64,000 nucleotides of DNA, from assembly GCF_032062135.1 (NCBI RefSeq), contig NC_092859.1, forward strand, positions 48,241,962-48,305,961, written 5' to 3'. A program made the translations under genes and the position numbers. The notes under the pieces were generated by a model, which saw only the letters and a program-made list of their open reading frames with translations, ran no database searches and was not told where the DNA came from. Every line of letters starts with the position of its first letter. Within the stretch, counting starts at the first letter, position 1. The stretch is from Pyxicephalus adspersus (lineage: Eukaryota; Chordata; Amphibia; Anura; Pyxicephalidae). Below, piece by piece: positions 1 to 64,000 of this stretch.

Positions 1-60
1 ATTCAGAGATGACAGAATTCTAAAAGTTTTTGGCACTTCCTTACTGTTTTTACAATTTAT

Positions 61-255
61 CTCATTTGTTAAAAATCCACAAGACTGGAGAACATAGATT
101 ATCATGGGAGAACATGGTTGATCCAGCAAACCTAGAAAGGATCTTGTCCAGGATTAAAAACATTTGTCAACTAATAGCAGGTTTGATGGATCTCCCAGGT
201 TCTCCCATGATAGTCTATCTTCTCCTGTCTTGGATTGTTTTAATAAATTAGGCCC
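61..255. repeat. Palindromic MITE family A, decayed copy
   Basis: The sequence is nearly self-complementary. One half carries GATCCAGCAAACC and the other GGATCTCCCAGG, and the right end is AAATTAGGCCC followed by AAT. It matches the other family A copies in the window (29338, 41814, 45993, 48612, 59590). The left terminus is diverged. Confidence 0.8.
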
Positions 256-2856
256 AATGTCTGACACAGGTAATGCACCTACTACAATGTCTCACTGTGT
301 GTTGTGCAGCATTGCCTTTCTACAATGTTGCAGTTTATTAACTGGAGTAGAATGCTTCCTAATGCTGCTACTTTTTTTTGTCTAGCTCAGATTTTCTTTT
401 CATCCTTTCAAACTCTTCTACTTTTACCAGACAAAAAATATGATACAGGTTCTTGCCTGACCCACTCTTCTTAAAAAATAAACGATATAATTTTTTTTGT
501 GTTGCTGTTAGATTTCCCAACACTTCCTTTTAATTAAAAAATAGTTTGTTTTACAGGAAGTGAGGGAAAATTTTCAAAACAAAAGCCTAGATGGCAGTAA
601 AACTCAACATAACATTTCCTTTCCCACACTTTACAAAACAAGAAAATAGATTTTGCCTTGGCATACACTTTAATTATATATATATATATAAATATAATAT
701 TATCCAATATAGTGTTTTTTAGGATATGCTAGAAAACATTTGCAGAAAGTAGGGTGTCAAACATCTTTGTGCAGATTATTAGGAGTTGCATCACTTGAGG
801 TTAGGATAGGGGTTTCATAACATTACAGTAAAGGGTTCTTAGTTGATTACATTAATGGATAATTGAATGTAGAAAAAAACTTTCTATGTTTCATATTTTG
901 GTGTCGAAAAACACAGGTAAGTTATACCAGAGCTCTGTGTACATTGCCTAATACCATACCACATTGTCAATGTACAATATTCAAAAATTCTCACTTTCCA
1001 CAAATTTGATATGATTGGAAAGCCCAATTCTCAAAAAAATGTCAATGGATTTAAGTAAACATTTCACAGTACTGTTACCAATATGTTACTGATTTAACAA
1101 AAGCTTCAAGCCGTTTTTTCAGCAACTACTTTCTTAGGACATATTTCTTCAATGTGAAAGATGAAAAGAACAAAAGAATGGCTATTTAGGTGAGTGGTTT
1201 TCTGAGGACTTTATGTAAAAGCAGTGTTTCAATTTATAAAAAGACAGAGCATTCAGCCAAAAATTGGGTCAGGTTAGTTCTGCATAAATTGCAATGCAAT
1301 GTACTATTTGTCAAGACTTTAACAGCACTCACTGGAATGCATGCGTTTAATTTTCAGGTTTCAGCTGTGTTAATAAGAAAAGGCTTATAGACTAAAAATA
1401 TTCCACCACAATGTAGCACTTGCTGATGTGTTTGATTTCAGCTTTGTCTTGAAAACGTTATGATGTGCATCATTGAATTTACAACTCATGCTGCGTTTTA
1501 TAACAACAAAATTTAAATAGGATGTACTTTTGCATCTGGCTTGCTCTGACACTTCAAATATGTGAATCTGTAAAGTTTTATAGCTTGCTGTTTAACAAGG
1601 AGTAAATCATATTATGTGTCTAGGCATGTCTGAGATCTGGCAATATTTCACTTTCTCAGTCTTTACTATAAAGGAAAAGGGAGTTGGGGGGTTGTTAGAC
1701 TCTGTGCTGGTTTGCAGTGGTCATTGTTGCCCATTTGTTTAAATGATTTATGTAAGAAACTATTGAATATTAAAAAAAATTAAACATATTTACTAATAAT
1801 GGAAATAAAACAATTTGTGATTTGTAAAAAAGGAAATTTTCCATAAATATATTCATATGCAATCAATGGCTCACCAGTTGCTACCATGTGCCAGTGGAAT
1901 GACTTATCTCTATCCTTCTGAGGCTTCAATAAATAAAGACAGCTACAGTTATGTTGTCACATTTGGCTCTAGGAATATGTTGTCACATAATAAATGATTC
2001 TGTTTGAAACAAAGTCTGTATACGGATATAAAACATTAGCTTGAAATGTTCTTGGGTTTGGTGCAGCAAAACTTTGCTAAACAAAACCTAAATTTATCAT
2101 GGAATCCCAGTGATATCTAATAAAAAGCAAACCCTTGTATGTTATACACTGTTTACAGGCATTACTTGCCAAGCTAAATGACTAATCGGGCTGTAGAAAT
2201 GGGGTAGGGGTCACATACTTGCTACCCTCTATTTCCAGGATACCCAGACTGCTTGCCAGTCAGTTTTTAAAGGGAAGCCTTGGAGCACAAAAATAACTAA
2301 ATAATTATTTAAATAAAGAAAGGACAGGACAGGACCTAGAAGTAACTGCTGATCCCCAATCAACCACTAAATAAATAATAATAAAATAAAACAAAAACAC
2401 TCCAAAAATGCAGGTACTAAAAATGCAAAAGGGATAATTCTCTAAGAGCAAACAATAACACTAAAAGTACAGTTTCCCTAGGAAGTTTGTCAGTTTTTTT
2501 ATTCTTTTCTTCCTTTTTTCCTTTTTTATTCTTTTACACCTCACAAAACAAACAATTCCTTTTACAGTGAGGAGGCTGGAACATAAAAAGACCCAATAAA
2601 TCGGTAATAATTTTGGTGTTCATAGAATCTCAACCATGCAGGATCTACCTCAAACCCTAAGCATTCCTAAACCCTAACCTGAATTTTTTTTGTTAATGAA
2701 AACTTTTACCAAAGAATATTTTGCTTTACATATTTTACAGGTTCTGAAACAAGCTATATATTTTCTGACCCTATTATATTTGGATATACCACCAAGGAGT
2801 TCCACAAAGATTACTTCAATACTGTAGGTTGCTCTTATGGCATAGAAAAAAAAAAT
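256..2856. other. AT-rich intron with no recognised gene or repeat
   Basis: Only short A/T runs and a short TA tract near 675-690 stand out. Open frames here (for example 1190-1390) have no recognisable domain and low-complexity composition. Confidence 0.6.
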
Positions 2857-3530
2857 AGTGGCATTTAGAAAAATATAGCTCAGGACAGAATGCTAAACAA
2901 GCGTCACATGTAAACATAAAATGAACTAGCCCATCCACTGTTTAAACAGAGCCACATCCCATAACATACAATAAAACACCAGAAAAAACAAAGGTGGGAC
3001 TTTTAAGGCATAAAGTAGAAAAATAACAACATATAGGATAAATATAGAAACATTGTTTATTTGTACAAAATATATTAAAACTACATTTATGTTCTTATTG
3101 AACAAGTTGACAAACGATGATTGTACATGTATAGTAATGTCCATGATTATATACATTTTTTTTTCGACTCGTTTTGTGGAGACAAACCCCACTTCATCAG
3201 GAACGTGATTCATGGAACCTTAAGCATAACATGATATGATAATAATTCTTGATTATTAACAATACTCAGAATCAAATCTATCAAACATTAACTATTTTGA
3301 TTACTTTTTAGTCATTAAAATATGTACTGGATATGTCGGTCTCACAATGGACAATATAGATGGTTTTAGGGTACAGTGGGTCAGTTGGTGGAAGAAGTCC
3401 CTCCAAGACTAGATTAAATTATATAATTATAATAAAATAACCTAAACATCACTTGGATGAACAGTGACATTTAGAAAAATATCTCAAGACAGCATGCTAA
3501 ACAGGCGTCATATGTAAAATTAAAAGGAAC
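2857..3530 (-). mobile_element. Penelope-like element relic with hammerhead-like core, flanked by direct repeats
   Basis: The minus strand carries CTGATGA, a paired stem (GTGGGG with CTCCAC), then AAAACGAGTCG at 3172-3200. This is the arrangement seen in the terminal arms of the Penelope-like element at 43-45.7 kb. The outer parts, 2857-2926 and 3463-3530, are imperfect direct copies of each other (both contain GCATTTAGAAAAATAT or GACATTTAGAAAAATAT, then GCTAAACA). No coding remnant is visible. Whether the direct repeats are a target duplication or a tandem part of the element is unknown. Confidence 0.5.
3172..3200 (-). ncRNA. Hammerhead-ribozyme-like core (relic)
   Basis: Conserved CTGATGA box, a six-base-pair stem II closed by a small TTTG-type loop, then AAAA in place of the expected GAAA. 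The first G of that box is lost, so catalytic activity is doubtful. Identification rests on motif order and on the Penelope context. Confidence 0.45.
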
Positions 3531-4489
3531 GCAACAATTTTCAGTTGAAAATTGAAATGTAAATGCACTTCAATGTAACATTGCTGTAGGAAATCAGGCC
3601 TCTCAGCTGGCACAAGTGAACTATATTTGATAATCTAAATTTCTAGGAATATTATCTACTGTATTATTGCAGTAAGATGTCAATTGGAAAGCCAGGGGCC
3701 ATGCCATAATCTTCCCCCCTCTATTCTCAGCCCAATCTACTAATTTCCCACCAACGCCATATTTTTTCCCAAACCCATTTTTTTCAGTTGTTCCTTGTCC
3801 ACTGCTTGTAATTACAGTAGGAAGCAAATGTATTGCTTCACAAAAAATGCAACTTGCGTTTGCATACAAATGTGCATGCTTGTATTTAAGAAATGTATGT
3901 GGATCCTCTTGTGCTTTCCTCATTCACGATCGTCTACAAAGATGAAAAAGTTGTAATTTATAAAAGTGCTACCCTGTTGTAGCAGAACACACAACAAAGA
4001 AAAAATCACTTTGTTCAAAAAGGATAAATAATCAATAGAAGAGCATAATTGTTTTAAAACTAGAAACTATTTTTCCAGAGCAAACTCAGTGAGAGGTTGG
4101 AGGTAAGAGAGATTAATCATATTAGTCTGACCTGCACCGAGGTCCAATTAAATAGAGTGTATGCCTTGATATTTACATAAAGCAATAGGTAGCATTTTCT
4201 TTGCAGCATGTTACCTGCTGTCATCTGGTCTGTCCTATTAATTATATGCCTAAAGGGCAGTTTGTTCAGTAAAACAATTATGTTTTGCATGAATAATCAT
4301 TTCAGGACCAGATGTGAGCTTAATTTTAAAGGCCAATGTCTATGCATAGAATCAAACTGTACTTACAGTTTGAAAAAAAATATGGTATGATGGCAAAAAA
4401 ATACTTCTGTAACTTTGTCTAGACATAATAAACATCAATCTTTTAAAAGATACTCCAGGCAATAAATCAGCTGGCAAACTGCCTATTAC
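3531..4489. other. AT-rich intron with no recognised feature
   Basis: The 100-codon minus-strand frame at 3621-3923 shows no known domain, codon bias or conservation cue, and I treat it as chance. Confidence 0.55.
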
Positions 4490-5060
4490 AAACAAGAGCG
4501 CTTATTCGTGCACATTGGGTTTTGACCCAGACTGCAAAATTTTACCAAAAATCATTGTGCTCATAAGTTTACAAACCCGGGCACAATTTGTGAAAAATCA
4601 GCTATTGTTTGGACAATTTTGTGTGCTCTTTTTAAATCACAATGGTAACCGAAATCACCCAAAACAGATAGAGTTTACATACCCTTGAATGTTAGGACTC
4701 ATAATATTCAACCAAGTTGACACATATAGGTTTCAATTCAGGGTACCAAGCCATTGTCAAGATTTTAGACTGCCAGGAAAATTTGTTGAGAGACAAATTA
4801 AAACCCACTAGCCACTTCAGATGAAACACAGGTTTCTCTGCAAACAAGTAGAGTTGCTGTTTCAAGATGAACAATAGGTAAGCTCTTGAACAAAAACGGT
4901 CTGCATGGTCAAGTTGCAAGAAAAAAGCCTTTACTGTGCCAATGCCACAGCCCACTTACAATATGCCAAACAGCCTCTTGGCAAGTCTCAAAACAAGAAC
5001 TCTAGATTCTCTAGAACAAAGTCCTTTAGAGTGATCATATCACTGATCAGACCGGCCTAA
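4490..5060 (+). pseudogene. Tc1/mariner transposon relic, 5' part
   Basis: The left part contains Tc1-type inner repeats (AAGTTTACAAACCC near 4567 and GTTTACATACCCTT near 4674). From about 4740 the DNA follows the Tc1 transposase pattern: paired DNA-binding region remnants, then a segment reading like AHLQYAKQ followed by a region matching the usual FWNKVLWSDE block with several indels. The reading frame is broken repeatedly, and the catalytic second half and the right terminal repeat are absent. The minus-strand frame over it is a shadow. Confidence 0.75.
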
Positions 5061-5408
5061 ATAAATATTGCCACTTCCCTAATAATTATCACAAACACAA
5101 AAGAAGGGTGGTAAAAAAAGATCTTAGAGTATTCACCTAAATGGTGAACCCAGAAAGTAGGGAGTAGTGGCACAAAACTAGCAGTTATTTAAAACATCAA
5201 AATATTTTATTTGTGTTTTTTAAAAACAGCACAAAGCTTGAAAACAGAATAAACATTTCACTTCTTGTTCAAATGACCACAAAGTGAATATTTAAAATAG
5301 GTGAGTCTGCACAGGTTAGTGATATTGTTTTAATCCCGACACATTTCACAGTAAAAACCTGCCTCTTCAGTGGGGAGTATCATGAGAACAAAATAGAAGA
5401 CTCTTATA
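5061..5408. other. Intron with no recognised feature
   Basis: Short spacer between the Tc1 relic and the hairpin element; nothing supportable seen. Confidence 0.5.
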
Positions 5409-5653
5409 AGTGTTATTCTTTGTCTAACTGTGGTTCCCACTGAGTGATGAAATTCGGGATCTTAAAGAACAGATGATACTATTTCTGGTCAGAAAGCTAA
5501 TAGAATGTGTAAAAGGAAAAAATGTTTCTTGCTGTTGAAGGTAGGCCCAAGAGTGTAACAGTTGAATGCCACATAACTAGAAATAGTATCATCTGTTTTG
5601 TGAGGTCCCAATTTTCATCACTCAATGGGAACCCTTGGACCAGCAATAACACC
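5409..5653. repeat. Hairpin-type miniature element (long inverted repeat)
   Basis: The left arm contains GGTTCCCACTGAGTGATGAA and AACAGATGATACTATTTCT. The right arm contains their reverse complements with a few changes. The arms are about 80 bases each with a loop of roughly 80. The structure is that of a MITE or foldback element; no coding sequence is present. Confidence 0.82.
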
Positions 5654-7719
5654 CACCTTTACAACATGGGTTCTTTTGTTCTTTAACATATGGCCAAAAC
5701 TTTGAATGTTTTTATTCAGTTATTGGGTGATGGTGTTCACACTGTAAATGCCTAAATAGGAAAAATAAAAATCTAATATACAATAAATTCTAAAAAAACA
5801 AAAAACACTGTAACCAATTACTTCTTTTCATTTGAAGAACAATCCATATTCAGGTTTTAGCATATGGTAGTCTGAAAGCTTAATTTTCATTATAAATATA
5901 ATTTTCATATTGTAAAATACATACTAAGGCTCCCCAAGAACTATGATTTTGTTGTGTGAGTCATGAGTACATTGCAGTATTTTATTACTTCCTGTAACTG
6001 ACAAAGGTAGACAAATGTGTGTTTCTCTAAATCCCTCACAGCACCACTATGTAATGTCTCAATCTTAAAATGGATTGTGGTATTCTGGAAATTGACACAT
6101 GTGCGGGAGTGACTTGGGCTTCAATTTGATGGAAGAATTAAGTTAAAAGATCAAACTCTTTGACACTTCACATTATCAAGAATTACAGGATGTTCTATTA
6201 CATTGAAAACTCTAGAAGATTGATGTTGCTGCCTGCTCCATAATTGTTTTTTTTTTCTGCAATGAACAAATCTGAACAGAAGAACCACATTTACCAATAC
6301 AGTAGAGTATTTTTATATTGGGTGTCATTCTCATAAACCAAATATTATGACTTTATAAAGCTGTACTACAGAGACCTATTCTAAATCCAAGGCTGCAGTA
6401 TGCTGCAGTGAATTTCCAATACTGCTATTCTTAGACATTGATAACATTTCACTAATAATATAATTAGTGAATAATATGTCTTGCTGCTTCTAAATGTGTA
6501 TCTATAGCCTAAGCTAACCACACACAGACTGATATAGGATACAGTCTGACCATGTACTGTTTCTGCTGGCAGAATTAGCATCTGGCAAGATACTTCTAGA
6601 TAGTATTAATTGCATGTATAGAATGCTAACCTTTACTTGCTTTAAAACAATATTATATGCTTGGCTGGTTATGAATGCTGTTAAACTGCACATTCATAGT
6701 AATGTATATTCGGTCAATGTAAGACAGAAAAGAAAAAGAAACTACAGTTTTGTTATTAAAAAAAAAATCAATAAATCTATTTTATCTACAGCTGGTACGG
6801 ACTACAATATATGATACATTTCTATGTCAACCTACTATATACAGTTCCTGCAAGGCAGTAGATGTGAGCCATTCAGGCTATACTGTTTTGCAAAGTGCAA
6901 GCTATCCTACATTCGCACATAAAATGGATAACCAAGGGATAATGCATATATTTATCCATTTGTGTAAATATCTCTTCTAATACTGTAATATACTGTACTG
7001 TAAAAAAACAGAACAACCAGACACACTATAGTGAGGTGGACTAAATGAACCAAAACTGCACTTCCACCACACAGTTGATGGAAGAAGAAACACAATGCAG
7101 ATTTGTTTTCAAACAGAAAGCTGATACTTCCTTCTCAGGACCCATTTTTAAAAGGGTTTTATTTATAGCGGGTATTAGGTCTATCACAGAGCCTATATAA
7201 GGATATTCCTTTTACGTAGTAGTAAAAGAGATTATGTATTTTAGGATAGCAGGTGGGCCCATGCAGATATTCCTTTTATGACCCTTTTTATGGCCCTTTG
7301 TGGCCAACTGAACATCTGATATCAATCTATGTCAGCTGGTGTATAGTACTATTGCAAAATTGTAACAGCCGATCCCACAAGATTCTCCATTACTGACTGG
7401 GTTGCAACCACGTTAGTATAGCTAACAGAAAAAAAACACCATGGCTTCACTGCTGGACAGTTCTTTAAGGCTCAGTTTTGTGGGACTTGTATGGCCCTAA
7501 AGCTGCATACACCTGTAATGTTTGTTAATGCAACCTTGTTGTTTTATTATATGTTATTAAGGATCTTTACTGCACTTTCACTTCCACCCTTTTTTGTTTT
7601 TGCTGTACTAGTTTGATGAAACCCTCCTACCAATAGGAAATGCAGGATCTACCACTGTTATCTTTGCTCATTCGGTGTCTGATGAATCTCTGACTTGCTC
7701 CTTTAGAACCCTCTAAACT
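5654..7719. other. AT-rich intron with no recognised feature
   Basis: I see no protein-like frame, TIR or LINE remnant. Frames at 6381-6581 and 6614-6980 are low-complexity. Confidence 0.55.
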
Positions 7720-8700
7720 TCATTAATATTATTATTATTAATAATAATAATAATAATAAACAAGATTTTTACAGCGCCAACATATTACGCCGCGCTGTAC
7801 ATTAAATACGAGCTGCAAATGACAGACAGATACAGACAGTGACACAGAAGGAGGAGAGGACCCTGCCCCGAGGAACTTACAATCTAGGAGGTGGGGGAAG
7901 TCTCACACAATAGGAGGGGAGATATGTAGTGATGGGAAGTGGAGAGAGTTTTAAGACAGAGGAAGACGGGTAGGCAAGTTTGAAGAAATCGGTTTTAAGT
8001 GCTCTTTCAAATGAGCAGAAAGTAGGAGCAAGCCGAATAGGATCAGGGAGGATGGATGAGTCTGGCTGCAGCAATCATAATAGATTGTAGAGGAGAGAGT
8101 CGGGTTAGTGGAATACTAGAGAGGAGGATGTTGCAGTAGTCCAGACGAGAGATGATAGTAGCGTGTACAAGGAGTTTGGTGATCTCTGGGGACAAGTAGG
8201 GGCGGATTTTGGAAATATTGCGTAGGTGAAAGTGACAGGACGTGGAAATGTTCTGAATATGGGGGGTAAATGAGAGGGCAGAAATGAGGGTGACGCCAAG
8301 ACAATGTGCCTGAGGGGAGGGACGAATAACAGTGTTGTTAACAGTTAGGAATATGTCAGGGGGAGATTTAGAGTTTGAGGGGGGGGGGGAAGATGAGTTC
8401 TGTTTTATCCAGGTTGAGGTTCAGAAATCTCTCAGACATCCACGATGATATGGCCCATAGGCAGCATGAAACCTTGTCCAGGACTAAGGGACACAGGACA
8501 GGGGTGGACAAATAGATTTGAGTGTCATCAGCATATAGATGGTACTATAAACCAAAGGAGGATCTGAGACTACCAAGTGAGGAGGTGTACAGAGAAAAGA
8601 GAACCGGTCCAAAGACTGACCCTTGGGGAACACCAACAGGTAGGAGAGTGGAAGAGGAGGAATAACCATTGAAACGTCATGAATTTGATTAGATTTGCAC
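7720..8700 (-). mobile_element. L2-type LINE, 5'-truncated, with 3' tail and TAA microsatellite
   Basis: On the minus strand the reverse transcriptase box reads LYADDTQIYL at 8515-8543. Further on comes RLDYCNILLSS (about 8105-8145), then the AAARLIHP block, as in L2/CR1-clade LINE proteins; several frameshifts intervene. The 3' end carries the tail typical of frog L2 copies (ATTGTAAGTTCCTCGGGGCA, then CGTAATATGTTGGCGCTGTA) and ends in a TAA repeat at 7723-7760. Everything 5' of the YADD box is missing, the usual result of incomplete target-primed reverse transcription. Confidence 0.9.
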
Positions 8701-9229
8701 AATTACTAGTGCTGTGTTTTTCATTATGTGAGAACGTATTGGTGTTAATAAACTTTACAGTACTATACAGTTGGCCACAAAAGCAAAAAGGATCAGATTC
8801 TTCAACCACTAACATAAAGTGATCAATGCACTCCTTATTTTTTTGGATCTGTAATGGAAGTAGGATTTGTATATACCTTCTGTTTTGAGAGGCTTTTCTA
8901 TTTTTTTCTTGTATACAAATTAATTTACATATACAGAACTCAAGGTATTGGTACTATAGGACAGTACATAACTCATACCTTGGTTTGGGTTGTGCTCAGG
9001 AGGATGGTCTGGACTGCCCAGGCTTTCTAGACACGTGTTGGCTGATGAAGGAGTTGTGTTGAAGACTTCTGCACCTGCCACAGAGCCTGGACCTTGTTTG
9101 CTCAGCAATGTGTTTAATTTGCCTAGAGGCCTGGAAGGCTGCTGCAGTAAGCCCTAAACCTTAGATCATATACCCTTGGATAACAAGAGACTGTCCTGTT
9201 GTGTCTGCCTGTTCTTAAATCTGGAATAT

Positions 9230-9305
9230 GGTCAGTTTGTTGGCTGAAGGAAAACCACTTGCCAATGTGTATTTGAAAACATGAAGAGAAACATACAGGC
9301 AGGAG

Positions 9306-9362
<57 letters not shown>

Positions 9363-12300
9363 CTTTCAATGTAGGCACATGGACCAATAAATGTTCATAG
9401 TGTGAATGAGGTGTGGTTAAGGGGTCAGTCATGTTTGGTTTAATTAACCAGATTCTTAACAGGTGAGATATTTTTACTGTTCAATGTTGGGGATACTGAA
9501 TTAATTTTTAAGGTCTAAAAAAACCTGTGAAAGATAATGATTTTTCATTCTAAAAGCTCACAAGTAGTTAAGGGCTTCTAGGTTATCTATTCTTGGAGAG
9601 AAATGTAGATTATTGTAAAGAAGCATACATTGTAGATGAAAGTAAAGTCAATAGCAGAAAGCTTATAGTGGGAGATCTAATGATTGGTGGATCTGATTTA
9701 ATATTGCAATTTGGGTGGAGTATTATTAGGATTTTATGTCTGGGACACCCATGCCATCAGATGATTTAGGGGTAATCAGGGTATGTTTGGAGTTTTGAAC
9801 AACCATAATTTTCATATAAAGTTGAGATCTGTCTTTGTTTATTGCACCAAATGTATGTAGGATTAGAGATGGGAATAAGATGAAAATAATAAATAGGTTT
9901 AGGAGAGAAAGTCATTTTGATGGGATAGCCATATTATGTTGTACAGTTTCTATGATTCAAGTAGCAATGTAATGGAAGGTATAATTAAAAGGAAATTTGT
10001 CTCTAAAGCTTTACATGCTAGGTGTAGATGTAAATGTGACATGAACTGCACTATTTAAACTATGCACTAAGAAACTATGCAACATTATAAAATTCCTTTT
10101 TAATCTTTTTGACCATTCCAAATATGGTTGGAGAAAGTGAAGTTTAGGTTATTTATATAACATCACAACTACAGCATATAATGTGTTAGAGATAAGGAGA
10201 ATGCCATTTTGCCAGCTTTTTTGATCTATGTTCAACATCAGATGACGCCTCTAGAGACTCACAAAATCCATCAGCAAAATTTTCTGAGGACAACACCTAT
10301 AGCATTACACTTCATAGGTTTATAAATGGCTCAAAGGCTATCTTTCACAGAGCATCAAAGCCACAAACATTTTGAATAGAAGATCAGAAAAACTAGAAAG
10401 AACAGAAAAAAATTTAAATGGCAAATCATTTTATAAATGTACAACAATCAAATTGTAATTTTATTAAATACCTGGGGAAATAAAAATTGCTTATCAATGA
10501 GCTCCCTACAACCAAAATTGTCCGAATATAAATGAATAGCAATCTATGCATTTCTTTGTAGTGTATCTCTTAATGAACAAGAGAATCAGAGAACAAAAAA
10601 TATATTGCAGCTTACCAGTTCTTTGGATGTGGTGGTTGCATTAGTTTAACATTTTCTAGCCAATACACCTCAGCTCACACAGCCCTATGGCATTCAGCCT
10701 CCAACTAGGCTAGATTTGAGTGTGCTCTTTCTTACGGGTGAAGGCTAATTATATTAAGTGACCCCTCAACACCGATTTATAAGCATCCCACAACACCACC
10801 GGAGAAGACACGGACCCTTAATTAAAGATGAAAAACTCCCTGGAGGTGTACATTAGCTTCTGAACCACATCAGTGTGCATCAATAAAGAATCATTAATTG
10901 ACTATCTTCTAATACCTGAGTGGGCAGCATACTACCTGCACATGATCACCACTGGGTCATGGTACCACAGGGATATTGGCCTTGAGGAGCTCCAGGAGCA
11001 AAGAGTGAGGTGCCCAGTTGTGGTCAATCTGGGAATAGGTGTCATAAGGGGCAGAATAAAACGTGCAGTCCCATGCAAGTGGGTGCAGCTCTCTCCAGAG
11101 GTCCGCAAGGCCCACATCCCTAAACTAATCCAGAATTCTTTCTCGGTCAGGAAGAGGTGACCCAAAAGATCTGGCACATCTATTAATTTAGGATTTGGAA
11201 CAAAACCGGAGTCACCGCATCAAAATAATTGTGCCCTTTAAATGTTGCCAAGTCTTTTCAAACAACCCTTGAAAAAAGGATGCTTGAGGGGAGTTGGGTA
11301 CATAATAGTGCCGATGAGTGATAAACCTGTGGGTATTCAAAAAACAGATAGAAAAGGGAAAGAAAAGAAAGAAGCAATAAAAAAACAAGTAAGAACCCCC
11401 ACAGATGGGTAGGACTTGGAAAAAGCTTAGACTTTTATCCTGTGCAGTACCAAGGGAGAATGCAGCGCCACCCTCACACTGGCAGTGAGGAGGCGTCATT
11501 CTCATGGAGGAACATGTGTCAACAACGGGTTGCACTGATACTAGGCTATAGTAAGCTGCGTAATAAGGGCTACAGTTAGAGCCCAATAAAACACAACCTG
11601 CTAGAGAACTAGATAGTCTTTCCCAGTCCATTGGCCATGAAAATGAATTTTAGAACACCAAAAAGTCAATTGTGGGGAAATAATTAAATGATACTGGGAG
11701 ACAAAAAAACGTTGAAAACAAGGATTTAATAGGGCCCAGTGGACGAAGTGTCAGGGGTAATAAATCTGGAGACTTTGCTTGGAAAACTTGAGATCCTATT
11801 CTGGCTAGTATTTGAGAGCACTGGGAAGCTGTAGGTAAGGTCAGTGGAGCCGAGATGGTGGTCCCCGCCGAGGCTCCATGGGGAGATCTTTGAGATGAAA
11901 TCCCTAATGATTGGGATGGCAATGGAAGGTCTAGGGCCAAAAAACACTTGTGAGCATCCTCCGGAGTATGGAGCCAATACATCTGACCTCGCAATTGAAA
12001 CAGTAGCTTGAACGGGTAACCCAATCTATGTTTTATTCCATTATCATTTAATATGGAGAGATGAGGCCAAAATGCTTGTCTCTTTGTCAGTGTGGTGGAT
12101 GCTAGATCAGTATAAATACTGTACTCCGAGCCTTGGAATAGTAGATAAAAAGATATGCAAGCTTTTTGTAATATCAGTTCCTTGGTGCGGAAGAAATATA
12201 ACTTAACTACTAAATCCTAAGGATCCTGTCCATTTCCAGCCTTTCAAAGGAGACATTAGGGGCTAACTCCTGGCACAAGGTAGTCACATACCCTTGCAGA

Positions 12301-12960
12301 TCAATAATGGTTTAGGGAATACCCTGGATCCGGAGATTGCATCTGCAGGCCCTGTTTATTAATCTTCTAGTTGGTCTTTGAGGGTTGCTATTATTCTTCT
12401 ATGCTTTCTCAAAATCATGACCTAGGCTCTCTAAGAATGTTGTTTTAAAATGGTTGTTTTAAAATTTTAATCAATCATCCGTGATTCTAGGGAAGTAGTG
12501 TGATGGCCAATTTCTCTCAAATCACGTCTCAACTCAGTAGCTATAGAGGCAGAGGCTGTGAGGAGTTCCTCACGAATCACAGTACCATACGTGCGAGAAG
12601 TGTGGAATCATCCTTTGATGACAAGCCACTGGATTGTTTTTGGCCTGAGTCAAAGCTATCCTCTGATTCCAGCAGCGGAGGAGATGGTGATACATGCTGG
12701 GGGACAGAAGCCAGCCCCATCTTAAATAAGGAGGCCGTGCCCCGAGAGAAGCCCATAACAGTGGAATGACACTTAGTTTTCGACGGGGGACTCATCTAAA
12801 TCTTCCTAAAGGAGATCACGTTACTGAGGGCACTGGTGGGTAGCAGTTTACCCATGTAATTAAGCTGTAAGTAATGCGGGCAACCCAAAGATGAGCGGAG
12901 CAAGGAGGAGCGGAGCACCCCCTGGAACAACCATCTTTTTATATGTGAATGGGTAATCCT
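9230..12960 (-). pseudogene. Tx1/L1-like LINE relic with ORF1, endonuclease and RT C-terminal pieces
   Basis: Reading the minus strand from 12960: the ORF1 start region lies at 12795-12577. A broken coiled-coil/RRM region follows. The ORF1 C-terminal block at about 12024-11946 reads GYPFKLLFQLRG, then TPEDAHKCF. After a gap, the endonuclease C-terminal half lies at about 11260-10940 (DLWRELHP, a TFYSAP-like block, TYSQIDHNW). The RT core should follow but is not seen between about 10600 and 10150. The RT C-terminal region then reappears (SNHIWNGQK near 10107-10140, GMGVPDIK near 9732-9768). Stops and frameshifts are everywhere, so the copy is dead. The overlapping plus-strand frames (10873, 12500) are shadows. 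Confidence 0.85.
9307..9356. repeat. (TA)n microsatellite
   Basis: Uninterrupted TA dinucleotide run of about 25 units, inside the 3' part of the L1-like relic. Confidence 0.97.
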
Positions 12961-13610
12961 ATTAACCACTGCAACAGAGATGAACGTCGGACACCGTTAA
13001 AGTCCATGTTGGGAAATATGGATCCCTTCATAGATAAAGTTGAAGTGAGCACCCCAGGTATGGTATTATGTTATTAAGTATGTTATTTTCTGGATCATCA
13101 GGAAAAAAGAGGAAAAAAATGCAGTCAGCACATCTAAGCACTGGTAGAATACATTTTTGTTTTGGATGTAGATGCGCTTTAAGACAGAGGTTGGAAAGCA
13201 AAGATTGGCTATAATTATAGTATTGAATGTTTTCCTGAACCTTAGATATCTCGGGAATTTTTAAAAGATAAAATTCTATTCAATTTTGACTTTTTGGTTA
13301 CCATTCAGTCTAACACTGAACATGAAGCTGCTAAAGCCAAAGCTGAAATATCTATTCTGTTTATTTTTTCTGTTTATTTACTTTAGCATGTTCACTGTGA
13401 GCATGTGTGCACTACAGATGAGCTAAATTAGTTTAGACTAATGACTGCCTCCAATTGTGTAAATGGTGCTGCAAAATAAAATAGAAGAGATCGATAAGAA
13501 GACAAATCAGGTACTTACAGAGCTAACTGTATTAATTGTTGCTTGGTTTTATTTTATCTTTAATGTCCCAGCAAATGTTAATCTTCCTGTAAACCAATCT
13601 GTATAAAATT
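12961..13610. other. Intron with no clear feature
   Basis: The part around 12960-13060 may be LINE 5' leader sequence, but I cannot show it. Confidence 0.4.
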
Positions 13611-13619
13611 TTTCTGTAT

Positions 13620-14070
13620 GTAGATTTTCATTTACCTCATCCCCGCCTGAAAAAAGGAATGCAGGGCCTGGATCGGGCCATTTGTAATTGTGTTGCTGCA
13701 GAATTGCAGCTCTGATAGGGTTCCAAGTCTGGAGTGTCCTGGAAGGAATGGTTGGGCCAGGCACTCCCCCTTTTCCAAACCAGAAAATGAGGGGTGTTGC
13801 AGCCTGAGGCCAGGTGGCTCTGGTGAAGAGGCTATGTAGCCGGTGTGCTGGGAGAGCCAAGAAGGTCTCCCAAAGTTGAGGTCTGTGAGACCTGTAGAGA
13901 GAGCCAGAAGTCTAAAACTGGTGTTTTTTAAAATCATGCTGTGATGGCTGTGATTCCCTTCTAGGGTAAACCCTGGATGTGGCTTTTTTTGTGCTGTTTT
14001 TCTGAATAAAAATGGGCAGAGAACCCTGAACTTGAACTGGAGCCTGAAATACCCCTTTACAGTGAGTGCA
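13620..14070 (+). repeat. Possible solo LTR or LTR fragment
   Basis: This segment is richer in G+C than its surroundings. It holds a polyadenylation-like CTGAATAAAAATGGG followed by a CTGAACTTGAACTGG segment, an arrangement recalling Ty3/Gypsy LTRs of frogs. No primer-binding site, TG/CA ends or target duplication were confirmed. The minus-strand frames here have no recognised domain. Confidence 0.3.
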
Positions 14071-15855
14071 TATGAAGCAAATTCCTAGCAAAATCTCTAA
14101 AATACAGTCCAAATACTAAGATCCTTTGTAAATTTGAATATGTTAATGTAATCTTAATACCATTATATTTATATATATATATTGCAGATCCTGGTGTTAT
14201 GTTCATCATTCAGGCATTTAATATAGGGTGACAACACTCTGATCTATTCTATTCAACACTCTGATCTATTCAATTATGAGCCAGAACTAACTAATTAGTC
14301 AGTCACCCCCTAACATAGTCTTACAATGGAGACTACAAGTGGTCATTTTATCATACTTTAAGCAGGGATCTGCTGTTTACTGTTTGATGCAGTCAGAAAA
14401 CCCACCATGAGAAATGCCATTTGGCCATCACTAGATTGCATGCAGGTAGACTGAAAGTAAGAAGAGTGAAAGTGAGGCTGCTGGGGGCAAAAAGTAGTAA
14501 GATAAACTTTAATTAAAAATGCAATTTTTTATGATACAGTGCTTTAGAAAATGAAATGTCATGTTAGGATTTCAATGTGTTTGCAATTATCAAAAATTAT
14601 ACAACACAGCTCTGGATGGAAGTTAAGGACCTTTGAGTAAGAGGATACTATGATGTTGCATGCAAAGATAAGAAGCAACAAAATTGTACTGTAACTGGGA
14701 TTATATAGAGCATTTCAAGAGATCCCTTTCCAAACACACATACATTGTGAAGAACAATGTGATTATAACACATACATAGAGACCTTCCAAAATCTAAAAA
14801 TATCTCCTAATAACAACACCTTTATAACTGTTATTTGAAAAATTAAATTTTTATTTTACTCATTATATACTACTTATGCAAGAAGAATCCGACAAATTAA
14901 GTTTGTCCTAATTTCATAAAATCTAATTAAAATGATCTCAGTTGCTTTGAACATTCTACACTACAAATTATCTAAGTAGTTGGGTACACTATTTTATTTC
15001 TTAACCAACAATAAACATCAATGATAAATAAAATTAATCTTCAAATCACACTTGCTTTGCTTATCAGAAAGGTTGTAGCAAACAGAGAAATTACAGTTTT
15101 CAGCCCACTCTAAAATGATAAGTGTTACAGGAAAACATTTGATTATCATTGACATTTTAGGGTTGTTTATTGCACTGAACTGATTAAAATCACTGGTATT
15201 TTCCTGAAAAGCCTTATTTATAAAGCTTTTAACATTAGAATCTCTTTTAAGACATTGAAAGGATCATGGCAAAAAAAGTATCAAAGTCGCTATTAAAATA
15301 TTCTAGATAAAAATAATGAAAAAATAATAATAATTAGAAGCAAGTCAGTTCCTCGTTACAATATTCCAATTCATACTGGGGTGACATATTCTGGTTCTGG
15401 AAATACTATACTGGATTCCCCATTTGTTGTGCTACAAACAGCTCCAATCTGTCTGCCTGTCAAGCTATGGACAAGCTTCTGTTCAAATTGAATGGCAGTC
15501 AAGGCACACGTGCCAATAGTGATCAAAGGATTTCAGGCAGAAGCTGTGCAATGTCAGGAAGAGTGTATATGAACCCTAAAATCTATTTTTCAATATTTTT
15601 CGCATTATGCTTTGCTGTATAAAGTTTTCTTCAACTGGTACTTTTTTTTGCAAATCAATTGTAAAGTTTCCTAGCTCTGACAATAGATTATGCCTTCAAC
15701 AGCATTTTCTATTGCAGGCTGACAACACCAAAGATATGTATACTCATAAAGAGAGAGAAATGTAAGAAAGCAGGTCCATGATAATAAATGTACTAAACAG
15801 ATTAAGGTTTAGCATATGTTATGTACTTGTTCATGTCTCCGCTGAATCATTTGAT
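14071..15855. other. AT-rich intron; short tandem duplication at 14238-14275
   Basis: The unit CACTCTGATCTATTC occurs twice in a row at 14238-14275. Otherwise nothing recognised. Confidence 0.6.
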
Positions 15856-16430
15856 GTTTGCTGGAAACAGAGGCCTGAAGATGGGCGAGTAGAAGTAGGT
15901 TAGGCGAAAGGCCGTCATGACTAAAGGTGAAAGAGAAGCAAGGGTTAGGAATACAGGGGGAGGGGGGGGTCAAGTGCGGGTCAAGAGGTGAGGATTGGTG
16001 GAGTTGGGGGGGGTTTGAAGGATGTGGCCGCTTGAGGTCCTCGGGGCAGTAATGTTGGTTTTGTGTAATTATGAAGTGTGGAGACCCATCTTAGGTATGG
16101 CACCCTCCTAGATAGAAGATGGGGCAACAGAAAAGAGACTGGTGTTTGTGAGTAGAAAGAAGAAGTAGGAGCCCCCAATGGCTGTTGGTGGGGAATGCTC
16201 TGAGGACCTGCTAGGTAATAGTCAGACATGTTATATTAAAATGTGTTGTTATAGTTATAAAAGTTGTTAAAGTTATAAGTGATTTTATGTTAAGGCATTT
16301 TAAGATTTTGGTAATATTAATATCCCATACGATGGAGATGTGCCTTTATTTACTTTGGATTATGAGGGGGCTAAGCAGGTGAGTGAGAGTTTTAAGAGGT
16401 AGCGGATCTCTGAGCTACCTTAGTCATGTG
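15856..16430 (+). mobile_element. Possible Penelope-like element 3' relic
   Basis: GGCCTGAAGATGGGCGAG followed by GGCGAAAGGCCGTCATGAC resembles the CTGATGA...GAAACGCGTC order of Penelope terminal regions, with one change in the first box (CTGAAGA). The sequence to about 16430 is G-rich and unlike the flanking intron. No coding remnant is seen. Confidence 0.35.
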
Positions 16431-18800
16431 ACATTTTTCTTTGAGTAACTTATTTTCAGAATTACTCTTTGTATAATCTTTGTTTTGCAACATTTCTCTC
16501 TTTCAAGTAGCCAGTCTAAAACCAATGTATCCCCCATACCCCTATTGTGAATAGCAGCATGAACTAGGTATTCAGCATTTTGTGGGAATATTGGAAAAAA
16601 TCCAGGTAAAGGTAGGTACTGTATATTTAATAACCTTCCCCACACAAGCAATGCCTTATAGGGAATCTACATTTACATATACCAACATACACCCTCCTAT
16701 TCACTAGCCTATACCTGTGAACAGCAATGGGTATTGACATCAAAAAGCAATGCTGCTGACCATAATCCAATTTTTATAAATATCCTAATTTGTTTAAAAG
16801 TGCATTTTTTGGGAACATTTTTTTAACCTTCCAATTACTTTGAAAACCCGGTAACTTTACTATTGTTTCTTATTCACTGTATGCAAATAGCAAAGACCTT
16901 TGTTTGTTCCGGCCCACTTCTTCTTGCCCACCTTTTTACTGGCCTAACATTGCATCACTATGTAATAATACAGTTAACGCACTGAAGCCAATGGCCACAG
17001 ACTTTGATTGCTGTTGGCATAACAAATCTTCAGAGAACCCAGGAAGCTTTAGGTGGTACTGGAGACATCATGTAGTCACCTAGAGGTGTCTGCTATTCAA
17101 AGTAAGTGACACTTCAAAAAGCTAATTTATCAATAATTAATTTAGAGTAAAATTATAAGGTACATTTAATTAATTAGTTATTTTGTTTTAGTGTTTATTT
17201 TCAATTTTCAAATGTTTTGAAATAGTTGCTTTCTATCTACTTCCATTTTGTAATTGAATAGGGTTTAATCAAAAAGGTGAGGAATTTCTTCAGTTTTGTA
17301 TGCAATGGGCATCTTCTAGTAAAAAAATGAAACAATATAAAAGAGCACTAAAGCTTAAACTATAAAAATCAATTACATTTCTGTAATCACGTCAGTTTTT
17401 GTTGATTAGTTGTTAAGGGTTACTTTACTTTGCAGAGTCTTCCTGATAGATTTTAGTACAGTTTATCAGAGCATGTCAAACTGCACCTTAAAGCACAAGC
17501 CTGACTTGTGTGTAACAGAAGCTTTAAGTAGCATGAAGGCATATGATTAATTTATAGAAAAGAAAGTTTGTTCATTATCAGCTGTTTGCCAGGGATATTG
17601 CCAAGTTCTGCTACTGCAGCTGTCATTCTCTGCTTGCAGTGCTTCTGGAGGCCTAACAAGTCATCATTAACTTGAAGCAAAGACTTTCTCAATATGTAAA
17701 TATCCCTTTAATCTGCAGTACACATTTCAGGCAAACAAAATCAGATCCACAATCTGCACGTTGTATTGGCATACATTAACAGCTACAAAAAGGAGAACAC
17801 ATCTTGTTTACTTTCAGTGAGATCTGCATATTTCCAGAAGCTTAAAAGTTGAAATGGCCAATTCAGTTCTATACTATACAAACACTTGGAAGCAAGAAAT
17901 AAGTGTTGTAATTATATGCCTCACTAGGATGCTGGAGTACATACTGTGGTTTTATTTAGGATTACATGATAATGCTTCTGTTATTTTCCTACTGAAAATA
18001 TGTATACTCTCAGTGGCTAAGAAACATTGTATTGCTTTTTTGAGAAGATACAATTTGATATGCAGTGATCCATACTGACTGATCAAAATGTGTTCAAGTG
18101 ATTTGATTATAGCAAGCTAAATTCAGTTTGGTTTATGAGTTTTTGCATCTTGCACACCCATTACTTAATGCCTTGCCAAAACTAACTAAAACTAAACTAA
18201 AGCCAAGTTTTTGTATTAAACAATAGCTTAATGCAAAATAATTACAGTTTTTTTTTAACAGGCTGCGCACCAGATTTTTTAGCAGGCATAAAACTATATT
18301 CTTTAACACCCAAAATCTAAACAAGGATATCCCAGACACAACAAAAAAGTAACTTTCTGTTTTATATTTTAAGGAAGAAAAACAAAATAGAAAGGTGTGG
18401 AAATACAAATTTCCCAAAACATACACAAATTTGTGTGTATAGTTACCAACTGTTCTCAACAAATGCAAAAATAAAGTGTTTAAAATGTGGCAATAAGATA
18501 AGGAAGGGTAAGTGCCTTTACCTTATTGTTGGTGATAGAATTGTGCACCTGAAAAGATGACAGTTCCAGTACCACCCCAAAGTGCACTGTTACAGGTTTA
18601 TACAGGGTGCAGCCATGACTGGATAAATAACACATTCTCATATACATATTGTTATACTTACTGCCTGTACGTACCTTAAAGGACACTAAATTCTATTTTG
18701 CTGCTTCTTCAATTCTGCCAATTAAATGCCAATGTAGGAAATACTTTTTACACTGGTAGAACTGAAGAAGCAGCTTGAAAAGGCTGTAAAACAAGTTCAA
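16431..18800. other. AT-rich intron with no recognised feature
   Basis: No repeat, conserved peptide or structured element found. Frames at 16424-16651, 17854-18078 and 18133-18468 lack any domain. Confidence 0.55.
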
Positions 18801-19283
18801 TACTGGTTGTCCCCGGGTTAAGGACATCCGACATACAGATGACTCCTAAATACGAACGGGGCTTCCCTGCTTGTTTGTGTGCAGGATGAAGGCTTGAAGG
18901 GAGGAGGGGGAAGGTTTGCATGACTTGAAGAAGAAACCTTTTGCTAAAACACAGCTGAGACTGAGCCCTTCTGCAAGCTTTTGTAACTATTTAATGTCCA
19001 AGACAGACTCTGGTGCTGTTTTTTTTTTTGCATATCAAAGCACAGTTTGCTCCAGAAGTTAATGAAATAGGCTCCATAATTATTTTTTTTCTTTGTTTGT
19101 GATTAGCTCACAGTGAGGATTTTATACAGTAACTGACACCTTGCTACCTAATAATATGTTGAGACAAACATCTGTCCTAATTGCATGTAATAAAATAATG
19201 TACCTGTTCCGACTTACATACAAATTTAACCTAAGAACAAACTTACAGTCCCTATCTCGTATGTATTCCGGGGACTACCTGTA
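18801..19283. mobile_element. Non-autonomous TIR DNA transposon
   Basis: The left end reads TACTGGTTGTCCCCGGG and the right end, reverse-complemented, TACAGGTAGTCCCCGGAA. Further in, ACTTACATACAAATTTAACC near the right end mirrors GACATACAGATGACTCCTAA near the left. The interior (about 480 bases in all) has no coding frame. The TACAGGTAGTCCCCGG terminus is one I associate with a widespread amphibian repeat; superfamily not determined because no clear target duplication is visible. Confidence 0.75.
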
Positions 19284-19574
19284 TTATAAAAACAAGTACA
19301 GTTGAATGTGACTAACTACTACTAGCTGCACAATAACCTGGATAAATGAATATTTTTACAAACCTATATACGGTATATTACTTTTTATTTATTGCAACAG
19401 CGGGTGGGGTCACGCTTTAAAGACTTTTATGCATTTTTATCATTGAGTAGAGTGGCCACAGAATGATAACCGAATGTATCAATTAGAACAATGCATTTTT
19501 CCTTGACATAATAGAGAAGGTACTTTGGAGTTGACAAAGACAACCTGGATTCCTAGGTACAGTTGTTCATTCTT

Positions 19575-19885
19575 TTCTTAAAGTGGAACTAAACTCAATG
19601 GTGGGAGGTGACACTGTCGTAATCAGCAAGAACTCACAGCATACTTGCCAATTATGGCACATACTTACCCAAGTGCAATCGCACTGCAGTGATGACAGGT
19701 CTAGGGCCTATCATGACTGCATCCTTGGAAGGGGTTATCTTTACTGCTTGCTCCACAACGGACTATGTGAAGACGAAAATCCTTCAGCCATCGCATGTAA
19801 CTCATGTGCAGCTGGTTCATGCATTTTTCTAAAAAAAATTGCACTTCTAAAAGACATTGCATGTTTCTTTTGTCAATAAGTGCCA
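19575..19885. repeat. Dispersed frog-type repeat beginning AAAGTGGAACTAAACTC
   Basis: The opening AAAGTGGAACTAAACTCA matches the opening of the element at 63558 (AAAGAGGAACTAAACTCA). The body is G+C-richer than the intron and has an ACATACTTACCCAAG segment like the ACACTTACC of the other copy. The frames through it are not convincing genes. Confidence 0.55.
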
Positions 19886-22800
19886 CCTCTTGGTGACTGT
19901 TTGTTTAGATACACGTTACCACTATAACATATGTTATGATAAAGCTATATAATAGAATAAAATCCACCTCAGGGGCTGCAGAGAAATTCAATAACTTGGT
20001 GAAGACTTCATCTCAATGAGGGTAAGCTCCAAGTCAAAAAGGTTCTGTAATCACATATTATTCTGGTGGGTTAAGCTACGGGACTAACTACTATGATCAA
20101 AACCATGATCTGGTTAGGACTTCTTTTATTGTTACTAACAAAACATGTTTAAAAAGTTGAATTAGGAAATTAATTAAATATTAGCCAGATATAAGCTCAG
20201 ATCAGGTATTATAAGATTTTTTTTTCTTGCTTGCTTGCTAATTTCTTGCAGTATATTTCCAGTGGAAGAAAACACCGCTTTTATGTGTGTCATTTCGGTT
20301 CCTTTTGAGGCTGAGAGTTCAACTCTATTAGTTCTCAATGTACCATAACTGCATAAGGAAGTATGAAGAATCTGAGCTCAACAGTAAACATTCTACTCAG
20401 GAATTTCATGATAAAATTTACTTTTAAGAGCCAGCTATAAATAAATTTAACAATGAATTGAGCAATGTAGCAATGGAGTCAACGTCTATCAGTGCAGTGT
20501 TTGTAGAGAGTTCCGATTATGTGCGTCAGACTAGGGTATACGACAAAACAACATTTGTTTAATAGACTACAAAAGCATCTGTTGCATTTTAAATGCAAAA
20601 TACATGGTTTATGCTTGTTTAAATTCGCTCCTGGTTAAGGCCATCCTGATTAAGTAGTTATTAAAAGACCTAGCTGAAAGCAACAACATGCAATAATTTA
20701 TATGCAGATAAAAGTATTTCTGGAGTTTTCAAAGCAGCTTCACATAACAAAACCTATTAAAAATTAAATGTTTTATGATTACATATTGGATGATTTTGAT
20801 GTTTTCTGGCAAGTCATATTTCGCACTCTTGAAATTGCACTTGCCGATTCAACCAAACTTAATAATCGCTTAAAGCTGAGCTCAAGGGGGATAGAAATTA
20901 TCACAAAAATAGCTCTTTAATTAAAAAATTCTAATTGGTGGTATTACTAAATTGTTTCATTTTTTATGGATCAGGAAAAATGCTTGCGCATATCAGACAT
21001 TTCTGAAAACCATAAATCACTTTTATTTTCATCGCTAGTTCCAAAGTTTTGCTTAGAATGGAACTGGACTCAAAAAAAGAGGGTCAAATTTATTTAAAAA
21101 AATGAAAAACACCAGAAAACTCTCTCACTCCACAAGAAATTCTGCATGAAATGTAGAGATTTCTCTACATGTCCTTCTTCAATACCAACTGAAAAGATGG
21201 GAGGAGGGGTGGGGGTGAACAAAAATAGAAGAAGGGCATTATAACTATATTCAAATCTAGATGAACATAATTGTCTAGAGTTTATTTTCAGACAACTGTA
21301 ACACATTTTTCTGTTGATAAGAATATGTGTTATAGTTGGGACAATCAGCAAGATTCAGTATTCCAGGGTGAATATATATATTCACCCTGCAGTAGATGTG
21401 AAAACACTGTCCTTTTGAAAGCTGTAGGATCACCTACACCTACTGTTTGATGTAACTTATAGCAGTAAACAAAATCACATTTATTACGTGTCCATGTGTA
21501 ATTTGTAAGTTGTATACGTTGAACCTTGAACATTATTTCTTTTGTTTAGAACAGCCAAGGATTGGAAGGGCTACCCTTACTTCCTATCTTGCAGACAACC
21601 CTTTTACCAGACTAGAAAATTTGCAAAAAGAACACACAGCAACAAACATGTGATAGAGGGTTTAGTGATCTCCTACTCTGCTAAAACAAAATGCATCTCT
21701 GTCTCTTTTGCTGTTTTTCCCTCATTTTCTGTTTGGTAAAATAAAAATGGCCGCTTAAAGTGACTTTCAACAAAAATTTTCTGTTTGTGGATCAAATAGA
21801 TTTAATATAAAACATAAGTGCATTGAATATTTTGAACACAGATATTTTTTGCTAAATTTCAAACTTGTTTCTTTATAAACAGACCCTCAAGGCAATGTTC
21901 ACAATGGCGGTGAGGTTTTTCTACAAGTAGCTTTTACCCACTGTAACTGCACAAAGAATTAAAGGGGGCAGCAGGGAACAGTACAGCATTGTTCACTCTC
22001 TGTCAAATTTGCAGATGCAGGTATTTTAGGAACCAGTGCTTCTGTGCGAGTGACCAAGCAGTTGAGAACCATAAGGACTCAATCCTGAGGCAGGTCTGAA
22101 ACTGGCCTATGTGTTTGGGTTCAGATTCCTAAAGAGAATATGAAGTAAAGAAGAAAAAACAAAACTGAAAAAAGAAAGTTGATCATCTAATAATTGTAAG
22201 GAACACAACAAAGGAAGGCCTAAACTAAAAGAAAGAGGGCTTCTACAGCCACATGGATATACAAAAAGGTATAATCAAGATCACCTCAACGCAATGGTTT
22301 TGATCTTTCTCAAGCTGGGGATAAACATAGGACTAGAAAAACATAGTAATGGAGGAGCAAGGCATATTCTGGCTTTTCTGTTCCATGCTGGGAGTACTTT
22401 AGGGTGGAAAATCAATTTAAAGAAGTAACCTAAATTAATTTTAGAGATTTAAAATATTAACCCTATTAATACTTATCCACAGCATGCAAATTCATGTTTG
22501 TGATCCAAAGGTACTGAAGTCAGATATAGCTAGGCAACTAGTAGTAGACTCTGTTTTTATGTCAAAGTAATTTTAAAAATATAACCTAAAGCAAAACTTT
22601 TTTTTTAAATATTTGGTAAAACCAATTTCAAGTTTTTATCTCTGTGTTATTGTTAGGGAGATTCACTCTCCCTGATCACCAATACCACTGGGTATAAAAG
22701 TGAGGTTAAATCCAAAAAAAAGTTGCCACAGGAATAGTCAAAGTTCTGATGACAAGTGTCTGAGATAGGATTTTCCTTATGTTTGAAAAAAGGTCCTTCC

Positions 22801-22900
22801 ATTTCCTGTAGAGCCTACAGAATAGGAATAAAATTTATATATTTTTTTTAAATGTTGCAAAAAAAAAGGAGTTTTATCCTTCCATAGTTTTTTAAAATAA
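19886..22900. other. AT-rich intron; perfect 26-base palindrome at 21364-21389
   Basis: Apart from the palindrome (CAGGGTGAATATA and its exact complement), no recognisable feature is present. The frames at 21094-21739 are chance. Confidence 0.6.
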
Positions 22901-22904
22901 AAAT

Positions 22905-23200
22905 GTGCTTAAATATACTTTAGGGCTGAAATTTCCTGAAAGAAAAATGCACTTACCTTTACCAATGACAAGCCCTCAGCCTGTTCACAAACCGAGCCCA
23001 GTGAGTCCCACTCTGGCTCAGCTCCCCAATTCTTCATGGTGCACACCGTTGCAACTGGTGTGTCCAACGCTACCAATGCTTCTTTCTTCCGGGTTCTTCT
23101 CACATCACCAGAACTAGCACTGTGCCTCCTGGGATATGTGACAAAAGTATCCCAGAAGGCTACGAGTTTTCCCTTAAGTCTTTTCCACTACTAGGAAGAG
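22905..23200. repeat. Dispersed frog-type repeat with CACTTACCTTTACC module
   Basis: GC-richer block with TGCACTTACCTTTACC, AACCGAGCCCAGTGAG and GCCTCCTGGGATATGTGACA. I recall similar order in a common frog repeat; it also resembles the ACACTTACC module at 63600. Two overlapping frames on opposite strands are by-products of its composition. Confidence 0.45.
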
Positions 23201-23214
23201 GGGGGGCTCCCAAA

Positions 23215-23960
23215 AATAAAAAAATGATTCGTTTATAATAATTTCTAAAAGTAGGCCCATGGCTGAAAATTATAAGTGAAAGACCACATGACAGGGTGAG
23301 GGGGAAAGGCATGGACTAGGGGGGATGGTATGATTTAAATTTATTGGTCAAGTTGACATGGTGTGACCAAAGGTGGGAGGGGTCAAAGGTCAGCCTTTAG
23401 GAGGAGGACTGAGGGGGGGAGAGGTTATTAATTTTGGAAAGCTGACAAGAAAATTTTCCACCCACCCTCCCCTAGGGTTTTTTTGTTTTGTCACTGTTTG
23501 TCATGCCAGCATGGCGGTTTTGATGGTCCATGAGAGTGGAGTTCAATGCATTGAAGGCAGCAGGGGTGGGAACCCATCAGGGTATTGGTTTCCGGATAAG
23601 GGGGTCTCACAGCACACTGGGTTTGTTGTGAGGCCTGGTAAGAGCCAAGGGATACCTGAAAATTGTCCCCGAGGCAGTGTGGTAGTGGCTGGGGGCCTCT
23701 GGTGGTTAAACAGATGGATCTCAAAGTCAGGTAAATGGATGGTACTTTTTGGTACTGAATTGTTTTTGTATACTGTTGGTGGAGAGTGTTTTGTTACTGT
23801 TACTGTTTGGTTGTTAATAAATATTTGTTAATATTAATAAAAAGTCTGCTATGGCCAGTTTTACCCAAAAAGCATATTGTGTAAAGAGTGTTTATTAAAA
23901 TAAGGTCAAGAGGTCACTAAAAGGTTCAGGGGGTGGTAAGCTTTACCCTAGTCAAGGGTA
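23215..23960 (+). repeat. Possible solo LTR
   Basis: A G-rich leader (23290-23420) is followed by a C-rich tract (CCACCCACCCTCCCC), a central unique part, then a T-rich region with AATAAATATTTG and TTAATAAAAAG signals near 23815-23845 and a terminal GGTCAAGAGGTCAC segment. This order (U3, polyadenylation signal, R/U5) suits an LTR, but boundaries and target duplication were not established. The 152-codon plus frame at 23373 has no known domain. Confidence 0.35.
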
Positions 23961-24490
23961 ATGCTAAAGGTGTGATCATAGGTCTGCTTTAGGTTAATGT
24001 TTTTTTCACTTTGATACTAGTCTCCAAACAAAAAACAAAACTAAAAGTTGGCTTCTTCAAATTAACAGAAGCAAAGCCTGCGAAAGTATAAATTATGCTG
24101 AACACTACAGCAGCTGTCAAGCCAATGTACACCTAGGGCATGCTTACCTTTCAATATTCCACTACAACAAAAATTAATTAGGCATTTGAAACATTGTTTT
24201 GGAGAAAGGGTTTACTAAATAGACATCATGATGGTTGTATGTATTTGTAATTGAAATATAGTAGGCATTTTATTCTCCCTGTGTTTTGCAATTCATTTAA
24301 CAATTAATAACGAATGCTATCAAAGCACTTTGTTTATTATGTACAAAGATAAGACTATTGGAATAAAGTACACTATTAGGTGAACTAGCAATGGCTATGC
24401 AAACAATCATGATCAATTTGCCATTTGTGTGGAAATGCTACCAGAGTGGCAAAATCCAAGAAAAAATGTATATATAGAACCTGTAGATCT

Positions 24491-24560
24491 GTTAGCTGCA
24501 TTTGTTTCCATTTTAGGCCACCTTTAGATGTGGTAGCTGCATTTGTTTTCATTTTAGGCT
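24491..24560. repeat. Short tandem direct repeat
   Basis: TAGCTGCATTTGTTTCCATT recurs 40 bases later with one C-to-T change, each copy followed by TTAGGC. Confidence 0.85.
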
Positions 24561-24702
24561 TTTTGTTTTCCTTATTTTCACATGGTGATCTGGCAAGTAA
24601 CATACTTCTTGTCATATGGTGACAATAATATAGTAGTGAGGTGTTCAGAAAGAGAATTAGGAACAATGTAAATGGACACCTGTGCACAAGGTGCTTTTGT
24701 CA

Positions 24703-24777
24703 GTGATTGGCTGCAGAAAGGGAAATCCTGATGATGCTTGAGCCTTCATCTGGGTTTTCCTTTTTTCAGCCAATCAC
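24703..24777. repeat. Hairpin-forming inverted repeat
   Basis: GTGATTGGCTGCAGAAAGG pairs with the complementary CCTTTTTTCAGCCAATCAC; the arms run about 32 bases with a short loop. It probably belongs to a miniature element extending to about 24915, whose right part is shared with 45264-45300. Confidence 0.8.
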
Positions 24778-24869
24778 GAAGCACTAGAGGTGAATGGGGA
24801 GACATGTCCTTTTTTGCCCTCTAGTACCTGTGGATCCCACACTGTCAGGAGTCCCACAGCTGTACTTAT

Positions 24870-24912
24870 GTCATGAATGCAGCCGTGGGAATCATCCTTT
24901 CATTGTGGGATA
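24870..24912 (+). repeat. Module shared with 45264-45300
   Basis: GAATGCAGCCGTGGGAATCA occurs identically at 45273, followed in both places by TCCT. It marks a dispersed element family otherwise not delimited. Confidence 0.8.
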
Positions 24913-25590
24913 ACCTGTAAAAAAAATGTAACAGTTACACAAAATACACACATTTAATAAATGACTTTAACATTAAAGCCTGGTCTTAAGTTTTACACAT
25001 ATTTTTAACCCTTTCAGTGAATAAGTAAGGGGTTTTATGTACCCCTGTACTCATTCCTTTAAAGGGTTTAAAATAAAACTTATATAAACTTGTTTGTAAA
25101 ATCGTAGCAAATCGCAGTAAAACGCATCATAGGCATTTATAGGAGTTTTTTTGAAATTAAAGTGTTTCTCAGCATAGTTACAAGGGTGCAGTTAAAAAAA
25201 AAAACAAAAACAAAACAAAAAGCAGCTGTGGTGGAAGTCTCAAAACTTGAAGCAGACAGCAACAGTGAACAGTGATTCTCTGTCGGGTTAATTTTGGCTA
25301 GAGGATGCTGTCAGGATTGGTTGAACTGAAATAATCGGAGAATTCGCCAAAGAAGCTAACTTGTTTAACTGGCTCTGTGTGTAATGAAGTGAATAGTTTA
25401 ATTATCAGACTGGTCTTCTTCAGAGCCTTTAGTGGTGAGGATGTTGCACTTCAGGCTGATACCAACTTGCCGCTATTTAGATACACATCTAAACATGTTT
25501 AGAAATTGAGGGTAGTAAACAGATCAGGTTGACAACAGGGGGTCCGGGAGATCAGGTAAGGTTCTTCCCATAGTTCATGAGTTGAAGTAA
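24913..25590. other. Intron with no recognised feature
   Basis: Contains an A-rich run at 25193-25220 only. Confidence 0.5.
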
Positions 25591-25595
25591 TGCAG

Positions 25596-25601
25596 GATAT
25601 A

Positions 25602-25635
<34 letters not shown>
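25596..25635. repeat. (TA)n microsatellite
   Basis: AT dinucleotide run with one TTT interruption near its left end. Confidence 0.95.
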
Positions 25636-25636
<1 letters not shown>

Positions 25637-25639
25637 TCA

Positions 25640-25862
25640 AAACAGTATCTGTTCTTGACAAACCACAAATTGGAAGGCCTGCTACTACCACCACCAATGA
25701 AAACACTAAACTCCTGGAGCAGGCGTTTGCGCAAAGGCAGGGGAAGTCCATCCAGAGCGCTGCACTGAATCTCTGCATCAACAAAAGCTCGATTTAGTGG
25801 TTGCTTCCTAGAGTAATAAAGCTCTACCCAGACCGACTTCAGGTTGTTCAAAAACTTCAAGA
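25640..25862 (-). other. Unrecognised open stretch of about 73 codons
   Basis: The minus-strand frame contains LKSVWVELYYSRKQPLNRAF, then LDGLPLPLRKRLLQEF, and a GGGSSRPSNLW stretch. Composition is more protein-like than most chance frames here, but I do not recognise a family, and it runs into the TA microsatellite. It may be a fragment of a transposon or processed gene, or chance. No splice sites were identified. Confidence 0.2.
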
Positions 25863-26294
25863 AGAAGATTATGGTGCTTGTGATTCAGTGCTAATGAGAA
25901 GGTGATTTTATTGATTGGATTTACGAGTACTTTAAAAGTTTGTTTTTTTCTTCAAATATTGTCACCTGACATCTTTTCTTTTTTATGTATTTAATTATAC
26001 ATATGTATCTCATGTTAATAATATACTGTATTTATATTTGGGGTCATTTAAAGCCTTTGAAAAGGAAACATTTTATTTAATGTCTTTCAATTACTAGTGT
26101 AGCTTGGGTACTTAGTCTGAGGTTATTATAAGTTATTCCCAAAGACATCTCTGTAAAAACTAAAGGTCAAAACTGAATTAGTTTGCATAACATAAAAAAA
26201 GAGTTTTTAGCAATTAGATCACATGTAGTCCGATTTGAGAATACTACATATATCTTATAACTACATATGTACATATATATTTTTTACAGTTTTG

Positions 26295-26312
26295 TATATA
26301 TATATATATATA

Positions 26313-26350
<38 letters not shown>
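26295..26350. repeat. (TA)n microsatellite
   Basis: Two TA runs separated by a short T run. Confidence 0.95.
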
Positions 26351-26353
<3 letters not shown>

Positions 26354-29337
26354 GTATATTACTTGATTTGCAAACAAAGAATTACTCTACTCTAAGTATT
26401 TCACCTTCCTCCTTTCGGGCCTCTTTCTCCACTACATTTAAAACTAGGAATAACTGGAGAAATAATCTTGGTTTGAAGTAAAGGTCAGAGTAGTTGGAGT
26501 TCCTACAACATCATAGTTAGGGTCAGAAACTGGAGGTAATCAAACAACACTGGAAAACTTCACCCAAGAACTTTACTATTATCTACAACAGACAACTAAA
26601 TTATGGAGTATAGCTTTAAAGGCACATACAATGCACATAAACAAAGACCAGGACACCTGAAGATTAACTGGTCAAAAGTAGAAAGAAGCAAAAATTAGAA
26701 GGATGCAGATGCCCAGGGTGAGGGCATGCATCCAGAAAATAACTAACATATTTGCCAATGTTATATTGCACAAAAGAATTATGAAAATATGTAAATAAAA
26801 TCATAGCAGTCTAAATATAAGACTATAAAAAAAGAAAATGAAGATAAATAAAGTGTAAATCTTTCAATTGTAAAAAGAAATTATTAGATATGATGCATAT
26901 TTACCAGAAACAACCCAGTATCAGCTTTATCAGAACAACTCCCAATATTATGGATACGTTTACCAGGGTAAAAGTCCATCATCAAGATTATTCATCCTTT
27001 AGATATATATGGTGCACATAGGCAATACCAATTTTTAACGAACATTGAAGACATTTATTGTCCATTAATGAAAATGGATAGAGAACTGAAGTATACATTT
27101 TGGTAATTTAGCTTAATTTTAACATTTTATGTTACAATTTCCAACAGATATGTAAAGCTTATAATACGGTAAGTGTCAGCTCCTCAATCATCCCACTTTA
27201 TTTTAAACTAGGTGGATCACTATAGGGCAGCTACCACACAGTTGAAAATTATGAATACATGCTGTGTAATAGGTGAGAGTGGGATTGGGCAGCTAGAGGA
27301 AATTGTCAACGGGGATTGGGAGCTAAGGGATGCAGCAGGGCTCCTTTGGGACAGTGAGCATGTGATGTGGGAAAAGACTTGGAAAGATTGAGCATGAATT
27401 AATTAAAAGCAGGAAGGAGAAGAACATCTTGTTGAAAAGACGAGATATGGTGTTGGAGGAGCACCTAAACAGGAAATTATAGCGTTGTGTGGAAATACTA
27501 GTGTGAAGGAGGAATAGCAAAGGGAAAGTTTCAGAAAGAAATAATACTAGGAGAGTTGGTGCGGCTGTATTGAGAGTTTACTGATACATGCAAAGATGTG
27601 ATATTTAGAAGAATAAAGGGATGATTGGAACAGGTCAAACAAAAACAATTGTTTATTGGGGAGAACAAACATGGCTGTATGGAAAGGTTGACACAGCTGC
27701 ACAGTCAACTTTACTTGTTTCTAAGGCTATATACAGTACCTGACATACTATGTATCTGAAAATGTAGATATCCTTTAAAGCTGGATACATTGGTTATGAA
27801 TGGCTATCATCTATGAAACCCCTGTAAGATTGTATAGGGAATTCATTTTAAATGGTGACACCAGAGGAGTGGATGAAAATGCGACAGGGGTAGGAGGTGA
27901 AGGTGAAGTCCTACCATTAACACACAAGCCTCAAAACACAGAGAAAGCAAATTTTATTTATAATTAGTTGCCCAATTAGTGTTTGTAAATTCCTTCACTC
28001 CTATTATTATTATCACACTAATCTTATATATACTATTTCTCCTTGTCAGTCTTCTTTTTGCTATGCACTCATTTTTCACCTAAGTTGAACACATTTCTTG
28101 TAAGAATTAACCCTATTACTTTTCTCTTTCTCCTGTGGTTCTGTTGGGTTCTCATTCATCTATTTCAGGTCAATTTTCTCATGCTCTCCTTCTTGTTCTG
28201 TGTGGAAGTAGATTATGATATTAGTTCTGTTGGTGAGACCATTTAATAGGCTGGCATAATAGTTTTTCATAGGTAAATTGAAAGCTTTTGAAGTTCATCT
28301 CTGTCTTCTTCAAGGGAAAATATATTCCACTTTGAAATATGAGATGACACTTTGAAATTCCACAGCAAGTATTTTTTTTTTCATTAGAGTGAATACAAGG
28401 CAAGCAATTTAATTGAATCCAATGGTATAGCTGGTTATTTTGGAAAGATCATATTTTATTTTTAAATTACATTAGTGAAATGAATGCATATCTATTAAAT
28501 AGGATAACAAAGAAGAAGGGTGTGAGCTGCATGACCAATCACAGAAAAACATCATTTGTAATTACTTGCAATTATTTGCTGCTTATTACTTGAAACATAT
28601 TAACAGTATTTTATAGCCTATCCCCTGCTGTTATTTGTATTGTTTTTGTTATTGTTCTTTATGTAAAAAGCATGAGCATAATATACAGAGCAGTACAATT
28701 AGAAATAAAGGGGTAAAAAACGACTGACGACAAAATATGAAAACCATGCTCTAACAAACTAATTTAAAAATATGGGTACCTGAAGATATGAAAATGCTTG
28801 TGAATCACCTTGCACTAGCAAAAACTTGCACTAGCTTACACAGGGTTTTAGTCTAATTCCCAAAAGAAAGACGAGTAAAAGTGTCTAGAAATCTGTGTAA
28901 AGTAAACCAGTTGTTTTGCCCTTTGTAGTCGTAGGCATATCTGTTCTTTTTGGGAGTGTTTTTAGCTAAAGCAGCCCTAGGGACACATGCAACCCTTTGG
29001 CACACACTGTGCACCCCATGGGGCCCCATCAGACAGTCAGTGTTTTGTTACTCTAACCATTGAAATTTTTCTTTAAACTGGCTTCTAATAGGTAAACAGT
29101 TTCTTTATTTTATCAAATACTTTATTATTATGCTATTCATCCTTTTTATTTTGTTTTTTTTTTTCCTGTAATGAATTTTGCCAAGAAAAATATTACACGA
29201 GACAAGTCATTTTTACAAGGGCCACACAGTACATAAAAGTGGGATCAATAATTTGTATGTGTTTGTAACTGCTGTGTACTCTTGCATGTCTTCAGTCTCT
29301 CTCTCATTTTCTATAGCATATAATCAATGAACATAAT
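26351..29337. other. AT-rich intron with no recognised feature
   Basis: Nothing supportable on either strand; the frames at 27323-28403 are low-complexity. Confidence 0.55.
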
Positions 29338-29505
29338 GGCCCTGATTTATGGCAAACCTGGGATGGATCTGGTCCAAGATTCAAAGCGTTTGCTAGCAAA
29401 TAGCTAATGATTTTTAAAAATCCATTCCATGTTTTCTGGATTACCCAGCTTCACTTCTAAAAGTGTATTCCCCCCAGCCTTGGAGAGCTTTCATAAATCA
29501 GGCCC
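29338..29505. repeat. Palindromic MITE family A, internally deleted copy
   Basis: Ends GGCCCTGATTTAT and AAATCAGGCCC. The flanks AAT (29335-29337) and AAT (29506-29508) form a three-base target duplication. Much of the left half of the palindrome (the CTCTCC to GATCCAG part) is deleted, while the right half is complete. Confidence 0.9.
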
Positions 29506-29508
29506 AAT

Positions 29509-30477
29509 GTGTAGCCCTTTGGTGATGTCAGGTGTCACATTTGAGACCCTCTAGGTAATCTGCCCATCACTGCATTAGATACATATAACATATTAATTAA
29601 AGAGACATAATTCAGCTAATAATACCAAGAGCTAAATAAATAAAATATTAAAAGTCAAAATACCAAAAAATGGATTTTAAAGCAATATTTATCTTTAATG
29701 CTGCTGCTTCGTCTCAAACTTAAGGTGTACAGAGACTGCACGAGGTTAGGTCCAGATCAAATTCAGGTACATGGACTGTTGCATTCAAAAAATAAATTTA
29801 ATGATGTTATAGCAGGACTAAAGTCTAAATAAGAACTAACAGGCAGGCTTTTCTATGACAAAAGACTGTAAAGTGTCCTCTCTAAAAACTGTCTTAACAG
29901 CCTGTTAAATAAAATACACAGTCCATGCTCAGCTCAATGGACAGTCATGGCATGATTCTTTCCAGGAATTAATATACTCCCCTGCACTTGTGCAGTTGCA
30001 CTTTACCTGCAATCTATAGCAAAAACCTTCTGGAAACCCCACAACAGCAGACATTTCTGGTAGGTTAATTGTGTCTTATTATTTAAATAGTCCAATCTAG
30101 TTTAAGATAAACTACACCTAGCAATATTCAAGTACATTTGTTAAGAAACTACTGATTGACCAATATTGACTGATATTACATTTTTTAGTAACATGTTGTA
30201 TTCTCTCCTGGAAAAGAATGTTCTTTTGCAGACTTAGCTTGCTACTTGTCAAGTCTGCTCTGCAACAAATACAGACTAGCTCACTCAGATAAATCTCTGA
30301 ATGTTACTTAGAATACAGCGGAGAAAAGTGAGTCATACATTTATAAAGACAGAAATTTCTTCTAAAATAAAAGTGGCTGCAAAAATGTACAAAACATAAG
30401 TCAACAGTACAAGCAGCTATTAAATGAGGTTAGCGCAAATAGCAGATACAAGTGACCCCTTGATGTACAAAGACAGT
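29509..30477. other. AT-rich intron with no recognised feature
   Basis: No supportable feature. Confidence 0.5.
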
Positions 30478-30820
30478 GCCCCTGATTCATCAAGCAGAAT
30501 CGGATTATCGCTCGCGCATTCGTATTAGCGATCCGGAATCGTACGCGGTCGCGCTATTCAGCAACGGAAAAAGCTCGCGCACGGAGCCGCGCTTATCCGA
30601 CAGCTTTTTACTGGCGATAGAGATCCTCCTTAATCGCGCAGCTGAAATCTAATCGCCTTAATTGGCAGATTCGCGCTCCCTATTGTGAAGGCTGGAATCC
30701 GGCTGGTAGTGAGGCGAGTGTACGCGCATACTCGAGTCCGGACCGCGGTAGTCCGCGATCGATGGCCGCGCGTACGTTCGCGCTTCCAGCGAGCGCGGAT
30801 TTCATTGATGAATCAGGGGC
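30478..30820. mobile_element. CpG-dense non-autonomous TIR transposon
   Basis: The left end GCCCCTGATTCATCAA is the exact complement of the right end TTGATGAATCAGGGGC. The flanks AGT (30475-30477) and AGT (30821-30823) form a target duplication. The 343-base body contains about 45 CpG dinucleotides by my count, with many CGCG, while the surroundings have almost none. There is no transposase; overlapping frames on both strands are composition artefacts. Intact ends and undecayed CpGs suggest recent insertion. Three-base duplications suggest the PIF/Harbinger superfamily (inference). Confidence 0.88.
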
Positions 30821-31390
30821 AGTATGTCCATTACTGGTTTTGTAAAGCCAATCTTCATAGAGAAGGAACATGGGAGTGCATAGTACAAAAGATGAATGAA
30901 CATATGAAATATTGTACAGAATTTCTCATTTGAAGTATGGAATGTATAAAACGCAGAGCGTGTGTTCTGTGTTGGCTTCCCTGCCATGTGAGACCCTGAC
31001 CCACCTCGCAGCACAGCCAGATTTATATTTCCTATTGTCTTCAAACACATATTGTCACTACCCTGGCTGAAATGCTTCAAGAGCTTATCCTCCATCTCTT
31101 GAAATGTGGCATCATGAGTCCTAGCATTATAAACCTAACTAATATTGTTATAGACCAATGAGTTCAGTATATGTTGCTCACTTCTGTAACTCCTGAGCAA
31201 GCAGTCTATTAGAACTGTAAAATGCTTTAAAAGTATTTGGTCACTCCGATATATTATACAGTACTTTAATAATTACCTTGTTTAGTTACTACGTGTTTTA
31301 TGAGATCTACATGATCAGTTTAGATATTGCCACAGAGGCCTGAACCAATGACTGTCAAAATATCATGGCAATATCATATATATATATATA

Positions 31391-31414
31391 TAAATAACTA
31401 GTCAATGGGAATGC

Positions 31415-31447
<33 letters not shown>

Positions 31448-31465
31448 CTAGTCAATGGGAATGCT
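31391..31465. repeat. Duplicated (TA)n plus 25-base unit
   Basis: TAAATAACTAGTCAATGGGA and the next five bases (ATGCT) occur at 31391 and again at 31441, each preceded by a TA run, giving a 50-base period. Confidence 0.93.
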
Positions 31466-31584
31466 GCCTGCTGTGTTCACTACAAACCAGCCATGAGTTG
31501 GATTTGACAGTGTCTCTTTTGGTTAACAGTTGTTAGTGACCTACCACCCACCATTCACAAAGCGTTTGATAAGGAAAACACTTC

Positions 31585-31763
31585 ACATTAGTGAAGTTGG
31601 GAGAACCAGAAAATCTGGAATTCAATTCTTAAAAGTCAATTTTCTATTTGTTAGCAAATATTTTCCAGATCCATTCCAGGTTGCTGGATCACCCAGCTTC
31701 CCTGATGAAAGTGTATTCTCTCCAGCCTAATAAAGCTCCAGGGAGCCTTAATAAATCAGGTGC
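31585..31763. repeat. Palindromic MITE family A, decayed copy
   Basis: AGTGAAGTTGGGAGAACCAG on the left and CCAGGTTGCTGGATCACCCA on the right match family A; the right end is ATAAATCAGGTGC. The left terminus is lost. Confidence 0.8.
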
Positions 31764-33742
31764 AATGTTTGGGCTGTCCAGTTGCTTATACTTACTTTTC
31801 CTTTGCTTTAGCAGGGTAAAAATAACCATTATCCTTAATGCCACCACCCCCTCTCCCTCTCCAAGCTCCCTCCAGATCCTAGCCTAATTCTTCTACAACT
31901 TTCACATCATTATTCATTCAAAAAGCCAAGGTTTGTCTTCCACCAGCTTTTACCACCTCAAATTCCTGCTTTTTCTTTTGAATAGTTTTTCAAAAAATAT
32001 TACTTTGGAGGCCCTGAATTTCTGCATTTCTAGTTCCCCCTTGCCTCATCCAATGATCTCTACATAATGCTGAGCCAGGGCACTTGGAAGACGACCCATT
32101 TGGAATTTTCTGTCTTGATAACAAATAATCTTTATTCATCTTATGTTAGAAGAAAATCTACAATGCAGTACATTATTATAAAACACATATATACAACAAT
32201 AATAGTATTTGGTCTCAGAAGTTACTTACTATTTTGGATGTTTTAATGATGATGTTGATAACTAAGCTTGTTCGTCAGGGTTGATGTATTCCATCTACCC
32301 AAAACTGCATGGCTACATCTTCAGCCACTCATAAAAGAGCTAGACTTAAAAATATTCCAATACAGAACAACCAAACCTTTTGTTTTTCTGATGTGTTCTG
32401 TTTGTCCATAGTCAACCAAATAGAGTATTGTTCAAGTTCTGATTTCAGTTTACTTTTTAAGATGATGTTGAAATTTCAGAAACTTTATTGGAGCCGATTG
32501 TGTTTTATTCACAGTCACTTTAAGCTAGCATGATATTCAAAAGCTTTGTTATACAGCAGACAAAAAGAAACCATGCAAAGATAATATATGTAGATTTAAA
32601 TCTTTCCACTTTTATAATTAGCAAAGTGAGTGTATTCCTTGCAGCACAGATCTTGCTTTGACTTCAATTATAAAAACAGGTCGGAAGGGCAGCTGTTCAG
32701 TTTATATTCCCATCCACAAACCAAATGTAAATTAGGAAGACTCAGTTTTCATTATGGTATTATAGCAATGTTAAAGCAAAAAAAAATATCTGCATTTACT
32801 TGTCAGTGGTTTTAGGAACACTTTACTACTAAATTTATTTTCATAAAATGTAAACTAAATCTGTAGAGAACCTGGGAGAAACATATGAACTACCAATGCC
32901 TATTCCTCTGACCATGCAAGTTTAGTTAGTTCTGATTAAGGTACAGAGCCAGAACAAGTATCCTATGAGATAAGTCAAGATGTGTTTCAAGACATGGATT
33001 TAAAAATTGTTAAAGACACAAGGTCAGCATGACACACAACTATAACAAAGAATGGATCTGCATTGGCGGCATCAATGTTTCTTTTAAACAATGTATTTAA
33101 AAATGCAACTGCCACTTTTGTGTTATGAAAACTAATGTATGTTCAATCATAAATGTAAGAGCTATGCTAATGAACGTTTAAAAACAGTAACACAGATAAA
33201 GACAAAATCAGCTGTTGCCTTCCATGTTGACAGCACCACACTTAAATTTTTTCGACTTCATCAGGGTCAGAAGACTCATTGTTTTCTGTATCTCTTAAAC
33301 AGATATTTCTCTCAATTAGTGCCAAACACTAATTTCACCAGGAATTAAATAAAAGTCAAGATGTATTTTTTTATTCTGCTCTTTGTAAGTCATAAATACA
33401 GAAGTCTTGAAATAATTACCTTCACTTCACATTACAATTATGGGAACGGCCAATCCTTACTAAAAGGAAGGTCAAAGTTTAAACTAGCAGATCTTCACTT
33501 TTGGGTGGATCTTAATCTAAAACTTTAGGATTTGACATAGAAAACATCCAAAATGTTTAGTTGTGCCCTGAATACCTTGAATAGCTTTTGTCTCCTTTTG
33601 TGCCTTTATACCTGTTGTTTGAGAATACCCAATTCCTTGCTGCTTCAAACTACTCTTTTAAGAAGATTTGTTGGTATTACTAATGTGCTGCCAACTGATT
33701 ATCTGAAGGGTTTCCAAAGAGAAAACTGTACTCAAGGACTTG

Positions 33743-33744
<2 letters not shown>
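31764..33744. other. AT-rich intron with no recognised feature
   Basis: A short CCCTGATGAAGTCGAAAAA on the minus strand near 33249-33267 recalls a Penelope hammerhead without stem II but is too short to call. Confidence 0.5.

Positions 33745-33788
<44 letters not shown>
33745..33788. repeat. (TA)n microsatellite
   Basis: Uninterrupted AT repeat of about 22 units. The tyrosine/isoleucine-rich frame across it is an artefact. Confidence 0.96.
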
Positions 33789-33791
<3 letters not shown>

Positions 33792-34108
33792 TAAATTATT
33801 CTGTAATATGTGCTTTCCCTTCCTCTCCTGCTGGTTCCCAGTAATTTCCTCACTGGTCATCAGTCATCGGGAGACTGGTATGGCCTCAGGGACCCTGCTT
33901 CTCTGCCAGTAATGGTAAAAAAGGTTTTATTAAGCAATCCATCCAATATAACACTAGCCAATTTTACACTACTCTTGTTTGAATTCATTTGACAATTTCA
34001 CATTTTGCACAAGTTAATTGCAAAGTATAATACGTCATAATAAAACAGAGTCAGGAGGGTAGTAGAGAGGACTATATTTATAATGTTAGATTTAGAAATC
34101 AACAAAGC

Positions 34109-34144
<36 letters not shown>

Positions 34145-36803
34145 TAGTATAGTAAGTTTATGAAATTCTGAAACTTAAAGTTTGGGCTGTTTATTTAGCA
34201 AAGTGCAAAGAATACCAAAACATGATTTTTGCTTGCACATGACTGGATTGAAAAATTTAGAAAAACCTAATCTCATTCACTAATCTTAGCAAATTATCTT
34301 TTGCAGAGCAATAACTCACTTTGCTCGGTGAATGGCCTAATCTCCTTTCGTAAATCAAACACAATATAACCATTTCAGATAATGCAACAGTTAATCAGAT
34401 AGTATATATCAGGTAGAAAGAAATAAAGAAATAAAAGTTTATTATGAAAATGAATAAATGTACACAAAGTTTTGATTTATTATTGATTGTATATAGTTTC
34501 TATTCAGTATAAAAATTCTCCTTTTGGTTGTTACATCAGCGTCTTATGTAATGCAATAGTCTTAAGTTAATTGACTTCTGCAGACTTAAAGCAAACCCGA
34601 AACAGGACCAGGATGCATAAAAGTAAATTACCTGACAGCTTTACAGCACAAGTTGCCATAGAAAAATCATATCTGAATTTATTAGATGCCACTTATAGCA
34701 AGCACTGAATTATATTTGTAGCACACTCTGCAGTTCAGCGATGATGAGATTCATGTTTATTGAAAATACTTTGCTGGAAAAAGAGTACATCCATCTATAA
34801 AATATTTTCTATATTATAGCGTGAGGAAGGAGGTTCTGATTTCCCCTATATAGAGTTTTAGTTAGACTTCATTTAAAATACTAATAATCAGGAAAAACTA
34901 CAAAAATATAATTTAAATTAAATTTTGAAACAATTTGAAGAAAAGAAGGGTAAAAGAAAAAATGATTGAAACAAATATATTAGGGATAATAATAAGGTTT
35001 AAGATGACAGTATTTTTAATATGAAATAAAGATAAAAACATAATGACATAACCACAAACTAGCTTAAGGGAAAGTTTAAAGCAATTTTTTTAAAAGTACG
35101 GCTACCAGCAGAGGTAGCGAGATAATCAATAGTAAGTTAATTTAAACATGCTTTGGAAAAACAGATCTATACTCAAACACAAAGGTTAAAATAAAAAAAC
35201 AAAAGACAGCAAAAAAGGACAAACTCTATGAACCACTATGATGTCACTCTTCTATGTTTTAAGTTCAAAGCTTCATGTATTACTAGGTAGGGTTACTTGA
35301 GTTCTTTATACTTGTTTCCTACACTATCAACATTTGCTATCTGTTACAAGATCATGCAAAGTTTGAGCACCAAATTTTTGTAAGAGGAGTTGTTTAATCA
35401 TGTTTAAATCTGTGCCTGTAAAAGGTGGAGTGAGCAAAGTGCTTTTTGGGTATGCAAAATTCATCAGCTTAGAACAAGTAACCTAATTGTCTCTTGTTAG
35501 TTTGTGAAAGAAATGTCCGATGTAGTTTAGAAGAGCTATAGACAAATAAACATTACTTGGTTTGGCCATAGGCATCTGATTAAAGCTAATATTTCGTGAT
35601 GATCATAATAAATCCAAAAATGATTATTTTGTGTCTTCTGTATAATAAACTTATTCGATCTCTCACTGCTTTAGAGAGACCAGGGCCGGAGCACTATTTG
35701 AAAAGGTGAAGTAATTGGAGAAAATGAAAAAGATGTGTGATCTAATACAAAAATATTCTCTCTGCTTCCTTTGCAGAATATTGATGTCCATGCTACACCA
35801 TAAAGTGCCATTTTTGTATTTATCCTATGGTATTTTGTTCTGGTGAATACTCTTTCATCCCATAAACCTAATGGTAGTCCTATTTCTCTTTGTACCGTTT
35901 TTTTTTACATTTCAAATTTTAACAAATGGAAAATGCAAATGATTATATATCTGAAAAGTTATGGAATTGAAATGAGTTCTTTGTGCAGGGATCCATATTT
36001 TGTGAATGCAAGAGTTTTAAGGGCACGGTGGTTATGGAGTTGAAAAACTAAATTATGTCCGTTAGTGATGATACATGTGGAATAATTTATATTCATGTGG
36101 CTGAGATGCAATTTAACAAATGACAGCATTGCTGAGGCAATTTCAAAGATTACTGAAATAGGTGGGATGTACCTGACACTAAACTCTAGAACAAAATTGT
36201 GCAATTTGCAGACGTTATAATCCAAGTGACAGAAAATTGTCAAAAATCATGGAGATGGGAATACTATATGTCATATAGTATGGTACTGTAGAGCCAAGGA
36301 ACACAAAGGTATATATCTACCAAACATAATAAACTGTTCTTTGCTATCAATCAGTCATCTCCAATGTCTTAAATGTTCATAAACCTTCTGTTGGTATGAC
36401 AAGACAAGCAAATTGTTAACTTTGTAGGGGGAAACGCATTAAAGGAAAGCAGTGGAAACTGAATTTGCTCAGAATTAGTTATTTGATTACATTTGATAGT
36501 TCCTATTCTTCTATGTTTAATGCACTGAAAGCCCTTTGTTTTTATTCTATGTACCTTGACTGTTCTTTTGGTAAGTTTTATCTGTGCTGTACATTATTAT
36601 TAACTGATTGCTTCTGAGTCATGCATTTCTTATTCATAAGGCAGAATCACTGTCTTTAAAAGAAAAAAAAAAAAAAGAAAATCACTGTTTAATATAATGT
36701 TTGTTTAAATGCACTATAAGCATCACAATCATCTCCGTTAACTGCATCTAAAGAGAGTAATGATATTATCTAGGCAAGCAAGTCATTCTGGTTGAAGGAC
36801 TTC
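33789..36803. other. AT-rich intron; (TA)n at 34111-34139
   Basis: Only the TA microsatellite at 34111-34139 and an A-rich run near 36660 stand out. Confidence 0.55.
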
Positions 36804-36823
36804 GGGGGGGGGGGGGGGGGGGG
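36804..36823 (+). repeat. Poly(G) tract, 20 G
   Basis: Twenty consecutive G residues flanked by TTC and TAATATG. Confidence 0.97.
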
Positions 36824-37019
36824 TAATATGCATTTACACAAGTTAAAGTAACAATATCAATTTTATTGTGATAATTAAATCTTTCGTACTAACAACAATA
36901 TGTATGATTTAGACAAATCTGCAAAATAAAACACTTTTTAACCCTGCAACTCCCCAAACACACATTCTCTTCTAGGTACCTTTAGCTACTTATGCTCACT
37001 ATTTTTGTCATTTTCCATC

Positions 37020-37340
37020 TGTCTCCATATAGGAAAATATGTGCATTATCATTGGCTCACCAAATGTAGTGCTTGGAATCTGAGTGGTCAACCACTAAGT
37101 CTCTGATCAAAACAATATACTATTCATTGGGATTGCATGTGACTGCATGCAGAAACCAACTGGAAGGGTGCGGGAGTAAAAGTCTTGTATTGATGACATG
37201 AGAGCTGGGACAGTGGGTAAAGTCTATTCTAGCACAACCCAAAGCTTTTCAATGGGGTGAAGGCCTGGACTCTGCAGTAGCCAACCAAACACTGCCCCGA
37301 AGGTGTTTTTTGTGCAGGTTAAGTAAAGGGGGTTTGATGT
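37020..37340 (-). pseudogene. Tc1/mariner transposase relic, C-terminal part
   Basis: On the minus strand at about 37210-37290 the DNA reads WLLQSPGLHPIEKLWVVLE, matching the Tc1 DDE block normally WPPQSPDLNPIENLWDVL. The final catalytic aspartate/glutamate region follows in decayed form. N-terminal and terminal-repeat sequences are not visible. Confidence 0.75.
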
Positions 37341-38099
37341 GGGGGTTTTTTATCGTTTAAACGTTATTACGTTTTCATAAACATCTGCAAATAAAAAATG
37401 TTACATGTTTAATATTTGCCTACTATATAGATTCAGCCAGCTTTTTTTTAAATCAATGTTATTAATTGTGACAGCTGATAAGTAAAAAAAAAAAGCCCTC
37501 ATAAAACAATGACGCATTTTGCAACACCTCTATGGTGCTCCCATGAATGTTCCTCATATGCTATGTTCAGACAGGCAGTGAGGTTATCGTTACTACTTCT
37601 TCATGCAAGTGAACTTACATGCTCCATGTAGTTAGTTCTACCTACTACAGCCCACTGCCGCCCGCTGTCAAATTTGGAAATGCTGTTTTTTTAAGAACCA
37701 GTCCAAGTGGATTAAGATCTGGAAGGTGCCGGCTCTCAGGAGCTATGGGGAATCTTTTGATCCTGCTTCAGGCCTGAACCTGCACTTAATCTAACACTGT
37801 ATAATGCAGATATGAGGCTAAATTCACAGGTGTGCTAGGGCACTGGGGCACAAGGAATTCTTGTCTTGAGGCATAAAAAAAAATAGTTCATTATTAATTT
37901 AGTAATGTGTAATGTTAAAGGTCATCTTTTATATATATAACTTGCTGATAACCTGGCGTTGCTATAGTGATTTTCTTGTCTACGGTGTTGTTTTCATTTT
38001 TTTTTGCCATTGATTGCACTCGGCCAAATGCCTTAAGTTTTCTCGAAGGCATTATTACAGGCCAGAAACTTGTAGCCCAAAAAAAAGTATGTAAAAATA
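37341..38099. other. Intron with a possible dispersed repeat at 37560-37830
   Basis: The segment from GCTATGTTCAGACAGGCAGT to about 37830 is GC-richer and resembles a common frog repeat, but I cannot delimit it. Confidence 0.35.
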
Positions 38100-39560
38100 T
38101 AAGCAAAAGGCACACTGTCACTGAGCAATACATACACACATACATACATAAATACATACATGCAAAAATACCTCTGACAGATACCACAGCGCTGTAAAAG
38201 ATCAGCAGTGCACTCACATGAGTCTGAGACATATGTCGAATATGTTGACAACATCAGTCTCTGTACAGAGGAGCTGACACTCTAATAACCCCCCACAGTC
38301 ACATACTATTAATATACATTTCTATACCTCTGACATATACCACATTCTGTACAAAGATCAGCGGCGTTGTATGTTTAGCAAGTTTGGTTTAAATGTCTCT
38401 GCGTTTCTGAGTGATGGTGGAACATACACACATACATACATGCATACAAATATAGCTATGACATATACCACAGCGCTGTACAAAGATCAGCGGTGCACTT
38501 AAATGAGTCTCAGTCATATGTATAGCAAGTTTGTTTGAAATGTCTCCATGCGTTTCCTAGTGATCAGTGGTGCACTCACATGAGTCTAGCAGTCTCACAT
38601 CATATCTAGCAGTTTGGTGATGCGTTTCCTAGTGATGGTGGAACATATCAAATTTGGTTGAAATGTCTCCATGCGTTTCATCCAAATATAGCTCTGACAT
38701 ATAGCAGAGCTCTGTACAAAGATGACAGGTGCACTCACATGAGTCTCAGCCATATGTATGGCAAGTTTGGTTGAAATGTCTCCATGCGTTTTCGAGTGAT
38801 GGTGGAACATAGACACAAACATACATACATTTGATTTTATATATATAGATTTATATAGCTCTGACATATACCATAGTGCTGTACAATGAAACACTGAGCT
38901 GGATCCACCAGTCTCTGTACAGAGGAGCTGACACTCTAATGTCCATCCACAGTCATACACTATTATTATACATTTATAAACCTCTGACATATACTACAGC
39001 GCTGTACAAAGATCAGTGGTGTCATATGTCTAGCAGTTTGGTTTAAATGTCTCTATGCGTTGCCGACTGGTGACATACACACATCCAAATACAGCTCTGA
39101 CATATAGCACAGCACTGTACAAGGATAACTAGTGCACTCATATGAGTCTCACTTATATGTATAGCAGAATTGGTCGAGTGATGGTGGTGGTGGAACATAC
39201 ATACACACACACACACACATACATACATCCAATTTTATATATATATACCATAGTGCCGTACAAAGATCAGCAGTGTCATATGTCCAGCAGTTTGGTTTAA
39301 ATGTCTCTATGCGTTTCCAAGTGATGGTGGAACATAGCAAGTTTGGTTGAAATGTCTCTACGCGTTTCCTAGTGATGATATACATACATCCAAATATAGC
39401 TCTGACATATAGCTTTAACTGGTGCACTCACATGAGTCTAAGTCATATATACGGCAAGTTTTTTTGAAATGTCTCAATGCGTTTTTAAGTGATGGTGGAA
39501 CATACAGACATACATACACACATACATACATACAATTTTAAATATATATAGATAAAAGGG
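38100..39560. repeat. Mosaic tandem array of three intermixed modules
   Basis: Module 1 (CTCTGACATATACCACAGCG, then CTGTACAAAGATCAGC) occurs about nine times from 38171 to 39410. Module 2 (TTGAAATGTCTCCATGCGTT, then GAGTGATGGTGGAACATA) occurs about nine or ten times, often followed by CATA tetranucleotide repeats. Module 3 (CAGTCTCTGTACAGAGGAGC) occurs at about 38252 and 38910. Spacing is irregular, about 70-250 bases. Endings such as CAATTTTATATATATAGA recur at 38830, 39230 and 39530, suggesting repeated 3' ends of one retroelement. Histidine- or cysteine-rich frames here are translated microsatellites. Confidence 0.85.
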
Positions 39561-40562
39561 GAAAAACCCAACTGTATTGGAAATTATAAACCATTCATGA
39601 ATCAGGGACGCCTGAGAATAATCCATGTATGCTTGTCCTGCACTTTTATTTGGAAAGTGGTTTTCCCAAACAAGCTGCTCTTGTGAGTGAAGGACCACAC
39701 ATGTACTTCATGTTATTAACAATAAAGTTAATTTACCTAAGCAATTGAACAAGAGCACTACAGTACACTGCATAGAATGTGCACACACAGAGATCAGTAT
39801 TTTCGAACCTAGCTAAATATACATTTATACAGTTTACAGGGTGCTGTCCTTGTTTGTCGTGCTTGCAGAATATCCATACTTTGGTGATTTCTTAACAAGT
39901 ACAGTGCAATGAATAATGTGTGTGCTAACAAGTAAAAAACAAGTAAAGTAACGTAACCATTTTGCTAAAATAAATAAAATGAACACATGCAAAACAGCAG
40001 AACTAAACAACCTATACTCCATGCCATCATAACACAAAATAAAGCATATAAATATGCATTTAACAACGAAGTCTCCATTCCAAGTACGTTCCAAGTATGT
40101 AGTATGGTGGCTGGTGTGCAAACATCTGCATATGTGCACTAAAATACCACATTTAAACTTAAAGCAGAGGGAGAAATAAAAAAAAAGTTATCTCTGACAT
40201 TGTTTAAAAAAAATAACATTGAAAAGCATATCAATCTGGGTCGGTATCCTACCAGGTACCTCAGGGGTTTTGATGTAGATAGAACTGATACCTTGTATTG
40301 TGTTTTTGGTCTTGTCACTATTTTGTTAAGTGTGAAGTATAGTTACTCTCTGTCAAGTATCCTTTTCATAGAAAAGCCCACATAAGGCATGTTTAATGAT
40401 ACAGTGATTGTGTTGTTAAATGGTTTTGTTGCCGAAAAACTTTAATAAAAATACTGAAATACAAAAAAAAAATATTTTTTTTCCTATGAAACCTATAGAC
40501 CAAAATATGTAAAATTTGGAATCGAGAAAAAAATGAAAAATGCTTATCTGGTTACAATATAA
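39561..40562. other. AT-rich intron with no recognised feature
   Basis: Nothing supportable. Confidence 0.5.
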
Positions 40563-40757
40563 GTTTTCTAGGGAAGACTAGAGAAGATAAAATATCATCG
40601 GAGAACTCGGACGATCCAGCAAACATGGAATGGATTTCTGGATTGCTATTGGTTGGCAAAAGGTTTTATTCCATGACCAGATTACAGGTTTTTTGAATTA
40701 CCTAGGTTCCCCCATGATAGTCTATCTTCTTCTTGGAGAGCTGTAATAAATTAGGCC
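40563..40757. repeat. Palindromic MITE family A, decayed copy
   Basis: GATCCAGCAAACATGGAATG on the left, TCCCCCATGATAGTCTATCT on the right, right end TAATAAATTAGGCC. It resembles the copy at 61-255 more than the others, suggesting a subfamily. Confidence 0.78.
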
Positions 40758-41319
40758 ACCCTTTTCTCAACTAGGGTTCCTCTAGAGGTGACAAGGGGTT
40801 CCATGAGCAATGAGCAGTTTGTGAATCTCAGATCAGTTACCACTGATTCCAAGGGTGGTAGCCTTCCCAATGCCCAGTAATGTAAGAGGCATTCTTTCTA
40901 CTGATCACCACACTAATGTAAGTATGTAAATATGTATATGTAAAATAACACTAAAAATATGTTTCAGGTAAAAAGAAGGGCAGTAACAAAAGTAAACAAC
41001 AAGGTAAATAATAAGGTTTCTTTAAGTGATGTCATCTCCATAGTATCACATATTTGACTTACATGTGAATGAAATATACACTGTTCTAAAAACATTCAGT
41101 TATCTAGCAGATTTAATAAATGATCAATTGTAATTAGTAGAAATGAGACAAAAATGTGATCAATAAATCTAAAAATGTGGAATAGGCTCCCTCAGGAAGA
41201 AGTTTTAGCAACTACTATAAATTGCTTTAAGAAAAATCTGGATGTTTTTCTAGAAGCACAGAATATAACTGGGCATCCGACTGCCTAATGGAATCAGAAA
41301 TTAAAATTAAATTAAAATT
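40758..41319. other. Intron with possible dispersed-repeat fragments
   Basis: 40770-40920 (CTCAACTAGGGTTCCTCTAG onward) and 41160-41290 (GGAATAGGCTCCCTCAGGAA, then CTGGATGTTTTTCTAGAAGC) resemble frog repeats I recall but cannot name. Confidence 0.35.
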
Positions 41320-41810
41320 GGATCAGTTGTGGTCTGGAGGATCATATCTTTGGTGAGCCACACAGACCTCCACATGCTGGCTACCCTGACTTCTGTAAGG
41401 TACCAAGATGAAATCTTCATACCCCTTGTCAAAAGTTTCAATATAGCAGCAGGGGCAAATTTCCTCATGGTGTAGGACCGAGTGTGTAGGCAGTTCCTGC
41501 ATGTTAAAGACAATGATTTCATTGACTTGCCCCCATGTTCCCTGGACCTGAATCCAATAGAGACCCAATAGAGACCTTCTGGGACATTATGTTTTGGTGC
41601 TTCTCAGACTGTCCAGGAGTTTAATAATGCCCGGATCAAGGTCTGGAAGAAGGTGCCCCAGCCAAATCTGCTTCATCTTTAGAAGCCTGCCATATGTTGT
41701 CAGAAATTAATTCAGATTTTTACTTTAATTTTTAGTGTGATTTTGAATCAGCGGGTTGATGATTTTCGTTTCTGTTGATTGTTCCTATACCATTTTGTTC
41801 TGGGTTACAC
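41320..41810 (+). pseudogene. Tc1-like transposase relic, DDE domain and 3' end
   Basis: The plus strand follows a Tc1-family transposase. CATGCTGGCTACCCTGACTT starts the block. Then comes a region matching RYxDEIL, a CRQFL-type segment, and CCTGGACCTGAATCCAATAG encoding the DLNPIE box, where a ten-base duplication breaks the frame. FWDIM follows, and the 3' end carries GATGATTTTCGTTTCTGTTG. The N-terminal half is missing. It is a different lineage from the Tc1 relics at 4490 and 37020. Confidence 0.82.
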
Positions 41811-41813
41811 AAT

Positions 41814-42004
41814 GGGCCTGATTAATTAAAGCTCTGCAAGACTGGAGAAGACACACTTTCATCGGTGAACCTGGGTGATCCAGCAAACATGGAACGGATC
41901 TGGTCCAGGATTAAAAACATTTGCTGATAAATGTTAAGCATTTAAAATCACTTTTAAGAAAATCATTCCAGGTTTGCTGAATCACCATGTTCATCAATAA
42001 AGCT
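41814..42004. repeat. Palindromic MITE family A copy
   Basis: Left end GGGCCTGATTAATTAAAGC preceded by CACAAT. GATCCAGCAAACATGGAACG and its complement-like AGGTTTGCTGAATCACC are present. The right terminus is truncated in GCTTTTC. Confidence 0.85.
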
Positions 42005-43011
42005 TTTCAACTTAAATATTGTGATCATCAAGATCTAATATGCGATTTCAGTGTAATTTAAATTTCATTTAGATGTATGTGTATAATAGCCAATGTTTTT
42101 GCACTCACATTTTTTGAAACACAAATGTACAGTCTAGAGTTTAGATTAACGGGACCCATATATTATTGCTCAGTAGTATTAACGTTGTAATATAGTCTTG
42201 GCCAATGATAAAATAGCAAAAATGTAAATACTTGTTGAACTGAACATCATATTTTTTTTCTGTTGACATCATCTAATCTCTGTCACAAAGCCTAATAAAC
42301 ACTGTATAAGTTAGCATCTCACACAATACCACACTTTATAATTTACTACATCACACTTTCTTAGGTGTGTTGACAGTTTTATGCTTACCACCCAATAACT
42401 CATATTAGCTAAAGCTTTAATTGTAACTCAAATGTAACTTACTTGTAAGTTAAATCTAGGGCCATCTGCATTAATAAGTTACTCTAAACACATTTTACTT
42501 AATCACATTCAAAACACAAAACAAACCAACTAGCATCATTTGTTTGAAAATTATCATAAATCAATGAATTATATTCCTAGCCATATGTAATTTATAAAAC
42601 AGTAAGCTGATTGTTTCAAGGTGTTAGAGTTTATGCCTAAATAACTGGATGATACAAGAATTTCATTATTTTATTCAAAACATAATATTAAGAATTTGAA
42701 CCTTTCTGAACATATGGAAACTACATTTTAATGTGTATCTTTAATATAAAATCTGTAATATCTATATATTTGTTTAATCACGGAACAATTAAATGTTTTC
42801 AAACTACTTTTCTCTGTCTAAACATATGGCCGTGTAGTAGAGGATCAAGTAGTCTGGGCTCAGGAGGTGGTTGTAATTCCCAGGATAACATTTGCTGAAT
42901 ATGTATAATTAAGCAAGTATGTATACAATAATGACTATTACAGAAAGGTAGAAAAAAAGTGGAAACCAAACCAAGGATGCTTGGGACTTTTAGGGCATTT
43001 TAAATAAATAG
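42005..43011. other. AT-rich intron with no recognised feature
   Basis: Nothing supportable. Confidence 0.5.
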
Positions 43012-43420
43012 TCGTAATGACAATTTTTTAAATTTTGTTAAAACACTATAAATCAATTTATTCAATACCAATTAAAAATACATAAAAAACACATTGTACA
43101 CTATATAACATAACAAGTCTCATTTTAATATATGTTTTACATATATGTTATGCGTTTCGCGAGCCTGGTCTGCTTTATCAGGAATACAGATACCTAGGAT
43201 AACAAAATCATTTTTTGAAGAGAAATTGATATATACATAAATACATGTACATCAAAAAGTTTCAACAATATTCATTAACATTTCCACAAAAACAGAACAT
43301 AAATGTTATCCAATACCCTACATTTATACAGTATACAGTTCTCAAAAAGCTGCACCCAGGACAACAGGTAGTTCTTTCACAAAATGTTATATATGACAAA
43401 GCAGAGCAAGAGTCGCACCT
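43012..43420 (-). repeat. Left inverted arm (pLTR) of the Penelope-like element
   Basis: Its complement aligns with 45317-45690 with scattered mismatches and small indels, including GTACACTATATAACATAACA against GTACACTGTATAACGTTTTA and the hammerhead-like core. Confidence 0.88.
43155..43181 (-). ncRNA. Hammerhead-ribozyme-like core in the left arm
   Basis: The minus strand reads CTGATAA, a short stem-loop, then CGAAACGCAT. The G-to-A change in the first box (CTGATGA expected) hits a catalytic position, so this copy is probably inactive. The GAAA box and the short CGCAT stem III are kept. Confidence 0.5.
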
Positions 43421-43924
43421 CTCAAACAAAAAGGACACCAAAATAAATAGATCCATAAATCCTTATATGTTTCAACCTTGCTTATCCAAAATTTTAAAAC
43501 AATATAACTATTTCTCAAATACCATCTATATTCAAAATCCAGGTAATACCTTGCTCTCTCCAACATGGGGAAGTACGTAAATCATAAACCTTCTCTATTC
43601 CCACGTAATCTAAAATTCATGCAGATGTTTGAACTTTAAAAAACTCAAACAACTATTTTGTGTCCTTAAAGTACCATGAAACACTATAAATACATGTGAA
43701 CAACATTGATCAGTATCAAAAAGTGTCACCAATATAAGTGCTGAACCAAATCAAGTCAATGATAAGATGTCGCTACTTACAATACAAGAAATACAAAAAC
43801 CTTGATATCTCTTCAGGTACTGACATACATTGCTTATTAGTCCAACTATAATCTAATCTACAAAATCATCGGAACATGTAATCAATCAACTTTTTAAAAA
43901 CATTAATTCTCAAATCTTTATCAA

Positions 43925-44470
43925 AAACCAACAGCAGGGAACACCATACTAGCAGCAGGAGTTTCCCCCCAGAACCTTTAAAAAGAAGCATACCTTACTC
44001 ACAATATCTGAGGATTAGAAGGAATTGTTTCAAAAAAAGATTCTGAGTTTGACGTAGCGGCTAAGGGACTACAGGTGAGATTGTTAGAAAGAGGCTATAA
44101 TAAAACCAGGGAGTGAAAAAATTGAAACGTATGGAGATACATTTTAAGGGTGGAGAGAAAGTGAAAGAACAAGGTAAAATAAAAATCATAACCAGATACT
44201 CTTCACAACATCAAGACATACGAATGATCTGTAATACATTTTGGTCTATTTTAACATCTGATCCACTAATACAAAAATATAGAGGCACACCCTAGGTGTT
44301 TTATAGAAAATTTCATTCTCTAAAATAAAAGTTAGTACAAATCCACATCAGTAAAAAGGCTAAACAAGTTTTGTAGCCACTAACTGGCACTTTTCTTTGT
44401 GAAAAATGTGGCCAATGTAAATACACCCACTCAAAGTAGGATGAAGTTCAGATACCTAAGGGAATCTTCT
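43925..44470 (+). pseudogene. Penelope protein, region between RT and endonuclease
   Basis: Across three frames the plus strand shows, in order, a GSFPPRTFK-like block; a segment like HTLLTISED that corresponds to the IPYSQFLRIRRNC block of Penelope proteins; the frame at 44113-44295 with TRYSSQHQDI, then FWSILTSDPLIQ; and GTFLCEKCGQCKY at 44386-44424, a cysteine motif that precedes the endonuclease in this family. Frameshifts separate these blocks. Confidence 0.8.
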
Positions 44471-44518
44471 CTAACCTAAAACAAAGATAAAATAAGAGGA
44501 GTAATCTATTTGGCAATC

Positions 44519-44818
44519 TGAAACTGCGGCTATTATTATGTAGGCAAGATGAAAAGACAATTTAATAGACGCACTTATGAACATGTATATTCAGTGGTGA
44601 GTGATAAAATCTTGACTCCTCTGAGCCATCACATGGGGGTAAATCATAATTTTGATGTCAAGAGAATGAGATTTATTGCCTTGAAATGTCTCTTTCCTGA
44701 TCCCAGAGGGGGTGATTTTGACAGAGTTCTGCTTCAGAGAGAACCAAAATATATTTTTAAATTGAATGTGACGCAACATTCAGGTCTAAACGAAATGAAA
44801 AGCTATAAATGTTTTTAA
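44519..44818 (+). pseudogene. Penelope GIY-YIG endonuclease domain
   Basis: After a TGA, the open frame reads NCGYYYVGKMKRQFNRR, then YEHVYSV, which contains the tyrosine-rich YVGK strand, the catalytic arginine region and the EH motif of GIY-YIG nucleases as found in Penelope-like elements. It ends with FKLNVTQHSGLNE and a KCF end, the usual C-terminus. The methionine at 44549 is internal to the domain, not a real start. The domain is well preserved for this window. It would nick DNA for target-primed reverse transcription. Confidence 0.85.
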
Positions 44819-44984
44819 TCTAATTATGTTTTTTTTGTTTTGTTTTTTTTAATAAAATTTATTAAAATTGAGATCCATGAAAAAATTGATAGATTAGAAT
44901 GTGGAGATGGAAATAATTTAATACATATATGTATGTATGTTTACTAGTAAATATGTTATCAATTTGAAATATACAGAATCATTA

Positions 44985-45316
44985 AAGTGGTGCTCTCTGT
45001 CCCCAAGTGATAAGAGCAAAATTTTTGTGCTGCTAGGGGGCACCAAGCTCCACACAGATAATTACCCCAGGGTTGAGTGAGCGAGATTTTAAAATTCGAT
45101 CTCGTGGCGAATCGGATCGTTTCTAGTTTACCGAACATGTAAGTGAGAACGGCCTGAGTAAATTCAGCCGTCGAGATCTGATTGCTCTTGCAGGCCTGTA
45201 GTATGTGTTCTTGCATAGAGATTCTCTATCCAAGAACACAGGAGTATCGCGGCTGTGAATGAATCATGAATGAATGCAGCCGTGGGAATCATCCTGTGAT
45301 GATTATATGATATAAC
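44985..45316. repeat. GC-richer insertion between Penelope coding end and right arm
   Basis: Contains several CpG-bearing motifs (GATCTCGTGGCGAATCGGAT, CAGCCGTCGAGATCTG) and a right part shared with 24870-24912. The left arm has no counterpart, and the right arm resumes at TTGCTCTGCTGT (about 45317). Its left end GGTGCTCTCTGTCCCC resembles ends of other frog repeats. Exact boundaries and target duplication are uncertain. Confidence 0.55.
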
Positions 45317-45690
45317 ATTGCTCTGCTGTATTATTCTTGGTCAGTCATATATAACATTCCGTGAAAGAACTACCTGTTGTCCTAGGTGCAGCTTTTTTAG
45401 AAACACTGTATATGTGCAAGTTATTGTACATTATTTATGCTCTGTTCTTGTGAAAATGCTAATGAAACTTTTTGATACACATGTATTTATGTATATATCT
45501 ATTTTTTTAAGTCTCTGTATTCCTGATGAAGCAGGCTAGGCTCTGTGAAATGCGTAGAATATATATATGTACAACATCTATAAAAATGAGACTTAAAACG
45601 TTATACAGTGTACAATGTCTTTTTATGTATTTCTAACTGTTATTGAATAAATTATTTACAATGGCTAAGGCTATTTATTTAAAATGCCTT
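45317..45690 (+). repeat. Right arm (pLTR) of the Penelope-like element
   Basis: It is the inverted partner of 43012-43420 and carries the 3' hammerhead-like core followed by TTATTGAATAAATTATTTAC, where the similarity ends. Confidence 0.88.
45523..45556 (+). ncRNA. Hammerhead-ribozyme-like core in the right arm
   Basis: CTGATGA (45523-45529) and GAAA (45547-45550) are both intact, separated by 17 bases with CAG...CTG pairing, and followed by TGCGTAGA, close to the CGCGTA stem III typical of Penelope hammerheads. Stem III is very short, so activity as a single unit is doubtful, as noted for this ribozyme class. Confidence 0.6.
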
Positions 45691-45992
45691 AAAAGTCTCA
45701 GGAATCCATGGTTTGGTATCCACTTCTTTCCTCCTTTGTGAAATGGTTAATTGGGGATGTGGCACATGTAAATATCTGTTAAAAAACAGAAGGGGGAGCT
45801 GCCTAGTTTTGGTATAATGCTGACTATTTTTTTTTCTTAAGAGAGCTGCTTTTCTGAAATTGAAATATAATTGATTGGCTGTTAGGAGTATCTGTTAGGA
45901 GTATCATTCTGTAATATGCTTTAACATAAAGGTTCTGGCTGTATTTGTGCAAAACTGATTCAGTCACGTTGAACAAATTTGTTTGTTTCTAT

Positions 45993-46215
45993 GGACCTGA
46001 TTTAAGAAAGCTCTCTAAGGCTGGAGAGAATACACTTGCATCAGTGAAGTTGGGTGATCCAGCAAACCTGGAATGGATCTGGTCCAGTATTCAAAACATA
46101 TGCTAACAAATAGCAAAATATTTTTAAAAATCCATTCCATGTTTTCTGGATCACACAGCTTCACTTCTGAAAGTGTATTCTCTCCAGCCTTGGAGAGCTT
46201 TAATAAATCAGGCCC
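45993..46215. repeat. Palindromic MITE family A, full-length copy
   Basis: Ends GGACCTGATTT and AAATCAGGCCC, flanked on both sides by TAT (45990-45992 and 46216-46218). The two halves are near-complementary (GGCTGGAGAGAATACACTT against AAGTGTATTCTCTCCAGCC). At 223 bases this is the best copy in the window. Confidence 0.93.
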
Positions 46216-46218
46216 TAT

Positions 46219-46929
46219 GTGTAAATCCTTCCCTGCTATCAGCCACTAAAAACACCTAAATTTTGGTACATAAGCCAGAACATCGTTGTTGCTGCATGTA
46301 CCCAGTTAGTTTGCACTCCATTTCTCCCAGTCTTGGTGCCACACTATCTGATAAGCTGCTTGCTATTACATGACCAAATTTGCCCCGTCACCCTTTTGGA
46401 CCAATTGACAGCAGAGCTGCTACTGGCAAACCCTAATTGGCTACATCCTAAAACTCACTCAAGCAAAGTGTGGGAGTGAAGTTGGGGGGTCCAAATATGT
46501 TTAATGGTAGCTCTAAGTATAGCACATATTTTGTCTATAGTAACAATTTATTGCATGCAGTTGCATTAGTTTGGTTCGATTTACCGTGACATATTTCACA
46601 TTTTGCTTTTGTTATAATATTGCAAGTCTCAAAACATTGATTTCAGTTCTGAATGTTGTGTTTGTAGTGTGGATGGTGCCACAAGTTAATTTTCAAAGGG
46701 AGAAAAGAATAAAAAACCTGACTGTTGGTTGGTTGGGAGAATGACTCCCAACCAAGTTCAGTTCTGTGTCTCTCTCTAACTTCAGCAGTAAAACAGAACT
46801 GTAATAGTTATACTCCTGAAAGCAAGTCAGCAATTGCAGTTTCCATACTTTCATCCTGACGTATTTTTTAATTCAAACATACAAATAAGAAATAAAAAAA
46901 GAATCTCTTCCTTTGTGTCCAAAAGAGGT
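46219..46929. other. Intron with no recognised feature
   Basis: Nothing supportable. Confidence 0.5.
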
Positions 46930-47131
46930 ACATTGTTTTTCATGAAAATGTATTTTACAGTATAATATAATAGTATGAGTATAATAAAGTTTGAAACACA
47001 AAATCATTAAAAAACAATAAATTGAATAAATTAAAAAATCTATTTATTTAAAAAAAAACAAAAAAAAAAAAACATATTATACTCATACTATTATATATAC
47101 TGTAAAATAAATGTTCTTGAAAACAATGTAC
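46930..47131. repeat. Hairpin-forming inverted repeat
   Basis: 46930-46986 (TACATTG..., TAGTATGAGTATAATA) and 47076-47131 (TATTATACTCATACTA..., CAATGTA) are near-perfect complements of about 57 bases, with an A-rich loop. It directly adjoins the GGTAACC repeat at 47133 and may be part of the same element. Confidence 0.88.
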
Positions 47132-47132
47132 T

Positions 47133-47472
47133 GCTTTTACACATAAAAATCCAATGTATTGCATTCAATACAGTTATTTTGTATTGAATACAATACAAAT
47201 GGATTTTGAATTTCCCACCCCGCCCGGCCAGGAAGTACACACGCACCGACGTCATCAGGAACTCCCCCGGTGACTCATCGAATGCAGAAGCAGGAAGAAA
47301 AAAGAAGACTGAGATTGTGGCCCTGGACAGCGCAGGACCCCGGCGGATCAGGTAAGCGCTCTATTTACTAACCTTCCCTAGTTGTTCCAACCCCAAGTGT
47401 GACTCGGGGTTACCACTTGTGGCAACTTTTTTCTACCCCAAGTCACACTCGGGGTTACCGCTAGGGAGGTTA
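47133..47472 (+). repeat. Dispersed repeat ending in GGGGTTACCGCTAGGGAGGTT, copy 1
   Basis: Begins near ATTGAATACAATACAAATGG, passes through a CpG-rich core (CACGCACCGACGTCATCAGG, AACTCCCCCGG) and ends with two CCCCAAGT...ACTCGGGGTTACC inverted motifs. The copy at 58405-58760 is homologous in the opposite orientation. Confidence 0.8.
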
Positions 47473-48611
47473 ATATAAAAAAGCATTCACTGTAAAGTGG
47501 ATTATTAAGAAAATAATGAAAAAAATAACAATCTTTTCTTCAGAATTCTTTCCTATTTCCCATGCAGATGTCACGTTAAATACATTCTACTGTATGTAAA
47601 TGTAAAATGTAGTTTGAAATAAATATCCCATTACTATAATTGTAATAGGCCTCCATGACTCCAAAGAAAATAACAGTTATTCATGTGCTGACCTTAAATT
47701 TTAAACTTTCATTCCTCTAAAATAGATAAATGATCTATCTCTTGTCAAAGTAAAAAGTGCAGCAGAGGGTCATAAAATAAGATTTCCTTCTTGAACATAC
47801 ATAACCATGCCTTAAGCTACGATGCATTACTTGCTACGTTAACAGTGAACAAGAGGACACTTCTTAATAATCAAAGAGACAGATTTATGTTAAGATTTAT
47901 TATATGCAAGAAGTTCTCAAGCATATTTAATATCTAGCTACAGCAGTCATACATACATTTTAATATCAACTATTAGAAATGTTAAACTAAAGGGTCAAAG
48001 TATTTATTTTTAATGTAATCAACAAGATGTTCAGAAGCCAAGTTGCAAAAAATAAAAAAGCAGCTTTTGTTGAAAAACACAACTCCTCTTTAGTGTTTTC
48101 CATTTCAGATTTACTATTGCCAGCTACTGCTCATCTAGAAGGTTAAAAGACACCCATGATGGCAATGACAAGCCCCCTGGAAGACCATCATTACACATCA
48201 TGAGCCTACAGTAATCCTGCACTCAGTGGAGCTCTAACACTATTAACAGGGAGTTGTCAGCTGTATGTTATGTTCAAAAATTGCTTTATAAACATCTTGA
48301 GAAGTTCAAAAGAGCCTAATGTTGTAATAAAAGTACTTCATAAGTCATAAGACTTAAAAATCTTGTTTGTGATTATTCCCAGCACCAGTATCAGCCACTT
48401 GCAATAAGAGCTTCTGGAATATGTCTACCCAGCACAACATAATCCATAAATGTGAATCAATATGTTTCATCACAATGGCTGTATCAGGAGCAGTTCCAGC
48501 ATCATCACCATGCTGGCCTTTATACACAATCACAATTAGTCCCTTAGTTTCAGCAGCACAATCTAGGAGCATCTGGCTATTCTACACCAAAAAGCCTAAA
48601 GCAGTCACAAT
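47473..48611. other. Intron with no recognised feature
   Basis: Frames at 48354-48666 on the two strands overlap each other and lack domains. Confidence 0.5.
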
Positions 48612-48831
48612 GGACCTGATTTATAAAAGCTCTCCACGGCTGGTGAAGATACACTTTTATCAGTGAAGTTGGGAGATCCAGCAAACCTGGAATGGATCTG
48701 GTTTAGGATTCAAAACATTTGCATAACAAACATAGCAAATGGCAAATTACTTGGAAGAAATCCATTCCAGGTGTGCTGGATCACCCAGCTTCACTGAAGA
48801 AAGTGTATCCTCTCCATCCTTGGAGAGCTTA
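48612..48831. repeat. Palindromic MITE family A copy
   Basis: Left end GGACCTGATTTATAAAAGC preceded by CAAT. Both palindrome halves are present. The right end breaks off in TTGGAGAGCTTAAAATAAAT, where a microsatellite begins. Confidence 0.9.
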
Positions 48832-48913
48832 AAATAAATAATAAATAATAAAAATAAATAATAATAAATAAATAATAAAAATAAATAATTAAAATAAATA
48901 ATAATAAATAAAT
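48832..48913. repeat. (AATAAAT)n microsatellite grown from the MITE end
   Basis: Variable AATAAATAAT units replace the last bases expected for the MITE (TTTAATAAATCAGG), and the tract ends at AAATCACACCCTGATGTC, a possible trace of the original MITE end. Confidence 0.85.
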
Positions 48914-51900
48914 CACACCCTGATGTCTATAACATCACAAAAACAGCACTGTTAAGAGGCACTAGTTATTGTTACCACAACCATTACCATTAGCAGTTTT
49001 ATTAAAGCCTGGCTGTTACCCAAATGGTATTGAAAAATAAAGGCTGTAGACAGACCAGTACGTGTTTACTGAACAAGATCTACTAGACACATTTTAATAT
49101 GACCTTCAAATAAAAATACATACAGAAAGATGTAATTGTATTATCCTTGTAGTTTCATATCTATTGCCAATAATTTACTGCATTGCTAAGCCTGAGAAAA
49201 CATTTTTGTCTTAAACATCTATAATAAATGTATAAATTAAAAGCAGCGTAACATTTGCTGCTCACTATAGCACAAATTAACTGCATTCACTTATACTGAA
49301 TTTAACTTTGCACAACTAATAAGGGTCAGACTAGATGTGCAGATTACGTAGATTACTACATTAAAACTTTGTAATTAACCTGGTGGTACATTTGTAAATG
49401 AATCCAAGTCCATGCAATATATTTTTTATTATATCCCTCCTCCCAACCGCATTTCTTTCTATTTAATTTCTTGTTTCACTATCTGTGTGTTGCTTTGAAT
49501 TGATAAGCCTTTATAATACCTCCACATTCAATAGAGTAGCTATTTCAGATAAATACAATGTGATGAGCAGAGAGAACTGGTCTGGATTTAAATGAATCAT
49601 TTATAGGACAAACATGGATAATATGCCTGCCTAACACAGCTAATCCCATCAAATTTCAGTCCTGAAAAAACAATCACCCTGTGCAGCTTCAATATTAACA
49701 AGCTGTGCTAAGGCTTAGTTTCTTCTGATATTTGCATTGGTATAAATATAAAATTCTGATTCAGAAATTGATAAATAAGGTAATTGAAGTATATGCACAA
49801 TTACAATTCTTAAAGCTGACAAATTGCAACAAAAGATATTAGTAACAGGCTGCACAATAGAGACAAGGAGAAAGGCAAATTAATTGTATGTCAGAAAGCT
49901 ACGTTTCTCTTTCCAGGTCAGTGACGTAAATGTCTTAACATTCTGTTATAGGCAAAGAAAGTTCTTAGAATCCCTTTCATTATTTTTATAAAACTAATGT
50001 CTGTTTAACATTCTTAATGCTATATTAGCCCAGTTTTTTTTAAAAAAAATTACATATAAAAATTATGTATATTGGATCTCTTATGTAATATCAATTCCTT
50101 ACAAAGATAGGAGGTGCAAAACTTTAAAACAGCTAGGCTGTGAGCTAGCTACAACAATGTACATTTCTAAACAGATGTTAGATATTGTGGAGGCAGGAGT
50201 AGGTTTTAATGGGAACAATAAAAAAGTGGTCCGATAGAGAGTAGGCTCATTAAAAGACAGCAGTAGGACACAAGAATAGGTAGATGATTTGTTTTTCCCT
50301 TTATTTGAATCTCTTCAAAAACATATGCATCTCTCATTCCTCGCAACCCAGTCCTGCACATGGATGTCACACTCTTTCTCTCAGGGCATAGTCTGTCAGG
50401 CAGGCTCTATGTTCTTGGTTTTCCAATTTTTTTCCTATGCACTTGTTGGTTTTTTGTTAAAAGGTTTTAGACAAAAAAGGCAACTATAAAGTAGGTTCCT
50501 AAATGCACAGCATCCCTGCACCTTTGCTATTCGGTCATTTGGGGCTCTGGAGAAGGTGGAGGGTGTGGGCATTTTCCCGGTGTGCCCTTCCGTAAAACCT
50601 AGGTCTGTGTATTACCTTGATCCTAAAGGTCAACCTGCGGTGAGCTTACACTCTTTGTCTACTTACTGAGCAGAGGTCTTTCTTTGGGTGTACAAGTCCA
50701 TGCCAACATGATGTGAACTTTCTAATGGCTGTACAGTTGTGGGGGTGTATCTGAATAGAAACTAGGAGATCAAGAGTGGGCAGGTGGGGGCCAGTTACTG
50801 CAGAGCTGGATCAGTGGAAAGTATATCCTCCTTCACACATAGAAAACATCCAAACATTGAACATGGGTTAAAGTGTGGATAGCATAGAGGGGTGGACAGG
50901 AGACTAGTTTGTACCCAGAAACAAGCTTTAATAATAAGAAAGATAAGAAACAAAAAGTTATGTGTAATAATTATCATTATTTAGAGATGGTTTTAACTAT
51001 GTGCATAATTTATATTTTTAAGTGTTAGTTTATGATTTTAAAGGATACAAGAAAGAAAAATGTAGGAAAGATGAGTAAGTAGAGAGGAAAGAAGAGGAAA
51101 GAAATACTGAAAGTCTATATAAACTATTTATAAACTGCCCTAGTTTCAACTTGTGCATTTGATAACATCAAAAGTGTCCTCTCTCACAGCAGAATTAAGC
51201 AGTAATAAAGATTCACTTCACAGCACATATTCAGTGTAATGAATATTTCTCGCATTCCTGGTAGGTATGTAAAGCAAATTCTACAGAGAAAAATTTTACT
51301 CTATATTTTAATTTTAAAAAAATCATCAGATTTCATGCAGAAATGTGATAATATTGTGGGTTTAATTGATTTGCGTTGAAGTATATGGGTGCAAATTTGT
51401 TTAAGTTACCTGAAAAGCCCCTGAATATAGTATTGTCACCAAAAATTAATAAAGTGGGATGGGAAGGCTGTATGATCAAATCCCAAATGAAAATATTTGA
51501 AAGTAATGTATTGTTTTTCATTAGTTAGTTACATTTTTGTAGGTAAAAAAATGTCTTTTTTTATTCTCATATTCATTGCTTAGACTTATCTACTAATCTT
51601 CCGGATTGTTGAAATTTTCCAGATGTCATTTGATTTGAATCACGTAATTAATTTGAAAATTCAGAAAATATCTAATGGCGATTGTAGCATTGAAATTCCA
51701 GTAAGTAAAATTCAATGCAAAATACACCAGCTTAAAAAAACACACACACAAACAAAAAAAGTTGTCGTGCCTAGATGAAAAATATATTTGTGTTGCGACT
51801 AATTAGGACAAAATTGAATATGATCAAATCCAAACATTTCTGGTTCCTGGGTGTTTATTAGTTAGAAGCAATCAATGTGAATAAAATACAGTGCTCACAA

Positions 51901-52150
51901 TCCAGGGCCCACAGGCCCAAAGGCAAGCCTCCATCAGCCTCCACCACCTCTCCATCAGTCCTCTCCACCTGCCACTCCTACTAACCGTAGCCCAGCAGGC
52001 GCCAAAAATCCTCTGATCCTTCACCCACAACTCAGCTACAGCCCAAAGCAGAGCCATCCACCATTAAAGAAGAAACAGTAATCTCCATTGAAAGCCTGCA
52101 TACTAGTGGGCAAGCTGTCTCTTATTCTATCATAAAAGATATGTGTATAT
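48914..52150. other. AT-rich intron with no recognised feature
   Basis: Nothing supportable. 51895-52060 is C-rich with CCATCAGCCTCCACCACCTC-like repetition but no identity. Confidence 0.5.
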
Positions 52151-52159
52151 CATTAAAGC

Positions 52160-54430
52160 CTTCACAAGAATAGATTATTTTTCATCCTGCCCAATTTAGT
52201 TTAATCTGATCAGAATGGTTTTGTTAAAAACAGACAAGCTCCTGATGGTACAAGAAAAAACGGTTCAATCTCATACATTATGCAAAAACGAAGAAAATTC
52301 ATCATATTTTTAATCATACTCTTATCATTAGACACTGAAGGCCTTTGATCGAGTCCGAAAAAAGTTTAGCTGAAGTTTGGATACTTTCTGCTAATATGGC
52401 CTGCAGGTAGTTTGTCCGATAATTTTGTCATCACTATCGGTGCTCACCAAGACTGCCTATTGTTCCAATGGAACTTTAGGCCGAGTCTATTAGAATAAAT
52501 CCAAACATCTGTGGTTGCTTTATAAACAAGTACATCGCAAGTAAGTCTGTTTGCAGATGATGTTATATTGATTGTATCAATCCATCACTCTCACTACATC
52601 ACATACAAGACACCCAGTGTCAATTTAGCTCAATCTCATACTATAAAGGTAACACTCAAAAATCTTTGAATCCTACCTATATTTATACCTTCAGACCTGC
52701 AATATTTCTTGATTAAATCAATTCCATGGTACATGACCATCCATATTTAAGCATTAAGCTTACATCATCCATGTCCCAACTATTTATTGCTAATTATAAA
52801 CCTTTTTGCACTAAATTTTCATAGAATTTAATTAAATGTCATCACATGAACTATCTATCTCAGGATGTATTGCAGCATTTAAAATGCTCTTAATGGCAAA
52901 CATTTTGCACCATTTTTTGTACACTATCTATCCTCATACCTAAAATCTTCATTAAATCTTTACAAACATTACTTATTAGATTTATATGACGGAACAAGAA
53001 ATGTTCATTTAATGTGATGACTCGGTTGAGCTCCTTGTGTGGTTTTTGGCTCCCAAACATTCACTGGTATTGCTATGCCTCTTTTTTAAGGCAAATACAA
53101 TTTTGGAGGAAACAAAATTTCAATAGGATATGGATAGCACTAGAATCCTAATTACTCTCTCCATATTACCAAAAGAATGTGCTATTGTCTTTCATAGTTG
53201 GTCATTTACCACCTCTACATGGAGCTCCTACTTTTAAAGCTGCCTTTAACGTCGGGGACTTCATGCTTTTTAAATTCTGGACTGACACTGGTAATGCCTA
53301 TGGTGCTCGCAATAAATATCCCTGATGAACACTTACAAACATGGGAGAACCATGGTATACACAATATATTTATCAGTTGCTCAATGGTAAAATGATCAGA
53401 CCATTTTGGTTTCTTCAGCACAAATATTCATTTGCTCCTTGTGAGTTTTATCATTATTTACAAAAATCCCATTTTTTAATAAGCACTCAATTCCCACAGT
53501 GTTGTTTTTTTCAATATACCACATTTTTTACAACTCTTTTCCAGTCTCCAAAGATAAATCCCGTTTTTTTATCTTGACAAATAATTTGGAATTTACTTAA
53601 AAAAACCCTTAGGGTAGCACAATTTGGGTGGGCAAATTGAAATTTCTCAAAGGACACCATGCTCCTAAAACTACTGGGAGCTACTTCAGAAATGATTTTA
53701 TAGATGGCATCTCCCTCCTTACAGATTATTTAAAGTATACCCCCAACACTCACCCCATTGTTGGAGACAATGGCTCACTATCACTAATATGGCTCACTAT
53801 CACATTTGCTATGGTATTGACTTTCCCTAAAATCATACTGGAATTCTGTGTTTAGTGTTTTTTCTAAACTCATTGACTTTCCTGTCAAACCTTCTTTTCA
53901 ATTAGCTTTTTTACATGTTGGTATGGACACCATACGCTCTGCGGCTAGAACCATAGTAGTTCACTTAATAATGGCTGCAAATTCAATATACATAAAGCAG
54001 CTTTCCCCCCAGCCCCTATTTAGCTGGGTACGCCACCCAGCACTTTTCAGTAACCACCCAGCTGTTTTTGGGCCACATAAAGTTGGGCCACAATACAGCG
54101 ACCACCACCCGCCTACAGCTTCTACTCACCCAGCTTTAAAAATTAGGTATTGGATTAGGTATTGGAATACAGCCACGCTTCCCAACCTCTCTGATGTCAT
54201 TAGCGATACCAACGTATATTGTTCTTATGAAAAAATGTTTGCAATTATAAATAATAGATCTTTGCACACACATGGTCACAGTGCTTCTTTTTTCCCTTCT
54301 CTTCTTTATCTTTTTCTTCCAATTCACCACTTTACTTACTTGCTCATTTTTCACCATGATAGTTTACTTAACAGACGTATAAACTATTTGTATTCCTTTA
54401 ATAATATGCTTTGTACTTTGAAGGTGGCCT
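52160..54430 (+). pseudogene. Tx1/L1-like LINE relic (ORF2 reverse transcriptase to 3' end)
   Basis: In order on the plus strand: an SDQNGFVKNRQAPDGT region (RT block 1), FDRV at about 52344, a GAHQDCLLF block corresponding to the GTRQGCPLSP block, SIRINPNI, then LFADDVILIV at 52548-52577 (the catalytic FADD box). A degenerate thumb follows. The C-terminal zinc-knuckle-like block at about 53745-53800 reads PIVGDNGSLSLIW where CWRC...HIWW is normal. It closes with TIRSAARTIVVH and LPNLSDVISDTN. Frameshifts and stops are frequent. The 5' end is truncated within the start of the RT. Confidence 0.85.
53968..54155 (+). repeat. Repeat nested in the LINE 3' coding end
   Basis: The block from AATGGCTGCAAATTC to the tandem ATTGGATTAGGTATTGG splits the LINE reading between AARTIVVH and TATLPNLSDV. 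It is rich in CCACCCAGC motifs (GGTACGCCACCCAGC, AACCACCCAGCTG, CTCACCCAGC), which I recall from a dispersed amphibian repeat. Exact boundaries are uncertain. Confidence 0.6.
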
Positions 54431-54679
54431 AAATTTTCCATAATGGCACATTCCTATGCAAAGTGCCATGCTAAGGCCAATAATTATTGGTTGCAGTGTA
54501 CCTGTATATACAGGTATATTTTTTAAAGAAAACCCATCAAATATGGAAGAAATATACATAACACATGGCAGCTTTGTGTTCATGGTATCCACAGTGAATA
54601 GAACCTAGAGCCTGCTCCTGCCAGACTAAAATGGTTTCCCTTGGCAGTAATTGAAGTGTAAAATGCAAGCACAAATGTT

Positions 54680-54794
<115 letters not shown>

Positions 54795-54996
54795 TTAAGG
54801 CAAAAAGGAGAAAATATATAAATAATGAAAGTATCAGTTATTAATTATTATAGCTTAAGCAACACACTATTACATTAAATGCTCTTCAACATTGTGTAGA
54901 TACAGTAAGTTGGACCAGTAATGACTCTACTGACATAAAGTTATTTCACCAATACAAAAAACACATTATTTCCAAGGAGCTCAACATGACTTCAGC

Positions 54997-55245
54997 TAGG
55001 TACAAACGTGCAATTGTTGAATCTGTGTACAGCGGTCATCATCTGGACGACCCTCCTGGCAGATCCACGGATGATGGATGATGAACGATCGCAATGAAAG
55101 TGAAGGGGGGAGAGTGCAGCGGGGTGCCGCTCCGCCGTTCTCCCCTGTCCCCTCATAGAGCAGAACAGTGCTGCAGTCATTTGTCATTGGAAAGGATCGT
55201 GAAAGATCATTTCCAACAACAATTATTGCACATGTGTACATAGCC
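54997..55245. repeat. MITE with CTAGGTACAAACGTGCAAT ends
   Basis: Left CTAGGTACAAACGTGCAATT and, reverse-complemented, right CTATGTACACATGTGCAATA form an imperfect TIR of over 20 bases. The body includes CpG-rich GGGGTGCCGCTCCGCCG. No coding capacity. It lies about 230 bases from the gabrb acceptor. Confidence 0.8.
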
Positions 55246-56429
55246 TTAGTCTTGACACTCATTATGTAATTGTAGAATGGGTGACAAGCTAAAGTGAAAC
55301 CTGTAGGACATGGCAAAGATACATTTTTACGTGGAATAATTAAGGTCTGCAATGTGCTTTGAAAGTTGATCACATAATAGACATGTTAATTAAAAATTTA
55401 TTTAATGTTGTTTGAAGACATTGATTGCTCCAAGAATGAATGAAAGTGTCCATCATGGTCAAATAAAAGGAATTGCAGAAGTTAAATAAGCTCTTTTCTG
55501 TGCCAAGTTTTCAGTGAAAGAATGGGCAAAATAAATTTTGTAATTTGATTACAAGAGAACAGATTAGTTTCCTTCAAAAGACTTGGAGAGCTTTATTAAA
55601 TCAGACCCAATGTCTATGGCACAACCAGAATTTTCAATAACAGAACATCTTGGAAAAGTATACAAATACTACTGGTGATAGGAAAACAATATCAATTATT
55701 TTGTGTTTTAGACCTTAATACACCTAAGTTTTTGACAGAAAGGGTCAATCTACTAAGACCTTAAACATAAACATTTAATTGTACTGTCACACACCCCATT
55801 TGGTCTCTTGATTAATTAAAAAAAATGAATTACTGTAAACTTTGCGCCATACATTTGGAGCCAAGGGAAAGGGTACTTTTTGGAGTAAATAAATTTATTT
55901 CACTGAATGTGATTTCATAATTTTCTAGATTACTTGCATTGCTATACGCAAAAAATAATTTATCATTATGTTCTCTGTAAAACAAGAATTAATTAGGTCA
56001 AAGAACAAATACTATCCACATGAAATTTTGTGAAGGGCTAGTAGAACAAAGAGCACTCATATACCATCATGCATTTCATGTGATCCCATCCTAAGCCAGC
56101 ACAACCTTAATAATCCTGGTGCTGATGTCATCAATGTCAGATACCTTCCCATGTTGAGTCTGATTTCCAGCTAGGTCACAATTGCACGGGTACTTACTTC
56201 TCTCCTCCAGTCTAGTCCTTTGGCTACGGTAGATGCACATGTTGATGCATTCTTGTAATCATCTTTTTTCCAAGGCTTAATAATTGACATTGCTACAGTA
56301 TTTTGTTCTCTTGCATGGGCTGGAATTTGGTGATTACATGCAATTATTTACCTGTAGGCCTTGTCCTATAATTTGGTTTTCTTGTATGAATGCAAATAAA
56401 ATTGAAAATCAACCCATATGTTCTGTACT
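55246..56429. other. Intron with a 30-base MITE family A end at 55580-55609
   Basis: ACTTGGAGAGCTTTATTAAA followed by TCAGACCC is the right terminus of family A without the rest. Otherwise nothing recognised. Confidence 0.65.
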
Positions 56430-56680
56430 ATGAAGAAGTTCTATTTTTGATGTTTTTGATTGCAGTTTTCTATCATTTTTTTTGTAATCATATAGGGACA
56501 TCCATGTCTGATAAAGTGGGACCACTGTGTCACAAAACAATATATTAGATACCTCTTATTTTGTGATCATAGTTTGTTATTTCCTGTAATGTTACAAAGA
56601 TTATTGGTATGACAAATATATTTCTTTTAAAAATGTTTTAATAAAGTAATAGTGTTTTTCCTGTTGATATATGATTATAG
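56430..56680 (+). mobile_element. Possible Penelope-like 3' relic
   Basis: GTCTGATAAAGTGGGACCAC, then TCACAAAACAATATATTAGA at 56506-56550 keeps the order CTGATRA, stem, AAAAC of the hammerhead-like cores elsewhere. GTTTTAATAAAGTAATAGTG downstream resembles the arm ends at 45640. No coding part is seen. Confidence 0.4.
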
Positions 56681-56754
56681 GAAAGATAACTCATGAACCT
56701 CTAGTAAAGGTTTTTTCTTTATGTCTACTACATAAATGTCAGTGTAAGGCCCTG

Positions 56755-57310
56755 GACCCCAGGACTTACTGTGCAAGGGATGGTGTCTGGGGATAGGCCG
56801 GCAGCAAGCCAGGAGCCCACAGATAAAGCAGTACCAAGATTCCAATGGAGCCAAGTCCAGAATACAGAGCAGAGGTCATACACAAGAGATCAGTCCACCA
56901 AATGAAGTACAAAGGAAAAGGCACAAGCAGAGTCGGGGTCACAGGCAAAGGTCTGTCCAGGTGGGTTGTCAGGAACAGGCAAGGTCAGCAACAATAAATC
57001 AGACGAAAACACACTCCTGCACAGATTAGCCCAGCTATATGCTACAACAGGCCCTGGTGACTGGGAGCAGAGAGGTTTTAAAGTCCCAGCAGGCAATGGC
57101 AGTGCAGGACTAAGTCAGGAGCTAATTGCCCCTGAAATCCCCTATAGCTGTGCACAGCCTCACAGACTCGTACTGGAGATGCGAGAAATACCTCAGGTTG
57201 CACAACTAAAGGGAAGCAGAGGCTGCTGCTATCTGTTTTCCTGGCTGCTGCAAATGACATCACTGGACAGAATAAACAGGGTTTCATACTGCAATAGCGC
57301 ACAGCACAGA
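56755..57310. repeat. GC-richer dispersed repeat, unidentified
   Basis: A block with CAGGCAAAGGTCTGTCCAGG, AGATTAGCCCAGCTATATGC and CCTGGTGACTGGGAGCAGAG, which I recall in similar order from other frog DNA. Frames at 56966-57436 and its opposite strand overlap and lack domains, so I do not call a gene. Confidence 0.45.
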
Positions 57311-58404
57311 GTCGCCGGACAGATGCGCATTTCCCAACAGTCAGAAAGGCCATTCAAGCTGAACTCCAGTTCAACTTTTCTCCTTCTCCTAAAAGTGATT
57401 AGTCCTTTATCCCTGCGCATTTTTTTTCCAGTTTAACTTTTGTGATTCATAGTTTGTCATGATCATGATTTTTTTGCAACATTTTAGTCAACATTGCTCC
57501 TATTTTGTACATTCTAGGCCCTGAAGTATCTCCCGCTAACCTCCCGCTCCCACTAGGGTTGGTGAGTGTTAGGTATCACAGACAAATAAAATGTGTACAA
57601 TTATGCAAAAATTTGTACTTTTCAGCAAGGCTTAAATTTAAAATACCTTTAAAATATTGGGTAACTTTGACCCCATGACTCTAAACTAAAAGTTTAAGTT
57701 ACTGTGCACTGCTCAAATCCTGCCTCCCTTATTAAGGAAGGGAAAGTTCAGCTCTGTGGCAATGACAAAGCAATAAAAAGCTATCCAGGGTTACTGCCCA
57801 CATATCTGCCTCCTCCTCCTTTAAGAAATGTTCTATCTTTTATCAAAGAATAAAAGATGAACTGTTAAGTCAAGAATAACCCACATCCCTTTTTAAATAC
57901 GTAAAATTAAAACTAGCACTCACTAATTTGCAAGATGAAAACTGATTAACTGTGCATAATTTACTTTGATGAATGCTCCATTATTTAGGCTGCGTGCTAT
58001 CAAACTGCATGTTAATGCTGCATTAAAAATGCTAACACTACAGAGTGAATCTATTATAAAAATGTAGCAGGTGTTATCAACACAGAAAGCATCCCGCTAA
58101 GTAAACTTTTTATTCAAAATGTTCCCAGAGATTTCAATCATCTATTAGTACTTTATTTGGTGTCACTTTTTTTTGGAACAGATGTCTGAAAATTACATGT
58201 GTCAGTACAAGATTGGAGTTCATGGCTTTGAAAAACGAAAGCATAGTTCATGTGATAGTGGAACAAGGACATCTGTGCTGTAATTAGGCATGAGCTAACT
58301 GATCTACAATGTTTAATATTTAACCCAGTTCAGGACAGCATTTTCTATAACAAATTTCACCCTCATTCATTTTTTCACCCACTATTCCTCTTTCTTATGT
58401 TCGC
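57311..58404. other. AT-rich intron with no recognised feature
   Basis: Nothing supportable. Confidence 0.5.
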
Positions 58405-58760
58405 TTTAACCTCCCTGGTGGTAACCCTGAGTGTAAAAAAAAAAAAAAAAAAGCTGAAAGCGGTAACCCTAAGCCACATTCTGGGTAGCTAAAAACATAA
58501 AAAATAAAGACTTTCCTGGTCCCAACGGCATCTTCCAGTGCTCTGCTCATCGCATCCTATCCTTTGGTCGTGTCCTCTTCCTTCCATCTGTCCCCCAGCA
58601 AGTGCGCTCACATTCCCCGGGAGTTCCCGGTGATGTTGGTGCATGCGTCACTACGTGCGAGGGAGTGTGACGGGAATTTCAAATTACTTTGTATTAGATT
58701 CAATATGAAATAACTGTACTGAATCCAAAACAAAGTAATCATTAAAATATATATTTATAT
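58405..58760 (-). repeat. Dispersed GGTAACC repeat, copy 2
   Basis: AACCTCCCTGGTGGTAACCC at the left is the complement of the end of copy 1. The core has CCCGGGAGTTCCCGGTGATG, and ATTTCAAATTACTTTGTATT is the counterpart of the copy 1 start. An A-run replaces part of the terminal inverted motif. Confidence 0.8.
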
Positions 58761-59589
58761 ATTTTACATATGCTACTGTACAGGTATAGTACAGGTTTCA
58801 GTATTTTTATGCACTCCTGCTTTAACAGAATTTTGTGTTTTTTAATTTACATTTTATTATTACATTTATTAAATATTGGACAGATTTTGGTGAGTTATGC
58901 CTAAGAGTTATAGGCCTACAATGTAAAATAAATTTTCAAAGTACTGCTTTTTTACATATAAATCTGAACAGAAATGAACTGACCAGAGGGTTAATCCAAA
59001 AACAATTTAAGACCGGATACAGGACATTTACCCGATTTTCCCCTCCAGCCTTGAACAGCCTGTGAATTTCCAGCAGTCTACAGCTTATTACCTAAATAAA
59101 GAACCTGTGCTCTGTAGGTCCTGGTAAGGACCTGGAAAAGGACCACGTGGCCAAGGACCCCTCCCAACTCTTGGCCTTCAGGGCTCCTAACACAAGATTT
59201 TCATAAAAGCCATGTTGCTGCCAAAATGCCTTGCCCATTAACAGACACCTTAGCTTGGGTGCTGAGTAAACCCTATCTAAAACTTTTCAAGCCATGTTAT
59301 GGAACACCCTGTAAGAGTGGAGAGTCAGATTTTTTTCTGAATAGGTAATCTGGTATGGTGTTGCACTGAACATAGATACCATCACAAATTGAGAACAATT
59401 ATTTCTCTTTTTTAATAAAGTTCATATACTCAAAGCTCAAAATTGACATGGTAAAACACTTATTTACCCTGCTGTCTTTTTGTTCACTTCTTTCCAATAG
59501 GAGCAGAATTGCCCCTCTAGGATGTTCTTTGGAAGTACAGTTTTACAGTGATCATCCTCATGACACAAGTAGTCTAGAAAAGAAACCTT
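58761..59589. other. Intron with no recognised feature
   Basis: 58800-58960 may continue copy 2 of the GGTAACC repeat (ACTGCTTTTTTACATATAAA resembles ACTGCTTTTACACATAAAAA at 47132). Confidence 0.4.
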
Positions 59590-59813
59590 GGTCCTGATTT
59601 ATTAAAGCTCTCAAAGACTGGAGAGGATACACTTTCATCAGTGTACCTGGGTGACACAGTGAACCGGGAATGGATCTGGTCCAGGACTGAAAACATTTCA
59701 TAACAAATAGCAAATGACTTTGAAGAAATCCATTCCTGGTTTTCTGGATCACCCAGTTCCACCAAATAAAGTGTTTCCTCTTAAGTTCTAGAGAGCTTTA
59801 AAAAATCAGGGCC
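59590..59813. repeat. Palindromic MITE family A copy
   Basis: Ends GGTCCTGATTTATTAAAGC and AAAAAATCAGGGCC; both halves present, about 224 bases. No target duplication is evident. Confidence 0.9.
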
Positions 59814-60522
59814 ACCAATGCCACATGAAATTGTTTTCATGTACATGATGCTAATTGGAAGCAGAGGTAGTAAGTCAGATGTGCATGGTGAAGTATGTAA
59901 AACAAAACACTACATTTAAAGGTTAAGTATACTTTTAATACAGTAGCTGAATTTAGTAGAGGGAGCTTTAACTTTTCATCCACAGTCTATTAACTTCCAG
60001 GATTCCAAGTTCTAGTTGAAACATTATAATTGGTTAATTACTTTCTTCATTAAAAATGAAACATTGTAAAAGGTCTGTTTTGGGCACAAATGGTACAAAG
60101 CAACCAAGTGCCTATTCACTGCTATTTAGTTTTAAGGATAAATGTAATTCTAATAGGAATATCAGCTGATACTAACTTTGAACCAGCCTGCATACATGCG
60201 GTTTATTTGAGTACGGGTTGTGGAATGGGTAATTGGTTTAAATACAAAGGATACATGAAATGTATGATAGCCATGGTTTCGGACAGGGAGTTACTTGTAT
60301 ATTGTTTAATAAAAGTAGTGAGATCAGCTGAGATCAGTGTATAATGGGCTGTGTGTTCACTGGGCTGTGTGTTATTTTTAGAAGGAACAGTTTTAGAACA
60401 GTTTTTTTTTCCTAGTTTACTCTTTTCTAAAACTAATAGAAAATGAAAAGTAATCATGTCAGATGCCATGCCAAAAGAGTATTAATATTTTACTTTTTAT
60501 TTACAATACTGGAACTCATCGT
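59814..60522. other. Intron with no recognised feature
   Basis: Nothing supportable. Confidence 0.5.
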
Positions 60523-60775
60523 GTGGGCGTAACAGTTAGCTCAATGGCTAGCACTCTTCCCTTAGCACACTGCGTCTCAGGTTTGAACCTCAGCTAGAAT
60601 GCTATCTGAAAGGAGTTTGTATGTTTGTATGTGTTTGTGTGGGTTTCCTCGGGCACTCACAACTCACAAATCCCAAATTCCCTTTGAGGGACAATTAGTG
60701 ACACGACTATGGGCTTTGTAAAGCACTGCATAATATGTTGGTGCTATAAATCCACCAGTTAATAATAGTAATATT
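60523..60775 (+). mobile_element. tRNA-derived SINE with L2-type 3' tail
   Basis: The head has a pol III A-box-like TAGCTCAATGGC (60537-60548) and B-box-like GGTTTGAACCT (60580-60590). A conserved central segment follows (GGAGTTTGTATGTTTG, GTGTGGGTTTCCTCGGGC), as in V-SINE-type families. The tail GCATAATATGTTGGTGCTAT plus an AATAATAGTAAT run matches the 3' end of the L2 LINE at 7740-7790, implying mobilisation by L2 machinery. It is not a tRNA gene: there is no cloverleaf. Confidence 0.85.
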
Positions 60776-63557
60776 GTGTTTATACCAGGCAGACTTTTAG
60801 GAAATTTACTGCAAAGGCCTATCTCTGCACCCACTGAACTGACTCAAGAATCTGCTAAACTTGAGAAATGCTAAACTTTATGCAATGTACATAATTGAAT
60901 TGAAGAGTTTTTTTTACAGCAAAAGTGGATTTCCAATTAAATAAACTTCTCCTGAACACAAGTGAAAGTTATTTTTTACTGCTGAAGAATTTGACAAGAT
61001 GTATTTTATATGTCTGCTAAATGAAATTGAAAAAAAAGAGTTTTATCTGTTTCCAATGTTTAACACATGAATCCAAAAGAAAAATCTTCAGAGAAAAACC
61101 TTTGATAGTTGGTTCCACTCAATATGCTATCTCCATTTCCCATAAGTATATGGCCTTAACTAGCAGAGCATAGCATTTTTTTTTCAAATGTGAAAAATAA
61201 ATTACTTACAGATGCTTTTTGTCACAAAGCATTGAAATCCCCCCAGAGGTCCTCCAGCTTATCCAGTTCATAAAAATAAATTACATTATTCAATGTCCAA
61301 GATTTAAACAATGAAATAGCATTTTAGTTTACCTGACATATTCTCATTGAAATACTTGCTGTCAGAAGTACAGTTGAATTACTATTTTTTTTTTATTTAA
61401 GCAAATATAACACAAACGTCAAACAATAAAAACATACATCATAAAGGTGAACATTAGGCAGTACAAGACTGCACATAGAAATTTATAGGAAATCGCTCAA
61501 ATGCGGAAGCCAAGCCAGCACAAATGAAAAACCATCATCCTTACTATAAGGAACCATCTATAATCCATAGAAAATATTATATGAATATGCCGAAATTTTC
61601 AGCTTGTGAATAATAATGTTAATTCGAACTGCCTAAAGTATTTTTTTGTCCAAAAAACATAAATTAATTTGATGACTCACTTTTTATGTATTAAGTGGAC
61701 AGCTAAAAAAAAATCATTTTCTTTGATATGGAAATAAACATGTCAAGAGAGGAGAAGTACAATTGTTAGACTTTGAAACATGATTGCTTTCTATGAATGA
61801 TTCACCAACAAATATTTTTGCTTTAAGTAGAAAGCAAATCTGTTAATAATCATGGTAATTCTGTGGTTCAAAAGCTTGTTAAACAAAGGTAAAGTGCTGC
61901 CTGTTCTCTTATCTACCCAATTTTATTTTGACAGGCATTACTTTAAAAACAGTATTTTTTATCTTTTCTAGCAACTCTCTAATGCATGACTTACCACTTA
62001 AACTTCAAAATAAAATGTAATATTACTGACAGCCTATGACAACCTTTTATCTGCAGCATTATATAATTACAATTAATTATGTTTCATAACAAAAAGAAAA
62101 CAATTATTTTGCATTTATTTGTTCACTTGTAGACTGCCAATGCTCTCTCTCATTTTGTTTAGTAATCGAATTTTAGGTTATAGACTCAAGTGATTACTTA
62201 TTTTTTAAAAACAGCAAATAAGTTTTAAAAAGCAAGCCATTATTTACCTGTATAGCAACATGCACTGTAAAGCAATTCATCTTTAATGTCCACAACAGAA
62301 GCATAAAAGTTATTCAAGCCTTTTTCTCAATTTAGCTTAGCTTATCTTGTTTTCGTGTCCTGGATTCCAGCTCTGCATTTAGATTATAGATTAGAAGATC
62401 GAGAAGTCACTGCTAGAAAGGGTTAAACTGAGCTCCTAGGGGAACAGCCTGAACCAGTTTAATGTTTCTGTTGTGAACTTTCAGAATGATTGAGCATTAA
62501 AGTTAAAGCATCAGCACAATACTCAGATTCACATGGTCATTCTTAAAAGGGGGGTTTAGTACTGATAATTTTGTGCTCTGCTAATTTAACCAAGTTTGCT
62601 TTAATTGCATAGGCTTTCTAGCATATAGCCTCTCCCCCAGCGCACCTCTAGGATAAAATGCTGGAAAGAATTCAGGCCATCCCCTTCCCATACCCTGTAC
62701 CTCACTTTTGGTCAATTACACAACCTATCATTGCTATTACAAACAGTAATTTACCAATAGGGAAGCTACATTTTTCAATACAGGAGATGTTAGAAGTTTC
62801 CGTAGCAGAATGCCCTGGATTTCAAGGCATCCATGGTACTTCACTTGGGGTACATGAATGCATTTAGGCTGCTTTTACTTTTGGATTAAAGAGTAACATT
62901 AAAACAGCACAAAGTTATCACATTTATTTGATTTGAAGGTTTAGTTTTTAGATCAAAGTAAATGTATAAAACACTGAACAGTATTAGTAAGCAACTATGG
63001 TACCTGACACATGGCTATTTCTTTTACTTTACTGCCATACTGCAATATGAAAGATGTGCAGTTCTTGTGCTTAGATACAAAAAAGAAAGAAAAGAAAGTA
63101 TGACCTAAATTTTAAAGAATCTAGGGCAAAATTCTTTATGTGTCAGATCAGTGTATCTCAAGAACACAAAGTGCTGTGCCAGCATATTGAATCTGATTGT
63201 CCACACAAAGCTATACCTGAGTGATGTAGATCAGTGCTCAGTGAACCTGGAAAATTCTCACAGAAGTTAAACGTAACACAGTAGCATATCTGGGGGTTAT
63301 TTTACAAATGGAATAGCCACCAACCAATTACATTCCTATAATTATACAGTATATAAAAAAAGTGTTTAAAAAAAGTTCCCCGATGATGTTCCTGGCTGAC
63401 AAACAAAGCATAAAGTTTCACAAACTTTACCCTAAACTATTGTGTAATTAAGTGTTATTTAAAAAGCAGAGGAGTAAAAAATTAAAGCTAAACTTAAAGC
63501 CAATTTATACATAGCACTCTATGGGCCAGTACAATGTTATGTTTAGGTTTATTAATA
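60776..63557. other. AT-rich intron with no recognised feature
   Basis: Nothing supportable. The 62658-62867 frame has no domain. Confidence 0.5.
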
Positions 63558-63990
63558 AAGAGGAACTAAACTCAAAATCCCCCAAAACACAAAAAAATAC
63601 ACTTACCTTCAATCCTGCAGCGCAGTTGATCAGTACGGAGGTATATTCCATTAGGTCCCACGTCGTCCCAGCATCTGTCTTTGGGCCAGCCCTCCGGGCG
63701 CTGCCATCTTCTCTTCTTCCTAAGTCACCCGACTCGGCGCGTGATCGAGTGACGTAGGTTGGCAAAAAAGTGCCGATCTCACTGCGCATGTGTGAGATCG
63801 GCAAATTGTTCTCTTCTAAGGAAAAGGCTCCTTCTGCGCATGCCCAAGATGCCCAAGGTATGCGCAGAAGGAGCACACAAGAGCCTCTCGGGATGCATGA
63901 CGTAGGTATCTCGGGAGACTTTGCGTCCTATTCATTCTCGATCACCTAGGCAATTAGGAATTAGGGGGCAGTGCTGCCCCCTTTTTTTTA
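63558..63990. repeat. GC-rich frog repeat with two perfect hairpins
   Basis: Begins AAAGAGGAACTAAACTCAAA (compare 19579) and continues with ACACTTACCTTCAATCC. It then becomes CpG-rich with two exact inverted repeats: GCCGATCTCAC with its complement (63772-63802) and CTCCTTCTGCGCAT with its complement (63828-63873). It ends AGGGGGCAGTGCTGCCCCC. The 123-codon minus frame is probably chance. Confidence 0.75.
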
Positions 63991-64000
63991 TAACAGAATT

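Follow-up and report, generated by a model that had tools for sequence, protein, structure and literature searches.

The CpG-dense element at positions 30478-30820 of the stretch of Pyxicephalus adspersus DNA analysed here (64,000 nucleotides in all, referred to below as the window) is probably a recently inserted MITE of the ANT type, from a high-copy, non-autonomous family that moves by cut-and-paste. The insertion itself is unremarkable; what deserves pursuit is the apparent retention of CpG across the source lineages of its family within a CpG-depleted genome.

Anatomy of the element and its copies in the genome

The element is 343 bp long, with a GC content of 0.563, and contains exactly 45 CpG and 14 CGCG, as the initial annotation had estimated (about 45 CpGs in 343 bases, many as CGCG). 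Its CpG observed/expected ratio (o/e) is 1.66 versus 0.25 across the remaining window (7.9 CpG per kb), and the runner-up 343-bp stretch for CpG density, at 63621, holds 22 CpG. The left terminal inverted repeat, GCCCCTGATTCATCAA (30478-30493, + strand; 0 CpG), pairs with the right one (30805-30820, − strand), its reverse complement, at 16 of 16 bases, and AGT target-site duplications lie immediately outside at 30475-30477 and 30821-30823; the perfect 16-base ends and AGT duplications that had been annotated are thus exact, and the inverted-repeat length reads 17 bp if the neighbouring T/A of the duplications is included. The predicted single-copy empty target at this locus is AGACAGTATGTCC. 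The 45 CpG of the core (30494-30804, + strand) were reached in 0 of 1000 mononucleotide shuffles of that core (mean 25.3), and GpC is likewise elevated there. Both TG (o/e 0.58) and CA (o/e 0.70) are under-represented in the element, so that CpG decay leaves no visible trace in it.

A Pfam search restricted to the longest frame through the element returned no domain, on which ground a coding insert was rejected, and an Rfam scan of the window at the gathering score returned no family. A plasmid or E. coli insert was likewise rejected, sequence comparison having given no match. The single-strand fold of the element is stronger than that of 100 shuffles (z −5.25); self-complementarity outside the ends, however, was matched by 13 of 300 shuffles, and for this reason a special hairpin was dropped and no structural claim is made for the element.

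The assembly searched comprises 1.44 Gb in 8082 contigs. A copy count proposed in the initial annotation, which had named an absence of other copies as grounds for dropping its reading, gave 2,435 exact occurrences of the first 19 bases of the element against 0 for the reversed-pattern control. A search with the whole element gave at least 41 matches (best 40 of 4018 first-look candidates scored); among those listed, 40 long matches had identities of 85-100%, and near-full-length relatives reached 96% identity over the query. The 39 other long matches, retrieved with about 500 bp of flank, each contain 36-44 CpG. Perfect 16-bp end pairs were present in 30 of the 40 copies, the 12-base flanks differed between copies, and the interior CpG o/e was 1.58, with flanks at 0.19 in the first 100 bp and 0.23-0.35 beyond. 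Some copies carry internal core deletions or other sequence replacing the core, and the shorter ones look like internal-deletion derivatives. The marks by which a MITE is recognised were therefore found together: short length, inverted ends, target duplications and many copies, with no transposase domain found. That the element is instead a host CpG island or a regulatory element, conserved and flanked by inverted repeats through chance, is extremely improbable: CpG density by itself would fit such an origin, whereas the 2,435 exact end copies, the duplications at most copies examined and the differing 12-base flanks oppose it, and a conserved host CpG island was rejected for the family given its thousands of copies.

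The exact-19-mer and similarity-ranked samples are both biased toward young copies. For the map-order sample, we took 40 consecutive exact-end places on one contig (C1; rows 2-41 among the 100 listed, row 1 being left out as it sits at the contig end), chosen without regard to similarity or CpG. The 3′ end was present within about 430 bp in 21 of these, was not found within reach in 9, and 10 ran into N. The 21 delimited copies are 56-362 bp long with CpG o/e values of 1.0-1.97, the 56-bp copy being doubtful owing to three end mismatches. In the copies ending in N (L075, L077, L079, L081, L084, L091, L094, L099, L105 and L109, together with L067), the N begins inside the element or just past its start, and given these copies the element may break assembly. 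In one of the map-order copies, L095, shared ends and CpG-rich subterminal pieces enclose an unrelated, AT-rich core, which looks as if cores are exchanged between elements. A 200-kb sample drawn from C1-C3 at regular intervals (CpG o/e 0.31; N over about 9.6 kb) yielded one partial copy, broken off by N. Outside this genome, the element-end strings gave no match where they were looked for in the literature, and pattern searches of viral contigs gave 0 matches; a pattern search of genome contigs gave six prokaryote matches, in which similarity was confined to the end region besides chance-level pieces.

Target site and transposon class

Identical 3-bp duplications flank 34 of 38 similarity-ranked copies (L029 and L035 were excluded because their 3′ ends failed to align to the query); 31 of the 38 are ANT (ATT 13, AAT 11, ACT 4, AGT 3) and none is TWA. 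The surrounding target is palindromic, AGAC-ANT-GTCT, each flanking base being the commonest at its position across the 38 copies. Among the 21 delimited map-order copies, 15 duplications were identical and 10 were ANT. Identical ANT was thus absent in 7 of the 38 similarity-ranked duplications and ANT in 11 of the 21 map-order ones, the minority identical duplications being AGA or TTT in the former and TAT, TTT, ATG or AGG in the latter.

In the sections of Han et al. (2015; PMC4482050) used here, an ANT duplication is the mark of the Pangu group of the PHIS (Harbinger-like) superfamily, the classical PIF/Harbinger duplication being TWA. The element resembles Pangu as described in those sections in its 3-bp ANT duplication, in inverted ends that fall within the 11-40 bp range and in what would be cut-and-paste movement with a 3-bp stagger. 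It differs in that its ends start with GC, whereas Pangu ends usually start with AG or GG (the 'usually' of PMC4482050 making this not strictly defining), and in that it is known here without a transposase of its own; furthermore, the Pangu hosts given in the same sections are 15 genomes, none of them vertebrate, whereas the present host is an amphibian. A narrow look at the literature found no later report of Pangu in a vertebrate, and the portions of PMC9179366 and PMC10794172 that bear on the matter do not settle what moves the element. With Tourist-like/PIF-Harbinger MITEs the element shares its short length, the lack of any coding domain found, inverted ends, a 3-bp duplication, very high copy number and shorter derivatives; unlike them, it duplicates ANT, with TWA at 0 of 38, and has a CpG o/e of 1.6.

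The mechanism suggested by these features is that a DDE transposase of the PHIS superfamily, for which the Pangu group is the best fit, would act in trans on the GCCCCTGATTCATCAA ends. We consider it unlikely that the element belongs elsewhere, whether to classical TWA PIF/Harbinger or to CMC or Zator with 3-bp duplications: the GC rather than AG/GG starts, the AGA, TTT, TAT, ATG and AGG among identical duplications and the fact that no transposase has been tied to the element would suit such an assignment, whereas the complete lack of TWA, the 31 ANT duplications and the symmetric AGAC..GTCT surround argue against it.

A profile search of the genome with PF13359 (DDE_Tnp_4) gave at least 165 matches (150 of 925 candidates scored); among the matches listed, none of the three places on C1 below 76.3 Mb lay within 20 kb of a listed element end. 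At C1:34942908 (L106/L114, C1:34942890-34944320), AGT precedes 36 bp similar to the element, the 16-bp end included, and, about 0.96 kb further downstream, a frame has a sub-threshold zf-AD match (19 bits versus a cut-off of 28); this frame may resemble a widespread transposon-associated protein. The 3′ end was not found within 1431 bp either there or at C1:37883238, and a homologue search for the second piece of the former found none. C1:34942908 is possibly a longer relative; it may also represent a truncated copy inside unrelated DNA.

Change at CpG sites within the family

In the 40-copy alignment, the window copy has changed at 0 of 86 consensus CpG positions and at 9 of 256 other positions; its closest copy differs by 0.9% (substitutions), and it carries one private change in the 49-copy alignment, from which L095 was left out. 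These observations support a recent insertion of the window copy and bear out the very recent arrival that the initial annotation had offered as one explanation of the CpG density. Youth, together with descent from a CpG-rich source, would account for the intact CpGs of the window copy.

The other explanation offered there, escape from methylation-driven decay, received a mixed answer. Methylated CpGs in vertebrates mutate with a roughly tenfold excess. Changes seen in one copy only (private changes) give the closest approximation to post-insertion mutation, and for C>T/G>A these were 1.77 times as frequent at CpG as at other G/C sites in 38 copies, 1.39 times in all 49 copies (p=0.26) and, among the 41 that carry few private changes, 2.35 times (p=0.02). 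Across the 5′-most 120 bp in the 40 map-order copies, the counts were 13 of 1152 at CpG versus 1 of 773 at other G/C, a ratio of 8.7 (p=0.012). On terminal branches, the corresponding ratios were 2.2 in 38 copies (109/3280 versus 86/3939, p=0.003), 2.3 in 49 (140/4117 versus 99/4951, p=4e-5) and 1.1 in 11 map-order copies (38/830 versus 50/1015, p=0.74). All of these ratios but the 8.7 fall below the roughly tenfold excess, so that the evidence points in both directions, and since the private and terminal ratios disagree, escape from methylation is neither established nor excluded. Pairs of other repeats, drawn from the window and the 200-kb sample, differed by 0-35% at CpG sites and by 9.5-17% at other sites, indicating that their CpGs do decay in this genome, unevenly.

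Along the inferred source lineages, changes at CpG were three to four times rarer than changes at other G/C sites. On internal branches, the 38 similarity-ranked copies gave 8 changes over 3148 CpG site-branches versus 37 over 3875 at other G/C (p=2e-4), the 11 complete map-order copies 9/696 versus 40/934 (p=4e-4) and all 49 copies 19/4088 versus 74/5061 (p=1.5e-6). The terminal-branch counts given above show no such conservation of CpG. Having an unrelated core, L095 is left out of the 11- and 49-copy trees; including it gives 12/734 versus 49/1011 (map-order) and 19/4120 versus 90/5183 (combined). These branch counts come from parsimony reconstruction, which assigns repeated changes at CpG to terminal branches, a bias in the direction of the internal-branch result, and they treat site-by-branch cells as independent though they are not. 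A simpler tally of variants present in at least five copies pointed in the same direction but was not significant, with 7 over 86 CpG columns versus 17 over 106 other G/C columns (p=0.19; p=0.06 for CpG versus all other columns). Within the 5′ part of the map-order copies, A/T positions were as little variable as CpG ones (4.8% and 5.2%, versus 11.4% at other G/C). Retention of CpG along source lineages is accordingly put forward as a lead, not a result.

The account of this pattern that we favour is that copies which have lost CpGs rarely act as sources, so that the family stays CpG-rich through sources with intact CpGs; such sources would be unmethylated in the germ line, or else the CpG-rich sequence would itself be needed. 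We advance this tentatively, and it is with similar reserve that we suggest, as a whole, an ANT-type PHIS MITE in a vertebrate whose CpGs (o/e about 1.6, above random) are actively kept and whose patches decay after landing. About as likely, and likewise short of probable, is the proposal that a CpG-rich founder amplified very recently, with little time for decay and nothing preserving the CpGs. The window copy, which has kept every consensus CpG and gained a single private change, is what such a burst would leave, and the 8.7 ratio of the map-order 5′ segment (120 bp) is what ordinary decay following insertion would produce. Against it, copies lie up to about 11% from the consensus at non-CpG positions while CpG positions differ less (4.0% versus 6.3% at others, 40 copies pooled), which means that the whole family is not so young, and the private ratio in complete copies is just 1.4-2.35. 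That same small private excess, together with the terminal-branch ratio of 1.1 in the 11 map-order copies and the CpG o/e of 1.0-1.97 in 21 delimited copies from a sample not selected for CpG, would also agree with an element that escapes germ-line methylation altogether as a true unmethylated island, its CpGs never hypermutable. We think this improbable, given that a private excess of CpG transitions does exist, reaching 8.7 in one set, and that CpG poverty in the flanks begins directly at the border of the element (o/e 0.19 over the nearest 100 bp), so that no protection spreads outward.

Should source CpGs indeed be conserved while landed ones decay, the family would constitute a natural experiment on a transposon evading or exploiting DNA methylation, offering similar CpG-dense inserts by the thousand, differing in age and in their individual flanks, in a CpG-poor genome, and the ANT-duplicating PHIS group would be extended to a vertebrate. 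Active keeping of the CpGs would mean that thousands of small, ready-made CpG-dense patches are spread through a CpG-depleted genome; if the conservation at source is false, what is left is an ordinary young MITE burst.

Gene context and other repeats

The initial annotation had placed the element in a CpG-poor intron of a neuronal gene. The surroundings are CpG-poor (o/e 0.25), as it held, but limited searches recognised no exon or gene, which leaves the intron and its neuronal gene unsupported. The orphan CpG island and the regulatory insertion that it had suggested likewise found no support here. Four exon candidates and nine long window frames were searched against PDB and Pfam, with no exon recognised; the best candidate, 47232-47351, is flanked by genome-recurrent stretches and matched nothing in PDB or Pfam. 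Two window frames, 8043-8420 (−) and 44522-44818 (+), gave no significant match in a Pfam search and presumably resemble LINE-like and Penelope-like retroelement remnants.

Eight copies of another MITE, which is older, AT-rich, near-palindromic and about 224 bp long with ends GGNCCTGATTNATNAA, lie in the window at 30-255, 29338-29505, 31536-31763, 40536-40758, 41814-42010, 45993-46215, 48612-48835 and 59590-59813 (some bounds approximate). These copies lie 7-26% from their consensus with 0-3 CpG each, and the duplications of three paired copies are AAT/AAT, TAT/TAT and a mismatched CTT/ACC. The resident MITE and the CpG element are alike in the CCTGATTNATNAA end motif and in an A-N-T/G-T target preference; they are unlike in that the resident core is unrelated and CpG-poor. 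The resident flanks favour A-N-T-G-T, and under a target profile built from the 11 resident ends the CpG element's empty site ranks, with both flanks summed, within the top 0.25% of positions across the window and, among ANT sites, within the top 2.4% (better flank: top 1.5% and 10%, respectively). A shared or related transposase for the two is plausible.

A second set of CpG-rich repeats, with GCGTACACACG-type ends, was found at L064:6406-6730, L065:5720-5975, L063:3241-3564 and about 55024-55239 of the window. Three of them have a CpG o/e of 1.34-1.89 in their densest 300 bp, and pairs differ by 0-35% at CpG versus 9.5-14% at other sites; repeats of this CpG-rich, MITE-like kind may be characteristic of the P. 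adspersus genome. The stretch second in CpG density in the window, at 63600-63960, is a GCGCATG-containing sequence, diverged pieces of which also occur in one sampled stretch (L056).
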